Positions 1-64,000 of a stretch of 64,000 nucleotides of DNA are shown one piece after another. Under the pieces are notes generated by a model that was given only the letters and a program-made list of their open reading frames with translations, searched no databases and was not told the origin of the DNA. Position 1 is the stretch's first letter. Each line of letters opens with the position of its first letter. The position numbers and the translations under genes were made by a program. The DNA is from Chitinivibrionales bacterium (GTDB taxonomy: Bacteria > Fibrobacterota > Chitinivibrionia > Chitinivibrionales > WJKA01), in the NCBI GenBank assembly GCA_014728215.1, contig WJLZ01000044.1:30235-94234 (forward strand), written 5' to 3'.

Positions 1-467
1 TTCACTGTGTGATCTTCCTGTGAAATGACGTGGCTGATCGAACGGGAAATGAGATTGCCGCCTTCGATATTCTCGTATAACCCTTTGATATCCTCGTCTG
101 TTTCGATCTTCTCAAGCTTGAAAAATTCATCGGCTTCAAGCCTGAATACGAAGTTACAGCCTGCTGCTGCAATCGGGGTGTGGTTCAACAAATCTTGAAT
201 TCCTCGGCCCAACTCAGCGATTTTCTTCAAGGTTTCGTCGTCGAGCCTTTTGGGGATAAAAACCAAGCGACCACCATTGGGGTCGAGAATGAACTCATCA
301 GGAAACTCAATTTTGAAGGCAGATACAACCCCTGCAACAACTTGAACGTTGAACTTTTCAGGTATAAGGGTAGGGAATTCCTTTTTCAGCCATTGGGGTT
401 GTATTATTGCAGGATTCCATGCCCCTATAGCTATGAAATTTGACTGTTCTGGTATTGGCTTGCTCAT
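1..467 (-). CDS. Hypothetical protein, C-terminus beyond window
   Basis: An open frame runs from an ATG at 467 leftward to the window edge without a stop (about 155 codons). It reads as a normal soluble protein, beginning MSKPIPEQSNFIAIGAWNPA, with balanced composition and no signal peptide or membrane segment. I do not recognise the family. No clear Shine-Dalgarno precedes the ATG and the upstream DNA is AT-rich. It lies beyond the 3' end of ssrA, a common insertion point for islands, so it may be acquired cargo. The plus-strand frame over the same bases looks like a shadow. Function unknown. Confidence 0.72.
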   Translation of the reverse strand, partial: MSKPIPEQSNFIAIGAWNPAIIQPQWLKKEFPTLIPEKFNVQVVAGVVSAFKIEFPDEFILDPNGGRLVFIPKRLDDETLKKIAELGRGIQDLLNHTPIAAAGCNFVFRLEADEFFKLEKIETDEDIKGLYENIEGGNLISRSISHVISQEDHTV

Positions 468-640
468 TTTTTAATATTACAATTCTTTCATTTAAAGATT
501 AAGTAGAAAATAAGTCCTGCTCTTCTTGGCTCGAAAGAAATAGCTGGAATTTTAATCACCGGCAGGTCTACCCCAGTTCGGACAACTGGCTCAGTGGATA
601 TTTTGAATCCCTGAGGATTTCAGATAATTGGAACACTCCG

Positions 641-822
641 TTATTCCGATAAACTCTGCGCCCATTTATTCTTTAGAAGATCAGTCAGACTTTCGACCTG
701 TTTCTTTAAAAATGCATTTTCGTTTTTGAGCAGCTCATTCTCTTTTGGGTTACTTCATAATCCGACTGGCTTAAAGTAGACTCTGAAAATCTCGCAATTC
801 GCTGATTGTGTTGAAGATAGCA
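641..822 (-). pseudogene. Frameshifted tail of a coiled-coil (HTH-regulator-like) protein
   Basis: On the minus strand two overlapping frames each look coding but are separated by a frame change near 745-750. The upstream frame gives RIARFSESTLSQSDYEVTQK. The downstream frame gives ENELLKNENAFLKKQVESL and then LTDLLKNKWAQSLSE before a TAA at 641-643. Joined, they would form a leucine-zipper-like helix of the kind found at the C-terminus of phage-type HTH regulators. No start codon or N-terminal domain is present. I read it as a decayed fragment next to ssrA. The remaining stretch, 468-640, holds only the upstream region of the next gene; I see nothing else there. Confidence 0.45.
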
Positions 823-823
823 A

Positions 824-860
824 CAAAAAAGCCCGTTTGCCTTGGGTTAGGAAAACGGGC
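824..860 (-). terminator. Rho-independent terminator of ssrA
   Basis: Read on the minus strand, GCCCGTTT and AAACGGGC form an 8-bp stem that is followed by a run of six T. It starts 10 bases past the tmRNA CCA end, so it terminates the ssrA transcript. Confidence 0.88.
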
Positions 861-869
861 GAAAATTAA

Positions 870-1229
870 TGGTGGAGGTGAGGGGAGTCGAACCCCTGTC
901 CGATGAGCGATCTGCGGAAGCCGCTACATGTTTAGTCTGTCTTTTGATCTCGTTATCTCCTGCGCCGGCAGACAAGCTCAGGAAATAACCAGCACCAATT
1001 GATCTCGCCGACACGGTCGGTGCGACCCCATGTCGACCAGCACCCTAAATTGGGCCCGATACACTACGGGTGCGCTCATGTATCAGACCGGCTGCGCTAT
1101 TTAGGCAGCCATTGCAAAAGAGTAATCTTCGGCAATTATTAGTTTTATCGGATGATTAACGAGGCCAACCGATTATCCTCGACATGCTGCTTACGTTTCA
1201 CTCTCACCGTCGAAAACCAGTACACCCCC
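870..1229 (-). ncRNA. ssrA: tmRNA (transfer-messenger RNA)
   Basis: The RNA rescues stalled ribosomes by adding a degradation tag. The 3' end carries a T-arm (GGGGTTCGACTCCCC) and ends in CACCTCC-A-CCA. The 5' end GGGGGTG pairs with CACCTCC as a 7-bp acceptor stem with one G-U pair, fixing the 5' end at 1229. The typical TGGTTTTCGACGG segment follows. The tag frame reads AEDYSFAMAA and then TAA (about 1132-1100), with GCC as the resume codon. The tag is shorter than the ANDENYALAA type and ends AMAA instead of ALAA. It is flanked by a terminator on its 3' side. Promoter elements upstream are not clear, as expected if the precursor is processed. Confidence 0.96.
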
Positions 1230-1551
1230 GTAGGGAAAACTCGAAATATGAAAGCGTAACTCATATGGAAAAGAACTTTTAAAACGCCAAACTTGTGTCT
1301 TCAAACCGTTTTTCGTAAGAATTACGGATTCCAGCCGGCTATTATTGAGCTACCCGGCTCTGGGAAAAATATATTATGTGAGACGTGAATAGGGGAAAGT
1401 TGAAGGTTACAGGCCATTCATTGGCATGCCGAAGTGTCGACCCTCGGGATACAGGGTAGAGTTTTTATCTCAGATCGTTATCACTCTCCCGATAGCACTC
1501 GGGACAGGGCTTTGTCTCAAATCGCTCTTAATTTTCCCCCCTTATTCAACC
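1230..1551. other. Intergenic region upstream of ssrA
   Basis: No gene is seen. The stretch next to 1229 should contain the ssrA promoter and 5' leader; no box is convincing. A short inverted repeat (AGCCGG at 1333-1338, CCGGCT at 1354-1359) and a small hairpin around 1493-1508 (CCCGA/TCGGG) are present. The hairpin may weakly end the STAS-gene transcript but has no T run. A short motif at about 1511-1527 recurs at about 49442-49458, again just downstream of a minus-strand gene. Confidence 0.4.
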
Positions 1552-2271
1552 TCAACCTTTCTTCGCCCCCTCAATTGCCTCCTGTTCTGTGGCATAGAGG
1601 GCCAGAAATTCTTCGAGTGAAAGGAGTGAGAGGATAGCACTGACAGCATCGTTGGCACCGTAGGCGGTGCACTTTCCGCCTTTTTTGGTTATCTCCTTTA
1701 ATGCATTGGCAAGAAGATGAGCGCCGTAACTGTCGATGGAATCCAGTTGGGAAAGATCGAAAACGACCGATCCGGCCGTTTGTTTGTTCATCTCCTTTTC
1801 AAAGCAGGATAAATCTTTAAAGGTGGACATCTGTCCCGAAAGATTGACCCGGCAGATTCCATTTTCAATTTGAACAATGCATACAAAACCGATATCATCA
1901 TCATCGAGCTGTTCGGTCCAGACATCACCCTGGGAGATCTCGAATTCGATATCAGTGGCATAGACAGGAAACAACCGGTCGAGGTTTACTTCGGCTAAAA
2001 GATCCCGGCATACCTTTGAAACATTGACCAGTGCTACATTTCCATTCGCTTCACCCACCTGCTTTCTGAGACGAATCAGAAGGCCCATTCCCGAGCTGTA
2101 TATCCTTTTGGTGTTGGTGAAATCGAGAACGATCTGTTTTGAATCCCCGTACAGATGAGATTCTATTTTCTGCTCTATTTCACGGTAATTGTCCATATGG
2201 ATGGCGGAGGGAAGTGTTATCCACAGGTGCCCCATTTTTGTTTCGACTGCAAATTCATTTGATCCGCTCAT
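1552..2271 (-). CDS. Tandem STAS-domain protein (anti-sigma factor antagonist-like)
   Basis: The 239-aa protein contains two STAS domains, about residues 5-105 and 125-235. In the first, IVLDFTNTKRIYSSGMGLLI has the usual strand followed by the SSGMG loop, where the phosphorylatable serine of SpoIIAA-type antagonists lies. The second has VVFDLSQLDSIDSYGAHLL, also with a serine at the expected place. Such domains act as switches in partner-switching networks or as protein-interaction modules. It starts inside the end of the FapA gene (4-nt overlap), so the two are translationally coupled and probably work together. It has no membrane segment and is cytoplasmic. Which kinase or sigma factor it controls cannot be told. 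Confidence 0.85.
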   Translation of the reverse strand: MSGSNEFAVETKMGHLWITLPSAIHMDNYREIEQKIESHLYGDSKQIVLDFTNTKRIYSSGMGLLIRLRKQVGEANGNVALVNVSKVCRDLLAEVNLDRLFPVYATDIEFEISQGDVWTEQLDDDDIGFVCIVQIENGICRVNLSGQMSTFKDLSCFEKEMNKQTAGSVVFDLSQLDSIDSYGAHLLANALKEITKKGGKCTAYGANDAVSAILSLLSLEEFLALYATEQEAIEGAKKG

Positions 2272-3893
2272 ACACTGCTCCCTGAGATTTGGATCCGGCT
2301 TTCCCGGACTCTGAATGTTTTATCGGTGATTCGGTTGTCGATTCTTTTAGTCATACCGTATAAATCAAGAATACTTCCCCCGTAAATATGGCCGGTTACC
2401 CGAATGTAGCCGTCATACCGGGACTGTATATGGGTCTTTTTTCTAATTTCACCGGCTCTTTTGTCGATGTATTTCAGTTTCAGGGTGAGATTATTATATA
2501 TATCCACCCACTTTTTTATCTCTTTTCGCTGGCGGTCTGTTGTGTGGGCACCGGTCTTTTTGAGGATTGCAGCCTTGGTCCTGACCTGTTTTTTGACCGG
2601 CTCGAGTTTTTCTTCGAGGCTTTTTTTAAGTTCGAGAATCTCTTTGAGCTTTTCCTCTGCTTCGATTCTGTTTTTATCATAGAGGCCGATGCGCGTTTCG
2701 ATCAGTTTTTCAGTGCCTATCTGGTGTACTTCGATATGTTTCGCTGCTCTGAGACTACCGCCTACGACTGATGCCTGATGGTCGAGGGCCCGTAAAATCC
2801 CGCAGCTGCAGGTACAATGAAGACAGCTTCGCTCTATCGTTAAGACACCCTCGGTCTCCAAAATGGCTTCCTGAGCAAATACCGTGTGAATACCGGCTTT
2901 TCCATAGATATAACACTCTCCTTTACCCAGAATGCCTCTCTGGACCGTTATTGTGCCGTTACGGGAGATAATCCGCGCAGCTTCAATCTGCCCCTTTACA
3001 GTAATATTTCCTTCGGCTTCAACAGTAAACCCGGGCATGACATCGCCACCGATAACAATGTCTCCCGCATGCTTGACATTGCCGACACTGTAGTCGACAT
3101 TTTTTCCGATTGCCAGTTCATCGGTAACATTAATCAGGTTTCCTTCACGCTTGAGTACGCCCGACCGTGATGCCACTAATTGGGTGCCGTCATCGGAAAC
3201 ATGCACATTGGTTCCCGCGGGAAAGGCAATATCATTTCCCGGCTGAGCCGGAATTTTTCCCCCGGTTACTGAAATACCGTCTTCCCCGGGAGTGGGGGGG
3301 GATTTTTTTGCAATTACCTGGTTTTTTCCAACCTGGACAAAGGAACGGATATTCCGGTAATCGACACTGCCGTCTTTCTTTTCCTGAGGTTTCAGATCGG
3401 TTTTCAGATCGATTTCGAATTCAATTTCACCGTCTTTACCGTCCACCGGCGCTTTGGCAAATGCGACCGGGATGTCGATATCGAATTTCCCCGATTCAAT
3501 GTATTCAGTCACCTTTTTTGTGTTAATACCGTAGCGTACGCCCTTGCGTTTCAGGCATAGAAGCAGCATTTCAGTCGTTGGTTTAAGACTGTCGGCAAGA
3601 CAAAGAGAGTTTATTTTCACACTCGCTCTCTGAGGAGTTATGGTTACATCAACATACTTGTCAAAACCTGGATCGTAATATTCGAAAGGCGGTCCGATAA
3701 GCTCGGGTTCACCCGATGCACGTTCGATAACCTGTTCTAAAAGAGCCATATCGTAATTCATGACAAGTGCAGAATTCAATGCCCGTTTGATTGTTTCGAT
3801 CGATGTCCTTGGCTTCTCTTCCGGCGTTACCGTTACAAAAACGCCATCTTCGCGTTCTTCAACTGCAAAAAAATGTGCCAGGGGATTTCCCAT
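2268..3893 (-). CDS. FapA (DUF342) family polymer-forming protein
   Basis: The 541-aa protein matches FapA/DUF342. It has an N-terminal alpha/beta region, the PTPGEDGISVTGG loop near residue 205, a glycine- and valine-rich beta-helix (about 240-390, with repeats such as GDIVIGGDVMPGFTVEAEG), then a long charged coiled coil (about 395-480) and a short C-terminal beta segment. A cysteine cluster CLHCTCSC lies within the helix, which is unusual and could bind metal. Family members form polymeric scaffolds linked to flagellar placement, cell polarity or two-component signalling. The downstream STAS gene overlaps by 4 nt, suggesting a complex. The start at 3893 gives the expected full length. Confidence 0.85.
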   Translation of the reverse strand: MGNPLAHFFAVEEREDGVFVTVTPEEKPRTSIETIKRALNSALVMNYDMALLEQVIERASGEPELIGPPFEYYDPGFDKYVDVTITPQRASVKINSLCLADSLKPTTEMLLLCLKRKGVRYGINTKKVTEYIESGKFDIDIPVAFAKAPVDGKDGEIEFEIDLKTDLKPQEKKDGSVDYRNIRSFVQVGKNQVIAKKSPPTPGEDGISVTGGKIPAQPGNDIAFPAGTNVHVSDDGTQLVASRSGVLKREGNLINVTDELAIGKNVDYSVGNVKHAGDIVIGGDVMPGFTVEAEGNITVKGQIEAARIISRNGTITVQRGILGKGECYIYGKAGIHTVFAQEAILETEGVLTIERSCLHCTCSCGILRALDHQASVVGGSLRAAKHIEVHQIGTEKLIETRIGLYDKNRIEAEEKLKEILELKKSLEEKLEPVKKQVRTKAAILKKTGAHTTDRQRKEIKKWVDIYNNLTLKLKYIDKRAGEIRKKTHIQSRYDGYIRVTGHIYGGSILDLYGMTKRIDNRITDKTFRVRESRIQISGSSV

Positions 3894-4031
3894 GAAACAT
3901 TCCCATAGGACAAAACATAGTTGGAAAATAGTGGAATTATCCGGCTTTCAGAGCCGATTCCTTTGATATATTCTATTATTGATACCCGGGGATTGCAAGT
4001 CAAAAGCGAATAGTGCCGGGAGGCTGGCTGG

Positions 4032-5102
4032 TCAGTGCGAACCGATCAATTTCTCGATTTCGCCCGCGCATTTTCGGGCACCGGAATCGTCTACAGGGAC
4101 AGGGCGTTTCCTTTGTGTTACTCGGGCAAGTACGTCATCCCAATCCAGTGCTCTGTATCGGCCGGGAGAGAGGTGGTATCCATGGCCCCATTTCTTTACT
4201 GCCCTCTCGAGGACCGGATGCTCGGCGAAATCGTCGCGGGGCAGATATAACAGAGGAACACCATTGAGCATACATTCAGCAACCGTGCTGTACCCGATCT
4301 TTGAGATAACCAGATCTGCCGATGCCGGGAAATCCTGGTAGGGGATAAGCCGTTTATCGATACGGTGGTAGTTGGATACCTTCTCCGGGAGGGGGTAGAG
4401 TCCGAAGAATTCCCAGTTTTCGAATCGTTCCAGCTTTTTCCAATCCCGGGAATCCATGCCGTATTCGCCGATATAGATAAGCCCCAGCTTTTTATCAGGA
4501 CTGACCCCGAACCGGGCGGCAAGCCCTGCTTTCCGGTTTGTACCTTTTCGCCCGACAATGGGCATAGGGGTTCTTACCGGAAAGAACTCCATGGGATTGG
4601 CCGCTGCGATTTCCAGAAGAAGATCGGCCAGGGAATACTGATAACGGATTTTCTCGATCCAGGGAGCAAAATCAGGGAAAGGGCCGGCAAAGGGGGCATA
4701 AATATTGTACCAGGTAAAATTGGTGGCTGCCACTGAAGGGATTCCTGCCCCTGAAGCTACTTCAAAGGCAAAAGGAGGAATATCACCAACAATGCCGTCG
4801 ACAGTATGTTCTTTACACCACGCTATTTCATACTCCAGTGCCTTTTCATTGGCCCGAGCGATCTCCTTGTAGGTGTCAATCGTTTTCTTCATGTCGATCG
4901 TTACAAAATCACGCTGGAAACAGCCGCAATCGAACCGGCCGGGATAATAGTTGAAAGGACGCCGCAGTTCTTCATCAAAAAATGATTTCGGCAGCATGGT
5001 GCGAATTGTCAACGCAACATTACTTGAAAAGGCATTGCAGATAGTACTCGCCCGCACACCGTGCCCGTAACCGTGAGCTGTAATGTAGTAAAGAATATGC
5101 AT
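4032..5102 (-). CDS. GT-B fold glycosyltransferase-like protein
   Basis: The 356-aa protein begins MHILYYITAHGYGHGVRA, the glycine-rich N-terminal motif of GT-B enzymes resembling MurG and the N-terminal part of L-arabinokinase-type proteins. The C-terminal half has ADLVISKIGYSTVAECMLNGVPLLYLPR, the donor-binding segment of glycosyltransferase family 28 C-terminal domains. There is no signal peptide, so it is cytosolic or membrane-associated. Acceptor and sugar donor are unknown. It follows the lipoprotein gene by 12 nt and shares its strand, so it probably ends the operon that begins with the HEAT-repeat gene. Confidence 0.72.
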   Translation of the reverse strand: MHILYYITAHGYGHGVRASTICNAFSSNVALTIRTMLPKSFFDEELRRPFNYYPGRFDCGCFQRDFVTIDMKKTIDTYKEIARANEKALEYEIAWCKEHTVDGIVGDIPPFAFEVASGAGIPSVAATNFTWYNIYAPFAGPFPDFAPWIEKIRYQYSLADLLLEIAAANPMEFFPVRTPMPIVGRKGTNRKAGLAARFGVSPDKKLGLIYIGEYGMDSRDWKKLERFENWEFFGLYPLPEKVSNYHRIDKRLIPYQDFPASADLVISKIGYSTVAECMLNGVPLLYLPRDDFAEHPVLERAVKKWGHGYHLSPGRYRALDWDDVLARVTQRKRPVPVDDSGARKCAGEIEKLIGSH

Positions 5103-5114
5103 GTGCAGTATGTC

Positions 5115-5684
5115 CTAATATCTCGAAATGATGGTGAGCGTGCTGAGGATTTCTTCATAAACAGGCATAAAATTCGGCATGAGTTCCGGAGTGGTCCAGA
5201 AAGCGATGCGTATGTTGTAGGTGTCGAGCGTGAAATAGAATTCGACAAAATGAAAACCGCTTTTAACAAATTCCCATTTTATCATATATTTGTCGTGGGC
5301 CAGGAATTCTTTCAGTCCGAGATCTTCCTGAATATTACTGCTCATCAGCTCCCGGATTTTTTCGGCATATTTCCGGCTTGGGAGATTGAGATTTGCCGCA
5401 ATGCCCCGGGATGCCTGTGTGCCTTCGAAGGTCGAGCCGATAAACAGCAGTTCGACACCGGTTTTCGCAAGCGCTTCAGCGGTCTGCCTGTTAGCCCGAT
5501 CCATATTGTTCGGATCGGTGATAATGTTCCAGTTTCCCCGGTAGGAGATCGAAAACCGGAGCGGTTTGTTGACATAGATTCGGTCTTCGTTAAAATATGA
5601 GTCGGGGTAGAATTCCTGTACCGGCGCTGCGCATGAGATACCGAGGCAGAGGGCAGGAAGAAGATAATGGAGTATTTGTTTCAC
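5115..5684 (-). CDS. Hypothetical lipoprotein
   Basis: I place the start at the GTG at 5684, which overlaps the stop of the upstream HEAT gene in a GTGA arrangement. This yields an N-terminus VKQILHYLLPALCLGISC, a clean lipoprotein signal with the modified cysteine near residue 18. The ATG at 5744 would add 20 charged residues before the signal and a 64-nt overlap, which is less plausible. The mature ~170-aa domain has alternating beta strands and short helices, and resembles PsbP-like or sigma-E-regulated lipoprotein folds, though this is not firm. No catalytic motif is seen. Probably anchored in the periplasm and co-transcribed with its neighbours. Confidence 0.75.
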   Translation of the reverse strand: MKQILHYLLPALCLGISCAAPVQEFYPDSYFNEDRIYVNKPLRFSISYRGNWNIITDPNNMDRANRQTAEALAKTGVELLFIGSTFEGTQASRGIAANLNLPSRKYAEKIRELMSSNIQEDLGLKEFLAHDKYMIKWEFVKSGFHFVEFYFTLDTYNIRIAFWTTPELMPNFMPVYEEILSTLTIISRY

Positions 5685-7909
5685 GATTCGGTGTTGTTTG
5701 ATTGGAGTTTCTCCTTCCGGTTTTTGTCCCACCATGATTTCCATTTCGTGTGATCGGTTCCAAACTTCTCACCGGTTCTCAACCAGAGGGTGTTTGCAGC
5801 TTTTTCCCGTACGGCAGGATCTTCATGCTGAAGATCGGAAATTAGAGATCCGATATCGGTGGTAGTGTTGTCGAATTCCAAATTTGTCAACGACTCCAGG
5901 GTGATGGCTGCTTTTTCTCTCACATAGGAACTCTGATCCTTGAGCATGGCCCGAATCGGCGGAATTGCCCGTTTGTCTCCGATCCTTTCCAGAGCTTCAC
6001 AGGCATTATACCGTACAAAGGAAATGTTGTCTTTGAGAAGATCAATCAGTGCTTCGACCGCCCGGGGATCTCCGATTTTACCCAGAGCATAGGCTGCTTT
6101 TTCTCTGACATAGGAGTTCCGCTTTTTAAGCTGCCTGATCAGCGGTTCTACAGCATCCCGTGCTTTCATTTTACCAAGAACTTCAATGACATTTTTTTTA
6201 AGCTCGGTGTCCCGCCCTTTCAGGGAAGCGATCAGTGGTCCGGGTTCATTCAGTTTGACCAGGGCGTCCATGACTCGGTCACGTACAAAGAGACTGGTAT
6301 CGGTGAGTGATTTTATGAGGTATTTGCCGGCCTTTTGGTCTCCGATTTCTCCGAGTGCATAGGCTGCCTGAGCCCGTGTTGTCCAGTTCGGATGACGCAG
6401 TGCGTCAATGAGCGGGCCGACTGATTTTCTGCCGGTCGCAATAAGCGCCTTTCGAGCCTCATCGCTCAACGAGGTCGGCTGGTCGGGCCCGGGTGTCAAA
6501 CTGTCGGTTTCGGGTGAGGGCGTATAGAGTGCCGTGTCGGGGAAGACCGCGATCAGTGCCGGTATTGCCGGAGCGGCATCAGCTTCCAATTGAGCCAGGG
6601 AGAGTGCTGCGTGAATCCGGTTTTTATGGAGAGGTGATTTGAGTTTGTCGATATACCGTTGCGGATTCGATAGAGCCGGGCCTCTCTTTTCGGACTCCGC
6701 CACATTCCGTTTGCTGTCGGGACTGGAGATTACCGGCGCCGGCTTTCTCGGGGCGGGGGCTAAAGCGACCGGGCCCGGCGTAACCGGCCTTTGAGAAGGC
6801 GGGGACGGTTGCCGGGAAACCGGGACCGGAGACCCGGTATTCTCCTTTGGTGGAGCACCTTTCAACGCCTGTTCCGGCTCCGGGCTTTGTTTTACTTTGC
6901 CTAATTTATCCTGAGATGTCTCCGGCGGTACCGGAGCTTTTGAAAGTGCGGGAGAAATCTGCTGTTTCCGGGTGGGCCTTTTCTTTTTGTCGCTCCCTTT
7001 TTCCACCGCAACGCTCTTTTCAGACTGTTGCAAATCAACAGATGGCTGCGAAACCATGTCCGCTTGTTTCGATTGTGCCGTGACTTTGGGAGTTGGAACC
7101 GTTACCTCGTTTGATCTCCGTTCTCCAGGCTTTGCTGTTTGAGCAGCATTCGATGCTCGCTCATTGGTTTCCGGGTCTTGAGCTACAGCTACTGGTTCCT
7201 GATCTGCAGCACTGGGGAGTTGTTTCTGTTTTGATAGTTGAGAATCGGGCCGGGGAATGGCCTGTCGGTTTGCCGGTGATCCGGTCTCCGTTGTGCTGTC
7301 TTTTCTGTTCCCGGGAGCTGATTGGCGCACCACAGGCTGTTGTGAAGGCGGCATTTCATTTTTTGTTTGCTGATCATTCGGTTTTCTTTTTTGAATTTGC
7401 GAGGGAATAACAGGTGGAGTTTGCGGTGCTTTTTTTTCCTTAACAAGCTTTTTGCCGTCGATTGTATCGATCATCTTTTTAAAAATATTTACCCGTGAAC
7501 CATCAACGTTGAGAATAATCATATTGGCATTCTCCGATATGATTTTCCCATGGAATGAGGCGCCGTTTTTCAAATTTATTGTTACCCGACGGCCATGGGT
7601 GAAAGTGATTTTCCTGTACTCGGGTTTGTCCGATTGCGGTGCCCCTGATGATGGTGAGGCGGGGGGAGGGTACTGAATCGGTGAATCATCTATTTTGCTG
7701 ATGAGCGATTTTGCGATATTGATCTTTGAACCGCCGGTATTGAGAATAATGAAATTAGCCGATTCGGAAACGATTTCTCCGGTAAATGACGCGCCGTTTT
7801 TAAGCTCTATATCCGTTCCTCGCGTACTCACCGAAGTTAAAAGGCAGAGAATAACAGATAAGCAAGCGATTCTGATGCCTTTTCTGAATAAGCCGGGGTG
7901 TTTTGTCAT
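5681..7909 (-). CDS. Secreted HEAT-repeat protein with duplicated N-terminal beta module
   Basis: The 742-aa protein has a signal peptide (about residues 1-30). Two copies of a ~45-residue beta module follow: DIELKNGASFTGEIVSES near 32 and TINLKNGASFHGKIISEN near 105, both ending in a conserved IDxxK/P stretch. Next is a ~250-residue Pro/Gln/Lys-rich, probably disordered linker. The C-terminal half (about 415-725) has PBS-lyase-type HEAT repeats with the recurrent VREKAAYALGKIGD pattern. HEAT solenoids mediate protein contacts, so I infer a periplasmic scaffold. A GGGAG Shine-Dalgarno precedes the ATG. It leads an operon with the lipoprotein and glycosyltransferase genes. No enzymatic residue is visible. 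Confidence 0.82.
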   Translation of the reverse strand: MTKHPGLFRKGIRIACLSVILCLLTSVSTRGTDIELKNGASFTGEIVSESANFIILNTGGSKINIAKSLISKIDDSPIQYPPPASPSSGAPQSDKPEYRKITFTHGRRVTINLKNGASFHGKIISENANMIILNVDGSRVNIFKKMIDTIDGKKLVKEKKAPQTPPVIPSQIQKRKPNDQQTKNEMPPSQQPVVRQSAPGNRKDSTTETGSPANRQAIPRPDSQLSKQKQLPSAADQEPVAVAQDPETNERASNAAQTAKPGERRSNEVTVPTPKVTAQSKQADMVSQPSVDLQQSEKSVAVEKGSDKKKRPTRKQQISPALSKAPVPPETSQDKLGKVKQSPEPEQALKGAPPKENTGSPVPVSRQPSPPSQRPVTPGPVALAPAPRKPAPVISSPDSKRNVAESEKRGPALSNPQRYIDKLKSPLHKNRIHAALSLAQLEADAAPAIPALIAVFPDTALYTPSPETDSLTPGPDQPTSLSDEARKALIATGRKSVGPLIDALRHPNWTTRAQAAYALGEIGDQKAGKYLIKSLTDTSLFVRDRVMDALVKLNEPGPLIASLKGRDTELKKNVIEVLGKMKARDAVEPLIRQLKKRNSYVREKAAYALGKIGDPRAVEALIDLLKDNISFVRYNACEALERIGDKRAIPPIRAMLKDQSSYVREKAAITLESLTNLEFDNTTTDIGSLISDLQHEDPAVREKAANTLWLRTGEKFGTDHTKWKSWWDKNRKEKLQSNNTES

Positions 7910-8057
7910 TCCATTTCTCCCTACGGAACCTGTCCCGATTTCAAGCAGGAGTACTCCAATACTTCCATATTATTAACGGTTTACGGTTTATAGAATATAG
8001 TACTTAAATTAAATCATTACGAGCAAAAGGCACTAAGGCATGCAAAAAATTTTTTTC

Positions 8058-8084
8058 TAAAGTTTTTCGAAAATCTGCCGATAC
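8058..8084 (+). promoter_or_regulatory. Sigma-28 (FliA)-type promoter
   Basis: TAAA at 8058-8061, a 15-nt spacer and GCCGATAC at 8077-8084 match the flagellar sigma-28 consensus TAAA-N15-GCCGATAA at 11 of 12 positions. It ends about 40 nt before the ATG of the 63-aa gene on the same strand. Confidence 0.8.
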
Positions 8085-8126
8085 TAAAAAAGGGAAGAAT
8101 ATACGCATTTTTTTACAGGAGGCACG

Positions 8127-8318
8127 ATGGCTATTGATCGAATTAATGATACGGCTGCGATGAACTCAGCCCGGGTGGAACGTGCCCCGGGAGCAGAACG
8201 CACCCTTCGTGACAATGAAACCGAAAGAGCACGTCAGGAACGCGAAACCGAAGAAACCGAATCCCGGAATAATCAGGAAGAGCGGACAAATAACAATGAG
8301 GTTGATACCTCTGCATAA
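8127..8318 (+). CDS. Small charged protein under a sigma-28-type promoter
   Basis: A 63-aa protein with a strong Shine-Dalgarno (AGGAGG, 7 nt before the ATG). The sequence is hydrophilic and very rich in Glu, Arg, Asn and Thr, with no hydrophobic core or signal peptide, so it is probably disordered or a single charged helix. It has its own sigma-28-type promoter and a downstream terminator, so it is monocistronic. I do not recognise the family. The promoter suggests it belongs to the late flagellar or chemotaxis regulon, perhaps as a flagellum-associated accessory protein or regulator; that is inference only. The overlapping minus-strand frame is a shadow. Confidence 0.78.
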   Translation: MAIDRINDTAAMNSARVERAPGAERTLRDNETERARQERETEETESRNNQEERTNNNEVDTSA

Positions 8319-8356
8319 AGCGAATAGGGGTCATTTTGGGGATGTTATGGTTGAGA

Positions 8357-8400
8357 GAGACGGGAAACTACCCTGAAGGCATTTCCCGTCTTCTTTTTTT
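8357..8400 (+). terminator. Rho-independent terminator
   Basis: AGACGGGAAA and TTTCCCGTCT form a 10-bp stem followed by TCTTTTTTT on the plus strand. It ends the transcript of the 63-aa gene. Confidence 0.88.
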
Positions 8401-8422
8401 GTCACAACAGATAATTCCCTCT

Positions 8423-11377
8423 TCATTTTTTTACTGCCATACCGGAGGGAAGCAGTGGTTCACACATAAGTGAAACCCCTTCGCTTTCGGCAGCGGTAAA
8501 GGATGCTGTATTTCCCAGAACGGTGATCGCCGTATTTTCCTGATCCAGGATTTTTTGTGCGATTGCTTTGATATTTCCTGGAGTAGCCGAGAGTATCGCC
8601 TCCCGCAACGCTCCCCGGTATTCGCGGGTCCTTCCCCCCAAAAGAGCGATGGTTTCTCCAAAACCTCTTGAATGGGGCGATTTGGGTTTGTCTATTTTGC
8701 CGATTGTACCGATGATGCTCTGATCCACCGACTGTTCTTCAATACCTTCAGCAGCCTGTTTCAGTCCTTCGATAAAATTATTCAGGGTTTTCGACACATT
8801 GGGGTCGCGATACGAACCGCAGGTAAATACCGGATGGACCGGGGAGAAGGCCGACATGCCGCCGTAAGCGCCGCCTTCAACGCGGATTTTATCCCACAAA
8901 AAGCCTGTTGACAAATTGCGGGAAAGCAGCGAAAGCAGTCCGGCCTCCTCCGGCGTTATCGACTGGAGTTGCCAGGCCTGTGCAACAAAGTTGACCGATG
9001 CACTTATTTCGATTCCTTTCCGGGCGGTGACCGGTTCGGCGGTCGCGACAGGCTTCGGTGATTGTGGGACGCCGGTGGGAAGACGGCCGATCAGAGACTC
9101 GAGCTGCGCGGTGTGTCTGGATGGATCATCGGCGGTAACGGATATACAGCAGGTGTCCTGTGAGATCAGCGCCGAATGAAGTGCCTGCACTTTTTCCGCC
9201 AGGGCATCGATGTTCTCTTCCCGTACCAGACTGTTGAGAAATCTCAACTGAAAAATACCGTCAATTCTTTCGTTAATCCATTCCGATCTGCACAGGCTTG
9301 CGGATGCATTAGTCATGGCGTAGATATGTCCTGCACTGATAATCGATGCATTGAAATCATTGCGTGATTCGTAGAGAAGATCGCGCAAAAGCTTTTTGTC
9401 TGTCAGGTCGGGTGTTGTAAAAATATCGGAGAACACTCCCATCATATCATCCGATTTGGCGACAAGCGCTTTTCCATGAAGGAAAAATCGGAGTGACAGG
9501 TCGGTTGTGCTCTGCGCCTTTGTCTGACAGAGTACCGAACTCGAGATTCCTCCGGTAGCCAGCGATACCCGGGTCGCCATTGCTTCATAGTTCAATCCGC
9601 CGGCGCCACAGTGCGTTAAGAGTTCGGAATAGAGCGGAAGGAAAGGAAGAAGCGCTTCGTCGATATGCGAATAATCGAACCCGATATCAACATATACGAT
9701 TCCTGCTGTAAACTGAGGGTGCATATAGACAGGAACCGTTGAAAGCTCTATTTGCTCGACAGGAACGATTTTATTTTCCCGGGGGAGATCGTTTTTGTTC
9801 AGGTGGGGTAATTTTGCCAGTCCTTCGGGTGACGGCGGCTTTTTTTGCTGCTCGATTAATTTAGTCGTAAGGTCATGATATTTTTTCCTGTCCCTTTCAT
9901 CGAACCCTCGGGTCAACTCTTCAACATGTGTACGGGTTTGCTGTTCGAGTTCTTTTCCCTTTGCCGATGATGCTTTTATAATTGCCGACAACCGATGAGT
10001 ATTTTCGAGAAGCATGGTGCGAATTTTATTACCGAAAAATTCGGCCTGCCCTGCAGGGTCCGATTTGATCTTTGCAAGATTTTTTTCAAAGGTCAGATGG
10101 GTCAGAGGGTCTTTATCGTATAACCACGAACGATAACACCGGTCGGCCAGCCTGAGATTGTAGGGGAAATGACCTCCGGTGATTTCCCTGAGACGGAATT
10201 CGGTCTGGCGAACCGCTCCCTCCAGAATGTCTTTGTCAAGCCCCTGATCAACCTGTTTTTTCAGTGTGTCCATAACGAGGTCGGTTATTTTCCGGGCATG
10301 TTCCGGGCGGGTCTTCCGTAACCCCGCCGCAAATACGCCGTGGATTATCTCCGAATCAAATCCCGAAATGTCATCGAGGTCCTCCCCGAGTCCCGAATCG
10401 ATCAGCGCCCGACGGAGCGGAGAACTCTGGGTTCCAAGTAAATATCGCGAAATAATTATGCCGCTGAGGTAATCCACCGGATCGAATGAATTGCCGAACA
10501 GCCAGCATATTGCCACTGTCGCAGTTCCATCATCCTCTTCCGGCGCCGGAGCCTCGATTTCTATCTGTTGTGGTGACTTCCATAAAGGCTGCTCCTGTAT
10601 TGTTGAGTTTACCGGTAAGGCCTCGTAGCCGCCCAGATAATTTTCCTGAAGGAATTTCAGGGTCTTTTCAGAAGGCATATTACCATAGAGAAAGATGAAT
10701 GAATTAGAAGGATGATAAAAACGTTTGTGGAATTCACGCCACTGATCGATCGTAAGATCGGTGATACTCTCGGGTTCTCCGCCGCTTTCATAGGTGTAGG
10801 TTGTGTCGGGAAGCAATGCCGACATTGTTTTACGGTGAACATGACTGGAAAAATCCGAAAAAACACCTTTCATTTCATTGTAGACAATCCCCTTGATATC
10901 GATAGGGCCCTCGGGATCGGTGATATCATAATGCCATCCTTCCTGAAAAAAGGTCGTGTCGGTAAGCAGGGGATTGAATACCGCATCGCAGTAAACATCA
11001 ACAAGATTGTAAAAATCTTTCTCTACCTGTGAAGACACCGGGTAGACGGTTTTGTCGGGATAGGTAAGGGCATTGAGAAATGTCTGAAGCGAACCTTTGA
11101 GAAGCTCCTGGAAAGGATCCTTGATCGGAAATTTTTTCGAGCCGCCCAGTACCGAATGCTCCAGGATATGGGGAACCCCCGTATTGTCGGAGACCGGCGT
11201 GCGGAATGCTATCGAAAACAGATTATCGGGATCTTCGTTATACAAATGAACGAGGCGGGCTCCGGTTTTCTGATGATTGAAAAGAACCGCTTCGGATCTG
11301 AGTTCGGGTATGGGCTCTACTTTGATGATTTCAAAGCCATTGATTACCCGGCCCGGGGTGAGTTGCTGACTGATCAT
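8423..11377 (-). CDS. M16C (PreP/falcilysin-like) zinc metallopeptidase
   Basis: A ~984-aa insulinase-family peptidase of the long single-chain M16C type, which degrades peptides in an enclosed chamber. The inverted zinc motif is HILEH (about residues 70-74, in GVPHILEHSVLGG), with the distal glutamate in YNEMKGVFSD about 95 residues later. The C-terminal half carries the inactive M16 domains, with a GGAYGGM segment. Length matches PreP/Cym1 (about 970-1000). A GGAG Shine-Dalgarno sits 6 nt before the ATG at 11377; an ATG at 11383 directly abuts the GGAG and is less likely. There is no signal peptide, so it is probably cytoplasmic. It stands alone on the minus strand. Confidence 0.93.
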   Translation of the reverse strand: MISQQLTPGRVINGFEIIKVEPIPELRSEAVLFNHQKTGARLVHLYNEDPDNLFSIAFRTPVSDNTGVPHILEHSVLGGSKKFPIKDPFQELLKGSLQTFLNALTYPDKTVYPVSSQVEKDFYNLVDVYCDAVFNPLLTDTTFFQEGWHYDITDPEGPIDIKGIVYNEMKGVFSDFSSHVHRKTMSALLPDTTYTYESGGEPESITDLTIDQWREFHKRFYHPSNSFIFLYGNMPSEKTLKFLQENYLGGYEALPVNSTIQEQPLWKSPQQIEIEAPAPEEDDGTATVAICWLFGNSFDPVDYLSGIIISRYLLGTQSSPLRRALIDSGLGEDLDDISGFDSEIIHGVFAAGLRKTRPEHARKITDLVMDTLKKQVDQGLDKDILEGAVRQTEFRLREITGGHFPYNLRLADRCYRSWLYDKDPLTHLTFEKNLAKIKSDPAGQAEFFGNKIRTMLLENTHRLSAIIKASSAKGKELEQQTRTHVEELTRGFDERDRKKYHDLTTKLIEQQKKPPSPEGLAKLPHLNKNDLPRENKIVPVEQIELSTVPVYMHPQFTAGIVYVDIGFDYSHIDEALLPFLPLYSELLTHCGAGGLNYEAMATRVSLATGGISSSVLCQTKAQSTTDLSLRFFLHGKALVAKSDDMMGVFSDIFTTPDLTDKKLLRDLLYESRNDFNASIISAGHIYAMTNASASLCRSEWINERIDGIFQLRFLNSLVREENIDALAEKVQALHSALISQDTCCISVTADDPSRHTAQLESLIGRLPTGVPQSPKPVATAEPVTARKGIEISASVNFVAQAWQLQSITPEEAGLLSLLSRNLSTGFLWDKIRVEGGAYGGMSAFSPVHPVFTCGSYRDPNVSKTLNNFIEGLKQAAEGIEEQSVDQSIIGTIGKIDKPKSPHSRGFGETIALLGGRTREYRGALREAILSATPGNIKAIAQKILDQENTAITVLGNTASFTAAESEGVSLMCEPLLPSGMAVKK

Positions 11378-11502
11378 TATCATCTCCTTTATTTAAATAG
11401 TCGGTGAAAATTTCACATTTTCCATATCGGAATGGTTATTTTTGATAGATGCATTCAATCTGTCTTTTTTCAAATTATAAAAAGGCCCAAGGTTAAAATA
11501 CT

Positions 11503-12540
11503 ATGGAACCATTCATTCTCGCTGCACTGATCATTCTGATTATATTGACATCGATTCTTATTTTTAAAAAACAAACAAACAAAGACTTTCCCTCTCAATT
11601 CGATGCCAGTTTGAATGAAAAATTTCTTTCCTTTCAGACCGAGTTGAATAAGTCTCTGGCAAGTACCCGTGAAGAAGTTGTTCGGTCCAAAGATATGGTT
11701 TCGGACCATGCCCTGAAAACGCTTCAGACAATCAAAGATATGGGGGGGACTATTCATAAAATCGTCCAGCAGCAGGAAAATGCACAGAAACTCGGTCAGT
11801 CACTTAAAGATCTGCTTGCTGCACCGAAATTACGGGGCAATTACGGCGAGACTATCCTCGAAGAGATGCTTGACAGAATACTTCCGCAGGGGATATGGGA
11901 AAAACAGTACCTTGTTGATGGGCGGGAGCGGGTCGATGCGGCTATCCTCTATCGGGATATTGTCATTCCTATCGATGCCAAATTTCCCCGTGACGATTAT
12001 CAGCGATACCTGAGTGCTTCAACCGAGGCTGAAAAAAGCAAGTGCTGGCGGGATTATGAGAATGCCGTTCGTATTCAGATTAGAAGTATCGGGACCAAGT
12101 ATATCAAACCCGAAAAAGGGACCGCCGAGTTTGCGCTCATGTTTATACCTTCGGAGGCTATTTACTACGAAACTATCGCAGAAAAAAATCATCTGGGCGA
12201 CAGTTCGAGACTCTATGAGTATGCACAGCAGAATAACGTCCTTCCGGTAAGCCCCAATACCTTTTATGCTTTTTTACAAATAATAATTTACGGTGTCAGA
12301 AACATCGAGATAATCAAGAGTGCCAAAAAACTTCAAAACCAGCTCAAACAGATGCAGAAGTCTTTTGACGGATTTTATAAAAAATATGAAGATATCGGAA
12401 AGAATCTTACCAAAGCATCCGAATCATTCCGCATTGGGGATGATCATATCCTTCGGTATAAACAAAGACTCGACAACGCAGTGAAACTCGAAGTAAAGAA
12501 CGATGAAGAGAAAGCTCTTCCCGAAGAAGGGGACGAATAG
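11503..12540 (+). CDS. rmuC: DNA recombination protein RmuC-like
   Basis: The 345-aa protein has an N-terminal membrane helix (about residues 3-21), a coiled-coil region (about 35-90), and the RmuC domain (about 95-310) with the conserved LRGNYGETILEEML segment and the stretch VIPIDAKFPRDDYQRYL, whose acidic and lysine residues suit the PD-(D/E)XK nuclease-like fold. RmuC limits inversions and rearrangements in E. coli. At 345 aa it is shorter than E. coli RmuC (about 475) but in the range of other phyla. It is followed 7 nt later by the rsmE start, so the two are co-transcribed. Confidence 0.9.
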   Translation: MEPFILAALIILIILTSILIFKKQTNKDFPSQFDASLNEKFLSFQTELNKSLASTREEVVRSKDMVSDHALKTLQTIKDMGGTIHKIVQQQENAQKLGQSLKDLLAAPKLRGNYGETILEEMLDRILPQGIWEKQYLVDGRERVDAAILYRDIVIPIDAKFPRDDYQRYLSASTEAEKSKCWRDYENAVRIQIRSIGTKYIKPEKGTAEFALMFIPSEAIYYETIAEKNHLGDSSRLYEYAQQNNVLPVSPNTFYAFLQIIIYGVRNIEIIKSAKKLQNQLKQMQKSFDGFYKKYEDIGKNLTKASESFRIGDDHILRYKQRLDNAVKLEVKNDEEKALPEEGDE

Positions 12541-12547
12541 ATTCGGC

Positions 12548-13255
12548 ATGAACCTGATTCTTCTGTTCAATGAGGATTTTATCGATAAGGGGCGAGTCTG
12601 CCTGAAAGGCCGCCGGGCACAGCACCTTCTTTCAGTAAACCGGTGCTCGGTTGGCGATTCGATGCGGGTGGGTATCGAGAATGGTGACATCGGGACCGGC
12701 CTGGTTATTAATGTTGAGAAGGTGCGTATAGAGCTGGAGGTTACCCTCCGGATAATGCCTCCACCACCGATACCGCTGACCCTGTTACTTGCACTTCCCC
12801 GCCCAAAAGCTCTCAAACGGATTATTCAGGCAGCGACGGCAATGGGTGTCAAAAAGATTTTTATCCTGGGATGCCGGCATGTCGAAAAAAGTTACTGGTC
12901 GACACCCGTTCTTACAAAGGAGAACCTGCGCCGTCATATGATCCTGGGGCTCGAGCAGGCCCAGGATACGGTGATGCCCCGCATACAACTCCGTCAATGG
13001 TTCAAGCCCTTTGTTGAAGATGAACTCAAGACAATTGCCGAAAAAACAACAGCTCTGGTTGCTCAGCCGGACGCCGGGACAGTATGCCCCCGGGGATGTA
13101 AAAATCCTGTTACCCTGGCAATCGGTCCCGAACGGGGATTCATCCCCTATGAAATTGAGAAATTGAAAGAAGTGGGGTTCACTCCCGTTTCACTTGGCCC
13201 CAGGATCCTGCGGGTCGAGCATGCCGTGCCGGCGTTGATCGGACGAATGATGTGA
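12548..13255 (+). CDS. rsmE: 16S rRNA (uracil-1498-N3)-methyltransferase
   Basis: RsmE methylates U1498 of 16S rRNA using S-adenosylmethionine. The 235-aa protein has the N-terminal PUA-like domain (about 1-70; KGRRAQHLLSVNRCSVGD) and a SPOUT knot domain. LAIGPERGFIPYEIEKLKE is the conserved SAM-binding motif and SLGPRILRVEHAV the C-terminal knot. I chose the ATG at 12548 (MNLILLFNED), just past the rmuC stop, because it matches the family N-terminus. An upstream ATG at 12503 would overlap rmuC by 38 nt and add an unrelated basic stretch. Cytoplasmic. Confidence 0.93.
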   Translation: MNLILLFNEDFIDKGRVCLKGRRAQHLLSVNRCSVGDSMRVGIENGDIGTGLVINVEKVRIELEVTLRIMPPPPIPLTLLLALPRPKALKRIIQAATAMGVKKIFILGCRHVEKSYWSTPVLTKENLRRHMILGLEQAQDTVMPRIQLRQWFKPFVEDELKTIAEKTTALVAQPDAGTVCPRGCKNPVTLAIGPERGFIPYEIEKLKEVGFTPVSLGPRILRVEHAVPALIGRMM

Positions 13256-13369
13256 GGAAGAGAGAGAGTGAATTAGGAGAGTAGATGATTTCGGGTTTTC
13301 GACTTCCGACACTTCGGCAGCCCTTCGGCCACACTCAGTGTATCGCGTTCGACCTTCGACCGTGCCGGC

Positions 13370-13795
13370 TTACCTTTCATTCCCGATTGCATCTTTGACA
13401 CTGAGGAAAAATTCTTTATCCTTGTCATGGGTTAAAAGACCGGCGACATCGCCCTTATCGATCCATCGGGCCTCGGGGTTATGGGGATCTGTCGGCTCGA
13501 GCGTCATCTGGGAAGTCATAAAGAGATGCATCATAATCGTTTTCAGTTCCGATTCATCATCACCGCCATCCTTACCGATTCTATAGCGGTCGTAGCTTCC
13601 GAGGTATTTAACGTGCTGAAGGTCGGTGATGCCGCTCTCTTCTTCAATCTCCCGCATGGCTGCGGCGAGGGGGTCTTCATCGGGTTTGATATGCCCCTTG
13701 GGGAGCGACCATGAATTGCGGTTCTGATTGACAACCAAAACATTGTCGTCCTTATTGACAACGACTCCTCCTGCACTCCTGGTATGCATCTGCAT
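13370..13795 (-). CDS. Nudix hydrolase
   Basis: A ~141-aa Nudix-fold hydrolase. The Nudix box GHIKPDEDPLAAAMREIEEE followed by SGI fits GX5EX7REUXEEXGU, with the metal-binding REIEEE glutamates. The N-terminal strand HTRSAGGVVVNKDDNVLVV is typical of the diadenosine polyphosphate/MutT-like group, which clears nucleoside diphosphate derivatives. I place the start at one of two ATGs (13795 or 13789), because the ATG at 13876 adds 27 residues of unlikely sequence and no family member starts there. The substrate cannot be deduced. Confidence 0.88.
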   Translation of the reverse strand: MQMHTRSAGGVVVNKDDNVLVVNQNRNSWSLPKGHIKPDEDPLAAAMREIEEESGITDLQHVKYLGSYDRYRIGKDGGDDESELKTIMMHLFMTSQMTLEPTDPHNPEARWIDKGDVAGLLTHDKDKEFFLSVKDAIGNER

Positions 13796-13918
13796 AGGTG
13801 GCCCTTTAAATTTAATTATGAAAACAGCGTATATACAATCTGGGCGACGGCTTATCCGGAATACCGGAAAGGGCATGTTCCACGCGGCAGAATGGGGGGT
13901 AAGCCTGGGCCGAAATTT

Positions 13919-14485
13919 CTAATTTGAATCGGTGCGCTGAGAAAGCTCGCTGATTTCATCCCGTAGATGAGCGGCATCCTCGTATCGCTCTTCATTGATG
14001 GCTCTGTCCAGTTCCTGTTTGAGACGATCCATCTCTGAGAGGGGCGGAGCCTCTTCCCCGTTTTCATCCGTTTTTTTCTGAATCGCTTCTTCGGAAATAA
14101 TCTCGGATGCTTCATCCATGACTTTTTCACCAACAAAGACCGGTGCGGAAAATCGGAGTGCCAGGGCAATGGCGTCGCTCGGACGGGAATCGATTTCAAG
14201 CGAATTGCCCTTCTGCTCCAGAACGAGCTTGCCGTAAAATGTGTTGTCGATTAAATCACACACTTCAACCCTCATCAATTTGCAGTCAACCTGATCAAGA
14301 ACATTCTTGAAAAGGTCATGGGTAAGCGGACGGGGAAATTTTTCATTGTTCAACTGGCCGGCAATAGAACGGGCTTCGAGTATGCCCACAAAAATTGGGA
14401 GTGTTCGGTTGCCATCCCGCTCCTTAAGGAAGATGACAAAGCCGTTATTGGAGAACGCTACTGTGTTAACTTCAACGGCAATCAT
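13919..14485 (-). CDS. Bifunctional nuclease family protein (DUF151) with UVR motif
   Basis: The 188-aa protein has the DUF151/BFN domain (about 5-135), including LPIFVGILEARSIAGQLN and IDSRPSDAIALALRFSAPVFV, which are strongly conserved in the family. The C-terminus (about 150-185) is a UvrB/UvrC-type motif (LKQELDRAINEERYEDAAHL), a known fusion in this family. BFN proteins show RNase and DNase activity in plants and some bacteria; the role here is not established. It lies 27 nt downstream of purA on the same strand. Both the arrangement and the length are ordinary for the family. Confidence 0.9.
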   Translation of the reverse strand: MIAVEVNTVAFSNNGFVIFLKERDGNRTLPIFVGILEARSIAGQLNNEKFPRPLTHDLFKNVLDQVDCKLMRVEVCDLIDNTFYGKLVLEQKGNSLEIDSRPSDAIALALRFSAPVFVGEKVMDEASEIISEEAIQKKTDENGEEAPPLSEMDRLKQELDRAINEERYEDAAHLRDEISELSQRTDSN

Positions 14486-14512
14486 AATGCTACAACTCCG
14501 GATTTGCGAGAT

Positions 14513-15802
14513 TTATAAAGGTTCAGCTTCGATAGTCTGGGAACGGTCGGGCCCCACTGAAACGAGCAGCGGGGGAGTGTCATAACAGAGTTCCCTTATT
14601 TTATTAATATACTTTATTGTATTCTCCGGAAGATCGGCAAGGGTTTTGCACTGTGCTGTCTGCTGCTTCCACCCCGGAAGCGTCTCGTATATGGGCCGTG
14701 CTTTTTCGAGTGTTTGGAGATCTGATGGAAAGACCTGTGTCTTTTTACCGTTTATTTCGTAGTGCGTACAAACGTTGATCTCATCGAGATGATCAAGAAC
14801 ATCAAGTTTGGTCAGGGCCAGACGGGTTATACCGTTGAGTTGGATCGATTTTCGTATCATGACAGCATCAAACCAGCCGCAACGGCGGGGACGCCCCGTG
14901 GTGGCTCCGTACTCTCCGCCGTGCTTACGGATCAGTTCGCCGGTTGCATCTTCAAGTTCGGTAGGAAAAGGTCCGTTGCCAACCCGGGTGGTGTATGTTT
15001 TGACAATCCCGATCACATGGTCGATCAGGCAAGGGCCGATACCGGAACCGGTACATGCCGATCCTGCAACAGTATTCGATGAGGTCACAAAAGGATAGGT
15101 TCCATGATCGATATCAAGAAATGTACCCTGTGCGCCTTCAAAAAGAAGCTGTTTCCCCTCTCCCGTAGCGGTATAAATATACTCGGAAGTATCTGCCAGA
15201 AAGGGAAGCAACCGTTCTCGTATCTTCCGGAAATCTTCGATAGTTTTGTCGAGGTCCAGATCAAAGGGCATGGTATAGAAAGCATCGAAAAATTTCTTTT
15301 TATGGTCGAAATTGGCTTTCAGAAGGTCGATAAAGGTGTCCCAGTTTTTCAGATCGCCGGTGCGTATACCGCTTCGATGAGCTTTATCGGCATAGGCCGG
15401 ACCGATTCCCCGGCAGGTAGTACCGATCTTGCCGCCCTCTTTAAGCATCTCCGATGCCTTATCTTCCAGTTTGTGGTACGGAAGCACCATCTGGGCTTTA
15501 TCTGAAACGAAAAGACGGCCGATAACATTGATGTTTTTTTCGGTCAATTCATCGACTTCAAGCAAAAACTGCTCGGCGTCAAAAACAACGCCATTGCCTA
15601 CAATGCAGACCTTGCCGGGATACATTATCCCCGATGGAACCATGTGAAAAACAAATTTGTCGCCATCAACGATAACCGTGTGTCCTGCGTTAGCTCCCCC
15701 TTGGAAGCGAATAATCAGATCGGAACGCTCGGTAAGGTAATCGATAACCTTTGCCTTGCCTTCATCACCCCACTGAGTTCCGACAACGATAACATTTGCC
15801 AT
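14513..15802 (-). CDS. purA: Adenylosuccinate synthetase
   Basis: PurA makes adenylosuccinate from IMP and aspartate with GTP, the first committed step to AMP. The 429-aa length is standard. The N-terminal loop is VVGTQWGDEGKAKVIDYL, with the catalytic Asp, and NAGHTVIV carries the catalytic His. GGEYGATTGRPRRCGWFD is the conserved nucleotide/aspartate loop. The P-loop reads GDEGKAK where most enzymes have GDEGKGK; the lysine is kept. A purine-rich AGAGGG Shine-Dalgarno precedes the ATG. Next downstream is the DUF151 gene. Confidence 0.96.
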   Translation of the reverse strand: MANVIVVGTQWGDEGKAKVIDYLTERSDLIIRFQGGANAGHTVIVDGDKFVFHMVPSGIMYPGKVCIVGNGVVFDAEQFLLEVDELTEKNINVIGRLFVSDKAQMVLPYHKLEDKASEMLKEGGKIGTTCRGIGPAYADKAHRSGIRTGDLKNWDTFIDLLKANFDHKKKFFDAFYTMPFDLDLDKTIEDFRKIRERLLPFLADTSEYIYTATGEGKQLLFEGAQGTFLDIDHGTYPFVTSSNTVAGSACTGSGIGPCLIDHVIGIVKTYTTRVGNGPFPTELEDATGELIRKHGGEYGATTGRPRRCGWFDAVMIRKSIQLNGITRLALTKLDVLDHLDEINVCTHYEINGKKTQVFPSDLQTLEKARPIYETLPGWKQQTAQCKTLADLPENTIKYINKIRELCYDTPPLLVSVGPDRSQTIEAEPL

Positions 15803-15999
15803 TTTTTTCCCTCTTAAAATAAAACACCACTCATTTTCGCAGTGGATGAGTGGCTTGACAAAATAGATGTACTCTCAAGTAACTTTAAAAACTATGTTTT
15901 GGAACTAATACGAGTCAATGCCGCCCGTATATTATTTTTAAAACTTTTACTCGCTATGATTTTGTCACTCTTCATTTTTCTGAAAGTTCTTGTTTTTAT

Positions 16000-17670
16000 A
16001 TGAATATCGATAATCCGCTGATTATTCAAAGTGACAGCACCCTCCTTCTTGAAGTAAATAATCCCCGATTCACCGAAGCTCGCGATGCGATCAGTATATT
16101 TGCTCATCTGGAAAAAAGCCCCGAATACATTCACACGTATATGATAACGCCTTTATCGCTGTGGAACGCATCTTCTCTGGGGATTAGTTCAGATGATGTC
16201 GTGGGGCGGCTGGAAGAGTTTTCCAAATATCCTGTGCCGGGCAATGTGTGCCAGGATGTCCGGGAACTCATGGGGCGTTATGGTAAATTCGTTTTAAAAA
16301 CCAGCGACAACCGGCTGGTGCTTAAAGCGAGTAATGCGCAACAGTTGAATCATCTTACCGCACATCCGAAAATAGCTCCATTGGTGGGAGAGAAAGTGGG
16401 GACCGATGAAATCGTTGTTCCCGGTCAGAATCGGGGTATACTCAAACAGTGTTTCATCCAGATCGGCTTTCCGATAAATGACCAGGCCGGGTATGTTGAC
16501 GGTGCTCCCTATGATGTAGAACTCAGAGAAACGAGCAGAGACGGTACTTCCTTTTCTGTCAGAACGTATCAGCAACAGGCTGCAGAGAGCTTTATCGGCG
16601 ACAGCTCGACTTCCGGGGGGAGTGGAGTGGTTGTTCTTCCCTGCGGTGCCGGAAAGACCGTGGTCGGACTCTATGTCATGGCGCTATTGAAACGCCGGAC
16701 CCTTATTCTGGTTACCAGCATTACCGCCGCACGGCAATGGAAAGAAGAAATTCTGGATAAAACCGATCTTACCGAAGAGAGTATCGGAGAGTACAGCGGA
16801 GAAACAAAAGAGATCAAACCCATAACTCTTGCAACATATCAGATTCTAACTTACCGCAAGAAAAAGACCGAAGATTTTTCCCATTTCAAGCTCTTCAATC
16901 AGGAAAACTGGGGATTGATAATCTACGATGAAGTCCATTTACTTCCGGCTCCTGTTTTCAAATTCACCGCCGATATTCAGGCTCGCCGCCGGTTAGGTCT
17001 GACGGCCACCCTGGTGAGGGAAGACGGGCATGAAGAGGATGTTTTCTCTCTGATCGGACCGAAAAAATACGATATTCCCTGGAAAGATCTGGAGCGGCAG
17101 GGGTGGATAGCAACGGCAAAATGCGTTGAAATCAGAGTCGACCTGCCGTCATCGGAAAAACTCAAGTACCTCTCCTGTACTTCCCGGGAGCAAATCCGTA
17201 TGGCATACGAGAATCCTTATAAAATGCCGGTCGCCCGGGAACTGCTCGATAAACATAAAGACGATCAGGTGCTTATCATGGGACAATACCTGTCCCAGCT
17301 CGATGAGTTCTCGGCTGAATTCGATGCCCCGCTTATTACCGGCGCCACACCCAACGCAAAAAGGATTACCCTTTACGAACAGTTCAAAAAAGGGGAGATA
17401 AAACAGCTCATTCTGTCGAAGGTCGGTAATTTTGCCGTCGATTTGCCCGATGCAAATGTGGCTATCCAGGTCTCCGGGTCCTTCGGATCCCGTCAGGAGG
17501 AAGCACAGCGCCTTGGAAGAATCCTGCGGCCCAAGAAAAAGGAGGAGCAGGCAACGTTCTATTCAATCGTTACCCGGGAATCCCGAGAACTGGATTTCGC
17601 CATGAAACGGCAACTCTTTCTCACCGAACAGGGGTACTCCTATGATATCCAATATCGGGAACTGGAGTAA
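16000..17670 (+). CDS. XPB/Rad25-type DNA helicase
   Basis: The 556-aa superfamily 2 helicase resembles bacterial XPB (ERCC3-like) enzymes. It has an N-terminal XPB damage-recognition-like region (about 1-150), the Q/Walker A segment VVLPCGAGKTVVGLYV (about 208-223), the DEVH box in LIIYDEVHLLPAP, motif III GLTATLVREDG and motif VI QRLGRILRPK. EDG just after motif III is the RED-like loop position of XPB (here REDG). XPB unwinds or translocates on damaged DNA; bacterial versions pair with a nuclease (Bax1) in archaea, and I see no Bax1 gene here. It is single-copy, plus strand, between convergent neighbours. Confidence 0.9.
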   Translation: MNIDNPLIIQSDSTLLLEVNNPRFTEARDAISIFAHLEKSPEYIHTYMITPLSLWNASSLGISSDDVVGRLEEFSKYPVPGNVCQDVRELMGRYGKFVLKTSDNRLVLKASNAQQLNHLTAHPKIAPLVGEKVGTDEIVVPGQNRGILKQCFIQIGFPINDQAGYVDGAPYDVELRETSRDGTSFSVRTYQQQAAESFIGDSSTSGGSGVVVLPCGAGKTVVGLYVMALLKRRTLILVTSITAARQWKEEILDKTDLTEESIGEYSGETKEIKPITLATYQILTYRKKKTEDFSHFKLFNQENWGLIIYDEVHLLPAPVFKFTADIQARRRLGLTATLVREDGHEEDVFSLIGPKKYDIPWKDLERQGWIATAKCVEIRVDLPSSEKLKYLSCTSREQIRMAYENPYKMPVARELLDKHKDDQVLIMGQYLSQLDEFSAEFDAPLITGATPNAKRITLYEQFKKGEIKQLILSKVGNFAVDLPDANVAIQVSGSFGSRQEEAQRLGRILRPKKKEEQATFYSIVTRESRELDFAMKRQLFLTEQGYSYDIQYRELE

Positions 17671-17674
17671 AATC

Positions 17675-18232
17675 TTAATTTTTAATAAATAGGAATTGTT
17701 CCTGCAACAGCGAACGGCTTTTCTCGAGGCAGGTGAGACCGGATTTTTCTCCCATTGCAATAACTTCATCTGCAGTACGCGGCCAGACCATGGAGCCGTT
17801 GATTTTTCGCAAATCGGTGTACAGGGTTGGTGGAGATGAGGTGAGAAAGATATGCCCTCCTCGCTTGAGCGGAGCGATTATGCTCTTCAGGAACCGTCGG
17901 GCGTCTTTTTGATATTCAAGGATTCCGGCGGCGAAAATCAGATCGATGGCTTCGGGTTTCATCGGAAGAAAATAACCATCGGCCTGCACTGCCCGGGATT
18001 TAAACCGCTCTCTCATATGATAGAGCATGCTGAATGAAAGATCGACACCGATATAATAATTGCCGAATGGAATTATCTCGATACCGTTACCGGTACCACA
18101 GCCGATATCGAGTATAGCAATTTTTTTCATTGCAAACCGGGAGAGCATATTCAACGCATTATTGTTTTCTCCAGAAAGGATAATGGAGAGCGGCCATAAT
18201 TTACGGAGAATATGATATGCCGGCGCTTTCAA
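17675..18232 (-). CDS. Class I SAM-dependent methyltransferase
   Basis: The ~185-aa protein has the Rossmann-type SAM motif ILDIGCGTGNGIEIIPFGNY, then the acidic residue of motif II (YIGVDLSFSML) and the post-motif DLIFAAGILEYQKDARRF, all typical of Methyltransf_11 proteins. No substrate-specific domain can be seen. The start is uncertain: the frame opens with TTG at 18232 but continues upstream without ATG to a TAG near 18269. It is 38 nt downstream of the DUF116 gene, so co-transcription is likely. It ends only 5 nt from the stop of the convergent helicase gene. Confidence 0.85.
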   Translation of the reverse strand: MKAPAYHILRKLWPLSIILSGENNNALNMLSRFAMKKIAILDIGCGTGNGIEIIPFGNYYIGVDLSFSMLYHMRERFKSRAVQADGYFLPMKPEAIDLIFAAGILEYQKDARRFLKSIIAPLKRGGHIFLTSSPPTLYTDLRKINGSMVWPRTADEVIAMGEKSGLTCLEKSRSLLQEQFLFIKN

Positions 18233-18270
18233 TTCCCAGAGGTCGATAAGACAAAATCCTTGCTAAAAGC

Positions 18271-19107
18271 TTACGAAGAAGCTGGTGCCTTTTGCTTCCG
18301 GCTGTTTTTAAAAAACCTGACCGCTTCTTCAACAAAGTTCATATCTACACAGGTATTATAACATGGTCCGTAGGGACGGTCGTTGAGGACACCATATACC
18401 GGAATCGGATAAACATCCAGAATTCCAAAGGTAAGATCGCGTTCGCATGCTACCGCAACAATGCCGTCGGGTCTGAACTGTTTTACCTTTCGTACAGCAA
18501 GAGTCCCCCCGTTGACCACGTCAATTTTCAGCCCGTACTTATCTCCCAGCTCAAGAAGTTCTGCAACAGGACACCGTTTGCAGCGGGCACAATTGTTTAT
18601 ATCATTGGTGATTTTGCGATTGCAGACATCGATTTGGAGACAGTGGGGAAGCAGAACAAGGACCCGGTTGCTTTTGATCCTCTTTGCCTGGGCGATAGTC
18701 AGCGCATTGTTTACTTTGACAAATGAAGTCCGGAGTTTGCTCTTTTTAATTCCGAACAGTTTACTCAGCATCTCTGCGATTGGAAAAAGCACGGTCACTG
18801 TTAATGCAGGTTTGCCGTGAGGATAGAGAAGGTCGATACCGGTGAGTGAGGTGATCGTAATCAGGGCAAGCCCCACACCCAAAACGGTAACAAAGAGTAC
18901 GAATAAACTCAGGACGACAATGTCGAATCCGGTGTTTTCCAGCCGGGGAAAGATCAGATAATAGATAACCGATCCCAGCGCAGCGAAAATAACATAGCTG
19001 AGCCAGCATAACGATAAAAACGTCAGTTTTGTCCAGGCCGAGCGCCAGTTGTAGCGAGTTAATTCTGATTTTTGCACTGCTGCGCCGAGTGGTAATGAGA
19101 AAGACAT
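18271..19107 (-). CDS. DUF116 family membrane protein
   Basis: The 278-aa protein has two membrane helices (about residues 28-52 and 62-88) and a cytosolic C-terminal DUF116 domain. The hallmark is a cysteine cluster CNRKITNDINNCARCKRCPV (about 162-181) suitable for binding an Fe-S cluster or zinc, preceded by VLLPHCLQIDVC. Further conserved elements are GGTLAVRKVKQFRPDGIVAV and CERDLTFGI. DUF116 proteins are often found near tRNA-modification, lipoate or Fe-S genes; their activity is not established. Here it sits 12 nt after the NFU-type Fe-S scaffold gene, which supports an Fe-S link. Confidence 0.87.
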   Translation of the reverse strand: MSFSLPLGAAVQKSELTRYNWRSAWTKLTFLSLCWLSYVIFAALGSVIYYLIFPRLENTGFDIVVLSLFVLFVTVLGVGLALITITSLTGIDLLYPHGKPALTVTVLFPIAEMLSKLFGIKKSKLRTSFVKVNNALTIAQAKRIKSNRVLVLLPHCLQIDVCNRKITNDINNCARCKRCPVAELLELGDKYGLKIDVVNGGTLAVRKVKQFRPDGIVAVACERDLTFGILDVYPIPVYGVLNDRPYGPCYNTCVDMNFVEEAVRFFKNSRKQKAPASS

Positions 19108-19119
19108 TGCAAATACGCC

Positions 19120-19347
19120 TTAGACAGCGATATTTTCAACACCTTTTACTTCGGGAATACGGGATTTCAGTATACGTTCAACACCCATTTTAAGGGTCAT
19201 GGCGGCACCGGGACAGCCGGCACAGGCACCCTGAAGGCGAACCTGAACAATGCCGTCATCGGTCACATCAACCAGTTCGATATCTCCACCGTCTGCCTGA
19301 AGATTCGGTCTGATCTCATTGATGATTTCCTGCACTTGTTCTTTCAT
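19120..19347 (-). CDS. NFU-domain Fe-S cluster scaffold protein
   Basis: The 75-aa protein consists of only the NifU C-terminal (NFU) domain. The CxxC motif GACAGCPGAAMTL (about residues 40-52) binds a transferable [4Fe-4S] cluster, and LQADGGDIELVDV is the conserved N-terminal strand. Such small NFU proteins deliver clusters to apo-enzymes. It is the first gene of a probable operon with the DUF116 gene (12-nt gap) and the methyltransferase. The length is normal for single-domain NFU proteins. Confidence 0.93.
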   Translation of the reverse strand: MKEQVQEIINEIRPNLQADGGDIELVDVTDDGIVQVRLQGACAGCPGAAMTLKMGVERILKSRIPEVKGVENIAV

Positions 19348-19645
19348 AATAAAATCCTTCTCAATTTAATTTTTTCCTCTAACCTGCTATCTATTAATGT
19401 ATTAAAATAAATAATCGTATCATGTTTGAGCTTCATAATAATATAGTATTCCACCCTCCGGTTATGCATTAATCAGCACAATGCCATCAAATTCACCAGC
19501 CCTGAATGGTCCTCTCATTTTCTTCGATTAAGGGGTTCCTTTATTTGGATTAATTGAATTTGTTTGTCGTTTATGACTTTGTGGCCTACAATAGCTTTAA
19601 TTAGACCGCTCCCCAGAGTTTTATAATAAATTTTTGAGAATAAGC
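19348..19645. other. AT-rich intergenic region
   Basis: No convincing gene. Short frames here have no Shine-Dalgarno or family resemblance. It should contain the promoter of the NFU operon (minus strand, near 19360-19420), but I cannot assign boxes with confidence. Confidence 0.4.
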
Positions 19646-19672
19646 TAAAGGAATGCATTTTTATGCCGATAT
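19646..19672 (+). promoter_or_regulatory. Sigma-28-type promoter upstream of flgM-like gene
   Basis: TAAA at 19646-19649, a 15-nt spacer and GCCGATAT at 19665-19672 match the flagellar consensus with one mismatch. It faces the FlgM-like gene (ATG at 19836), leaving a leader of about 155 nt that contains a strong hairpin at 19727-19751. Confidence 0.7.
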
Positions 19673-19719
19673 ATGTATTAGGAGAAAATGTAGAATGATT
19701 AAAATTGAAAAATAGCCAT

Positions 19720-19751
19720 AAAAAAAGGCAAAGATTGGACAAATCTTTGCC
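19720..19751 (-). terminator. Hairpin terminator facing the minus strand
   Basis: GGCAAAGATT (19727-19736) and AATCTTTGCC (19742-19751) form a 10-bp stem. On the minus strand a T run follows the stem (plus-strand A run at about 19720-19726). No minus-strand protein gene lies upstream of it, so it is an orphan terminator unless a short RNA ends here. On the plus strand the same hairpin lies in the leader of the flgM-like gene. Confidence 0.7.
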
Positions 19752-19788
19752 TTGGGGATGTATGGAAAGAGAAACGGCATTTTCTCTA
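19720..19788 (-). ncRNA. Candidate sigma-28-driven small RNA, antisense to flgM-like leader
   Basis: A minus-strand sigma-28-like promoter (19797-19824) lies just ahead of an orphan intrinsic terminator (19720-19751). A transcript starting near 19788 would be about 65-70 nt, end in the hairpin and T run, and encode no protein. It would be fully complementary to the 5' leader of the FlgM-like mRNA. This is inference from promoter and terminator geometry only. Confidence 0.35.
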
Positions 19789-19796
19789 TACTCATA

Positions 19797-19824
19797 GTAT
19801 CGGCGGAATTTAAACAGGAATTTA
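19797..19824 (-). promoter_or_regulatory. Possible minus-strand sigma-28-type promoter
   Basis: On the minus strand TAAA (19824-19821), a 16-nt spacer and GCCGATAC (19804-19797) are seen. The spacer is one base longer than the optimum of 15. It lies inside the leader of the flgM-like gene and faces the opposing terminator at 19720-19751. Confidence 0.42.
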
Positions 19825-19835
19825 GTTTTTTTATT

Positions 19836-20087
19836 ATGATTTCAGAAATTTCTCAATTTCGTTCTCTTAATACTGCTGAAATGGCTTCCCGGCGATCGCG
19901 CAAGCAGGACGATTCGGCCGGAAAAAAAGAGTCGAAAGGGGCTGAAACAAAAAGCAGTTCTTCCACCATCAGAAATGATCTGATCCAATCGGTAAAATCC
20001 CGCATCAAAAAGGGATACTATAATTCAGATATGGTTGTCGATGATCTCAGCGATTCCTTTGCGCAGGCCTTTAATTTACGTATCTGA
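19836..20087 (+). CDS. FlgM-like anti-sigma factor candidate
   Basis: I start at the ATG at 19836 (MISEISQFRSLNTAEMASRR), giving 83 aa; the longer frame from 19752 would add an unlikely N-terminus. The protein has a disordered, Ser/Lys-rich middle and a C-terminal helical segment RNDLIQSVKSRIKKGYYNSD followed by a second helix, resembling the sigma-28-binding C-terminus of FlgM (pattern hxxhKxxIxxGxYxxD). FlgM holds sigma-28 inactive until it is exported through the flagellum. A sigma-28-type promoter at 19646-19672 fits the known feedback expression of flgM. No flagellar gene is adjacent, so the call is tentative. Confidence 0.6.
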   Translation: MISEISQFRSLNTAEMASRRSRKQDDSAGKKESKGAETKSSSSTIRNDLIQSVKSRIKKGYYNSDMVVDDLSDSFAQAFNLRI

Positions 20088-20166
20088 CATTCCTTTCCTT
20101 CGCTCTTCGTGCAGACGTTCTCTTCCTCCGGGTATTCTAAATTTAATTAAATCATTGTTTTAATTC

Positions 20167-20195
20167 TTGACTTGCCTTTTAAAGCAAAGTACAAT
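20167..20195 (+). promoter_or_regulatory. Sigma-70-type promoter
   Basis: TTGACT at 20167-20172, a 17-nt spacer and TACAAT at 20190-20195. It precedes the 936-aa lipoprotein gene; an AGGAGAG Shine-Dalgarno lies just before the ATG at 20249. Confidence 0.75.
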
Positions 20196-20248
20196 TTAGA
20201 CTCTATATATTATTCTATTACCTCAATACTCAATCAGGAGAGCTTTAT

Positions 20249-23059
20249 ATGGAGCACCGCTACTTGCGAGTAAATCTTTTCACGGTAAGTTTAATTGTTG
20301 CAGCGCTTTGCTTTTCATGTGCAAAAAAGACAGGGGACACCTTTTATCCTGTGGCAAATATCGTGGTTGGTGAATGTAAAGTTATTCCTGAAGGCGGAGA
20401 AGAGCAGGTTGTCGAAAAAGACATGCAGATTAAACCCGGTGATGTCCTCATTATTCCATCCAAAGCGAAATTGAAACTGACATTGAGCAATGAGAATAGT
20501 ATTTACCTCAACGAAAATACCGAATTGAGTGTCGAGACAATGGACAAAGCCGACGGCAACAGGTATCTCCATTTGAATTTTTCAAAAGGTGATGTCTTTG
20601 CGGTGTTGAATAATATGGCTGCCCTCTCCAGTTCATTTTCCATATCGACGGGAAACGCGGCAATTTCTTTAGAAGAAAACGCCCACTTTGCCGTATATCA
20701 TGAAGAAAACAAAACGATGATAATTTCACTGAGCGGCCGGTTGAGTTGTACTCCGCGACAGGGTGATGATTTTAATCTTTCTCCCTGTCAGAAGGCTTTA
20801 GTTGACAATTCGGGCGTTTTAAAAACGGACGTGGCTAAAGTTGATAAAGAACATCTCGTGGCATGGGTAAGTGAGTCGGTAGTCGGTGCATCGCTGGCAC
20901 ATTCGGGCTGTGAACCGATTTCCCGTCAGGCCGAGAACCTTCCGCCTATATGGCTCGAAGAACCTCAGACGTCAGCCACCGTCGGGAAAATATACCGGGA
21001 TACCATTTTTGCTCAGGATCCAGAAAGCACCCGGATCGTTTTCAGCCTGATTGAAGGACCGGTGGAGATGAAGGTCGATTCTTTTTCCGGAGAATTAAGC
21101 TTTAAACCCTCTAAAGCCGGTGCGTTTTCTGTGGTGCTGCGGGCCAGTGATGAGCAGGGGGCTTCCGATGATTTCAGGTACGATCTTGTTGTTGATGAAC
21201 AGGAAGCGCAATTGCGGGCCAGTCTCTTCTGTTCAAAACAGGTATCACCCGGTGATGCGGTAACCATCGATGCTTCACGATCAAAAAATAAACCCGAGGG
21301 CCCCGAAGAACTCATGTACCGTTTTGATGTGAATGGAGATAATAAATGGGATTATCCTTCCGATGGTACGTATGGAAAAAAGGCCGCAATTAAACATACC
21401 TATAAAGAGCAAGGCGAGTATCGGATTAAAGTACAGATCAAAAACGCTCAGGGCAAAACCGCACAGGCGACTCGCAAAATTATCGTCAACAGCCCTCCGG
21501 TCGCACAAATTTCAGTTAAACCATCATCAGGAACAATCGGCACCGAGTTTGTATTCAGCGCCGAAAAGAGCACCGACGGCACTGATCCGCTGGATGAGCT
21601 GACTGTCCGGTGGGATTTTGACGATGACGGGGTTTGGGATTATCCCGGAGAGAATGGTTTTGCAAAGGAGAAAACGGCCACCTGGTCCTGGGACAACCAG
21701 GGAGACTATGTCGTTACCTGCGAGGTGCGTGACCGGTATGGTGCAGTATCCTCGACAAAAATTACCGTAACCGTCAGCGAAGCACTGGAGATCAAATCGC
21801 TTGCCGGTCCCGATTCCGCGAGTGTGGGCAGTGACGTTTCGTTTGTATGCAATCTGGTTACTACCGACACGGCCGGCATTACCTATGCCTGGGATTTCGA
21901 TGGTGATAAAAAGGTGGAGAAAAAAGGACCTGAACCAAAAGCCGCAACGAGCTTTGAAAAGGAAGGGAACTATACCATAACCTGCACGGTTACCGATAAA
22001 AAAGGCAGGATTGCAGAAAAATCCAGGACTGTTTCCATTACCAATGCACCACCGAGTGTTGATGCAAAAGGACCGTATCGTGTTCAGGTGAATTCGATGC
22101 TTTCAGTCAACGGCACTGCATCCGATCCCGACAACAGCATTGTTTCCTACTCATGGGATTTTGACAATGATAATAAGGCCGACTGGTCGTCATCAACAAA
22201 TTCCCGGGCAAGCTATACCTACAAAAACGCCGGAGAACACATGGCGAAATTGACGGTTAAATCCGATGATGGAAAGACTGCGCTTGACTCGACGAAAGTT
22301 GTGGTTGTTAATGATCCGCCGCGCGCATTTGCGGGTAAAGATATTCTTTCACGGAGAAAACGAAAGATACTGCTTAAAGGAAGCGGGAAAGATGTCGATG
22401 GAAAGATTGCGAAATATGAGTGGGATTTTAACGGAGACGGCACATTTGACTGGTCATCCAATGATACGGGCTATGTCGAGCATGAATTCGATGCATTCTC
22501 CACTGCGATTTTAAAAGTTACCGATAGTGACGGTGAAAGCGCTTCTGATACGATCCGGATAATTATCTGCCCCGATGGTATGGAACCGGTCGATGAGGCG
22601 GGGAAATTCTGTATCGATGAATATGAGTGGCCGAATAAACGCAATGAAGAGCCGCTTAATAAAGTTACCTACGAACAAGCCCGAGCAAAATGTGCAAGTG
22701 TGGGGAAAAGATTGTGTACCGCCGAAGAATGGGAAGCTGCCTGTTCGGGAGGGGGTAGGAAAAATAATATCTATCCCTACGGAACCAAGTACGATGTGGA
22801 AAAATGCAATACCCTCGGTAACAGCTGGAGTGATAACAAACCAACAAAATCCGGCAAATATCCCGATTGTAAGAGCCGTTACGACGTTCTGGATATGAGC
22901 GGCAACTATGCAGAATGGACCGCCGGCGGCAATGAAAAAAGCGCATATGTGTATGGAGGATCGTGGCAGAGCAAGGAAAAAGACAGTCAATGTACTTCGC
23001 GTGTCCTACTTTCGAAGGACACGAAGTATTTTTATGTCGGATTCCGATGCTGCAAATAA
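20249..23059 (+). CDS. Multidomain lipoprotein: FecR-like, Ig/PKD repeats, FGE-sulfatase domain
   Basis: The 936-aa protein has a lipoprotein signal (cysteine near residue 24, AALCFSCAKK). A FecR-like region (about 32-185) contains the typical VGECKVIPEGG and IKPGDVLIIPSKAKLKLTL stretches. A cadherin/Ig-like module (about 228-310) and about five PKD domains (about 312-770, each with a WDFDxDG core) follow. The C-terminus (about 771-936) is a formylglycine-generating-enzyme/SUMF1-like domain (LCTAEEWEAACSGGG, DMSGNYAEWT, YVGFRCCK). Such domains in bacterial surface proteins are mostly carbohydrate- or adhesion-related; it lacks evidence for catalysis. It overlaps the lnt start by 13 nt, so the two are coupled. 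Cell-surface or periplasmic scaffold is inferred. Confidence 0.88.
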   Translation: MEHRYLRVNLFTVSLIVAALCFSCAKKTGDTFYPVANIVVGECKVIPEGGEEQVVEKDMQIKPGDVLIIPSKAKLKLTLSNENSIYLNENTELSVETMDKADGNRYLHLNFSKGDVFAVLNNMAALSSSFSISTGNAAISLEENAHFAVYHEENKTMIISLSGRLSCTPRQGDDFNLSPCQKALVDNSGVLKTDVAKVDKEHLVAWVSESVVGASLAHSGCEPISRQAENLPPIWLEEPQTSATVGKIYRDTIFAQDPESTRIVFSLIEGPVEMKVDSFSGELSFKPSKAGAFSVVLRASDEQGASDDFRYDLVVDEQEAQLRASLFCSKQVSPGDAVTIDASRSKNKPEGPEELMYRFDVNGDNKWDYPSDGTYGKKAAIKHTYKEQGEYRIKVQIKNAQGKTAQATRKIIVNSPPVAQISVKPSSGTIGTEFVFSAEKSTDGTDPLDELTVRWDFDDDGVWDYPGENGFAKEKTATWSWDNQGDYVVTCEVRDRYGAVSSTKITVTVSEALEIKSLAGPDSASVGSDVSFVCNLVTTDTAGITYAWDFDGDKKVEKKGPEPKAATSFEKEGNYTITCTVTDKKGRIAEKSRTVSITNAPPSVDAKGPYRVQVNSMLSVNGTASDPDNSIVSYSWDFDNDNKADWSSSTNSRASYTYKNAGEHMAKLTVKSDDGKTALDSTKVVVVNDPPRAFAGKDILSRRKRKILLKGSGKDVDGKIAKYEWDFNGDGTFDWSSNDTGYVEHEFDAFSTAILKVTDSDGESASDTIRIIICPDGMEPVDEAGKFCIDEYEWPNKRNEEPLNKVTYEQARAKCASVGKRLCTAEEWEAACSGGGRKNNIYPYGTKYDVEKCNTLGNSWSDNKPTKSGKYPDCKSRYDVLDMSGNYAEWTAGGNEKSAYVYGGSWQSKEKDSQCTSRVLLSKDTKYFYVGFRCCK

Positions 23060-24651
23060 TATTAAATAAAATCAAACTATTCTATTCTGCCAAAAACAGA
23101 TGGTGGGTGCCGCTTGTTGCCGGACTTATGTACGGCATCACGCTGCCCCCCTTTAATCATCATACCCATCCGTTGCTGTTCCCCTTTCCCTTTTTCAGTT
23201 TTATCGTCTTTATACCTCTCTTTTTCTTTGCTACACAGCAATCGCTGAAACGGTCGGTTATTCACTCCTATCTTTTCGGCATTACGGCATCCCTTGCCCA
23301 GTTTTACTGGATAGCAAATGTCGTAGCCGAAGGCTTGTGGCATCTGATTTTAATCGGCCTCGGACTTATGTCCCTCGTGGTGGGATTGAATTATCTAGCA
23401 GCGGGTGTCCTGTTCCGGTTCACCACCAGAAGATTCGGTAATTTTGCCTATCTCCTCTTTCCTTCTCTTTGGGTAATGATCGAATATTTCAGGAGCATTA
23501 CCGAAATTGCATTCCCCTGGGCATTGCTTGGCTATTCTGTTGCGCCGGTGCTTCCCCTGGCTCAATTATCCTCGGTAATCGGAGTCTACGGTTTCTCTTT
23601 CCTGTTGATGCTGGGAAATATGGTTTTGTGGAGGCTTATAAAGGGTATCGATAACGGAGGGTTAAAAAAGAGGATTCTGTGGGCCCCGGTGATTTTTGCG
23701 GCCGGTATCCTGATCGTCTCGGTGGGCGGTTCTCTCCGGCTCGCACGGGCACCCGAAAGTGAAAAGAGCCTCAAGGTTGGTCTCCTGCAGACCAATATCA
23801 ATCAGAACCAATGGGGCAACCGGTCGCTCGATACCTCCTTTGCCATTACTGAATCGTTAACCTACAAGGCCGCTGAGCAGGATCCCGATCTTATCATTCT
23901 ACCCGAAAGCGCACTTCTTTGTTACCTGCCCCGACGACGATCGCTGAAAGACCGGGTGTATGCATGGAGAGATTCGGTAAAAATCCCGATGATCATTGGA
24001 ACACTGAACTGGGAGCCTGCCCCAAAAAACTCTTACTACCGCCGGTTTGTATATAACGCCGCGCTGTACCTCGATTCAACGGGCAGCGATTTCGATTTGT
24101 ACTATAAAATTAAACTGGTTCCATTCAGCGAGGCCATGCCTTTCGAGCATATCGTGCCTATTCTGAGCCGGGTAAATCTGGGTGAAGCCGATTTTATGCG
24201 AGGAAAAGAATACAGTCTCTTTGAAATAGAGGGCAATTACAAGGCTGCACCGTTTATCTGTTATGAAATTATCTTCCCGGGCTTTGTCCGGAAGCGAATT
24301 GCTGAAGGTGCGTCGCTTTTGATCAATATTACCAACGACGGCTGGTTCGGCAGGTCCTCTGCGCCCTTTCATCATGCAGCAATGGCGCGCATGCGCTGTA
24401 TCGAAAACGGCATTCCTCTGGCTCGATGCGCCAATTCCGGTATCAGCATGATCGTCGATCAGTACGGGCGGGTACGTGAAAAGACAGGGCTTTATGAACG
24501 GGGGGTCCTGGTCGGCGAAGTCCCCCTCGGTCACCGTCCTACATTCTACACCCGATTCGGAGACTGGCCCGTGGTTTTTTCTTTTCTGGTTATTCTCGTC
24601 GGCCTGGGGCTCCTGATTAACTCAATGAGAAGAAAAACCGAAGGCCCCTAG
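23047..24651 (+). CDS. lnt: Apolipoprotein N-acyltransferase
   Basis: Lnt adds the third acyl chain to lipoproteins in the inner membrane. I use the ATG at 23047 (MLQIILNKIKLFYSAKNRWW), giving 534 aa; the upstream ATG at 22963 lies inside the preceding lipoprotein gene and gives an implausible extension. About six to eight hydrophobic helices fill residues 20-240, then the nitrilase domain. The catalytic triad is visible: Glu in LIILPESALLCYL, Lys in YYKIKLVPFSEAMPFE and Cys in APFICYEIIFPG. GWFGRSSAPFHHAAMARMR is also family-typical. Placement directly after a lipoprotein gene suits its role. Confidence 0.95.
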   Translation: MLQIILNKIKLFYSAKNRWWVPLVAGLMYGITLPPFNHHTHPLLFPFPFFSFIVFIPLFFFATQQSLKRSVIHSYLFGITASLAQFYWIANVVAEGLWHLILIGLGLMSLVVGLNYLAAGVLFRFTTRRFGNFAYLLFPSLWVMIEYFRSITEIAFPWALLGYSVAPVLPLAQLSSVIGVYGFSFLLMLGNMVLWRLIKGIDNGGLKKRILWAPVIFAAGILIVSVGGSLRLARAPESEKSLKVGLLQTNINQNQWGNRSLDTSFAITESLTYKAAEQDPDLIILPESALLCYLPRRRSLKDRVYAWRDSVKIPMIIGTLNWEPAPKNSYYRRFVYNAALYLDSTGSDFDLYYKIKLVPFSEAMPFEHIVPILSRVNLGEADFMRGKEYSLFEIEGNYKAAPFICYEIIFPGFVRKRIAEGASLLINITNDGWFGRSSAPFHHAAMARMRCIENGIPLARCANSGISMIVDQYGRVREKTGLYERGVLVGEVPLGHRPTFYTRFGDWPVVFSFLVILVGLGLLINSMRRKTEGP

Positions 24652-24804
24652 GCTTGTCGGAATTATTCGTTCGCCGTGAAGGCGCCGAGGCCTGAAAAGC
24701 CCGTTTCGACTCACCGGATTCTTTATTTCCATGATATATATTATTGAACATTAAATTGCCTATTACTGTTTCACAAGTGCTATTTTTGTCAAAGAGGCCG
24801 TACA

Positions 24805-26082
24805 ATGCTCGATATTCAATTTATTAGAGAAAACCCCGATAAGGTAAAACAGGCATCCCTTAATAAAAAGGACCCGGCAGATATCGAAAGCATTCTCGAG
24901 TTGGATCGTAAGCGACGCGAGATTATCTATGAAGTCGAACAGTTGAAAAGCCTGCGAAACAAAAAGTCTCAGGAAATTGCCCTGTTAAAAAAAGAAAAGA
25001 ACGATGCATCCGGGATTCTCAGTGAAATGAAAACGGTCTCGGAACAAATCAAAAATTTTGACACTGATCTGAAAACCATTGAAGATGACATTCGTGCAAT
25101 AGCGATCAAGATCCCCAATGTTCCTCATGAAACGGTTCCTCATGGTGCAAGCGAAGAAGACAATGTTGTTGTAAGTGAGTGGGGAGAGGAGCCTTCCTTT
25201 AAATTTACCCCGAAAGATCATCTGGAGCTTGGTGAATCGCTTGGGCTTTTTGATTTTACCCGTGGCGCAAAAATCAGCGGGGCCGGGTTCCCGCTCTATA
25301 AAGGCGCCGGGGCATTGCTTGAACGCGCCCTTATCTCCTTTTTTCTCGATACCCATGTGACCAAAAACGGCTATACCGAAATATTTCCTCCTTTCCTTGC
25401 CAACGAAGAGAGTCATTTCGGGACCGGGCAGTTACCCAAATCCGCCGATCAGATGTATTATATCGGCGAAGACCGGCTTTTCTGTATTCCTACCGCTGAA
25501 GTTCCGGTGACTAATATTCATCGGGGCGAGATATTCAACGAAGAGCAGCTTCCGGTAAAATACTGTGCCTATAGCGCTTGCTTTAGAAGAGAAGCGGGTT
25601 CCTACGGGAAAGATACCAAAGGATTTCTGCGATTGCATCAGTTCAACAAAGTTGAGATGGTAAAGTTTGTTGTTCCCGAAAATTCCTATGATGAACTCGA
25701 GAGTTTGCGGGAAAATGCCGAAGGTATTTTACAGGCACTGGGCCTGAAATACCGGGTGCTTGCCTTATGTGATGCCGATCTTTCTTTTGCTGCGGCAAAA
25801 TGCTATGATCTTGAAGTATGGGCTCCGGGGGAAAAGAAATTCCTCGAAGTTTCTTCGTGCAGCAATTTTGAAAGCTTTCAAGCGCGGCGTATGAATATCC
25901 GATACAAACCCGGGGAGGGCGGGAAACCGCGGTATATCCATACACTCAATGGATCTGGTGTTGCGACTGCCAGGATTCTGGTAGCCCTGCTCGAAACATA
26001 CCAGACCTCCCGGGGAACCATCCGTATACCCGAAGTACTTCAACCATATATGCGCGGTGTAAAAGAAATACAGTCATCGTGA
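24805..26082 (+). CDS. serS: Seryl-tRNA synthetase
   Basis: SerRS charges tRNA-Ser. The 425-aa length is standard. The N-terminal antiparallel coiled-coil arm (about 30-105) binds the long variable arm of tRNA-Ser. Class II motif 2 is CFRREAGSYGKDTKGFLRLH followed by QFNKVE, and motif 3 is NGSGVATARILVALLE. The TAEVPVTN motif contacts serine. The ATG at 24805 begins MLDIQFIRENPDKVKQA, the usual family N-terminus. The following kinase gene begins with a GTG that overlaps the serS TGA (GTGA), so it is translationally coupled to it. Confidence 0.97.
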   Translation: MLDIQFIRENPDKVKQASLNKKDPADIESILELDRKRREIIYEVEQLKSLRNKKSQEIALLKKEKNDASGILSEMKTVSEQIKNFDTDLKTIEDDIRAIAIKIPNVPHETVPHGASEEDNVVVSEWGEEPSFKFTPKDHLELGESLGLFDFTRGAKISGAGFPLYKGAGALLERALISFFLDTHVTKNGYTEIFPPFLANEESHFGTGQLPKSADQMYYIGEDRLFCIPTAEVPVTNIHRGEIFNEEQLPVKYCAYSACFRREAGSYGKDTKGFLRLHQFNKVEMVKFVVPENSYDELESLRENAEGILQALGLKYRVLALCDADLSFAAAKCYDLEVWAPGEKKFLEVSSCSNFESFQARRMNIRYKPGEGGKPRYIHTLNGSGVATARILVALLETYQTSRGTIRIPEVLQPYMRGVKEIQSS

Positions 26083-27386
26083 GAAAATTTGTAAAGAGAC
26101 ATTTCCCGGCACAGGCGCTTTACCCGTTTTTTATGCGCTTAAGGAGCTTCACGGGGAAGCATTTCTTTCTTTTCCTCTGTTTTGGCGGACTCCTCTGGTA
26201 TGCGCTTTTTACCCGGCAAATTATCGGTCAGATACGAAAAGATTCGGTAAGGGTAACCCAGACCTATGCTGAATTGATCAAAACTGCTCTTTCACAGCGA
26301 ATGAATAATCAGGAGATCGAGGTAATCTTTCAGGAAGTGATTCAAAAGCTCCATTTTCCAATTATTGTTACCGATACCTCGTGGCGACCGATTATCTGGA
26401 AAAATATTACCACAGGGCCTCTCTGGAATCGTGAGCATATCGCTCCCAATGATACAGCAGCCATATCAAAAGAAGAAATCAGAAAGAAAATTGAAGATTT
26501 CAGGGCCACCTATGAACCGAAACCGATTATTATCCACGAAACAGGAACAAAAATCGGTTACCTGGTCTATAGTAACAGTGACCGTCTGAAAACTCTTGAG
26601 TGGATGCCCTTTCTGGAGATAGGGCTGGTTGTTGCGGTGATGCTTTTAGCCTATCTTGCCTTTCACAGTGTGAGGGTAACCGAAAGGAGCAATCTCTGGG
26701 TAGGATTGGCAAAGGAGACGGCCCATCAGCTGGGTACCCCGATATCGTCACTGATGGGGTGGGTTGAATATCTTGAAGCTGCACCTGAAGGCGAGGATGG
26801 GCCTGAACCCGAAGAGCTCATTGGCCAGGTTGGGAAAATTTGCGGGAATATGAAAGGTGACCTGATACGGTTGAGAAAAATTACCAACCGGTTCAATCAG
26901 ATCGGTTCGGTTCCCGACCTGTTTCCCAGTAATATTAACAAAGTTGTTGAAGATGCCATGCAGTATTTCAGCGCCCGGCTCCCTGTGCTGGGAAGAAAAA
27001 TAGAGATTCAAAAAGATTTCGGTGTGCTTCCGGAAGTTCCCTGCAATCGTGATCTAATGGAGTGGGTCATCGAAAATCTTCAAAAAAATGCCCTCGATGC
27101 GATACGGTCACAAAACGGATTGATCGAACTTAAAACCGAATATATTTCGGATAATAAAATGGTCAGGATTATTCATAAGGACAATGGTAAAGGCATTCAA
27201 TGGGAAGATCGTAAGAAAGTATTTTCTCCGGGGTATACCACTAAAAAGAGGGGATGGGGACTCGGCCTTACGCTGGCAAAGCGTATTGTTGAGGACTATC
27301 ATAATGGATTGATTTATGTCCATTGGTCTCAGAAGGGGAAAGGTACTATTTTTCACATTGATTTGCCGGTGCGCCGGACGACATAG
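26079..27386 (+). CDS. Sensor histidine kinase, PorY-like
   Basis: The 435-aa kinase starts at a GTG overlapping the serS stop. It has two membrane helices (about 30-48 and 178-196) flanking a ~125-residue extracytoplasmic segment. The H-box WVGLAKETAHQLGTPISSLM holds the phospho-accepting His and the N, G1 and G2 boxes (NLQKNALDAI, KDNGKGI, GWGLGLTLAKRIVEDYH) form the ATPase. The next gene, 22 nt downstream, encodes a PorX-type regulator, the same pairing known for PorY/PorX in Bacteroidota. I infer it phosphorylates that regulator. The sensory signal is unknown; no named sensor domain is recognised. Confidence 0.88.
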   Translation: MRKFVKRHFPAQALYPFFMRLRSFTGKHFFLFLCFGGLLWYALFTRQIIGQIRKDSVRVTQTYAELIKTALSQRMNNQEIEVIFQEVIQKLHFPIIVTDTSWRPIIWKNITTGPLWNREHIAPNDTAAISKEEIRKKIEDFRATYEPKPIIIHETGTKIGYLVYSNSDRLKTLEWMPFLEIGLVVAVMLLAYLAFHSVRVTERSNLWVGLAKETAHQLGTPISSLMGWVEYLEAAPEGEDGPEPEELIGQVGKICGNMKGDLIRLRKITNRFNQIGSVPDLFPSNINKVVEDAMQYFSARLPVLGRKIEIQKDFGVLPEVPCNRDLMEWVIENLQKNALDAIRSQNGLIELKTEYISDNKMVRIIHKDNGKGIQWEDRKKVFSPGYTTKKRGWGLGLTLAKRIVEDYHNGLIYVHWSQKGKGTIFHIDLPVRRTT

Positions 27387-27408
27387 TTTTTACAAGGAGT
27401 AGATACTG

Positions 27409-28989
27409 ATGGGTGGTCGTAAAAAAGTACTATGGGTTGATGATGAAATCGAGTTTCTGCGTTCGCATATAATGTTTCTCGAGACACGGGGTTACAGCGT
27501 GATCCCGGTGTTCAGCGGTGATGATGCTCTCCATGTGCTTACCGAAAAACCGGGGAAATTCGATCTTGTTCTTCTCGATGAACAGATGCCCGGGAAAGAC
27601 GGGTTGACCACTCTGGAAGAAATCAAGGAAATGCAGCCCGATCTTCCGGTCGTCATGGTGACGAAGAGTGAGGAAGAACGGCTTATGGAAGATGCTTTCG
27701 GGCGCAAGATTGACGGGTACCTTACCAAGCCGGTTAATCCCTCTCAGATACTTTCGGTATGTAAAAGACTCCTCGATTCACGGCAGATAATGTCGACGCA
27801 GATCAATCAGCGATTTGTACGCGATTATTCAGAAAATCGGGTTGCCCTCTCCAGCACTATGGATGCCCGCCGGTGGATACGCCTGTTCAATAATTTAACA
27901 AAATGGGATCTTGAGCTGCAGAATGTAGAGGATGAAGGATTACGTCAAACCCATGCCGGTCAGCGGTCCGATTGCAATGCCGTATTTGCCGAATTTATTA
28001 CCGAACATTATCCTGCCTGGGTCAAAGGAAATAAGAATCCTCCGCTCATGTCGGCCGATATCGTCGAAAAAGTGCTCTTTCCCCGTCTTCAGGATGATAA
28101 AAAGGTGTTTTTTATTGTTCTTGATTGCATGCGTCTGGATCAGTACTATGCGATCGAACCACTGCTCAGGACATACTATTCAATTCAGCGGGGATGCTAT
28201 TTTTCTTTACTTCCCACATCAACTCCCTTTGCCCGGAATGCCCTGTTTGCGGGGATGTATCCACAGGAGATTTCGGAACAATATCCAAAGCTGTTCAAAG
28301 ACCTCGATGAGGAAAGCGATGCCCATAACAAGTATGAGAAAAAAATGCTTGCCGAGAAACTCAAAAGTCTTGGAATGAGCGTAAAGCGGGATTATCCCTT
28401 TGAAGTAATAAAGAACACCCGCGATTCGCAGAAAGTTCTGCGCAATATTCCATCCTATAAAAAACATCCATTGGTGACAATTGTTGTCGATTTTGTGGAT
28501 CTTCTCGCCCATTCCCGCTCCACATCGACAATACTCAAGGAAATTGCACCTGATGAGACCGCATTTCGTTCGTTGACCTCTTCGTGGTTTCAGTATTCAA
28601 ACTTGTTTCAGATACTCCGGGAACTTGCGCGCAAGGACTGTACCGTCATATTAACAACCGACCATGGGAGCACGTTCTGTACCCGTGGCACCGAAGTATA
28701 CGGGGTCGAAAGTCTGGCAAAGAATCTCCGTTATAAATACGGACCCAAAGTAACCAGCGATGAACGTCATTCGATTTTTCTTTCGGATCCCACCGTCTAT
28801 AGATTACCGGTTGTAGCGGAAGAAAACAATTGTATCATTGCAAAGGAAAATTATTACTTTGTTCATCCTGATAAATTTGAGAATTACCAGGAACAGTACC
28901 AGAACAGCTTTCAGCATGGCGGCGTTTCGATGGAAGAAATGATTATTCCGCTGGCAATTATGGAGCCCAAAGATGCCGGCAAGTTCTGA
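27409..28989 (+). CDS. porX: PorX-type response regulator with PglZ phosphodiesterase-like domain
   Basis: The 526-aa protein has an N-terminal receiver domain (about 1-125; VDDE acid pocket, phospho-acceptor Asp57 in LVLLDEQMPG, conserved Lys in VMVTKSEEE) and a C-terminal PglZ/alkaline-phosphatase superfamily domain (about 165-520). The latter shows FFIVLDCMRLDQY, LLPTSTPFARNALFAGMYP with a nucleophile-type Thr, and ILTTDHGST with metal-binding Asp/His. This architecture and length match PorX, which with PorY and SigP controls type IX secretion genes in Porphyromonas and has nucleotide phosphodiesterase activity. The cognate-like kinase is immediately upstream. It is not a BREX PglZ: no other BREX genes are nearby. 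Confidence 0.9.
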   Translation: MGGRKKVLWVDDEIEFLRSHIMFLETRGYSVIPVFSGDDALHVLTEKPGKFDLVLLDEQMPGKDGLTTLEEIKEMQPDLPVVMVTKSEEERLMEDAFGRKIDGYLTKPVNPSQILSVCKRLLDSRQIMSTQINQRFVRDYSENRVALSSTMDARRWIRLFNNLTKWDLELQNVEDEGLRQTHAGQRSDCNAVFAEFITEHYPAWVKGNKNPPLMSADIVEKVLFPRLQDDKKVFFIVLDCMRLDQYYAIEPLLRTYYSIQRGCYFSLLPTSTPFARNALFAGMYPQEISEQYPKLFKDLDEESDAHNKYEKKMLAEKLKSLGMSVKRDYPFEVIKNTRDSQKVLRNIPSYKKHPLVTIVVDFVDLLAHSRSTSTILKEIAPDETAFRSLTSSWFQYSNLFQILRELARKDCTVILTTDHGSTFCTRGTEVYGVESLAKNLRYKYGPKVTSDERHSIFLSDPTVYRLPVVAEENNCIIAKENYYFVHPDKFENYQEQYQNSFQHGGVSMEEMIIPLAIMEPKDAGKF

Positions 28990-29027
28990 GCACCTGTTTA
29001 TACAACACCGAGAAATTACATAAAGCG

Positions 29028-29438
29028 ATGAGTGTAACGACCCGTTCTGCTGATGATACCCGTTCTCTGGGCGCCAAAACGGCTGCAAAAGCCCGGGTAG
29101 GTGAGACCTATGCACTTATCGGTGAGTTGGGGGCGGGTAAGACCGAATTTGTCAGGGGATTTGTTGATTATCTCAATCCACAGGTAAAAGTGCAGAGTCC
29201 CTCATTTACAATTCTTCGCACCTATCAGACCAGATCGTTTCCGGTCTACCATTTTGATTTTTATCGCCTTTCTCATCCGGATGAACTCATTGAGATCGGC
29301 TTTGCGGATTATGTCGGGGCCGATGGCGTCTGTCTGATCGAATGGGCCGACAGATTTCCCGAAGTTTTGCCTGAAGATGTACGTACGATCCGCTTTTCCG
29401 ATCGGGGTGATGATATTCGTGAGATTGAGGTAGCGTAG
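29028..29438 (+). CDS. tsaE: tRNA threonylcarbamoyladenosine biosynthesis ATPase TsaE
   Basis: TsaE is the ATPase partner of TsaD/TsaB in making t6A37 on tRNAs that read ANN codons. The 136-aa protein has Walker A GELGAGKTEFVRGF (about 37-50), the conserved SPSFTILRTY switch segment and HFDFYRL, and Walker B-like CLIEWADRFPE. Size and motif order match the family. It follows porX by 38 nt on the same strand and may be read from the same mRNA, but a functional tie is not expected. TsaB and TsaD genes are not in the window. Confidence 0.95.
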   Translation: MSVTTRSADDTRSLGAKTAAKARVGETYALIGELGAGKTEFVRGFVDYLNPQVKVQSPSFTILRTYQTRSFPVYHFDFYRLSHPDELIEIGFADYVGADGVCLIEWADRFPEVLPEDVRTIRFSDRGDDIREIEVA

Positions 29439-29514
29439 CGTGTAAAATATATGGATCCGGTATCAAACATTCACTACTCGGCTACCATTCGATAGATCCT
29501 GCCACCCTGTCCCC

Positions 29515-31344
29515 TTATAAGGTGAATATATCCAGCAATCCTGTTGTGAGCCACGGCACATAGGTAATGAGGAGTACCGCAACGAGGAGTGCGATTAAAA
29601 AGGGGATAACATTTTTGTAAATTTTAATAAGCGGCTCGTTGAAACGGTATGAGGAAAGAAAGAGATTCAATCCAACCGGCGGAGTAAGGTAGCCCAGTTC
29701 CAGATTCGCGAGGAATATAATTCCTAAATGCACAGGATGAATACCATAGGCTTCAGCCAGAGGGATAATCAGAGGAACTACCACCATAATGGCTGAGAAA
29801 ATATCCATAAAGCAACCGGTGATCAGAAGTGCAATGTTGAGAAGGATGAGAAAAACATATTTTGATTGAATATTTTCTTTGCACCATGCTGCAAGGGACA
29901 TCGGAACTTCGGCATCGATGATAAAATAGGAAAGTCCGTTGGCGACGGCAAGAATTATCAGCACACCACCGATCAGAGGAATGCATTTGAGAAAAACGGA
30001 AGAGATCTCCTTAAGCTTGATATCTCTATGAATGAATACTTCCAGAATCAATGCATACACAACAGCAATTGCCCCTGTTTCCACAAGCGTTGTAATTCCC
30101 TTGAAAAAGAGAAAGATTGTCAGGATCGGCAGAAAGATTTCACCTGCGGCTCCGATCAGGGCAGATATAAGTTCTTTTATATTAAATGAGGGATAATTCG
30201 ATTTGCGCTTTGCCGCATTACCGATACCGAGTAATGCAAGAGTAATTACCATCAAGGATCCCGGTATAATACCGCCGATAAACATGTGCTTGATATTAAC
30301 GTGTGAGACAACTCCATAGAGGATTATCGGTAAACTCGGGGGGAATAAAAGACCGATACTGCCCGATGCGGTGAGCAGGCCTGAGGTGAATTTTTTGGAA
30401 TGACCACCTTCGATAAGTACATATGAGAGGAGCCCTCCCAGGGCAAGGATTGTCACGCCCGATGCTCCGGTGAAGGTGGTGAAAAAGGCGCAGACGATAA
30501 TTGCCATAATTGCAAGGCCGCCCGGAAGCCGCCCGAAAGCCGCATTGAACATCTTGACAAGCCGTTCTCCTGCCTTGCTTTCGGACAAAATGAAACCCGC
30601 AAGGGTAAAAAGTGGAATCGTCGGTATGATCGGGCCGGTCAGCATGGTGTAGGCCTCATTGGGTATTACTGCAATAGATCCACCCGAATTATAAAAAAGA
30701 AGAACCGCCATTCCGCCGAGAATCACAAAGATGGGCGTTCCGAAGAATGCTGCAATAATAAGAAGAATTGCACTCGGCCAGATAACATAGGCCATCAAAT
30801 CCTGCAGAAAAAAGGCGAAGAGAGCAGTAAGTAAACCGCCACTCAGGGCAATAAGTTTATATGCGATCCCTTTTGGAGCATGAGTAACAAATCTGATTGC
30901 CATTATACCGAAAGCAACGGGCATGATATACAGCACCGCCTGGATAGGGAATATTCCTACTTTCTGTTCCGGACCGAAGCCGATCTGCACGAGTTGCCGG
31001 GAACTGATCGCAAGGCTTATACAAATTGCCACCGAAAGACAGGCTTTGATGCTTTGGGCAATTCTTCTGGTCTGGGGCCCGACATGATCAATCAGTGCGC
31101 TGATTGCAAGATGTTTTTCCTCCCTCGAGGTAATCATGGCCCCGCCGAAGGCGATCCATAAGACAAGATGATAAACATAGTCGGATGAACCATGAATACC
31201 GCTGCCGAAAACACGAAAAATCACTTCAAGAGTGGGAAAAAGAGCAATACCCACAAGCACTATCGAGATGACGATATTTTCGGCTTTGCACAGAAATGAA
31301 AGGAGGGCACTGATGCTTTTTTTCATGAAGATCGTAGAGTGCAT
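29515..31344 (-). CDS. TRAP transporter fused DctQM permease
   Basis: A 609-aa fusion of the small (DctQ) and large (DctM) membrane subunits of a tripartite ATP-independent periplasmic transporter. Residues about 10-165 have the four helices of DctQ (WIAFGGAMITSREEKHLAISAL is close to the DctQ signature). Residues about 175-609 have 12 helices of DctM, including the GLLFPPSLPIILYGVV motif and the C-terminal GYLTPPVGLNLFLSSY. It moves an organic anion inward using the sodium or proton gradient. Its binding protein (31380-32378) and a TatT-like partner (32375-33310) lie just upstream. The substrate is unknown. An ATG 18 nt inside may be the true start (MKKSISALL). Confidence 0.92.
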   Translation of the reverse strand: MHSTIFMKKSISALLSFLCKAENIVISIVLVGIALFPTLEVIFRVFGSGIHGSSDYVYHLVLWIAFGGAMITSREEKHLAISALIDHVGPQTRRIAQSIKACLSVAICISLAISSRQLVQIGFGPEQKVGIFPIQAVLYIMPVAFGIMAIRFVTHAPKGIAYKLIALSGGLLTALFAFFLQDLMAYVIWPSAILLIIAAFFGTPIFVILGGMAVLLFYNSGGSIAVIPNEAYTMLTGPIIPTIPLFTLAGFILSESKAGERLVKMFNAAFGRLPGGLAIMAIIVCAFFTTFTGASGVTILALGGLLSYVLIEGGHSKKFTSGLLTASGSIGLLFPPSLPIILYGVVSHVNIKHMFIGGIIPGSLMVITLALLGIGNAAKRKSNYPSFNIKELISALIGAAGEIFLPILTIFLFFKGITTLVETGAIAVVYALILEVFIHRDIKLKEISSVFLKCIPLIGGVLIILAVANGLSYFIIDAEVPMSLAAWCKENIQSKYVFLILLNIALLITGCFMDIFSAIMVVVPLIIPLAEAYGIHPVHLGIIFLANLELGYLTPPVGLNLFLSSYRFNEPLIKIYKNVIPFLIALLVAVLLITYVPWLTTGLLDIFTL

Positions 31345-31379
31345 ATCAATAGTTTTTAAATGAAGAATGTCAACCGGAA

Positions 31380-32378
31380 TTATTCATTCTCGCTTTTGAA
31401 TTCCCGAATCAGCGCTTCAATTTCGTTATATATTTCTTTCTCGAGTGAATTCCCGAAAACTTTCCGTGTTCCTTTTTCAACAACGCTTTTCCATTCCTGC
31501 AGGGCATCCTCGGAGACAGGGTTGATCGTCAATCCATGTTGTTTCATGATAATAACCGCTTTTTGATCGGCTTCGGCAATTTCGCTTTCCATGGATTTAC
31601 CGATTTTTCGTGCCGCTTTCAGAAGTTTCGGGCGGAGGTTTTTTGGTATTCTGTTCCAGGTTCTCCTGGAAATAATAACACCACCTAAAAGGGGAGCCCA
31701 TTTAAGCTCGCACATGTTTTTTGCCAGCCCGAACCATTGATTGGTTGCCGCCGACAGAGGAGTGGTCGTGAATGCTTCAACCATACCGCTTTGAAGTGAC
31801 GACATGAGATCGGTGACGGCAAGTGGCACCGGATGAAACCCCATTTCTTTCCAGGCCTGGACCCCGTCGGCATCACCGGCCCAGACAAACAGCTTCTGTT
31901 TCATAAGATCTTCGGGATACACTACCGGCTTCTTTGAAAAGAAATGAACCCATCCTACTTTATTCCAGAGAAGGATAACAAAACCTTTTTTTTCGAGCCC
32001 TTGCTCGAATTTCGGTTTCATTTTCTCCAGAACATAGTCAAGCTGTTCATCGGTGCGAACAAGCAGCGGCGCCTGAACATTGAGTATGAGAGGATAGATC
32101 CGTGTTAAGCCCACGCCGGTAATTCCGGCAGCATCGAGCTGGCCGATCCTCATCTTGCGTATCATATCTTCTTCATCGCCGGCAATTCCTCCGGGATATA
32201 TCTTGAACGATACCTTACCATCGGATAACTCTTTCCATTCTGCATTGATTTTGCGAAGGCCATTGTCCCAGGGAGAGCCTTCAGGTGCAAGAGTCCCGAG
32301 CTTAATGGTCAGGGCATTAAGCGGAAATACCAAAAACAATGCAGCGAGTATGACCAGACGAATTATGGGAGTAATCAT
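31380..32378 (-). CDS. TRAP transporter substrate-binding protein (DctP family)
   Basis: The 332-aa protein starts with a signal peptide (about 1-23) and then has the DctP fold. LGTLAPEGSPWDNGL is the usual N-terminal strand and ligand segment, and the conserved Arg-containing hinge lies about residue 150-165. It captures an organic acid in the periplasm and hands it to the DctQM permease 35 nt downstream. Its start overlaps the TatT stop by 4 nt (ATGA). The DctP/TatT pairing is known from Treponema pallidum TatP-TatT. No Cys lipobox is present, so it is probably a soluble periplasmic protein. Confidence 0.93.
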   Translation of the reverse strand: MITPIIRLVILAALFLVFPLNALTIKLGTLAPEGSPWDNGLRKINAEWKELSDGKVSFKIYPGGIAGDEEDMIRKMRIGQLDAAGITGVGLTRIYPLILNVQAPLLVRTDEQLDYVLEKMKPKFEQGLEKKGFVILLWNKVGWVHFFSKKPVVYPEDLMKQKLFVWAGDADGVQAWKEMGFHPVPLAVTDLMSSLQSGMVEAFTTTPLSAATNQWFGLAKNMCELKWAPLLGGVIISRRTWNRIPKNLRPKLLKAARKIGKSMESEIAEADQKAVIIMKQHGLTINPVSEDALQEWKSVVEKGTRKVFGNSLEKEIYNEIEALIREFKSENE

Positions 32379-33310
32379 TGTTCTATTTCTGCTCCTTTTT
32401 CTTCAGGAAGAAAGAAATTATCAATATGCGCAAGCATCCATTCCGCTCTCCTCCGGCTGATTATATTCAACAGCCGGTTGCGGGGATACGCGTCGACATC
32501 GATGGATAAAATCTTTTTCATGAGCTGAATGAATTCTTCTTTGTATTGTTTTTTCACGCATACCGAGGTCGCGAGGGACATGTAGGGAGATGCCTTACTT
32601 CCCTGCGACAATTCAACGGCCTTTTTGAAATGTTCCCGTGCCTTTTGTTCACTTCCGCCCATAGACGGGGGAATACTGCCGTAATAGGAGATAAAAAATT
32701 CATGACAGGATCCTTCACCAAAGGCTGGATTATATTCCATGCATTTTTCAACAAAGGCAACAGCCTTTGGCATGCTCATCAGCAGGCCGAGATTGAATTT
32801 ATCGGTCGTCAGAGCGCCCATCCATGATGCTCCCGCCCAGTAGAGAAACGCGGTATCCGCTTCGGTTGTCATGGCTAATGCCGAATCGGCCGATTGCCTC
32901 AGCGCATCTCTGAATCCGGGATGGTTAATATCGAGTCCGGTCAGGATATAATTTCTTCCCCGGAGAAAGAGCTTTTTGGCCCGCTGGTTCATCTTTTTTC
33001 GTGTACTGATTTTTTCATCGGGCAATTGCGCCGCCGGACCCTGCACAAAGGCATAGGAATACAAGGTAAACGCCTTACCGGTGGCAAGGTGAAGCTCAGC
33101 ATGTTCCGGGGTCTGCTCGAGCATGGTCTCGTACATTTTGAGTGCAAAGGGAAGCGCATCGGCAACCAATTGCGGATCATTATCGCCGGTAAAAACAGTA
33201 CTTCCTTCACCAGACAAAGCGTCGGCAACCGAATTGATCGCAATTTTTTTTACCGAACATCCGGAAAACAGCAGGAAAGCCAAAAGTACCTGAAAAGGAA
33301 ATAATCTCAT
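32375..33310 (-). CDS. TatT-like TPR lipoprotein of TRAP transporter
   Basis: I place the start at 33310 (MRLFPFQVLLAFLLFSGC), giving a 311-aa lipoprotein with its cysteine near residue 18. An ATG at 33322 is possible; the one at 33355 adds an improbable extension. The mature protein is all-helical with TPR-like repeats and matches TRAP-associated TatT proteins, which form trimers with DctP-type TatP and probably guide hydrophobic ligands. The stop overlaps the dctP start by 4 nt, so all three transporter genes form one operon. This association suggests a hydrophobic or lipid-like substrate; that is inference from the Treponema precedent. Confidence 0.82.
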   Translation of the reverse strand: MRLFPFQVLLAFLLFSGCSVKKIAINSVADALSGEGSTVFTGDNDPQLVADALPFALKMYETMLEQTPEHAELHLATGKAFTLYSYAFVQGPAAQLPDEKISTRKKMNQRAKKLFLRGRNYILTGLDINHPGFRDALRQSADSALAMTTEADTAFLYWAGASWMGALTTDKFNLGLLMSMPKAVAFVEKCMEYNPAFGEGSCHEFFISYYGSIPPSMGGSEQKAREHFKKAVELSQGSKASPYMSLATSVCVKKQYKEEFIQLMKKILSIDVDAYPRNRLLNIISRRRAEWMLAHIDNFFLPEEKGAEIEQ

Positions 33311-33473
33311 ATAATGCACCATAGATATATATACTACAATTATTGTATGAAGCACTCAAGCTTCATAAAGTAAAAATCAGTAAGGGCAGAGGTAATGTCA
33401 AACCGGCAGTAATAAAGACACCACAAGAGCTTCAGAAAAGACCTACAAAAGTATTTTTCTGCGGTGCTGCTGT

Positions 33474-35441
33474 TTAATATTCAAATACTATCGCCTGATG
33501 GCACTCAACTTTAGGGACGGTTACAAAAACGGTCTCGCCTTTGATTTCAAAATCCACCTTTTCTTTCTGCGGTGCCAGATATACATTTTTGATCTTTTCC
33601 GGAACAGTAACTTCAACAGGGATATAGTACAAGGGAACCATATCTTCAATAACCAGGCACCGTCCACGTTGAATTGGCGGTGCATACAGCAGATGGGCAA
33701 CGTAGCGCTTATGTGCCGGCTGGACAAGGAAATTGACCTTTGCCGCTGAAGGCATATCCACCTTGAGCACCGGTTTTTTATAGAGGAGGCTAAGGGCGTT
33801 GATAAACACCTGACGGTGTATCCGGGCACCGTGTTCGTAATAGATGGCTCCAATATGATGGGCGAAATATATAATGGAACCTTTTTTGATTATGCCCGGA
33901 TGTTTTGCCGGTTCTGTTTGATAGCAGGTATACTGATGAGAACAGTATTTTTCGTAAGTTCGGCTGAAATAGGGTTCGTACACTCCGCCCAGTATTTCGG
34001 CTTCCTCAGGAATACACTTTAAGGCCGGTGAATAACAGAGGAAAGGAGATGTCACAACATCTTCGCCGATTTTTTTCTTCACAAAAAGATAATCGATATC
34101 ATAGGTGCCGGGACCTTCATAGGTGGCGCCAAAATCAAAGAGAAACTTTTTCTTTTCCTTATCAAGAGCGCTTTCTCCGATAATAATCAATGAACCGCCT
34201 TTTTTGGCATAGTCACTTAAAAGCGCAGCTTCATCACTATTCAGGCAATTGCCGCCCGGAATGATTATTGTTTCATACTTATCGATATTCTTGGTTTTAT
34301 CCACAAGCTCGTAGTCCATTTGTACTTCGTGGAGCATCGTTGCCACCCCCTGGTCGGAAGGCTTGTCGCCGCTCAACCAGATTCCCAGATTTGAATAAGG
34401 GCCCGATTTCAATCCGTATTCTTCAATTTGTTCTACATATTTATAGGCCTCACCGATATTTCGATAGGTCTCCAGATCGGCTTCGCCGGACGGGTGAAGC
34501 TGGTCGCCGAAGCTGCAGCCTGAACCCCAGGCAATCATGGCTGCGCCTTCATAACGGATAGCCTCAGGATGCTTGAAACCGCCGAATTCTCCCCAGGCGG
34601 TATGAAATTTGCCGCTCATGGCGAGAAGCTGCTTCCCATAATTGGCAAAGTACTTTGACCGGACTGGAAATTTCTCATAGCCGCCCCAGGTGGTCGGGAG
34701 ATCTTCAAGTTCCATGTGCGTTTCGAGATCGACAAACTGATCCCGATATACTTCCGCACTCCCATTGTAGAATATCGTTGCTTCAGGATATTTCGCCAGA
34801 ATAATTTCATTACATCCCTGCATGAATTCGCGCCAGTTTTGAACATACCATTTTTTGGCATCCTCTTCCTTTTCCCAATCCAGCCCGGCATCTTTCATAC
34901 CGCTTTTACAGCGGTCGCAATAGCAGAGCTCCGCACAGCAGATATCGTAAAAGAAACCATCAACCGGATACATATCAACAATCTCTTTGGTCTGCTCATA
35001 CATGTGCTCACGATATGATCCCGAGGGACAGAGATATTTCCATGAAAACGTAGGCTTGGGATCGGAAGGTTTGGCTTTGGGATCGGGAAAAAGTTCAAAA
35101 GTCGATCCATCTTTGTTTTTATGATGCCACTCAGGATGGTCTTCAGCATCATTGGCAGACCATCCGACAGTATAGTAGATGGGTGCGCGAATGCCGATTT
35201 CATGGCAGGCCTCGATCTGCTGACCCAGAAGATCGGTTTTAAGATGGGGATGAGACCGTCCGACTTTTGTTGGATAATACGACCAGCTGTGGTGACACTT
35301 AGCAAAGATTGTAATCGAATTGAGATGGCCGAAACGAAGGGCCTGCTGAAATTGCTCTTTATCGAATTTAGCCCCAACTTCAGGGATATATTCGGAGGTG
35401 TGAAAATCGAGGTGTACTTGACGTGAAGGGATGTCGATCAT
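33474..35441 (-). CDS. Putative glycoside hydrolase with C-terminal GATase-like domain
   Basis: The 655-aa protein resembles the GH42-like/alpha-L-fucosidase-like proteins with a beta-galactosidase trimerisation-type domain. The N-terminal region (about 1-330) looks like a TIM barrel: NSITIFAKCHHSWSYYPTK near 42, PVDGFFYDICCAELCYC near 155 with a candidate catalytic Asp and a Cys-rich loop, and FHTAWGEFGGFKHPEA near 275. A GATase-like domain (about 345-480, TIIIPGGNCLNSDEAALL) and a beta-sandwich end (about 530-655) follow. No signal peptide is present, so it acts in the cytosol. Substrate unknown. It is separately transcribed; a 36-bp inverted repeat lies upstream of its start. Confidence 0.72.
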   Translation of the reverse strand: MIDIPSRQVHLDFHTSEYIPEVGAKFDKEQFQQALRFGHLNSITIFAKCHHSWSYYPTKVGRSHPHLKTDLLGQQIEACHEIGIRAPIYYTVGWSANDAEDHPEWHHKNKDGSTFELFPDPKAKPSDPKPTFSWKYLCPSGSYREHMYEQTKEIVDMYPVDGFFYDICCAELCYCDRCKSGMKDAGLDWEKEEDAKKWYVQNWREFMQGCNEIILAKYPEATIFYNGSAEVYRDQFVDLETHMELEDLPTTWGGYEKFPVRSKYFANYGKQLLAMSGKFHTAWGEFGGFKHPEAIRYEGAAMIAWGSGCSFGDQLHPSGEADLETYRNIGEAYKYVEQIEEYGLKSGPYSNLGIWLSGDKPSDQGVATMLHEVQMDYELVDKTKNIDKYETIIIPGGNCLNSDEAALLSDYAKKGGSLIIIGESALDKEKKKFLFDFGATYEGPGTYDIDYLFVKKKIGEDVVTSPFLCYSPALKCIPEEAEILGGVYEPYFSRTYEKYCSHQYTCYQTEPAKHPGIIKKGSIIYFAHHIGAIYYEHGARIHRQVFINALSLLYKKPVLKVDMPSAAKVNFLVQPAHKRYVAHLLYAPPIQRGRCLVIEDMVPLYYIPVEVTVPEKIKNVYLAPQKEKVDFEIKGETVFVTVPKVECHQAIVFEY

Positions 35442-35522
35442 GGGTTTCCTCCTGAAAGAGTGGTTGTAACTCGCAGAGAAATAATATAAATTGCGGAGTT
35501 AACTGCGTGGGGACATCCGCCG

Positions 35523-35558
35523 TGTTGTATGGCCGTTCGATCGAACGACCATACAACA
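35523..35558. repeat. 36-bp near-perfect inverted repeat
   Basis: TGTTGTATGG...CCATACAACA arms flank a CGTTCGATCGAACG palindromic centre, with one mismatched pair (C/A) in 36 bp. It lies between yedF (stop at 35593) and the glycoside-hydrolase gene (start 35441), both minus strand, 82 nt upstream of the latter's start. No T run follows on either strand, so it is not a typical terminator; an operator for a dimeric repressor or an RNA hairpin is possible. Confidence 0.72.
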
Positions 35559-35592
35559 GCAAAAACAACAACCCGCCCACCCGAAGGGCACA

Positions 35593-36201
35593 TCAGGGCA
35601 TGATCACCTTGCTTGCCGAGGTGAGTTGTTCGATAATGTCGTACATATTGGAAATAGTTCCCACCGCGACATAATCCGTCTGATCGTAAAACTTGGCACA
35701 CGTTCCGCATACGATTACCTCGACCCCGAGGCTTTCGAGTTCGCGGATGCTCTGGAGAACCGGTGAATCGCTCAGAACATGGTTGATACCACTGTTATAA
35801 AAAATCAAGCACCGGGGAAGAGGACTCACTTCCTTGAGACTATTGATGAAGGCACGAATGAGGATATCACCCAGTTCTTCGGCGCCAATTCCCATTCGTT
35901 GGCCGGTAATGCAAATGACATGATTGCCGGTTTTCCCGGTTGAGCAATAAGCTTCGGCATCGGGGTGTGACAAATCGGGCTGTATCTTTGTGACGGTAAT
36001 GGTATAGGTGTCGCCCTCCCGGGACGATGAGCTTTCCATCCCGTTACTTTGAAGAAACCGTTGAACATTTTGAGATGATGTTTCATTGTCGACCAAAACA
36101 ACCATCTCATCGTTGTCGGCGAGGCCGGCCAGCGCTTTTTTGGTCATCACTATGGGCTGGGGGCATGCTTTCCCCCGGGCGTCAACGGTTTTTGTAGCCA
36201 T
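35593..36201 (-). CDS. yedF: YedF-type sulfurtransferase-like protein (selenium metabolism)
   Basis: The 202-aa protein has an N-terminal TusA-like domain (about 1-70; DARGKACPQPIVMTKKAL with the conserved Cys-Pro) and a C-terminal DsrE-like domain (about 90-200) containing LIFYNSGINHVL and VEVIVCGTCAKFYD, whose cysteines suit sulfur or selenium transfer. This architecture defines the 'selenium metabolism protein YedF' group. It is followed upstream by the activator and double-cubane dehydratase genes on the same strand, with a 61-nt gap. I infer it supplies sulfur or selenium to, or is co-regulated with, that enzyme pair; there is no selD here. Confidence 0.88.
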   Translation of the reverse strand: MATKTVDARGKACPQPIVMTKKALAGLADNDEMVVLVDNETSSQNVQRFLQSNGMESSSSREGDTYTITVTKIQPDLSHPDAEAYCSTGKTGNHVICITGQRMGIGAEELGDILIRAFINSLKEVSPLPRCLIFYNSGINHVLSDSPVLQSIRELESLGVEVIVCGTCAKFYDQTDYVAVGTISNMYDIIEQLTSASKVIMP

Positions 36202-36262
36202 GAGCTGTCTCCTTGAATACTAGTTGCAATTTTTTTCAGACAAACGATTATCTTTTCTTATA

Positions 36263-37012
36263 TTATTCCTGCTCTGCTGCAAGGAGTGCTGCTCCCGCGG
36301 CAACCACAATCTGGGGGTTGTCGGGAACCAGTATCCTCTTTTTCAGAGACTTTTCGAGCAGGGCAACAAGCCCTGTATTATATGCCCCGCCACCGGCAAG
36401 AACAATCGTTTCTGCAGTTCCGGAAAGCCGGCTGTACATTGAAGAAATTTTCTTAACGACACTTGTGTGGAGAGCAAGGGCGATGTCTTCTTTGGGACAA
36501 TTTCTGTTCAACAGGCTGATGACTTCGGATTCGGCAAAAACGGTGCACATCGAATTGAGGCGGACCGATTCCTTACCCTTCAGGGCCATTGCGCCGAATG
36601 ACTGGAGGGAGCATTCGAGGGTGGCGGCCATGATTTCAAGGAATTTCCCCGTGCCGGCAGCGCACCGGTCATTCATTTCGAATCGTGCCGTTTTGCCGTT
36701 TTTATCCAGGACAATCACCTTTAAATCCTGTCCCCCGATATCAATAACCGATCCCGCCTCGGGAAAGAAATGACGAGCACCCCGGGCGCAAGCTTTGATT
36801 TCGGTTACCGAGGGGATATTTTCCAGCTCAAGAAGATGCCGCCCATAGCCGGTTGCCATGGTCGGGCATTCGGGAAATTGGGCCAGAAGGCGTCGCGCTG
36901 TTTTCAGCGGATAGGAACCGGAATCCATAACTTCCCAACGGGAAAGTGAACCCTTGGTAAGAAAAACCATCTTAATTGTCCGCGAGCCGATATCGATTCC
37001 ACAGGTTCCCAT
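36263..37012 (-). CDS. ATP-dependent activator (HgdC/YjiL-type) for the dehydratase-like protein
   Basis: The 249-aa ASKHA-fold protein starts GTCGIDIGSRTIKMVFL, the first ATP-binding motif. SVIDIGGQDLKVIVLD is the second phosphate motif, and MNDRCAAGTGKFLEIMA holds one of two cysteines that chelate the single [4Fe-4S] cluster at the dimer interface; the second candidate is the CP(K/N)-type Cys in LLNRNCPKEDIALAL. These activators use ATP hydrolysis to drop the potential of an electron given to the dehydratase partner. It lies 18 nt from the dehydratase-like gene, so a two-gene enzyme system is clear. Equivalent to E. coli YjiL. Confidence 0.9.
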   Translation of the reverse strand: MGTCGIDIGSRTIKMVFLTKGSLSRWEVMDSGSYPLKTARRLLAQFPECPTMATGYGRHLLELENIPSVTEIKACARGARHFFPEAGSVIDIGGQDLKVIVLDKNGKTARFEMNDRCAAGTGKFLEIMAATLECSLQSFGAMALKGKESVRLNSMCTVFAESEVISLLNRNCPKEDIALALHTSVVKKISSMYSRLSGTAETIVLAGGGAYNTGLVALLEKSLKKRILVPDNPQIVVAAGAALLAAEQE

Positions 37013-37030
37013 TGCTTTCTCCTTTGGGGC

Positions 37031-38320
37031 TTAGCCCTGTATCCGCTCGATGAATGCTTCGATTCGCGTTTTCAACTGTCCGACATCTTCCCGGCTGTAA
37101 TCGGTTTCTATACGAATTGACGGTATTCCTTGATTTTCGAGCACCTTCTCAATATTCATGGCCTCGACCAGATAGGGAGTACAGAAATTCAGTCCATAGA
37201 GAATAACACCGTCGGCATTGTATTTCCGGACCATCTCTTGAATATGGCTGAGCCGGTCGGGATTGGGCGTGAAAATTGCGCAGTCAATCGACAGATATCG
37301 GTCCACCAGTGCATCAATACAACCATCGATGGTATCAGCGGTGGTATCAACCAGGTTTCGTGTTCCCCGTTCACCAACACAGGATTCCTCTCCGACAATC
37401 ACCGCTCCGGAGGATTCGACAATAAAGGGGACTTTCCAGTTTGGGACGGCCAAGGGGCAGCCCGACAGCAGAATCCGGGGGGTATTTGCAGCGAAAGGAC
37501 CATCGTTTGCCTTACTACGCTCTTCAAGCTCGGCATTGATTGTATTTACCGAATCGGTAAACCTCACGGGGTCGTCAAAGAAAGCGATTTGGTTGACAAG
37601 AAGGCTGTCGAGTCCGGATATGGGGGCCGGGGCGTGGGCGCGTAATTTCGAAAGGCGATGGATCGCTTTACGCTTGTTATTCACCGTTTCAATTGCACGC
37701 TGAAGTTTTTCGACGGTGATTGATACGCCGCTTAATTGTTCCATTGCTTTTATGAATTTTTTATATTCGGTGCGAAGAAATTCTTTGCTGTTGCCGTTTT
37801 TTGTCTGGGGTAAATCCATTATGTAAAGGTTGTCCGCCAGTTTGCCGAGTTCTTCATACGCCTTTTTCTTGCCGTCGCAGGTATTTTCCCCCACAATCAT
37901 ATCACTGGCTTCAAGGTAAGGACAAACTTTCCCGAGTTTGAAACCAAAGCTCGATTTAATGAGCGCACAGAGATTACGGGGCAATATCTTCTCCACTTCC
38001 TCAAGGGCAAAGTCGGCCCCCGAACACAAACCAACCATAATACCATTGGCGGCCAGGACAATCTCTTCGGGGACAAAGGTGCAATAGGTCCCAACAACTT
38101 TCCGGCCTTCCTTCCGGGCATCCATAAGCTCTTTGACCCTGAGCCCGTGAATCTCGGACACCACGAAATCAAAGTATTTCATTCCCTCCGGTCGGTTTTC
38201 CTGCGATAGATAGGCGTCGTGATAAGCCTTACCTACTGCTTCCAGAAGAGCATCATGGGAGGCCAGATCGAGGCCGAGTTCCTGCCATAGAGAACGATAC
38301 TGGTTGGTTGCTTGTGTCAT
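37031..38320 (-). CDS. Double-cubane-type 2-hydroxyacyl-CoA dehydratase-like protein (YjiM family)
   Basis: The 429-aa protein matches HgdB/YjiM proteins (2-hydroxyacyl-CoA dehydratase D-component family). Cysteines occur in three regions in the order typical of double-cubane-cluster proteins: TYCTFVPEEI, LCSGADF, CALIKSSFGFKLGKVCPYLE and ENTCDGKKKAYE in the first half, and LSGCPLAVPNWKVPFIVE, EESCVGERGTR and YGLNFCTPYL in the second. No separate alpha subunit gene is present, so the protein is likely a homodimer with its activator, as in DCCP enzymes that do not need a CoA substrate. The reaction here is unknown. It is co-transcribed with the activator and yedF. Confidence 0.88.
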   Translation of the reverse strand: MTQATNQYRSLWQELGLDLASHDALLEAVGKAYHDAYLSQENRPEGMKYFDFVVSEIHGLRVKELMDARKEGRKVVGTYCTFVPEEIVLAANGIMVGLCSGADFALEEVEKILPRNLCALIKSSFGFKLGKVCPYLEASDMIVGENTCDGKKKAYEELGKLADNLYIMDLPQTKNGNSKEFLRTEYKKFIKAMEQLSGVSITVEKLQRAIETVNNKRKAIHRLSKLRAHAPAPISGLDSLLVNQIAFFDDPVRFTDSVNTINAELEERSKANDGPFAANTPRILLSGCPLAVPNWKVPFIVESSGAVIVGEESCVGERGTRNLVDTTADTIDGCIDALVDRYLSIDCAIFTPNPDRLSHIQEMVRKYNADGVILYGLNFCTPYLVEAMNIEKVLENQGIPSIRIETDYSREDVGQLKTRIEAFIERIQG

Positions 38321-38736
38321 AAGAACCGCCTTTCATAAAATGAAGAGAAAAAATGGACGATATGTATGGAACAATTGCTTACTGTTGTGTGGAGCGTCCC
38401 AAAAAAGGAATTATGAAAGGAGATCCCTGTGGTGAAATTACAATGATGAAATCGCGGGGAGGGGAATGAGAACAAGGGATACGAAGAACAGATGATGATT
38501 ATCATGATGGGGAAATGTGCTTTCTTGTCGTGTGCAGCCAACCTGTATACCCGACCGGTCGTACTTGCTGCTGCGAAATTTTCTCAGTGAACTCCTTTGA
38601 TGGTACAAAAAGATATTAATTGGTTTTGCTTTCCATTTAAAATATATATTCGGGATTATTGATTGTAAAAAAATAAATAAGTGAAATATCGTTTGGTAGT
38701 TTCCTTTTCGTTATATTGTATTTGTTCACCGCCGTG
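38321..38736. other. Intergenic region
   Basis: A ~415-nt AT-rich stretch without a plausible gene. The minus-strand frame 38317-38541 is low-complexity and has no Shine-Dalgarno. A 10-bp palindrome CGACCGGTCG sits at about 38551-38560. It should hold the promoter of the double-cubane operon. Confidence 0.4.
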
Positions 38737-39429
38737 CTAATACTGAATCCCGGTTTGCGCTGAGATTTTGTCGATCGCTTCCCGGGCCTTTTCTCTTACT
38801 TCCGGATTTTCATCATCAAGCGCATCTTTGAGCTTCGGAACCGCAAACCGGGCGTCATATCCGATATGTCCCAGGGCCAACGCGGCCATGCTTCTGATCT
38901 TGGGCTCCTGATCAGCCAGCGCATTTTTCAGAGCATGGTTGCAGTGAGGGACATAATCCAGAAGCAGAGTCATTGCCATTTTGCTGACAATACTGTCTTT
39001 GTCGCCCATGGCCTCGATAAGAGGCGGGAACGCACCCATAGGAAAGGGGGTGATATCGCCTAAAGCAACAAGCGCCATTCTTCTGATTTCCACATCCGGT
39101 TCAAAGATGCAATTACAGAGGACCCGGGTTGCTTCATTTCTATCTTCCGATCCGATTTTCCCAAGCGTGCGGATTGCCAGCTGTCGAAGTTCGGAATCCG
39201 GGTGACGCTGGACAATGTGCACAACCTGTGGAATCGCTTTATATCCTCGTTTGCCCTTGCGTCCAATGGCCCGCAAAGCAGATCGTAACTCGGTAATATC
39301 CTTCGATGATTCAAGAATGGAAATGTTGGTCTGGGTTGATGAACAACCTGAGAGGCCGATTAAGATTGCCGTTAATATGACTCCGCTGGTGAGATGTTTA
39401 AGCCCGAGAGTCGGTTTTTCTCTACGCAA
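38737..39429 (-). CDS. HEAT-repeat lipoprotein
   Basis: The 230-aa protein has a lipoprotein signal with the lipobox LSGC (cysteine near residue 29). From about residue 60 to 225 it has HEAT/PBS-lyase-type repeats such as ELRQLAIRTLGKIGSEDR, EIRRMALVALGDIT and EVREKAREAIDKIS. It is smaller than but similar in type to the HEAT protein at 5681-7909. Such solenoids bind proteins; there is no catalytic motif. It probably sits on the periplasmic face of a membrane. It is a single gene with no close partner; its target is unknown. Confidence 0.85.
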   Translation of the reverse strand: MRREKPTLGLKHLTSGVILTAILIGLSGCSSTQTNISILESSKDITELRSALRAIGRKGKRGYKAIPQVVHIVQRHPDSELRQLAIRTLGKIGSEDRNEATRVLCNCIFEPDVEIRRMALVALGDITPFPMGAFPPLIEAMGDKDSIVSKMAMTLLLDYVPHCNHALKNALADQEPKIRSMAALALGHIGYDARFAVPKLKDALDDENPEVREKAREAIDKISAQTGIQY

Positions 39430-39736
39430 ACGTCGCTCCTTTCGTGATCCAGCAGGAAAATATCCTTTTTCGCTTTTTCAATTTTCTAAATCAGATCATA
39501 TATAATAAGAAAAAAAACGGAAAAAATCAAAAAAAAGTAATTTAATTCATTAAATATGCGCAAATTATCAAAAAAATGTAAAAGGATGATACAAATATCT
39601 AACGATAAACCAGAATAGTGCATCACTCATGTTTTAAAGCTAATTACCCTTTTTTCCTTATTCTTTTAAAAAATGCGGAATAAAGAATTATTTTAGCTCA
39701 TTATATTTATTTCAATTTAAATGAAGGATATTTTCG
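39430..39736. other. AT-rich intergenic region with divergent promoters
   Basis: No gene. The stretch separates two divergent genes (HEAT lipoprotein to the left, beta-helix protein to the right), so it must hold both promoters; it is rich in A/T runs and I cannot assign boxes. A weak AAGGA Shine-Dalgarno lies before the ATG at 39737. Confidence 0.4.
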
Positions 39737-41821
39737 ATGGCAGTGAAATTTGGTCCCCATGATTTATTTGTTTCACCATTGGGCGATGATGCTTATAGGG
39801 GAACAAGCCCCGATATTTCGGAAGATGATGGTCCGCTTAAAACCTTAGAGCAGGCCTGCAGTATCCTCAGGAAAAGCAAAGCGCGTGGAGAATTTGCCGG
39901 TCCTGTAACTGTCTGGCTCAGGGAAGGAAGATATTTTTGCGATAAACCTCTCTATTTTACACCCCGGGATTCCGGGCCGATCACCTTTGATTCCTATCCG
40001 GGCGAAAAACCGAAAATCAGTGGCGGGATCGAGATTAAAAACTGGGAAGAAAAGACTGTTGATAATAAAACGATGTGGGTTGCCGATGTTTCCGCCATTG
40101 TCGAAAAATGTGGCCCCTTCCGCCAGTTGTTCGTTAACGACAGGCGTTGTCCCCGGTCCCGACTTCCTAAAAAGGGGTATTATACTATTAAAGATATTCC
40201 ACCAAAGGAAACACAATCCAGTCCCCATGCCATAAAAGACCGTTTTATTTGTGAGGCCGGGCAAATTAAAAAATGGAAAAATTTAAAGGATGTAGAAATC
40301 GTTGTTCTCCATTACTGGATCGACGATCGTATGCCCATCGAATCATTCGATGAGAAGCAGAATCTGGTAATCTGCTCAAAAACAGCTCGAATGTCGCTGG
40401 TTGACGCCTTTGGTCAGGGGAACAGCAGATACTATATCGAAAATGTCTTTGAAGCACTCTCCGAACCGGGGGAATGGTACCTGGACAGAAAGGATTGTCT
40501 GCTCTATTATATCCCCTGTGAGGGAGAATCAATCGATTCGGTTGAAACCATTGTTTCGGCTATTTCCCAACTGGTAATCGTTCAAGGGGAGCCCGACTCT
40601 GAGCGCTTTGTTGAATTTCTGACCTTTCGGAACCTCTGTTTCGAACATACCGACTGGGTCCGTCCATACGTAACCCGCCAGGCGGCGCCCGATGTCCCCG
40701 GGGTAGTTTCTTTTGAAGGCGCTCATAATTGCACCATTGAAAATTGCACGTTTCACCATCTTGGATGGTATGCGGTGGATATCAGGGATGGTTGCCGGGG
40801 GAACAGGATAACCGGCAATACCATGCATGATATCGGCGGCGGTGGCATCAAGGTCAACGGTTCCCATTCATGGGGGACAGTCTCCCGGCGGACCGGGGGG
40901 ATGGTTATCACCGATAATCATATTTATGACAGCGGCAAAATCTATTATGCATCCACCGGGATCGTGCTCATGCACACCTTTGGAAACAGGGTTGCCCATA
41001 ATCATATCCACGATTTGTATTATACCGGAATTTCCCTCGGCTGGGTCTGGGGTTACTGGCCATCGGTGGCCTGTGATAATCTCGTTGAAAAAAATCATAT
41101 TCACGATCTGGGCAAGGGCGTTATCAACGACATGGGGGGCATTTACACTCTGGGTATCCAGCCCGGGACGGTTCTTCGCAACAATTTGATCCATGACATC
41201 GAAAAGCACGGCTACGGCGGGTGGGCCATTTATCCTGATGAAGGCAGTTCCTATCTGGTAATCGAAAACAATATCTGTTATAATGTCAGCAGTCAACCCT
41301 TTCATCTTCACTTTGGGAGAGAGAATGTTCTGCGGAACAATATCTGGGCTTTTGGTGAGGAAGGTATCATTGCGATCAGCCGCGGGGTCCGTTTGAGGTG
41401 GGAAGACAAAGGGGCTTTCGACGACGGCCATGGCGGTAAATCGTTTACATTCGAACGCAATATCGTTGTCACCGATAATCAGCCGCTTTTTGTGGGGGGC
41501 ATGGATGACCCGACTGGCGGATTGGAAACCAAAAGCTTTCTCAGCGATTTGAATCTTTACTGGGATGTAAAGAGAACGCCGGTTTACAGTGTTAATGCCG
41601 GGCACGGCAAAGCAGGAAAAGAGGGAGCATCAAAAGTTTTCGAGTGGGATGAATGGCAAAAGCGCGGATATGATATACATTCGGAAATTGCAGATCCCCG
41701 GTTTACCAATGCCGAGCAGGGAGATTTCTCCCTTGCTCAGGATTCCCCTGCCTTTGAACTCGGGTTTATTCCCATTGACATGTCGGATGTAGGGGTTCGC
41801 CCGAAAGAAAAGAGGGGTTAA
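39737..41821 (+). CDS. Right-handed parallel beta-helix protein (no signal peptide)
   Basis: A 694-aa protein. The N-terminus (DLFVSPLGDDAYRG...) is the 'FYVSPxGDDxxxGT' entry to a pectate-lyase-like beta-helix. Beta-helix coils run from about 190 to 620, rich in Asn- and Gly-turns (ENCTFHHLGWYAVDIR, NHIYDSGKIYYAS, NHIHDLYYTGISLGW). It is a paralogue of the protein at 50974-53052 (same NHIHDL and GGIYTLGIQPGTVLRNNLIHDI elements). Unlike the paralogue it lacks a signal peptide and a C-terminal sorting tail, so it may be cytoplasmic or the start may be incomplete. Catalytic class is not deducible. crcB begins 3 nt after its stop. Confidence 0.8.
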   Translation: MAVKFGPHDLFVSPLGDDAYRGTSPDISEDDGPLKTLEQACSILRKSKARGEFAGPVTVWLREGRYFCDKPLYFTPRDSGPITFDSYPGEKPKISGGIEIKNWEEKTVDNKTMWVADVSAIVEKCGPFRQLFVNDRRCPRSRLPKKGYYTIKDIPPKETQSSPHAIKDRFICEAGQIKKWKNLKDVEIVVLHYWIDDRMPIESFDEKQNLVICSKTARMSLVDAFGQGNSRYYIENVFEALSEPGEWYLDRKDCLLYYIPCEGESIDSVETIVSAISQLVIVQGEPDSERFVEFLTFRNLCFEHTDWVRPYVTRQAAPDVPGVVSFEGAHNCTIENCTFHHLGWYAVDIRDGCRGNRITGNTMHDIGGGGIKVNGSHSWGTVSRRTGGMVITDNHIYDSGKIYYASTGIVLMHTFGNRVAHNHIHDLYYTGISLGWVWGYWPSVACDNLVEKNHIHDLGKGVINDMGGIYTLGIQPGTVLRNNLIHDIEKHGYGGWAIYPDEGSSYLVIENNICYNVSSQPFHLHFGRENVLRNNIWAFGEEGIIAISRGVRLRWEDKGAFDDGHGGKSFTFERNIVVTDNQPLFVGGMDDPTGGLETKSFLSDLNLYWDVKRTPVYSVNAGHGKAGKEGASKVFEWDEWQKRGYDIHSEIADPRFTNAEQGDFSLAQDSPAFELGFIPIDMSDVGVRPKEKRG

Positions 41822-41824
41822 GTT

Positions 41825-42217
41825 ATGCTCGAGTTACTGGCTGTCGGAGCCGGTGGCCTGGTCGGCGCAGTGCTCCGTCATTTGATTTCAGGATGGGTCC
41901 ATGTCTCCCTGAAGGGAAACTCATTCCCCTTCGGTACCCTGGCGGTCAACATGCTCGGCTGTCTGATTATCGGTGCGGTTGCCGGCTGGACCAACGGGTT
42001 CAGCGAGATGGCCCACTCCTGGCGCCTCTTTCTCACCATCGGCATGTTGGGGGCTTTCACTACCTTTTCCACCTTCGGCTATGATACCCTGTTGTTGCTC
42101 CAGAATGGTCGGTATCTCGGCGCCCTTGTAAACGTAGGGGCACAGCTTACCGGCGGTCTGGTGGCCGTTAGTGCAGGATTTTTCCTGATACGGCTTGTGC
42201 GGGGCGTTGCCCTGTGA
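41825..42217 (+). CDS. crcB: Fluoride channel CrcB/Fluc
   Basis: The 130-aa protein has four membrane helices and works as a dual-topology dimer that exports fluoride. Diagnostic motifs are GGLVGAVLRHLISG at the N-terminus, the pore Asn in GTLAVNMLGCLIIG (helix 2), and GMLGAFTTFSTFGYDTL (helix 3) with the phenylalanine box and polar track. Length is standard. It starts 3 nt after the beta-helix stop, so it is co-transcribed with it. No crcB-motif fluoride riboswitch can exist in the gap, so control must come from the shared upstream region. Confidence 0.95.
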   Translation: MLELLAVGAGGLVGAVLRHLISGWVHVSLKGNSFPFGTLAVNMLGCLIIGAVAGWTNGFSEMAHSWRLFLTIGMLGAFTTFSTFGYDTLLLLQNGRYLGALVNVGAQLTGGLVAVSAGFFLIRLVRGVAL

Positions 42218-42496
42218 TACAACACCCATAATATTTCTGTTTTTCCCGAATTAGTTTTCTTCTTTCACTACGAATATCATGCAATATTTCCATTTTTCCG
42301 AAAAATAAAAAAGTTCTTGCAATCCATGGATTTAAATTAGTATTTATAGTACATCTCTGTATATGTAATCCTTTGATTTTAAAAGTTTTGAAAGAGAAAT
42401 CGGTATTTTTATAAATTGTTCGCAAAAGAATAGTTTGAGTATAAAAATAATCGTTTATAAAACACTCACTGGTGAGAACCTTTTATTAGCAAGTAA

Positions 42497-43243
42497 ATGA
42501 AAATGAATTTCTCAGATTCATACGCAATTACCGGTGATTTCCTAACCACATGTAATGATTTTTATAGTACTGTTTCCACTCAAAGCAGTAATACTGGGTT
42601 GAAAAAAAAAGAGGTGGATCGATCCGCCGGGGAACTAGCCGTTTTCAATAAAGGGCATTATTATCTTCATACAACCGCATATAAACCAACCGGTTTGGCG
42701 CTTGGTTTTCCCCTGCCCGATCCCGATTTTAAGGAAAATCTCTGGAATATTTCGATGGAAATTAAAAGGCATTTGAGAATGTTTTCTCCCCAATCCACTA
42801 AGTTATTTGCCCATGTACCACCTGAAAGTTACCATGTTACCATTGTCAATAGGAAGCATTTTGATAACAACGATCTGGTAGAACCTTTAAGCAGTTCGGA
42901 GAAAGACAGGGCTGAGAATGTCATCCAAAAATTGCAGATAGGAGAAGTGGCAGTTTACTTCAATGGGTTTATCATATCAAACGAAGGCCGTGTGCTTGTG
43001 AGAGGATACGTATTTGACAACCGGCTTTTTTATTTGCGCAAAAAGCTCACTGAAATAGGAAACATCTTTAAAGACAGGATCCCTGTTGGAGCGCATATTA
43101 AGCTGGGGCATGTTTTAATTCAACTAGACAAGCATGAGTTAAAGACCTTTAATCAAAGAATATCATATTTAAGCGAACAAATAAGCGCATTGATCAAATT
43201 CAATGATTGTTATACCCAGCAGGGGCAAATATCTTTCCGATGA
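42497..43243 (+). CDS. 2H phosphoesterase-like protein
   Basis: A 248-aa protein, first of a three-gene cassette. It has two His motifs in the right order and spacing for the 2H phosphoesterase superfamily (LigT/AKAP18-like): ESYHVTIVNRKHF (His113-x-Thr115) and VGAHIKLGHVLIQLD (His200-x-Lys202). Lys replaces the usual Ser/Thr in the second motif. Enzymes of this fold cleave 2',3'-cyclic phosphates, 2'-5' oligoadenylates or cyclic nucleotides. There is no signal peptide or membrane segment. No strong Shine-Dalgarno is seen. The gene is visibly more AT-rich than its neighbours. The substrate cannot be told from sequence. Confidence 0.7.
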   Translation: MKMNFSDSYAITGDFLTTCNDFYSTVSTQSSNTGLKKKEVDRSAGELAVFNKGHYYLHTTAYKPTGLALGFPLPDPDFKENLWNISMEIKRHLRMFSPQSTKLFAHVPPESYHVTIVNRKHFDNNDLVEPLSSSEKDRAENVIQKLQIGEVAVYFNGFIISNEGRVLVRGYVFDNRLFYLRKKLTEIGNIFKDRIPVGAHIKLGHVLIQLDKHELKTFNQRISYLSEQISALIKFNDCYTQQGQISFR

Positions 43244-43313
43244 TTCCAAGGCAGGTTCTGCAGATTTTGCGCCTCTTGATGCTGAACCCTTTCCCAAATA
43301 GAAGATCATTTCT

Positions 43314-44267
43314 ATGATTGTTACTCCGGATATGCAAACATCTTTTCCTCCTATGGTTGTAGCGGCGCTAACAAACGTATGTACACATGCATGTATCCAT
43401 TGTCCTCAAAGGCATTATTCTCAAAAAAAGGATTTTAATCCGCATTACATGAGTTGTGATTGCATAGAAAACATTGTTGATGAAATGGCTCACTATCCCC
43501 ATTCTCTCCTTCGTTTTTGTGCCTGGGGGGAGCCATGCCTTCATCCGAACCTGACTGATTTTGTCGCGTATGCTCATTCCAGAAATGTAAAAACAATTCT
43601 TCTCACCAACGGATATCTTCTTAATGAACAATTGTCTCAGGCACTCTTGAACGCGGGACTTACTCTGATAGAAGTCAGCATCGATGCCGCTTCATCGGAA
43701 ACATATACTGCTGTCCGCTGCTGCAATGATCCTGCCGCGTTTACAAAAGTAGTCGATAACGTTGAATCCATGATTCAATTACGCAACGCTGTTTTATCCA
43801 GTACATCAATTGTTGTCAGCCATGTCACCTGGCCGAATGAAGCCGGTGAAATGGAATTTCGCGAATTTGAATCCTCCTGGGACGGCAAAGCCGATGAGGT
43901 TGTTAAAAGGCGATTAACTTCATTTTGCGGTACCCTCGATTCTGAATCGGTCGCGGTTCCGGAAAATCGAGTTCCCTGCTATGGATTATGGGCACGATTC
44001 AATGTAAACCCCTGGGGGAAAGTGCCGATTTGTTATAACCAGTGGGAGAAAGATAAATGGATTATCGGTGATTTGAACGAACCGCAGTCGACAATTACTT
44101 CGATCTGGACCGGCGAGCAATTTAACCAACTCCGGAAGCAACAGAAAAAAGGTATTTATACCGGTCCCTGTGAAAACTGCACTGATTATAACCCCTTTGC
44201 CTGGGAGCATCCCTTTGAAGAAGTCGTCTGGAAAGTTGAACAAAACAAAAAATGTAAATTTTCATAA
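43314..44267 (+). CDS. Radical SAM/SPASM-domain protein
   Basis: The 317-aa protein has the radical SAM CX3CX2C motif CTHACIHC (Cys23, 27, 30), GEP in FCAWGEPCLH, and TNG in TILLTNGYLL, all needed to bind the [4Fe-4S] cluster and SAM. The C-terminus has a SPASM-like Cys set (VPCYGLWARF, VPICYNQW, GPCENCTDYNPF) for auxiliary clusters. SPASM enzymes usually modify peptides or small RNAs or act as maturases. The viperin motif is absent. It lies between two 2H phosphoesterase-type genes, 70 nt after the first and 27 nt before the third, and no RiPP precursor is obvious. The role is unknown. Confidence 0.85.
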   Translation: MIVTPDMQTSFPPMVVAALTNVCTHACIHCPQRHYSQKKDFNPHYMSCDCIENIVDEMAHYPHSLLRFCAWGEPCLHPNLTDFVAYAHSRNVKTILLTNGYLLNEQLSQALLNAGLTLIEVSIDAASSETYTAVRCCNDPAAFTKVVDNVESMIQLRNAVLSSTSIVVSHVTWPNEAGEMEFREFESSWDGKADEVVKRRLTSFCGTLDSESVAVPENRVPCYGLWARFNVNPWGKVPICYNQWEKDKWIIGDLNEPQSTITSIWTGEQFNQLRKQQKKGIYTGPCENCTDYNPFAWEHPFEEVVWKVEQNKKCKFS

Positions 44268-44294
44268 ATTTGATGTTTCTGTAAAGGATCAAAA

Positions 44295-45824
44295 ATGATT
44301 AAAAAATTACTGGATAAGTTTTCTTTAAGCGGGATTGTTTCAAGCGCAACCAATCGGATTGTCGATCAAAAACTGCTGTTTATCATTGTTGTGACCGGTT
44401 TGCTGGAAATATTGCTGCTCAGTGGAGTCGATGTGCCGTTACGATTACTTCCCATTGCCTATGCTCTTCCGATTATAGCCCTTATTGCAATTATATTGAA
44501 GGCTTCCGACCTCGAAAGAAAAGCATATATCGAAGATCTGGGAATAAATGAATCGGAAACCCATGTCAAAATTGTTCCCATACTGGAAAAAAGCAAAAAA
44601 ATCAGATTGTTGGGTACAGGATTGTGTATTATTCAGAATCCCAATTTGTTGCAGAAAATAATGAAAAAGACCCGTGAAGAAAATGTGACACTTGAAATAT
44701 TACTCGCTAATCCCTTTAGTCATGATGTCAAATCCCGTCTTATTGAAGAAGAAATGGGCGAAGAAAAGCCCCATGTAGGGAGACAAGGCATAATAAACAT
44801 AATTAATATGGTGCTCATGGAGAGAGATGCACAGGGTAACAAGGAAAATGTTACGTTGCGGCTTTTCTCAAATTATCCAACTTTTGCCATAATGGTCCTT
44901 GACGATCATTATTATTTTTATCCTTATGCATATAAAAAACTTGGTAATTACAGTCATATTTTCCATTTCGTCGAAGAATCCAGAAATTGCACCCCGCTAA
45001 TAAAATTTATTGAGAGTCAATACACTCGGATATACAACGATTCTCTCGACCTTGCAGGTGTTGGCTCATTTGACGCCACAATTCATCGTCGACTCCAGAA
45101 AAAACAGGCTGCCGACAATGACAAGTGGTATGCCTATGCACTTTACTATATTCCGGATGAGAACTCCAGGATTTATACCTTTGGCAGTACTATCGTGGGA
45201 TATGATATCAGATCGAAAATCCATACAAATTCTGTTTATAAAAACTATACAGGGGCTGCTAAATATTATGGTTTTCATTTAACAATATGTGATGCCCTTT
45301 ATTTTAAAAATCAGGCCTGGCTGGATCGAGCAATCAAAGAGACCGAATTTCTTGCCGAGGAATTCATGCCCTTTGATCTTACAAACGTTCGATTACTCGA
45401 ATCATTTCCAAACCAGACAGCCGTTTCAATCGGGTGTACTGATGAATCGGGGGGGCTTGAAGCATTGCATCATGAACTGGTTTCCAAAGTCTACAGGACA
45501 GCCTCGGGGTCAAATTATACGAGGGATAAGGCACTTTTAGACCGCACGGCACCATCAGACAGGACAAACCTTATGCTGACATATTACAATGCCCCCTATA
45601 TTTTGAAACAATTCAGACCTCATTTTACACTTCTCTCCAATGTGCCGGATGAAAAACAACATGAAATGAAACTGATGCTGGAGAATGATTTCTCAAATGC
45701 AAGAGTCGAGCAGCGACTGCATGTTGATAAACTGGCAATTATGACATGCGGCAGACCTGAAATTGCCTCTGATGCTCCACAATGGAAAATCGTTAAAGAA
45801 ATTCAACTGGGTAAAAGATTGTAA
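44295..45824 (+). CDS. Membrane protein with PLD-like/DUF5919-like region and C-terminal 2H phosphoesterase (DUF1045-like) domain
   Basis: The 509-aa protein has two adjacent membrane helices (about 27-43 and 50-70), a central domain (about 88-235) and a C-terminal domain (about 275-490). The central domain reads KKIRLLGTGLCIIQNPNLLQ and then LEILLANPFSHDVKSRL, and later LRLFSNYPTFAIMVLDDHYY, a pattern resembling DUF5919/PLD-like domains without catalytic HKD motifs. The C-terminal domain has His328-x-Thr330 (YGFHLTICDAL) and His443-x-Thr445 (RPHFTLLSNV), the paired 2H motifs, and the upstream stretch resembles DUF1045. I infer a membrane-tethered nucleotide phosphodiesterase with a sensing region. 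A third gene in a coherent, AT-rich cassette. Confidence 0.72.
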   Translation: MIKKLLDKFSLSGIVSSATNRIVDQKLLFIIVVTGLLEILLLSGVDVPLRLLPIAYALPIIALIAIILKASDLERKAYIEDLGINESETHVKIVPILEKSKKIRLLGTGLCIIQNPNLLQKIMKKTREENVTLEILLANPFSHDVKSRLIEEEMGEEKPHVGRQGIINIINMVLMERDAQGNKENVTLRLFSNYPTFAIMVLDDHYYFYPYAYKKLGNYSHIFHFVEESRNCTPLIKFIESQYTRIYNDSLDLAGVGSFDATIHRRLQKKQAADNDKWYAYALYYIPDENSRIYTFGSTIVGYDIRSKIHTNSVYKNYTGAAKYYGFHLTICDALYFKNQAWLDRAIKETEFLAEEFMPFDLTNVRLLESFPNQTAVSIGCTDESGGLEALHHELVSKVYRTASGSNYTRDKALLDRTAPSDRTNLMLTYYNAPYILKQFRPHFTLLSNVPDEKQHEMKLMLENDFSNARVEQRLHVDKLAIMTCGRPEIASDAPQWKIVKEIQLGKRL

Positions 45825-45891
45825 CCCTAAACTGTCTCATAAATATATCTATAGGAAACTGTAATTTCGGTTGAGGAGATCGGTTTTTGTT

Positions 45892-46791
45892 CTATGAAAA
45901 TTGCCTTTGAAAAGGCGTGATAATCTCCCTCATCGATTTTCGAAAACCACTTCGTTGTCCTATGCCGTGTTTTTCCAGTTTCGAGCTGTCGATATGGGGG
46001 TTTTGGGGGCGGGGCGCGCCGGGGGGCGGATCGTTGACCGGTTCCACAGAGTCGGGAGCAGTGCCGATTATGTCGGCGATAATCAGTGCCATGGCGTATT
46101 TGGTTAATGCTTCTCCGCCCGACCAGTGACAGATACCGCGCACGGCCGAATTTCCGCTTTTCCTTTGCTCAATCATCTGTCTGATCACGACCGCGATATC
46201 GGTGGTGAGCGTAGGATACCGGTTTGCCCAATTGTCGAAGGTCCTCACGTTTTCTTTCATAAGCTGACGGGCAATAATTGTTACCGGGGATTCATCGAGC
46301 GATTCTATTGGGCCGTAGAGGATTGGTACCCGGAGAATAAGATAATCTTCGAGAATACTCTGGATACACCGTTCGCCTTCCAGCTTGCTCTTGCCGTAGA
46401 GATTGACCGGATTGGGAGTGTCTTCGGGGTGATAGGGTGGAGCGGTGCCGTCAAAAACATAATCGGTGGAGATATACAGAAGCAGGCTTCCGGTTTCTTT
46501 GGCAAATTCGGCAATCCACCGGGTGACCTCGACATTGAGCCGAAGAGTCCCTTCGGGGTCCTTTCGGCAGATATCCGGGTGACGTTCCGCTGCGCTGTGG
46601 ATAATCAGGTCGGGTTTTTCTTCCCCGATGAGCTGCTCAACCGCTTTCCGGTCGCGGAGGTTGAGTTTGACCAGAGGTGCCTGCGCCCGGCTGAATGCCG
46701 TCCCGATCACCCTGTCCCCGGAGTGGGTCGTCAGTTCGTTATAGATCGCCCGTCCGAGAAGTCCCGATGCTCCGGTGAGAAGAATTTTCAT
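45892..46791 (-). CDS. dTDP-4-dehydrorhamnose reductase-like SDR protein
   Basis: The 299-aa extended SDR has the NAD(P) motif LLTGASGLLGRAIYNEL at the N-terminus, the active-site Tyr in NLYGKSKLEGE and the substrate segment YISTDYVFDGTAPPY. These match RmlD, the last step of dTDP-L-rhamnose synthesis, and the related MAT2B-type proteins. No other rml genes are adjacent, so the exact sugar is not certain. It is convergent with the AT-rich cassette, whose last stop is 67 nt away. No signal peptide; cytosolic. Confidence 0.85.
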   Translation of the reverse strand: MKILLTGASGLLGRAIYNELTTHSGDRVIGTAFSRAQAPLVKLNLRDRKAVEQLIGEEKPDLIIHSAAERHPDICRKDPEGTLRLNVEVTRWIAEFAKETGSLLLYISTDYVFDGTAPPYHPEDTPNPVNLYGKSKLEGERCIQSILEDYLILRVPILYGPIESLDESPVTIIARQLMKENVRTFDNWANRYPTLTTDIAVVIRQMIEQRKSGNSAVRGICHWSGGEALTKYAMALIIADIIGTAPDSVEPVNDPPPGAPRPQNPHIDSSKLEKHGIGQRSGFRKSMREIITPFQRQFS

Positions 46792-46823
46792 GATGATTTC
46801 CGGTTATGGTAAGAGGTGAGGGA

Positions 46824-46858
46824 TAAAAAAAAGCCCGTGCGGGGTACCACACGGGCTT
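46824..46858 (-). terminator. Rho-independent terminator of porin gene
   Basis: AAGCCCGTG and CACGGGCTT form a 9-bp stem, followed on the minus strand by a T run (plus-strand A run at 46825-46832). It begins 13 nt past the stop of the porin gene. Confidence 0.9.
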
Positions 46859-46870
46859 CGGGAATGTTCA

Positions 46871-48001
46871 TCAGAATGATATTTTTCCCGCCAGATCGAT
46901 AACATTGGCGGTGTATTCGTTCCCATCAAAGTGGGTTGTTTTGACAAACTGATATTCGGCGGCAAGGGAGAAATGTTTGCCGAGGGGGAAAATCAGATCG
47001 CCATAGGCGGTCATGTTTTCATCCACCGCTTCTTCGTTCGGTATTTCGGTGTTGTTCATTTCCATGGCAAAGCCGGCGGCAACATGGAGGTAATCCAGGG
47101 GCTTTGACAGGGCATTGAACCAGAATCCCAGAATCTCCTTGTCTTCGGAATCGGTCGGCGTCCCGTCCTTGTTGTAGACAAATTTGTTTCCGGCGGTAGT
47201 AAAAATATTGACATCGTTGAGGTTCTGTCCCCAGGCAACTTCGCCTTTGAGCGCAAGGAGCTTGTTGAGGGTGTAGCCGACATCGCCGCTGACACCGTAG
47301 GTAGTGATTTCGTCGTTTTCTCCCAGGGTGGTGTAGACACCCGAGATACCGACGGTTGCTTTTTCCATGATTTCCGCACTCAGGCGTCCCTGGATCAGGG
47401 GCATCAATGAGAGATTGTCCAGCCCGATCCCGGAAGCTTCCTTGGCCCCTTCACCGATACTGAACTGGATCCCCGGCTTGATCGATTCGAGTTCCATGCC
47501 GTAACGGACCTGAAACTGAGGACGGCGGAAACCGTAGTTGCCGTTATACCAGAGATTGGCGTTGGTGTTGTTGGTCGTGGGGTTGAGGGGAGAAAAGAGG
47601 TCCCATTGCTGACCGATTCGAACTTCGAATCCCATTCCGGGTTTCACCCAGGCGTAGGCCTGACGGAGCCGGGGGTTGGCGTTGAAATTGGTGTTCGATT
47701 TTGCGCTAAAAAAATCGAGTTCCAGCACACCGCCGATCGGTATCTCCTTGACACTGCCCTGTCCCTTCAGACCAAAGCGGGAATGAGAGGCGGTGAATGC
47801 CATGGTCGGTTCGTAATTCTCGTTGCCCGTGGCCCTGGAAACCGCGGTCGGCTGCGCCTGTCCCCAGGATTCAACGCCGTCCATGGCCATGTACATGTCG
47901 CCTTTGATAAACCCGTAGGGTTTGAACTCGGGTTTGGCGTCTTCGGCGAATAAGGATGAAACAAGTCCTGCAGCAAGAAACAAGGGCAGGTATCTAAGCA
48001 T
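46871..48001 (-). CDS. Outer-membrane porin (DcaP-like)
   Basis: The 376-aa protein has a signal peptide (about 1-20), then a long array of amphipathic beta strands with a final aromatic-ended strand (VIDLAGKISF), the usual outer-membrane assembly signal. The N-terminal KPYGFIKGDMYMAMDGVE segment and later GLKGQGSVKEIPIGGVLELD are typical of DcaP-like porins, which form trimers for small organic anions. It has a dedicated terminator. Its ligand is not known. The protein is acidic and has no periplasmic coiled coil or other added domains. Confidence 0.82.
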   Translation of the reverse strand: MLRYLPLFLAAGLVSSLFAEDAKPEFKPYGFIKGDMYMAMDGVESWGQAQPTAVSRATGNENYEPTMAFTASHSRFGLKGQGSVKEIPIGGVLELDFFSAKSNTNFNANPRLRQAYAWVKPGMGFEVRIGQQWDLFSPLNPTTNNTNANLWYNGNYGFRRPQFQVRYGMELESIKPGIQFSIGEGAKEASGIGLDNLSLMPLIQGRLSAEIMEKATVGISGVYTTLGENDEITTYGVSGDVGYTLNKLLALKGEVAWGQNLNDVNIFTTAGNKFVYNKDGTPTDSEDKEILGFWFNALSKPLDYLHVAAGFAMEMNNTEIPNEEAVDENMTAYGDLIFPLGKHFSLAAEYQFVKTTHFDGNEYTANVIDLAGKISF

Positions 48002-48317
48002 AAAAAGGCCTCCTGATAATGAGTGATTTGAGAATACCGTAACAAATTTTGAAAATACATATTAATCGGTCCACATCAAAAGGGGATTGCTTTATAAGTA
48101 TAATTTTTTTCATTGCTGTCCAAAGCTCCTTCCTTGCTCCATTTCTTAAAATTGCCGGAGATATTTTGCCTAACTTGCTTTTTCTTCATTTATTGACTAA
48201 ATTATTGATAGTATATGGTAGCGGTGCCTTGAGTGGGGAAGGTGTCTGAAACAATTCAATTATCATTCAATCAGATTGACGAGCGTTGTGGGGAAAATAA
48301 TCGAACAGGGAGAATCA
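48002..48317. other. Intergenic region, divergent promoters
   Basis: No gene seen. It holds the upstream regions of the porin (minus) and esterase (plus) genes. The region is AT-rich in the middle and has no strong repeat or hairpin. Confidence 0.4.
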
Positions 48318-49415
48318 ATGCGACGTCTCCCCGCTGTACTTCTTATTATTTCAGCCTTATATTGCCTTACTGCAGCAAGTGAAAGGGTTGTTTTAGTTCA
48401 CGATAGTTTGGAGCGGTTTTTTGATATTCATACCCCGCCGTCCTATGATGGTTCCACCGGGGTACCGCTGGTAATCGATATTCATGGATACGGCGGCAGT
48501 GCAAATACCCAGCAAAATTATTCGGGCTTTCGGGAAAAAGCCGATGAAGAAGGATTTATCGTTGTATGGCCCGGTGGATATCAGCATTCCTGGAACGGAG
48601 GGCTTGCCTGTTGCGGCGCTGCGGTGAGGGATAGTATCGATGATGTCGGTTTTATCAGGAAAATCGTTGAATTCATGAAACTGGGTTATGCAATCGACAC
48701 CACACGAATTTATGCCACCGGCCACTCAAACGGTTCGGCGATGGCCCAGCGGGTGGCCAATGATGCTTCTGATATTTTTGCCGCTGTGGCCGGATTTGCC
48801 CTTATGCTCATCGCGCCGCCAAATCCATCACAAGCTATAGCCGTCATCAATTTTCACGGGTATGATGATTATACTATCGAATATGACGGCGGCGTATTTC
48901 AAAACGATGCCTCCTATCCCTCGGCACAGGAAAACTTTCACACCTGGGCGGAAGTAAACAATTGTACGGGAACACCGGTTGAGACAACCCTGGTCGGTTC
49001 AAGCAAATGCGAAACCTATATCACCTGTGATGATAATGTCGAGGTTACCCTCTGCAGCATTGAAGCCGGCCATATGATTTATTCCAATTATCATAATATC
49101 GATCTTACCACTATGGCCTGGAATTTCATGAAACAGTTCACCCTCAAAGGCCGGGTTACCCACCTGAACACGCCGCATTCACAAGCCGGAAAAAGAAGCC
49201 CCCGTTGTTACTGGGACCGGAGAGAAGCGTCCCTTGTTATACGAGGAATACCACCGGGCATACACCTGAAAATTTACGATTGCAAAGGGCGGGAAATTTC
49301 TCTTCCGGAACAGGGGAAGCTCACCCGGAAAATAGCCCTTCCCGAAATCGCCCCCGGCACCTATCTTGTCAAAACCGGCATGGGAAACCTCATCAATAAA
49401 TTCCTGAAACAATAA
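48318..49415 (+). CDS. Secreted PHB depolymerase/CE1-type esterase with T9SS-like tail
   Basis: I use the ATG at 48318 (MRRLPAVLLIISALYCLTAA), which gives a signal peptide and 365 aa; the upstream ATG at 48276 adds 14 unlikely residues. The alpha/beta-hydrolase domain has the oxyanion segment IDIHGYGGSANTQQ, nucleophile Ser137 in TGHSNGSAMAQ, and the late IEAGHMIY His. This is the PHB depolymerase/acetylxylan or feruloyl esterase (Esterase_PHB) group, with CACC pairs. The last ~65 residues (PPGIHLKIYDCKGREISLPE and GTYLVKTGMGNLINKFLKQ) look like a type IX secretion sorting domain. Probable surface enzyme on plant polysaccharide esters or polyesters. Confidence 0.85.
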   Translation: MRRLPAVLLIISALYCLTAASERVVLVHDSLERFFDIHTPPSYDGSTGVPLVIDIHGYGGSANTQQNYSGFREKADEEGFIVVWPGGYQHSWNGGLACCGAAVRDSIDDVGFIRKIVEFMKLGYAIDTTRIYATGHSNGSAMAQRVANDASDIFAAVAGFALMLIAPPNPSQAIAVINFHGYDDYTIEYDGGVFQNDASYPSAQENFHTWAEVNNCTGTPVETTLVGSSKCETYITCDDNVEVTLCSIEAGHMIYSNYHNIDLTTMAWNFMKQFTLKGRVTHLNTPHSQAGKRSPRCYWDRREASLVIRGIPPGIHLKIYDCKGREISLPEQGKLTRKIALPEIAPGTYLVKTGMGNLINKFLKQ

Positions 49416-49459
49416 TCTCGCTCTCTCATTTCGTGGTCAGGCTCTGTCTCAAATCGAAA

Positions 49460-50719
49460 TCATCCTTCCCCCTCTTTCCTCGGTTCCTTAAAGGCAAAGA
49501 TTGCCACCAGAGTACCTGCAAGAGCGATAATTCCAACAATCGAAAAGAGCCAGGTAAATCCCCTCGTGTCGGCAACATAGCCGATGGCAAGCATGAGAAG
49601 CGCTGCAGGGGTGGAGAGGGCCTGGCTGAGGGCGATATAGGTCGGTTGCTCGTGAGTCTGGCAGAATTCGACAACAATATTCATTGCCGAAATTAACATG
49701 ACAATCTGGGTAATCGGTCTGAGAACAAAAACCAGATAATAAAATTTAAGTGGAGGATTCCATATTGACAGTGCGCAGGCAATGCATATGGACAAACATC
49801 CAATAACGAGGTTGATCTTATGACCGAATTTATCACCCAGGTGGCCAAGGAAATAGCTGGCGACGATTGCGGTAATAACGCCGATCAGGGTGAATATGCC
49901 GGCATAGGATTCGTCGAGATTAAACTGTTCTATAGCAAAGACCGAATAAAAACCGCCGACTCCGATCCCGATTGTCAAAAGTATTCTGACAACAACAAAG
50001 TAGAGAAAATTGGGGTTGGCTTTTATGATGCCCGGAAGGACCGCGAAATATTGTTTTAAGGTTTTGTGTTCCTGCTTTTTGGGATAGACCGGCTCTTTGA
50101 GCATGCCGATGAAGAAGACAGCAAGCATCATAAAGAAAAAGCCAAGGCCGAATAAGAGGCTGTAATTATAGGGGAACGTTACTTTTTTCAGGATCTGGGT
50201 GACCGATGCTCCGCCGAGGATTCCCAGGCTGAATCCGCCAATCGCACGGCCTGAAGCCATTCTTCCTCGTACTTCCTGAGGAATCATGGTCACAACCATA
50301 TCAAACCAGGGAGTATACACCAGCCCGGCGGCGATCGAAAAAATCAAAAAGCATATGACCGTGAATGAAACAAGCAGGGAAGGGTACATGGTGCCGAAGA
50401 GGGCGCAGAGGACCGCCAGCAATAACCAGGGGGCACGCATGATCGTGCCTAAAATCAGGACCAGCTTTTTCTTTCGTTCCATTCGTTCGGTATAGTTTGC
50501 AATCGCCAGGGGAAGGATATTGGTGCTGAGAATGAATGCTGCCGGAAGGAACCCGACTAAAAAGTTACTTCCACCCAAACGCTTGATGAATACCGGTAAT
50601 ACCGTGTCGAAGGCAATAAAAATCATTCCACATAAAAATGTGGAACCGTCGAGAATATTAAAAGTAAGATTCCATTTAAGATGCTTTTTAACAAAATTAT
50701 TATACTGCTCAATTGACAT
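49460..50719 (-). CDS. MFS transporter
   Basis: The 419-aa protein has about 12 hydrophobic helices typical of the major facilitator superfamily. The first cytosolic loop holds NYTERMERKKKLVLILGTIM, the usual positively charged loop 2-3. A second-half equivalent is GHLGDKFGHKINLVIG. It has no periplasmic or ATPase domain. It is monocistronic. Substrate cannot be given; there is no close resemblance to a named exporter. Start at 50719 (MSIEQYNNFVKKHLKWNL) is the only good one. Confidence 0.88.
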   Translation of the reverse strand: MSIEQYNNFVKKHLKWNLTFNILDGSTFLCGMIFIAFDTVLPVFIKRLGGSNFLVGFLPAAFILSTNILPLAIANYTERMERKKKLVLILGTIMRAPWLLLAVLCALFGTMYPSLLVSFTVICFLIFSIAAGLVYTPWFDMVVTMIPQEVRGRMASGRAIGGFSLGILGGASVTQILKKVTFPYNYSLLFGLGFFFMMLAVFFIGMLKEPVYPKKQEHKTLKQYFAVLPGIIKANPNFLYFVVVRILLTIGIGVGGFYSVFAIEQFNLDESYAGIFTLIGVITAIVASYFLGHLGDKFGHKINLVIGCLSICIACALSIWNPPLKFYYLVFVLRPITQIVMLISAMNIVVEFCQTHEQPTYIALSQALSTPAALLMLAIGYVADTRGFTWLFSIVGIIALAGTLVAIFAFKEPRKEGEG

Positions 50720-50973
50720 GAGTTAACAATACACCTGTTCTTTAAAAGGAAAAAATATTCCCCGGCGCCGTGCCCTTAACATCATCGGCTGAGGGTTTGT
50801 AGTACGTGACTCAAGGTGCGAATAAATGGGATTTTGTAAACCAACCCGAACAAATACCCCTAATAAATATAATTTATCCGGCCTTTTCAGGGAAGAATTA
50901 CAGGCATAAATCGTTCAGGTAATATGCCCTTTTCACCAGCAGGTTTCTGCTTGAGAATGAATACGTTTCAGTA

Positions 50974-53052
50974 TTATCGCAACGTTATGATCCGCTTTTG
51001 AAGGCGGTCCGAACGGTTTTCCATCCTGTAGATATAACATCCCGAAACCGGGGACATCAGGGGGTTGAGTTCCCGGCGGGTGATATTTTTCCACTGACCA
51101 ATTTTTCTTCCCCGGATATCGTATACCGCAATAATATGAGAATCAGCACCCTTTACGTTTCCCTTGGTGATATCAAAACCATGGCCTGCACCGGGTGAAG
51201 AGATGATTTTTCTTTTTGTATCGGTGAGTCCCCAGTACGAAGGATCGTGGACATAGGCATACTGCTCGGTGGGACCGGCACGCTCCAGGGCGGGTTGTAA
51301 AATCGAATCCGGGGGCAGTTCACCCCGGGGATACATGTGATTGTTGCGCACCGTATTGTCGGATTCCCAGCTTCTGTACCACTGAAGGTTGGTGCCTGAA
51401 ACATTATACACCACACAATCTTCGATAAGAAAATTCATACAACCTTCATCCATGGAAAACCCGTTATTGTCTTCACCCTCTGCCTGGGGGTGTCGCGGAA
51501 TATCATGGATCACATTGCCCCGCAAGACCGACCCGGGCTGAGTGCCGAGGGCGTAAATCCCGGCGCCGTCACCAAGGTACTCCATGCAGTGATGAATATG
51601 ATTGTACTCCACAAAGCAGCTCTCCATGCTGGTGGGATCGGCATTCCATTTGAATCCGATCGATACCCCGGTATAGGGAAAATGGGCGATGGTATTATTG
51701 GAGATGACCGTGTTTTTTGTAAAGGCGGTCCAGACTGCGCAGGAACCGTAATAGATGACATTGCCGTGGTGAATATTGCAATTGGTGACTTCGTTGCCCA
51801 CCGGCGCCATTGATGGATCGGGCCAGTCTCTTGATTTGCTGTAGAGCGCGCCGTTGTCGTAGAGGTGACCGCGGTAGCCGATCATCACGGCCTGAGCACC
51901 CACATCGGTAATCTCACAGCCGGTGACTTTATTATAGTGTGACGCCACACCAATGCCGACGGCGTTCTGGGCCATGTGGGCAATGCGACAGCCCTTGATT
52001 TCGCACTTTTCGGCATAGTTCAAATCGATCGCCACGGGGATAATAAAGGTGACCCCGCCCCCTTCCCAGACATAGTGTGCTGCCTGAAGACATCGGAATC
52101 CTTCCTCTTCCAGAATCCATTGGGTGTGTTCAAGCCGCATGTTTTTGAAATGAAGGTTTTTTACAGGATTACCGGATTCACCGTGGGCCTTGATAAGGGT
52201 GTTGAGCTTTGGTGCAATAAACTTCCGGGTATTTGGATCTTCTCCCGGAGGAGCAAGATAGGTAAGTCGCCCGGTAGAAGCATCGCAATGCCACTCGCCC
52301 GGCTGATCGATAAAAGGGATTGCATGCTCCAGAAACAAACGGGTCTGGGCCGTGGTTTGATAGGCAATATGCCAGCCGGGGCTGCCCAGAGAATTAACCG
52401 TCGAAATATGATTGTTGCTCGATGATTCGATATAGACACGGCTTGTGTTCCATATATGCAAAGCGCATATTTCAGCTTTATACTGCCCCAGGTCTTCGGT
52501 AGAGGGGACCAGCGGAAGATCGATTTCGTCAAGATCGTAATTGACATCATCCCTGCTGTTGAGTTTCATCAAGCTGTCCCCGTTGGGAAACCGGCTCCGG
52601 GGCATCCGATGATTATCCTTGAACAATTGGCCGAACCACCATGACCCCTGGGCAACCTCGGGAATATCCATATACCACAGATCGCCGCTCAGGTTCTGCC
52701 ATCCGGTCAAAATTTCTCCGCCCGAGAGAAGCACATTCTCGTTTTCATAGGCAGACCAGGTTACCACCCGGGTGTCATCGCCGCCGTCCTGAGGACCGAA
52801 GGTCAGCGTGGAATCAAGATAATATTCACCCTCCCGCAAGTAAACAGTGATGTTGCCCGTCATGGAGGCAGCTCTGGCCTCACGGACAGCCCGCTGAGCG
52901 CGTTCCGGCGTCAAAAAAGGATGATCGATCGTTCCCGGCGAAGAATCATCACCGGAAGGAGAAACATAAAAGGATGTATCACCCGCATACAGTGCAGAAA
53001 ACGAAATAAAAAGAATGAGCACGCTGAAAATGAATCTAATCTTTAATTGCAT
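50974..53052 (-). CDS. Secreted right-handed beta-helix protein with T9SS-like tail
   Basis: I start at 53052 (MQLKIRFIFSVLILFISFSA), preceded by a GGAAGG Shine-Dalgarno; the ATG at 53094 adds 14 residues. It has a signal peptide, then SFYVSPSGDDSSPGTIDHP and a long beta-helix (about 190-600) with Asn/Gly-rich coils such as NHIHHCMEYLGDGAGIYALG and NVIHDIPRHPQ. The last ~65 residues (IIAVYDIRGRKIGQWK and GCYIYRMENRSDRLQKRIIT) look like a type IX sorting tail. It is a paralogue of 39737-41821. Pectate-lyase-type polysaccharide binding or cleavage is plausible; the exact reaction is unknown. Confidence 0.85.
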   Translation of the reverse strand: MQLKIRFIFSVLILFISFSALYAGDTSFYVSPSGDDSSPGTIDHPFLTPERAQRAVREARAASMTGNITVYLREGEYYLDSTLTFGPQDGGDDTRVVTWSAYENENVLLSGGEILTGWQNLSGDLWYMDIPEVAQGSWWFGQLFKDNHRMPRSRFPNGDSLMKLNSRDDVNYDLDEIDLPLVPSTEDLGQYKAEICALHIWNTSRVYIESSSNNHISTVNSLGSPGWHIAYQTTAQTRLFLEHAIPFIDQPGEWHCDASTGRLTYLAPPGEDPNTRKFIAPKLNTLIKAHGESGNPVKNLHFKNMRLEHTQWILEEEGFRCLQAAHYVWEGGGVTFIIPVAIDLNYAEKCEIKGCRIAHMAQNAVGIGVASHYNKVTGCEITDVGAQAVMIGYRGHLYDNGALYSKSRDWPDPSMAPVGNEVTNCNIHHGNVIYYGSCAVWTAFTKNTVISNNTIAHFPYTGVSIGFKWNADPTSMESCFVEYNHIHHCMEYLGDGAGIYALGTQPGSVLRGNVIHDIPRHPQAEGEDNNGFSMDEGCMNFLIEDCVVYNVSGTNLQWYRSWESDNTVRNNHMYPRGELPPDSILQPALERAGPTEQYAYVHDPSYWGLTDTKRKIISSPGAGHGFDITKGNVKGADSHIIAVYDIRGRKIGQWKNITRRELNPLMSPVSGCYIYRMENRSDRLQKRIITLR

Positions 53053-53294
53053 ATCACCTTCCATCAGGTTATAATTGATTATTCTGCCTATCATTAAATA
53101 TAGTTAACCGTTGTTCAGTATAGAACAAAAGTAGTTGGAGCACTGATTTAAATTGTATTTCATAATTATAAGAGCTTATATCCCGACAAGCAACCGAGAA
53201 AAGTTTAAATAATTTAAGCTGAAATTGGAACTTGGCCTTAAACCAATAGAATAAACAAAATTACAACTATTTAAACAGCTAATGAGGAACAGGC

Positions 53295-53996
53295 ATGATT
53301 ATCTTAAGAAAGTCATGTGTCGCAATAAGCTTCATACTGATGCCCGCCTTTGTATTAACTGTCGTTAATGCAGATACCCTGCCCACCCTTGCGGTGCTCT
53401 ATTTTGAAAACAACAGTCTCATGGCCGCGGATTCTTACAAAGGATTGGAAAAGGGACTGTGTGAAATCATGATCACCCAGCTTTCAAAAATCGGCGGCAT
53501 CGAGGTTGTTGAGCGGGAGAGACTCGAGCAGGTGTTCGAGGAGATCGCCTTGGGCCAGTCCGGGGCAATCGATGAATCGAGTGCGCCGAAGGTGGGGAAG
53601 ATTCTGGGGGCCCAAATGCTCGTTCTCGGAAGTTTCATGAAAGACAGGGGTAATAAGATCCGGATCGATACCCGCCTGGTACGGGTGGAAACCGGGGAAA
53701 TACTTACCGCCGAGGAAGCCACCGGGACAGCGGATAACATTTTCAGTCTTACCAAGAAACTTACCTTCAAAATTGCCCATCTTCTTGATATCGATATTTC
53801 ATCGGAGGAGAAAAAGAAGCTGAAAAAAAGGCGAAAAGTTTCCTTTGAATCCCTTGTCGCGTATTCCCAGGCTCTGGATGCCTTTGACAGGGGAGACATG
53901 AATACCGCCAATCAGCAGGTGAGCAAGGCCCTTGATAACGAAAAAGATTTCCACAAGGCCCAAGAACTCAAACAACAGATCGAGGATAATCAATGA
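53295..53996 (+). CDS. CsgG-like secreted protein with C-terminal TPR-like tail
   Basis: The 233-aa protein has a signal peptide (about 1-26, cleaved near VNADT; no lipobox). Residues about 30-165 match the CsgG/HfaB/FlgO-type fold: TLPTLAVLYFENNSLM, MITQLSKIGGIEVVERERLE, and ILGAQMLVLGSFM. A Lys-rich segment and a TPR-like helical hairpin (about 190-230) end the protein. CsgG proteins form or gate outer-membrane pores, and FlgO-like forms are linked to flagella. The next gene starts within its stop (ATGA overlap) and is homologous in its middle part. It leads a four-gene envelope operon. Confidence 0.8.
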   Translation: MIILRKSCVAISFILMPAFVLTVVNADTLPTLAVLYFENNSLMAADSYKGLEKGLCEIMITQLSKIGGIEVVERERLEQVFEEIALGQSGAIDESSAPKVGKILGAQMLVLGSFMKDRGNKIRIDTRLVRVETGEILTAEEATGTADNIFSLTKKLTFKIAHLLDIDISSEEKKKLKKRRKVSFESLVAYSQALDAFDRGDMNTANQQVSKALDNEKDFHKAQELKQQIEDNQ

Positions 53997-55615
53997 GATC
54001 GATTTACTGTATCCTTTGTAGTATGCTCTTTGTTACCCTTCTGTCCGCCACCGGGGTCCCGGACAGTATCTCTGAGCTTCCACCCGACCTCGATTCCCTT
54101 ATCGGTTGTGCCGATTCGTTGCGCGAGGGCGGTGAACCGGACCGGGCGGTGAAGGTGTATACCACCGTTCTTGAACATGATGAAACGAATGACGATGCCT
54201 GGACCGGACTGGGGAAAGCCCGGTACGACCTCAAGGAATTCGATTCTTCGGCTGCCGCCTTTGAGCGTGCCCGTTCTCATGGTGGGGCCCAGGATTGTAA
54301 ATCGGTCTACTGTTTCGGAACAGCGCTGGGGCTTCTTTCCCGGTACGAGGCTGCCGTTGAAGAACTAGGTAAGCACCGGGACTGCAGCGGCAATGCATCG
54401 ATGAAACAGCGTTTAAGGGCTCGGAAACTCTTTTATGAACGAAAAATCCTTCACCGGGCGATCAGCGAAGCATCGGCGGCCGAATCGACCTTTACCACCG
54501 AGGGCTGCAGCGACAGTATTGTAGCTGTTGTCAATTTTCAGAATAATTCGGGCAATCCCGGCTGGGATCCCCTTGAAAAGGGAATGGCCGACCTGGTGAT
54601 TACCGATCTTTCGCAGGTCGAGGCATTCGATATCGTGGAGCGGACCCGCATGCAGATGCTGATCGACGAGCTGGCGCTTGATATGACCGGGGTTACCGAA
54701 AACAGCGAACGGGCCCGTGTCGGCCGTCTGGTGCGGGCATCCAGACTGGTGGGCGGGGTCTTTGATATCAAAGATTCAACGCAAATCCGCATTCGAGGCG
54801 GCTTTTTCGATGTTGCCGCCGGAAAGGTGGCAAAAACAGTCACGGTGACCGGTGGCCTCGACGAACTCTTTGCATTAGAGAAAAAGTTCGTTGTTGCCCT
54901 CTGCGATGCTTCGGGGATTATTCTCACCGAAAAGGAACGGGCGGCGATTCAAACGATACCCACCGAAAATCTCACTGCCTATATGGCCTATTGCCGCGGT
55001 ATCGATGCCTGGGACCGGGGAGACTATGGCGTTGCGGCAACCCATTTCACCGACGCCGCGGAGAGTGACCCCGGTTTCGGAAAGTCAAAGGAGATGGCCG
55101 AATTGTCCGGGGCCATGGAAGAGATCGATGCACTCGATAAGGAATACCGAAAAGAGCCGCCGGGACCAGGTGAAGAGGACAATGAAAAGGAGGGTGCCGA
55201 AAATGAAACAGAGGATACCGGGGACATTACCGCTGAGGAAAATGTTGATGATAAAGCAGTTGATGAAACACCGGTTGTCTATGACGGCAGCGGTCCATCG
55301 ACAATAATGGAAAAGGAGACTGCCCGTGAGGAACCGCCGGCTGCTCAGCCGCAGCAGAGCAGTGGCTTTACATTCCGTATCAGCGCGGGCACCGATGTCG
55401 CCCACCGGTCCGGTTCCCTGGCAGGCGCCGCCTTTATGCCCGAAAAACCCCTGACACAATCATCACCGGACCAGGATAATCAGGCTTCCCTGAGCGAATC
55501 CGGAACTGTTTCTCTGGAAATAACAAATATCCAGCGGCCGGATTATGCCGATTACAAGAATACCGGTATCGGAACAACAAAGCAGGTGCCGATCACGGTA
55601 CAAATTCCCGATTGA
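53993..55615 (+). CDS. TPR and CsgG-like secreted protein with acidic tail
   Basis: The 540-aa protein has a signal peptide (about 1-19), TPR-like helices (about 35-165), a CsgG-type domain (about 178-310; SIVAVVNFQNNSGNPGWDPL and MADLVITDLSQVEAFDIVER), and a helical repeat near 330-370. A long acidic, Glu/Pro-rich region (about 385-450) and a C-terminal stretch of unknown fold follow. Its CsgG-like part resembles the preceding protein, so the two probably arose by duplication. It overlaps that gene by 4 nt and precedes the beta-barrel gene by 37 nt. The CsgG domain lacks the cysteine of curli lipoproteins. Confidence 0.78.
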   Translation: MRSIYCILCSMLFVTLLSATGVPDSISELPPDLDSLIGCADSLREGGEPDRAVKVYTTVLEHDETNDDAWTGLGKARYDLKEFDSSAAAFERARSHGGAQDCKSVYCFGTALGLLSRYEAAVEELGKHRDCSGNASMKQRLRARKLFYERKILHRAISEASAAESTFTTEGCSDSIVAVVNFQNNSGNPGWDPLEKGMADLVITDLSQVEAFDIVERTRMQMLIDELALDMTGVTENSERARVGRLVRASRLVGGVFDIKDSTQIRIRGGFFDVAAGKVAKTVTVTGGLDELFALEKKFVVALCDASGIILTEKERAAIQTIPTENLTAYMAYCRGIDAWDRGDYGVAATHFTDAAESDPGFGKSKEMAELSGAMEEIDALDKEYRKEPPGPGEEDNEKEGAENETEDTGDITAEENVDDKAVDETPVVYDGSGPSTIMEKETAREEPPAAQPQQSSGFTFRISAGTDVAHRSGSLAGAAFMPEKPLTQSSPDQDNQASLSESGTVSLEITNIQRPDYADYKNTGIGTTKQVPITVQIPD

Positions 55616-55652
55616 GTATGCTTAAATGAATTATAACTAAAAGAGCGAGATC

Positions 55653-56768
55653 ATGAATACACTATCCCGATTTTACTGTATTGTCGCGGCGGCACTCATC
55701 TGTTTCCGGAGTGTCGAAGCTCAAAGTGAGCGGACTTCCTTTATCACCGGTTCGAATCTTTATACAGGAGTACACTGCGAATACTGGAATTACCAAAAGA
55801 GCCGAACGCTCGAGACCGTGGTGCCGCTCTATTACTCTATGGATCTGGCCGCGATCACCGAGGGGCTGGCACTGGACCTGGTGACCTCGCCGACCTTTGC
55901 GCTCTATTCGGATGCCGTCACCACCGATCCCTTTTTTGGTGTTGCCAATACCAAGCTGCGGGCATCCTATAATTACGAAAAGCTGGTACTCGTTACCGCC
56001 GGTATCCAGATTCCCATCGGCACCAACAAGCTTTCCGCGCAGGAAAGCCAGGTCGCGGGAGCGGTATCGACCCGTCAGATGGCCTTTAAAGTCGCCCGGA
56101 TCGGTTCGGGGCTGGATATGGACCTCACCGCGGCATCGTCACTTGAAATTATGGATAATCTGTGTGTTGGTGCTGCTGCCGGCTTTTTGCTCCATAACCC
56201 CTATGTTCCTCATGAAAGCGGGGCAAAATTCAATCCCGGTGATGAAATCTCTTTTACCCTGGGCGCGGATTACACCCTCTTTACCGAACAGATCAAGGCC
56301 CGCCTGATGGGGGACCTCTTATTCACACTCTACACGCCCGACCGGGAAGCCGGGGAAAAAGTCTTTCATGCCGGTCCCCGCCTGACCGTCACTATCATGC
56401 CGTCGGTTACTTTTGCAAACGGAAACGTCAATGCCCTGGCGGCTTCCTTTATGCTGCGGTCCGGTGATGAACACCTGAGTCCCGCCGGTGGTGTGGAACG
56501 GGATGCGGGCGACGATATTGTTATTGCAAACCGATATTATTTTGCTTCACCCGATATACAACCCCACGCTCTGGCAAAGATGAGTATTTTCAGTCCCGAT
56601 GCCTCGTTGTCAACCCATGCCTTTGTTGTCGGATTCGGCGGTGGGTTCGCTCCCCGTATCAACCGGCAGTGGAAACTCAGGTCCGAGGCGGCAATCGAAA
56701 TCGGAGCAATGAATAAAAATTTTCTCTGGGGTATCGAAATAGGAGGAGGGCTGCAGTTTGCCTTTTAA
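55653..56768 (+). CDS. Outer-membrane beta-barrel protein
   Basis: The 371-aa protein has a signal peptide (about 1-23, cleaved near VEAQS). The rest is amphipathic strands with aromatic girdles: LYTGVHCEYWNYQKSRTLE, SYNYEKLVLVTAGIQIPIG, and a C-terminal strand IEIGGGLQFAF that ends in Phe, as expected for the BAM signal. No named porin domain is recognised. It lies in an operon with two CsgG-like proteins and a lipoprotein, so it may be the membrane-spanning part of their complex; that is inference. Its stop overlaps the TTG start of the next gene. Confidence 0.82.
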   Translation: MNTLSRFYCIVAAALICFRSVEAQSERTSFITGSNLYTGVHCEYWNYQKSRTLETVVPLYYSMDLAAITEGLALDLVTSPTFALYSDAVTTDPFFGVANTKLRASYNYEKLVLVTAGIQIPIGTNKLSAQESQVAGAVSTRQMAFKVARIGSGLDMDLTAASSLEIMDNLCVGAAAGFLLHNPYVPHESGAKFNPGDEISFTLGADYTLFTEQIKARLMGDLLFTLYTPDREAGEKVFHAGPRLTVTIMPSVTFANGNVNALAASFMLRSGDEHLSPAGGVERDAGDDIVIANRYYFASPDIQPHALAKMSIFSPDASLSTHAFVVGFGGGFAPRINRQWKLRSEAAIEIGAMNKNFLWGIEIGGGLQFAF

Positions 56769-57438
56769 ATATCTGATAAGTACCTGTGGAGTCATACTGT
56801 TGTCGCTATCGTTATCCTGTACCAATCCAAACAGCGTCGAAGGTGAGATGGTCAGCATTGCACCCCCTTCGGCAATGACCTGGTTTACGCCAACCGGCGA
56901 GAATTTTGCAGCCATAAATCTGGCAGTCAAAAATCGCGACCGCGATACACGTGCCGGCGCTTTGGCCAAACGCGGCGCTACAACCGCGATTCCCGTAACG
57001 GCGGTGAAAGTGCTTTCCTATCAGTATAGTGAAGAACATCATCACAGCGGAACGGGTGATGATTATTTTAACTACTATGGATATTTCTGGACAAAAAGGG
57101 ATAGCGCTTACTGGCGGTGGGATAACCAGGTAGATTATTACCGGGGATCACCCGACGATGAGTTGTTGCAGGCAAGTACTCTCGAGCATTCGGTCGAATA
57201 TGCCACCGGTCAGATCATGGTCAAAAAGGGACAAAATGAGATCTATATCGGATTTATCACCGGGAAAGACAGCGAAGGGTACGACTCGGTCGGTCGGGAA
57301 GGCTGGGCTACCTATTATTATGATTATGAAAATTATGACGGCTCAATTCGGAATGGCTGGGAATATTATGATATGACACTCCTGCAGTACATTTCAGTTG
57401 ACGATACCGACACTCTCTTTTTCGGCACCCAGCCATGA
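56758..57438 (+). CDS. Hypothetical lipoprotein
   Basis: A 226-aa protein that starts at TTG 56758, overlapping the barrel gene by 11 nt. The N-terminus has a lipoprotein signal with cysteine near residue 21 (LLSLSLSCTNPNS). The rest is Tyr- and Asp-rich, with repeated beta-like stretches (HHSGTGDDYFNYYGYFWTKR and EGWATYYYDYENYDG). I do not recognise a family. It is the last gene of the four-gene envelope operon and probably its lipoprotein partner. A weak hairpin at 57569-57588 could end the transcript. Confidence 0.72.
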   Translation: MPFKYLISTCGVILLSLSLSCTNPNSVEGEMVSIAPPSAMTWFTPTGENFAAINLAVKNRDRDTRAGALAKRGATTAIPVTAVKVLSYQYSEEHHHSGTGDDYFNYYGYFWTKRDSAYWRWDNQVDYYRGSPDDELLQASTLEHSVEYATGQIMVKKGQNEIYIGFITGKDSEGYDSVGREGWATYYYDYENYDGSIRNGWEYYDMTLLQYISVDDTDTLFFGTQP

Positions 57439-57568
57439 GGGAGGGGTGTTTGGAACGAGCGTACGATCATACGAGCGTACCGGTGGTCCTGTTACGATGA
57501 GCCATAATGTAAAGCTGGCGATCCGATATAGGTGATTAGAGGCTACCAACTGCGAACCTATTCTCTCC

Positions 57569-57588
57569 CTATGCGCTCCGGCGCATAG
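57569..57588 (+). terminator. Weak hairpin downstream of envelope operon
   Basis: CTATGCGC and GCGCATAG form an 8-bp stem with a tetraloop; TTTAAAAT follows rather than a T run. It lies about 130 nt after the last stop. Confidence 0.35.
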
Positions 57589-57634
57589 TTTAAAATCAAG
57601 CATTTTCCTTAGAAGGGATGTAAAGGGATGGAAT

Positions 57635-57766
57635 CCCTTTTCATATAATCCGGCCTTTCGAGTTTGGTGTTTATAATTTAATGTCGGGCTGGAAACCCTT
57701 TTCATATAATCCGGCCTTTCAAGTTTCGTATTAATAATTTAGTACCGGGCAGAGATCCCTTTTCAA
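57635..57766. repeat. Tandem 61-bp direct repeat (two copies and a partial third)
   Basis: Copies start with CCCTTTTCATATAATCCGG at 57635 and 57696, and CCCTTTTCA recurs at 57757; the period is exactly 61 in both steps. The first half of each unit is nearly identical, the second half varies. It lies in the 600-nt gene-free stretch before the TPR lipoprotein gene. Function is unknown; it is not a CRISPR array because the units abut. Confidence 0.85.
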
Positions 57767-57888
57767 AAGGAACTTACTTCAAATTATGCCGGCAGGAAAC
57801 ATGAAAATCGGAAAATTGGCGATGAGGGGTGGAGATGCGTTTTTTCTGATCCGATCCGAAATGGGAAGTTTATAAATATTAATTAAAA

Positions 57889-57918
57889 TTGACTTAAAAT
57901 CAATTTTTGAGATATATT
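57889..57918 (+). promoter_or_regulatory. Sigma-70-type promoter before TPR lipoprotein gene
   Basis: TTGACT (57889-57894), an 18-nt spacer and TATATT (57913-57918). The transcript would begin near 57925, downstream of the ATG at 57907. This rules out that ATG and supports the lipoprotein start at 58048. Confidence 0.6.
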
Positions 57919-58047
57919 ACTAAACAGATGTTCCTGGCAGACAGGGAGCATTATGCATGGGTAAAGGGTTTTCAGGGCGAAAGAGGACTGTTTTGTACTG
58001 TAAGGCCGAATCCTGAAAAGGAAGTAAGAGGAGAGGAGTTGAAAGAT

Positions 58048-60267
58048 ATGTTGTTGATTACAGTAATTTTTATCGGTGCGCTCATTGCAGGGTGTGGGGG
58101 AAGGCACGGGGTGTCATCTGATTCCGAAGATCCGGCAAAGCGTTTCATTCCTTCTTCCGGAAAATCACTTGTTGTTCTCGTAAGACCGGGTACGTATTTC
58201 AGCGAAAAGATCCGGTCGGTCAAGGTGAATGATGAAAAAATGCCGATCAGGAAAGTCGATACACTGATGGTTATTCCGGTTGTGCCGGGGGAATGCACTA
58301 TTATACCATCAAAAACACGGGGAAAGCCAGAAACGCTCAAGATAACAGAAGGTGAAATTCACTTTCTTGCCGATCGAAAAGATGCGTTGTCGATGAGAGA
58401 TTTGGGAAATGTGAGTTATGATCGCGGCAATACAGACAGCGCGCTGGTTTATTATCGCCGGGCAATGGAACTCGATCCGGCACTTCGTGGGCACGAAGTA
58501 CGGTATGCGGAAGTGGTGCTGGACCGCGGCGATGAAGAGGAGATCATGGCCGCATTAAAAGCTGCAATTAAAACCGGTAATGCTTCGCCGAAAATATATG
58601 CCGCTCTGGGTGAAAAATATATCAGTGAAAAGAAATATGATGAAGCGGTTCCTGTTCTTGAAAAAGCGCTTCGAATCGATGCATCACATGTGGGGGTTCT
58701 TACTGCGCTTGCCACTGCCGAAGCGTATCGGGGGAACAACGACAGGGCGCTGACATTAAGCGAGAAAGCCGTTTCGGTTGAGCCGAAAACAGTCATGGCC
58801 TATCGTCTGATCGGTGATGTTAACAAAGTGAAAAAACTGAATGAACGGTCGATTAACGCTTATAGGATGTTTCTTGATAATGGCGGAAAAAGTAATGCAT
58901 TGTCCCAAAAAGTTGGCACACATCTTTACAATAATAAGGAATACGAGGATGCGGCCCGGTATCTGGCCATGACCAAGGGCAAGCGGGGCCATCAATTCAA
59001 ACATCAGCTCAGACTGGCGCAATCGGAATTTCATTCCGGGAAATACGATGATGCTATCCCGCGCTATAAGAAGCTCATTGCCCGCGGGCCTAAACGATCG
59101 ATCCGTATTGATGTCATGAAAAAACTCGCGCTTGCATATACCGAAACCGGTGAACCCAAAAAGGCGATTTACTGGATTAAACAATGTGCAAAGATAACCA
59201 GAGAAAAGGACTCTGAAACAGCCTATTTACTGGGTTTCCATAACGAGAAACTGAATTCCGCGAATGCCAAAGCGATCTATGAATCCAATATCCGGGAGTT
59301 TCCGGATGATTACCGGAATTTTCTTCGCCTGGGCATGATGCTGGCCAGGGACAAAAAGACTGCGGCTCGTTCGGTTAAGATGCTGCAGCGTGCCATGAAT
59401 CTCGCCGGTTCGATTCCCTCTGCCTGGCTCGAGATTGCGCGGGTGTATGGCCTTATGGGTGAAAAAGACAAAGAGTTGTCTGCGTATCGCACCTATGTCA
59501 AATCGGCCCCCCAAAGTGTTGAAGCCAACCTGCGCATCGGAATGCTCCTGATGCAACAGGGGAAATCCTCTGAAGGTATTTCTTATATCGAAACCGCGCA
59601 TAAGATTTCTCCGGATAATGTCCGAACTCAGGTTGCGCTGGCGGAAGCATATAATCGCATGAAACGCACCGGGGAAGCGATGGACTTACTGATAAAAGCC
59701 CGGAGTCAACGGCCCAATGAGGTATCAATTCGACGGAAAATTTATGAAGCATACAGGAGGCTCGGTAAAAACGACAAGGCTATCGAAGAGCTGAAAGCGC
59801 TTCTGGAACTTCAACCGGATCCCGGCCTGCTGTTTACCTATGCACGCCTTACGTTTAAGCAAAAACAGTATGCCGAAACGGAAAATGCCATACAGAACCT
59901 ACTGGCTACCGATCCCGAAAATATTGAAGCCCTTCTCCTGCTGGGGAAAGTGTTACGTATCAATAAAGAGTATGAGCGCGCAGTGGATGCCTATAAAGAG
60001 ATAGATTATATCAGTCCCCGGTATCCGGCGGCACTTTTCGAACGGGCAGAAACGCATCTGGAGCAGGGTAAGCCTCATTGGGCAAAAGAATTTTTCGAAC
60101 GGGCATTGAAATCCGACCCGCGCTTTGCCCATGCTCATCTGGGTCTTGCTAAAGTGGCACGCCTGAGAAAGAATCGAACCTCCTATGAAAAACATATTTT
60201 GCAGGCCTATAAAATCGACCCGAAAGATTCCGAAGTCCTGGCCGCGTATAATAGTATAAGAAAATAG
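58048..60267 (+). CDS. Large TPR-repeat lipoprotein
   Basis: I start at ATG 58048 (MLLITVIFIGALIAGCGG), which gives a textbook lipoprotein signal with cysteine near residue 16 and 739 aa. A promoter at 57889-57918 lies past the alternative ATG at 57907. The first ~110 residues include a beta-rich PEGA-like module. From about residue 110 to the end come some 15 TPR units, many with the classic AxxYxxxGxxxxAxxxxxxAL pattern (for example LGEKYISEKKYDEAVPVLEK and AYRRLGKNDKAIEELKALLE). It is probably a periplasmic or surface scaffold. No enzymatic part. Alone on the plus strand. Confidence 0.87.
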   Translation: MLLITVIFIGALIAGCGGRHGVSSDSEDPAKRFIPSSGKSLVVLVRPGTYFSEKIRSVKVNDEKMPIRKVDTLMVIPVVPGECTIIPSKTRGKPETLKITEGEIHFLADRKDALSMRDLGNVSYDRGNTDSALVYYRRAMELDPALRGHEVRYAEVVLDRGDEEEIMAALKAAIKTGNASPKIYAALGEKYISEKKYDEAVPVLEKALRIDASHVGVLTALATAEAYRGNNDRALTLSEKAVSVEPKTVMAYRLIGDVNKVKKLNERSINAYRMFLDNGGKSNALSQKVGTHLYNNKEYEDAARYLAMTKGKRGHQFKHQLRLAQSEFHSGKYDDAIPRYKKLIARGPKRSIRIDVMKKLALAYTETGEPKKAIYWIKQCAKITREKDSETAYLLGFHNEKLNSANAKAIYESNIREFPDDYRNFLRLGMMLARDKKTAARSVKMLQRAMNLAGSIPSAWLEIARVYGLMGEKDKELSAYRTYVKSAPQSVEANLRIGMLLMQQGKSSEGISYIETAHKISPDNVRTQVALAEAYNRMKRTGEAMDLLIKARSQRPNEVSIRRKIYEAYRRLGKNDKAIEELKALLELQPDPGLLFTYARLTFKQKQYAETENAIQNLLATDPENIEALLLLGKVLRINKEYERAVDAYKEIDYISPRYPAALFERAETHLEQGKPHWAKEFFERALKSDPRFAHAHLGLAKVARLRKNRTSYEKHILQAYKIDPKDSEVLAAYNSIRK

Positions 60268-60350
60268 GCGCTTGAAATTCCCATTCGATATCGAACCAAT
60301 GCGGTTCGAGGCCAATTTTATGCTCCGTCTCAGGAATTTGACCGGTGCGT

Positions 60351-60738
60351 TCTTGTCGTATTTATTCCCGGTTTTTATATCATCATGCGAACCCAGCATC
60401 ATCAGCGGCTTGCCGTCATTTGTCCAGCTTACTACCTTGCCGCGGTCATGAACCCAGACCCAACGACCATCTTTGTGTTTCATGCGGCTTTCATAATCAT
60501 AGTAGGGAAGTCCGCCGGAAAAATGTCGGTCTAAAAGTCTGTTTGATTCTATCAAATCATCGGGATGAGCAAGCCTTTCCCATGTTTTGATGCTCACAGG
60601 GGACAGTTCATCAAGCGAGTATCCGACAATTCGTGCCCAGGTTTCGTTGAATACTGTTTCGCCTGTTTGGACATTCCATTCCCACGTGCCCATACGGCTG
60701 CACTCAAGGATGGTTTGCGCCTTTGATTCTTTAGTGTT
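60351..60738 (-). pseudogene. Truncated PAS-domain fragment
   Basis: On the minus strand a frame open from 60738 encodes a PAS fold: MGTWEWNVQTGETVFNETWA, GYSLDELSPVSIKTWERLAH, then MKHKDGRWVWVHDRGKV and a degenerate LGSHDDIK near 60365. The PAC-like end then runs into sequence antisense to the TPR gene. No kinase, cyclase or other output domain follows and the N-terminus is cut by a stop. It is the remnant of a PAS sensor kinase or diguanylate cyclase. The rest of the long frame down to 59953 is a shadow of the TPR gene. Confidence 0.65.
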
Positions 60739-60818
60739 CTTCTACATTTAGACATTTCCCTTTCATATGCTCACGATAGGCAGATTTCGTGCACCGGTTC
60801 TTATGCATTGCCGCGAAA

Positions 60819-60865
60819 ATTTCGGCTAACGGTTAGCAAAACAGCCGAAGTATCTGGAAGGCATT
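60819..60865 (-). repeat. Repeat motif A, 3' of the DUF1287-like gene
   Basis: On the minus strand AATGCCTTC is followed by TCGGCTGTTTTGCTAACCGT. It resembles the motif at 61683-61729 (TGTTTTGC, AATGCCTTC and TCGG shared). A hairpin TTCGGCT/AGCCGAA is nested in it. It lies 127 nt downstream of the gene's stop. Confidence 0.5.
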
Positions 60866-60991
60866 CGCCGGAGGCCGGAGCGAAGTGGAGCACCATTTGT
60901 GTGCAGTAAGCACCCTTTTATTTTATTCATACAATTCATCACTAAAAAATCTAAAATCGATAAGGTCATACTACAACACCATGATATCCAC

Positions 60992-61555
60992 CTAATTGGA
61001 ATTGAAATACCTGAAATGACCAGTTATTCTAAATTTCATAAGTATATCCTCTAATCTCGTTCCTTGCCCAATATTATGGTAAATACAATAGCGTTGTGAA
61101 CCTTCAACCACTTTGTCCGAGACGATGCCGATATGGTCAAGGTTATTAGGTAATTTCCAAATGACAATATCCCCGGGTTCGTAGTCTTTTTCGGTTTTTG
61201 AAGTTCGAATCTCCTTACCCATTCTTCTCATATAATTCGAAATATTTGGTACTCTTCTATGGTCAATATTAGGATCCGGCTTCTTTAAATCCCAATTATC
61301 GGGATATTGTGCGAAGTTGGCCTTCATATCCCTGTGAATTAGTTCCTGCAAATCAATTCCTCCTGCTCTGAAAGCTCTGACAACGACATCCGTGCATACA
61401 CCCCAATCCATCGGAACGTCCCCCATAGGGTAATCAAGTCTTACGTATGAAGGATCATAGTATTTGGTTATCCTAGATTGATCTCTGCAATTATCCAAGA
61501 TTATCTGTATTGAATCCATTTCTTGAGAAGATGCTTGAGCCCAAAGCACAACCAA
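60992..61555 (-). CDS. DUF1287 family secreted protein
   Basis: A ~187-aa protein matching DUF1287 (YijF-like, NlpC/P60-type fold): RITKYYDPSYVRLDYPMGDV and PMDWGVCTDVVVRAFRAGGI, the candidate catalytic Cys, then YEPGDIVIWKLPN and the His of LDHIGIVSDK. The frame from TTG 61555 gives no complete signal peptide, but it is open upstream to 61591 with an ATT or CTG codon and reads KQKCRIFISCLVVLWAQASS, a good signal; the true start is probably an unusual codon there. Likely a periplasmic amidase or hydrolase. Substrate unknown. It is one of three same-strand genes each followed by spacer repeats. Confidence 0.78.
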   Translation of the reverse strand: MVVLWAQASSQEMDSIQIILDNCRDQSRITKYYDPSYVRLDYPMGDVPMDWGVCTDVVVRAFRAGGIDLQELIHRDMKANFAQYPDNWDLKKPDPNIDHRRVPNISNYMRRMGKEIRTSKTEKDYEPGDIVIWKLPNNLDHIGIVSDKVVEGSQRYCIYHNIGQGTRLEDILMKFRITGHFRYFNSN

Positions 61556-61682
61556 ACAAGAGATGAATATCCTACATTTTTGTTTCAGAATTCACAAACA
61601 CCTGTTTACGTTTTACACTTCTTTATCTTACACCATAGGACATGGCGCTCTTGAATGGGTACTGCTCTTTTCTCCGGGTAAG

Positions 61683-61729
61683 GTTTTGCCGTCAGCGTTT
61701 TGCAAAACAACCGATGCGCCGAAGGCATT
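61683..61729 (-). repeat. Repeat motif B, 3' of hypothetical gene
   Basis: Minus strand AATGCCTTC then TCGGTTGTTTTGCAAAACGC, similar to motif A at 60819-60865. It lies between the DUF1287 gene and the stop of the next gene. Confidence 0.5.
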
Positions 61730-61754
61730 TTGGCCTTTTACTGTTGTTTATTGA

Positions 61755-62864
61755 CTACTTGGCTACGTACTCCACAGGTTCAGGTATTGGCATTGTTGTG
61801 TTTCGCGAATAGATAGCCTTGAACATTCTATCCTGTGCTGCTACTTCAACAGTAATCAGATACCCTATCAAGGGCAAAAGCGCTATGTTGATCCTCTCAT
61901 GGTAACGAAGACTCTCGAAGTTGTCCAGATTCTTTCTCAGAATCTTGATATTCGGGTGCCCCTCCTGTTTGGCGAATGTCTTGTATTTCCTGTTCTGGTT
62001 CTTGTCGCTGCCAATTGTCTTCGCAATTTCTCTGCAGATTCTAAGATACGCGTCTCCATATTGATGTGAGAAGGTGATGGGATATTTGAATTCCTCTACA
62101 ATGCGAAATGCGTTGACCAATACAGCGTCCTTCCTGCCGGTAACGAAATTACCGGTCAAATACAGCCCTTCAGATTTTAGGTAGTCGCTGTTGGCGGCAG
62201 ACAAGACGTCGAGGATGGCTTTCCAGTTCTTGCGTGTATCTACTAAAAGCGTTGAAAGGGTGTCGAGGGCACCTTCAATAGATTGCATACCTTTAGGAAG
62301 GTCTTTAATGGACGTCTTCAGAACCGGTTGAATTCGCGGAAGGTTCTGACGCTGGTATGTTGCGGCGACAAGCCAATTGACATAGTATGCTTCAAAAAAA
62401 TACTGGGTAACGTATTCCGTTGGAACCACTTTGCAGAATTCTTCAACAACACCAAGGTAGTCGCGAAAAAATTGTTCTGAATTGCTGACCGTTGCCTGAC
62501 GGTATTTCTTAAGTTCGTGGAAAACGTACCAGTTGAAATCGTATAGATGCTCCAATTCTGGCCGTTCGGCACTTGCGCTTTTTCCTCCATATCTGGACCG
62601 AATGGCATCCCAATATTCTCCCTCATTGGTCATAATGTACTGCTGATTCTTGGCCGCGACATCTCGGATGAAGTGTCTGGTTATCAGAAGAACTTCCTTG
62701 GTCGGGTATGGTTCCTTCATTTCCTTCTTCCACCTTCGTAGTGCAGCAGTCTTTCTCGACTGATGGAAGCTAGAAGAGAATACATAAGAAGCACAGCAAA
62801 ACCAGAGAAGTAATACCAACGTGGTTCTGAATGAAACTGCTTTTTGTGTCTTAGTGCTTACCAT
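61755..62864 (-). CDS. Hypothetical secreted protein
   Basis: A 369-aa protein with a signal peptide (about 1-31, VLLLWFCCASYVFSS). The mature part is mostly helical and basic, with KTSIKDLPKGMQSIEGALDT and ERINIALLPLIGYLITVEVA. I do not recognise the family. No catalytic motif or repeat is evident. It stands between two similar minus-strand genes with a related repeat at its 3' side, so it may be part of a cassette group. Its codons are more AT-rich than the 53-60 kb genes. Confidence 0.68.
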   Translation of the reverse strand: MVSTKTQKAVSFRTTLVLLLWFCCASYVFSSSFHQSRKTAALRRWKKEMKEPYPTKEVLLITRHFIRDVAAKNQQYIMTNEGEYWDAIRSRYGGKSASAERPELEHLYDFNWYVFHELKKYRQATVSNSEQFFRDYLGVVEEFCKVVPTEYVTQYFFEAYYVNWLVAATYQRQNLPRIQPVLKTSIKDLPKGMQSIEGALDTLSTLLVDTRKNWKAILDVLSAANSDYLKSEGLYLTGNFVTGRKDAVLVNAFRIVEEFKYPITFSHQYGDAYLRICREIAKTIGSDKNQNRKYKTFAKQEGHPNIKILRKNLDNFESLRYHERINIALLPLIGYLITVEVAAQDRMFKAIYSRNTTMPIPEPVEYVAK

Positions 62865-62980
62865 TTGAATTCTTTTAAGTCATTGAGCCTGAAATGCCAA
62901 GTATTTTGCAAACAAAGGTTTGCCGGTTGTTTGACTGTACTCAGCCCGGCATTTTCTTCAGACCGCGCGATTTCGGTTTC

Positions 62981-63976
62981 CTATTTCCTTACGATTGGAA
63001 TTGAGGTTATCAATTTCGATTTAGGTTCCATAAATAATCTGGCAATATAATAGCCATTGGAAAGATCCATCGGTATTTCTATATGCCCAAAGCCTTCTAC
63101 GATGCGCGTAAGGAAAGCCTTTCCGTCAAGCGTAAATAACGATACCTTTGCAGTTGATTCATTGTTTATGGAATAGGTGATTCTATTATGGACAAAGCGC
63201 AACTGTTGTGCTCTCAACATTCTTTTTTTCGTCCATTGAAGAGAGCTTGTTTCCTGTATTGTTGCAATTGTTCCTTTACTTCCAACTGCGATAAATTTCC
63301 CATTTCCGGCTGTCACACCGAGCAAAGGCATCGTGGCAACTGTTGCTTCATTCTTCCATGATATACAGTCATCGGATATTGATGCTAATCCTCCATTCTT
63401 TGTGCTTCCTACTGCAACAATTTGCTTCTGACCGCAGCCTATACCCCAGAACGCCTTTGTACTATCTGAGTTTCTAGTTTTCCAGCTTTTGCCATCAGTA
63501 GATGTTAGGATAGTTCCTCTAACCCCAGAAGCCACAAATTGACCATTGGCATACGTTAAGGATGTAAGCCATAGAGTAATACCCGATATCTCCTGGGTCC
63601 ATGTAAAACCATCTGTTGAAGAATAGATCAGCCCAGATGTTCCAACCGCGATGAATTTTCCATTGCCAAATTCTACACACCAGAAGTTCTGCTTGGAATC
63701 AACAGGTATAGTCTGTCTCATCCAGGTCATGCCTGTATCAGCAGAAACCATAATTGTTGCCCCAGAGCCGACTGCAACGACCTTGCCGTTTCCGGAAGCC
63801 ACAGATGTTAACCAATTTGTAATGCCAGAATTGCTCTTGATCCATATCAAACCATATTGGTGTATCAGACAATAAAAGAGCCACTGGACATTCACCTTTC
63901 GCTTAGTCCGCAATGTAAAACGATGCATGCCTTTGGCCCACCGGATATTGCCGAAAACAGGTTCTACAACAGACAT
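62981..63976 (-). CDS. YCF48-like beta-propeller protein fused to transposase remnant
   Basis: A 331-aa frame of two unrelated parts. Residues about 1-39 are the C-terminus of an IS1182-type transposase (see 63860-64000). Residues about 43-270 are propeller blades of the GNGKFIAVGxxGxIxxSxDG kind, about five in number, as in YCF48/HCF136-like or sialidase-like folds. The last ~60 residues (KVSLFTLDGKAFLTR and MDLSNGYYIARLFMEPKSK) resemble a type IX sorting tail. No signal peptide remains: the true N-terminus was evidently lost at the junction. The frame is also open to the window edge. I read it as a truncated, probably non-functional gene. Confidence 0.7.
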   Translation of the reverse strand: MSVVEPVFGNIRWAKGMHRFTLRTKRKVNVQWLFYCLIHQYGLIWIKSNSGITNWLTSVASGNGKVVAVGSGATIMVSADTGMTWMRQTIPVDSKQNFWCVEFGNGKFIAVGTSGLIYSSTDGFTWTQEISGITLWLTSLTYANGQFVASGVRGTILTSTDGKSWKTRNSDSTKAFWGIGCGQKQIVAVGSTKNGGLASISDDCISWKNEATVATMPLLGVTAGNGKFIAVGSKGTIATIQETSSLQWTKKRMLRAQQLRFVHNRITYSINNESTAKVSLFTLDGKAFLTRIVEGFGHIEIPMDLSNGYYIARLFMEPKSKLITSIPIVRK

Positions 63977-64000
63977 CCGCTTACTATATATCTTGCGGCC
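63860..64000 (-). mobile_element. IS1182-family transposase C-terminal fragment
   Basis: The minus strand encodes GRKIYSKRMSVVEPVFGNIR, WAKGMHRFTLRTKRKVNVQW and LFYCLIH, the C-terminal end of IS1182-type DDE transposases (SRRxxxVEPVFGNI...GLxRFxLRG...KVxxQWxLxCLVHN). The usual HNIEKI continuation is replaced by propeller sequence after His at about 63862-63860, in frame. The element's inverted repeat is not seen, so this is a deletion or recombination scar. The rest of the element may lie beyond the window. Confidence 0.82.

Follow-up and report, generated by a model that had tools for sequence, protein, structure and literature searches.

A protein of 2H fold, a radical SAM/SPASM enzyme and a predicted membrane protein with PLD-fold and 2H domains are encoded side by side in the window, the whole 64,000-nucleotide stretch of Chitinivibrionales DNA analysed here, and the question is what such a set does. 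An initial annotation had proposed a nucleotide-signalling or defence module. The defence reading is supported in part, since the heads found in the family of protein C and the co-occurrence of the genes favour it. We give an even chance to the interpretation that the cassette is an undescribed anti-phage (abortive infection) module, in which the PLD-2H body of C would sense a trigger and cause its swappable head to kill the cell or halt its growth. No description of this three-gene set was found in the open-licence literature searched. The three genes are as follows.

42497..43243, + strand: gene A, 2H-fold protein of 248 aa, or 246 aa from the second ATG (open reading frame)
43314..44267, + strand: gene B, radical SAM/SPASM enzyme of 317 aa (open reading frame, Pfam)
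44295..45824, + strand: gene C, two-helix head, PLD-fold body and 2H domain, 509 aa (open reading frame)

The coordinates of the open reading frames agreed with the annotated layout, with all three on the + strand and gaps of 70 nt between A and B and 27 nt between B and C. The GC contents of A, B and C were 0.388, 0.434 and 0.393, respectively, and their GC3 values (0.394, 0.403 and 0.376) lay below the range of 0.484–0.679 in nine other genes measured, so that the cassette is indeed AT-richer than its neighbours. Convincing flanking repeats were not found around the window's own cassette. Scans for promoters and terminators were uninformative: promoter-like sites numbered 17, where 11.3 (sd 3.6) were expected, and terminator-like sites three, where 3.2 were expected. 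Proximity to defence genes, a check named in the initial annotation, was not found: none of the ten window neighbours tested is a known defence gene, which counts against the defence reading. One of these ten neighbours is a HEAT-repeat protein, which matches HEAT models only.

Protein C has the following parts.

44373..44501, + strand: two predicted membrane helices of C, residues 27-45 and 51-69, the swappable head (helix prediction)
44511..45065, + strand: PLD-fold domain of C, residues 73-257 (predicted fold)
45129..45812, + strand: 2H domain of C, DUF1045-like, residues 279-506
45276..45284, + strand: His328-Leu-Thr330 of C (alignment)
45621..45629, + strand: His443-Phe-Thr445 of C (alignment)

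The two membrane helices were thus predicted as annotated, with a head structure of low confidence. The middle of C had been called DUF5919/PLD-like, and its PLD fold was recovered in the model, whereas DUF5919 was matched only when the middle was searched in isolation (residues 86-272, E 5.4e-4, 20.2 bits, under the cut-off of 23.5). Whole-length C gave no DUF5919 match in Pfam, one of three body pieces searched separately gave a weak one, and the domain was found in 6 of 39 relatives of C. The body of C had no Pfam PLD match, and the HKD catalytic motif of the PLD superfamily was present in none of the 38 C bodies examined. The same fold without HKD is seen in the inactive PLD-fold sensors TrmB/TrmBL2 and in DUF5919; unlike these, the C family is coupled to effector heads and no DNA-binding domain was matched.

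The HxT pairs in the 2H domain of C are intact. His328 and His443, the pair named in the initial annotation, are invariant in 39/39 relatives and both HxT motifs are in place, so that C combines the 2H fold with the two HxT/S motifs of the 2H superfamily. Conservation across relatives is far greater than motif matches arising by chance would give. The closest sequence family is DUF1045/TIGR03223, with PF06299 (DUF1045) found in 36/39 relatives; C differs in being fused to a PLD fold and an effector head, and its score is far under the TIGR03223 cut-off (E 1.3e-19, 70.7 bits against 248.95), and for this reason C was rejected as a TIGR03223 phosphonate-operon protein. This below-cut-off match would nevertheless suit a metabolic module, in which the 2H domain of C hydrolyses a ribose cyclic phosphate and the radical enzyme acts upstream in the pathway; according to PMC8235418, this hydrolysis is the proposed role of the DUF1045 proteins encoded in C-P lyase operons. 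We consider this very unlikely, because it is hard to see what the TIR, SEFIR and CAP12-TIR heads described below would do in this pathway, and an unsystematic look noticed no phosphonate gene beside the cassettes.

Structure comparison placed LigT, YjcG and Usb1 among the near folds of the 2H parts. Together with the intact HxT motifs of C, this agrees with sensing or repair of RNA damage, where 2H proteins would recognise or heal 2',3'-cyclic phosphate RNA ends, e.g., of phage-cut tRNA, and C would couple broken RNA to a lethal head. Action of 2H enzymes on such ends is described in PMC9503650. However, apart from 2H-family and phosphoesterase matches, the cassette proteins tested with Pfam lacked domains of RNA ligases, kinases and nucleases, and the radical SAM enzyme is left unexplained, so that we regard this explanation as improbable. 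For the defence module proposed above, the body of C likely senses a phosphate-bearing, nucleotide-like signal. The 2H domain of C may bind the trigger, which would be a small nucleotide-like molecule or an RNA end whose phosphate is cyclic or 2'-linked.

The 39 relatives of C, scored among the 8000 candidates with the most words in common, keep a constant PLD-2H body and exchange the N-terminal effector head, as is characteristic of effector swapping. Sixteen heads carry one or two predicted membrane helices, 12 are TIR (one with SEFIR) and six are CAP12-type TIR; the others are a calcineurin-like phosphoesterase, a nucleoside deoxyribosyltransferase and three of no recognised type. One predicted helix inside the TIR head of relative P0046 was left out of the membrane-head count. 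Several heads matched PADLOC effector models (CBASS, Pycsar, Thoeris, bSEFIR or TIR-TM). That the domains exchanged at the head of C include known immune effectors points to a role in defence; against this reading, TIR and phosphoesterase domains occur outside defence too. In the window, the two-helix head may damage the inner membrane.

CBASS, Pycsar and Thoeris effectors are built in the same way, with an exchangeable toxic head joined to a sensor body that stays constant, and several of the heads match the same PADLOC models. Their bodies are SAVED, STING, cNMP-binding or SLOG, whereas the body of C is a PLD fold with 2H. The window cassette also has neither a CD-NTase nor a nucleotide cyclase nor a separate TIR protein to make the signal; enzymes of any known signal-making type are absent from it, which counts against the defence reading. 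CBASS and Pycsar were rejected as CD-NTase and pyrimidine cyclase, respectively, were unmatched among the three cassette proteins and ten neighbours, and Thoeris (ThsB TIR and ThsA with SLOG) as no TIR or SLOG match was obtained in the window's cassette. When three relatives were scanned singly, PADLOC 2.0 models matched the heads only, and the window's C had no PADLOC match at 1e-5; the C-A pair is therefore an uncatalogued family, and remains one if the radical SAM enzyme is not the source of the trigger.

Protein A had no match in a Pfam search. Its features are listed below.

42551..42565, + strand: Cys19-x3-Tyr23 near the N-terminus of A (kept in 14/17 aligned)
42833..42841, + strand: first 2H motif of A, His113-x-Thr115 (invariant, 17/17 aligned)
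43094..43111, + strand: altered second motif of A, His200-Ile-Lys202-Leu-Gly-His205 (alignment of 17)

The predicted structures bore out the 2H fold claimed for both A and C. The His113/His200 pair claimed for A stood in its first half, as His113-x-Thr is invariant; His200, in contrast, begins His-Ile-Lys and not His-x-Thr/Ser. Lys202 occupies the position expected for Thr, and the Lys-Leu/Ile-Gly-His pattern ends in His205. Lys202 and His205 are invariant in 17/17 and His200 is kept in 15/17, and HxK in 15 of the 17 aligned sequences takes the place of a second HxT/S motif, which is not conserved. A has the fold of the superfamily, without its two HxT/S motifs. We infer that the His200 region is the second 2H motif strand, which is altered in the alignment; profile comparison could not align the 2H domains of A and C, and the second motif of A is thus not placeable by sequence. 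Compared with the 2H superfamily (LigT, YjcG, Usb1, CPDase, Acb1), A and the end of C share the fold and C has both HxT motifs, whereas the 2H domain of C is fused to an effector and the second motif of A is HxK with KLGH. Because of this altered motif, degradation of a small molecule by A, as proposed in the initial annotation, is doubtful. A might instead be a binding partner or a brake rather than an ordinary phosphoesterase. Family sizes are lower bounds, as the A proteins of loci L002-L005 were missing from one listing.

The body of C is complete in eight loci; A adjoins C in seven of them, being absent in L006, and its reading frame is broken in L044. A radical SAM gene adjoins C or A in four of the eight, and none lies next to C or A in L005, L066, L044 and L006; these absences speak against the defence reading. 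L005 and L066 are closely related, so that the eight loci correspond to about seven independent ones. Four loci (L007, L008, L009 and L069) were left out of the eight since they match the 2H part or a piece only, and 22 of 23 matching genomes were dropped as lacking the body, because their match was confined to columns 1-194 of a 563-column profile, which cover a head assumed to be TIR-like. With A beside C in seven loci and a radical SAM gene in four, the set is not a chance neighbourhood. The gene order is A-B-C in the window and C-A-radical SAM in other loci.

Protein B carries the following motifs.

43380..43403, + strand: radical SAM cluster motif of B, C23-x3-C27-x2-C30 (sequence, alignment)
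43977..44180, + strand: SPASM-type auxiliary cysteines of B, C222, C240, C286 and C289 (Pfam, alignment)

Both annotated motifs were confirmed: B scored 56.6 bits against PF04055 (cut-off 29.5) and 36.5 bits against PF13186 SPASM (cut-off 21.5), and the four auxiliary cysteines are invariant in 23 aligned sequences of 27 matches. Prokaryotic viperin (pVip) has a radical SAM core in common with B (PADLOC pVip match 5.5e-15), but B has a SPASM domain and scores far under the NF038283 cut-off (49.4 against 180 bits), and B was rejected as a pVip on these grounds.

The radical SAM genes beside C or A belong to two subfamilies, the B type here and another in L002-L004, which have no more in common than the core of radical SAM/SPASM enzymes (235 columns, hhalign 99.4%), so that genes in this position may differ in function. 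The difference in subfamily and position, and the occurrence of A and C without a radical SAM gene in L005, L066 and L044, would suit a real A-C system with B as an unrelated neighbour in the window. We judge this quite unlikely, as the radical SAM genes beside A in 4/8 loci have a chance of about 1.5e-7, and B sits between A and C with short gaps and the same low GC3.

SPASM enzymes mostly modify peptides, which counts for a peptide-modifying conflict module, where a peptide, or A at its N-terminus, would be modified by the radical SAM/SPASM enzyme, and the modified product, in place of a nucleotide, would control the effector or be the effector itself. In conflict systems described in an eLife 2020 paper (PMC7159879), radical SAM/SPASM genes are found together with peptide effectors. 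The VMAP ternary and FtsH ternary systems in that paper resemble our locus in having a radical SAM gene in a cassette with variable effectors, e.g., TIR and phosphoesterase, and differ in that Pfam found no VMAP, MoxR, vWA or protease among the cassette proteins and no peptide was recognised. The conserved Cys-x3-Tyr of A fits a modified N-terminus, and the three A sequences without it all begin downstream of the motif. An N-terminal domain is present in the longer radical SAM type, with weak PqqD matches in 2/3 (E 0.03 and 0.17, under the cut-off), for one of which an unrelated model scored better. However, B is without this PqqD-like domain, the A proteins of L005 and L066 keep Cys-x3-Tyr with no adjacent radical SAM gene, and a small ORF common to the cassettes was not found in 12 gaps and flanks examined from five sources. 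In these 12 regions, one matching pair lay inside the flanking repeat of L003 and another had E 0.048 over 16 residues. We hold the peptide module to be rather unlikely.

Within the defence module, the radical SAM enzyme may make or modify the trigger, or mature A. It seems improbable that the radical SAM enzyme takes the part of a nucleotide cyclase or TIR enzyme and makes a second messenger through which a PLD-2H receptor drives interchangeable killing heads with A as a brake. We know of no signalling defence in which a PLD-2H body is the receptor or radical SAM chemistry the signal source. The cassette links a family of HKD-less PLD and 2H proteins with swapped effectors to radical SAM chemistry, and should the trigger be determined by the radical SAM gene, an immune messenger of a new type would become open to direct testing.

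The module occurs rarely and patchily in locus scans, some of which scored part of the first-look candidates (e.g., 6/16), with misses possible. Relatives of C were found in no viral contigs, plasmids or phages, and relatives of A in no viral contigs or plasmids (viral scans by short patterns), and a virus, phage or plasmid origin was rejected on this basis. B matched 20 loci at 21–32% identity in the viral scan. Of 33 plasmid records matched by B, the eight listed had 25–29% identity, and of 272 matched by the L003 radical SAM, the eight listed had 23–30%. These viral and plasmid matches are generic radical SAM proteins. No flanking repeats were found at L002, and at L005 and L067 the weak pairs that were listed form no clear bracket. 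Repeats bracket the module in two relatives.

Three plus-strand ORFs lie at 42497..43243 (A, a 2H-fold protein), 43314..44267 (B, a radical SAM/SPASM enzyme) and 44295..45824 (C), with gaps of 70 and 27 nt, which bears out the placing in the initial annotation. The cassette is AT-richer, as had been noted; GC3 was 0.376-0.403 in A, B and C versus 0.484-0.679 in nine neighbouring genes. Pfam matched both the radical SAM and the SPASM domain claimed for B, and DUF1045 (2H) in the 2H part of C, while a Pfam search of A gave no match. The only motif to be corrected was the second one of A, which is His-x-Lys instead of His-x-Thr/Ser.

The whole C body, i.e., its constant PLD-fold and 2H domains, was found at eight loci, which differ in the N-terminal head.

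Loci with the whole C body: source genome and head of C
Window: predicted membrane helices
L002: Deltaproteobacteria MAG; phosphoesterase
L003: Thermodesulfovibrionia MAG; TIR
L004: Chloroflexi MAG; membrane helices, judged by eye
L005: Chloroflexi MAG; TIR
L006: KSB1 MAG; membrane helices, judged by eye
L044: entered the set via a search with A
L066: entered via a C-body search; TIR, assigned from likeness to L005

A adjoins C at seven of these loci. Assuming the first start codon, the two genes share 26-34 nt in L002, L003, L004, L005 and L066, and they are spaced by 4 nt in L044. On the 3328-base contig of L044, the frame of A (L044:1483-2061, L076) is broken by an in-frame TGA and the adjoining C is open, perhaps a decaying copy of the pair. 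At the eighth locus, L006, neither A nor a radical SAM gene stands beside C, which is followed by a protein of 358 aa (L006:3454-4530) that matched nothing in Pfam or NCBIfam.

A radical SAM gene is present at four of the eight loci, after A in L002, L003 and L004 and between A and C in the window, where the order A-B-C is a circular permutation of C-A-radical SAM. At 470-510 aa, the radical SAM proteins of L002-L004 exceed B in length and belong to a single type (identities of 39% and 29% with that of L003); they have only the core in common with B. This longer type was found whole in three of eight genomes searched, as a single copy each and only beside the cassette. From per-genome radical SAM counts and about one gene per kb, the chance of at least four of eight loci having such a gene within two genes is about 1.5e-7, a rough figure, given that the profile misses some radical SAM genes and that two of the loci are related. 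In the two related Chloroflexi genomes, a Nuc_deoxyri_tr2-like gene follows the C-A pair in place of the radical SAM gene (L005:4462-4971 and L066:3464-3997; E 0.0015, under the cut-off, for the L005 gene, the one tested).

A protein search, with scoring limited to the 8000 candidates sharing most words, gave a C family of 39 proteins including that of the window, across which one common body aligns. The heads were membrane heads of one or two predicted helices without recognised domain (16/39), TIR_2 (12/39, one additionally with SEFIR), CAP12-TIR (6/39), a calcineurin-like phosphoesterase (1/39) and a nucleoside deoxyribosyltransferase domain (1/39), a tally that gives no class to P0020, P0049 and P0051, the last being a headless fragment with a short body. 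PADLOC models matched members of the family, i.e., SAVED-TIR (8/39), CBASS TIR effector (6/39), PycTIR (6/39), bSEFIR (4/39), TIR-TM (2/39), ThsB (2/39, for one model) and CBASS endonuclease effector (1/39), together with several candidate (PDC) models; these counts overlap because several of the models recognise TIR domains. The window's own C matched no PADLOC model. In exchanging toxic heads on a single body, the family follows the pattern known from signalled immune effectors. The cassette is real and conserved, is without earlier description in the literature searched, and is a putative new variant of effector-swap immune modules.

On the best reading, the cassette would act as a signalled suicide module, and its trigger would most likely be a phosphate-bearing small molecule, by analogy with two cases. 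The closest sequence family of the 2H domain of C is DUF1045, which has been proposed to hydrolyse a cyclic ribose phosphate (PMC8235418), and Acb1 is an example of a 2H fold that can hold cyclic immune nucleotides on an HxT/HxT tetrad (PMC9117128). The radical SAM enzyme may make the trigger, change A or act on a peptide; SPASM genes near peptide effectors have been described in conflict systems (PMC7159879).

The cassette is rare. The C body occurred in 1/167 genomes of the window's phylum, in 2/249, 1/130 and 1/117 genomes of three classes and in 1/82 of the KSB1 phylum, which had one further 2H-only match, and A occurred in 1/400, 1/395 and 2/395 genomes of three phyla (centre genomes counted in the classes, KSB1 and the three phyla). 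C was not found in phages, neither A nor C in viral contigs by a short-pattern scan, and neither C (query, the window's protein) nor A (query, that of L003) in plasmids. A perfect 43-nt inverted repeat lies on both sides of the L003 cassette (L003:7067-7109 and L003:11480-11522), near short frames that look like transposase starts; no third copy of its 26-nt core was found in that draft genome with up to two mismatches. In L004, a 117-nt direct repeat (87%; L004:7382-7498 and L004:12008-12124) repeats beyond the cassette the 3' end of a long upstream gene, presumably for a DNA polymerase III alpha-like protein, as if the cassette had been inserted there. The repeats of both loci suggest that the cassette moved as a unit; none such was found around the window's own cassette.

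Against the defence reading, few neighbours matched defence models: one HEAT-repeat protein among ten in the window, and two of six flanking genes tested at other loci, the other four giving no match. These two, matching parts of models, are a 1335-aa nSTAND1-WD40 protein upstream of the cassette (L004:589-4596) and an L005 protein that looks like a methyltransferase. Beta-helix proteins bearing GH141 insertion domains lie on both sides of the window's cassette region (39737-41821 and 50974-53094), and a tmRNA gene with the tag AEDYSFAMAA lies on the minus strand at 870-1229.
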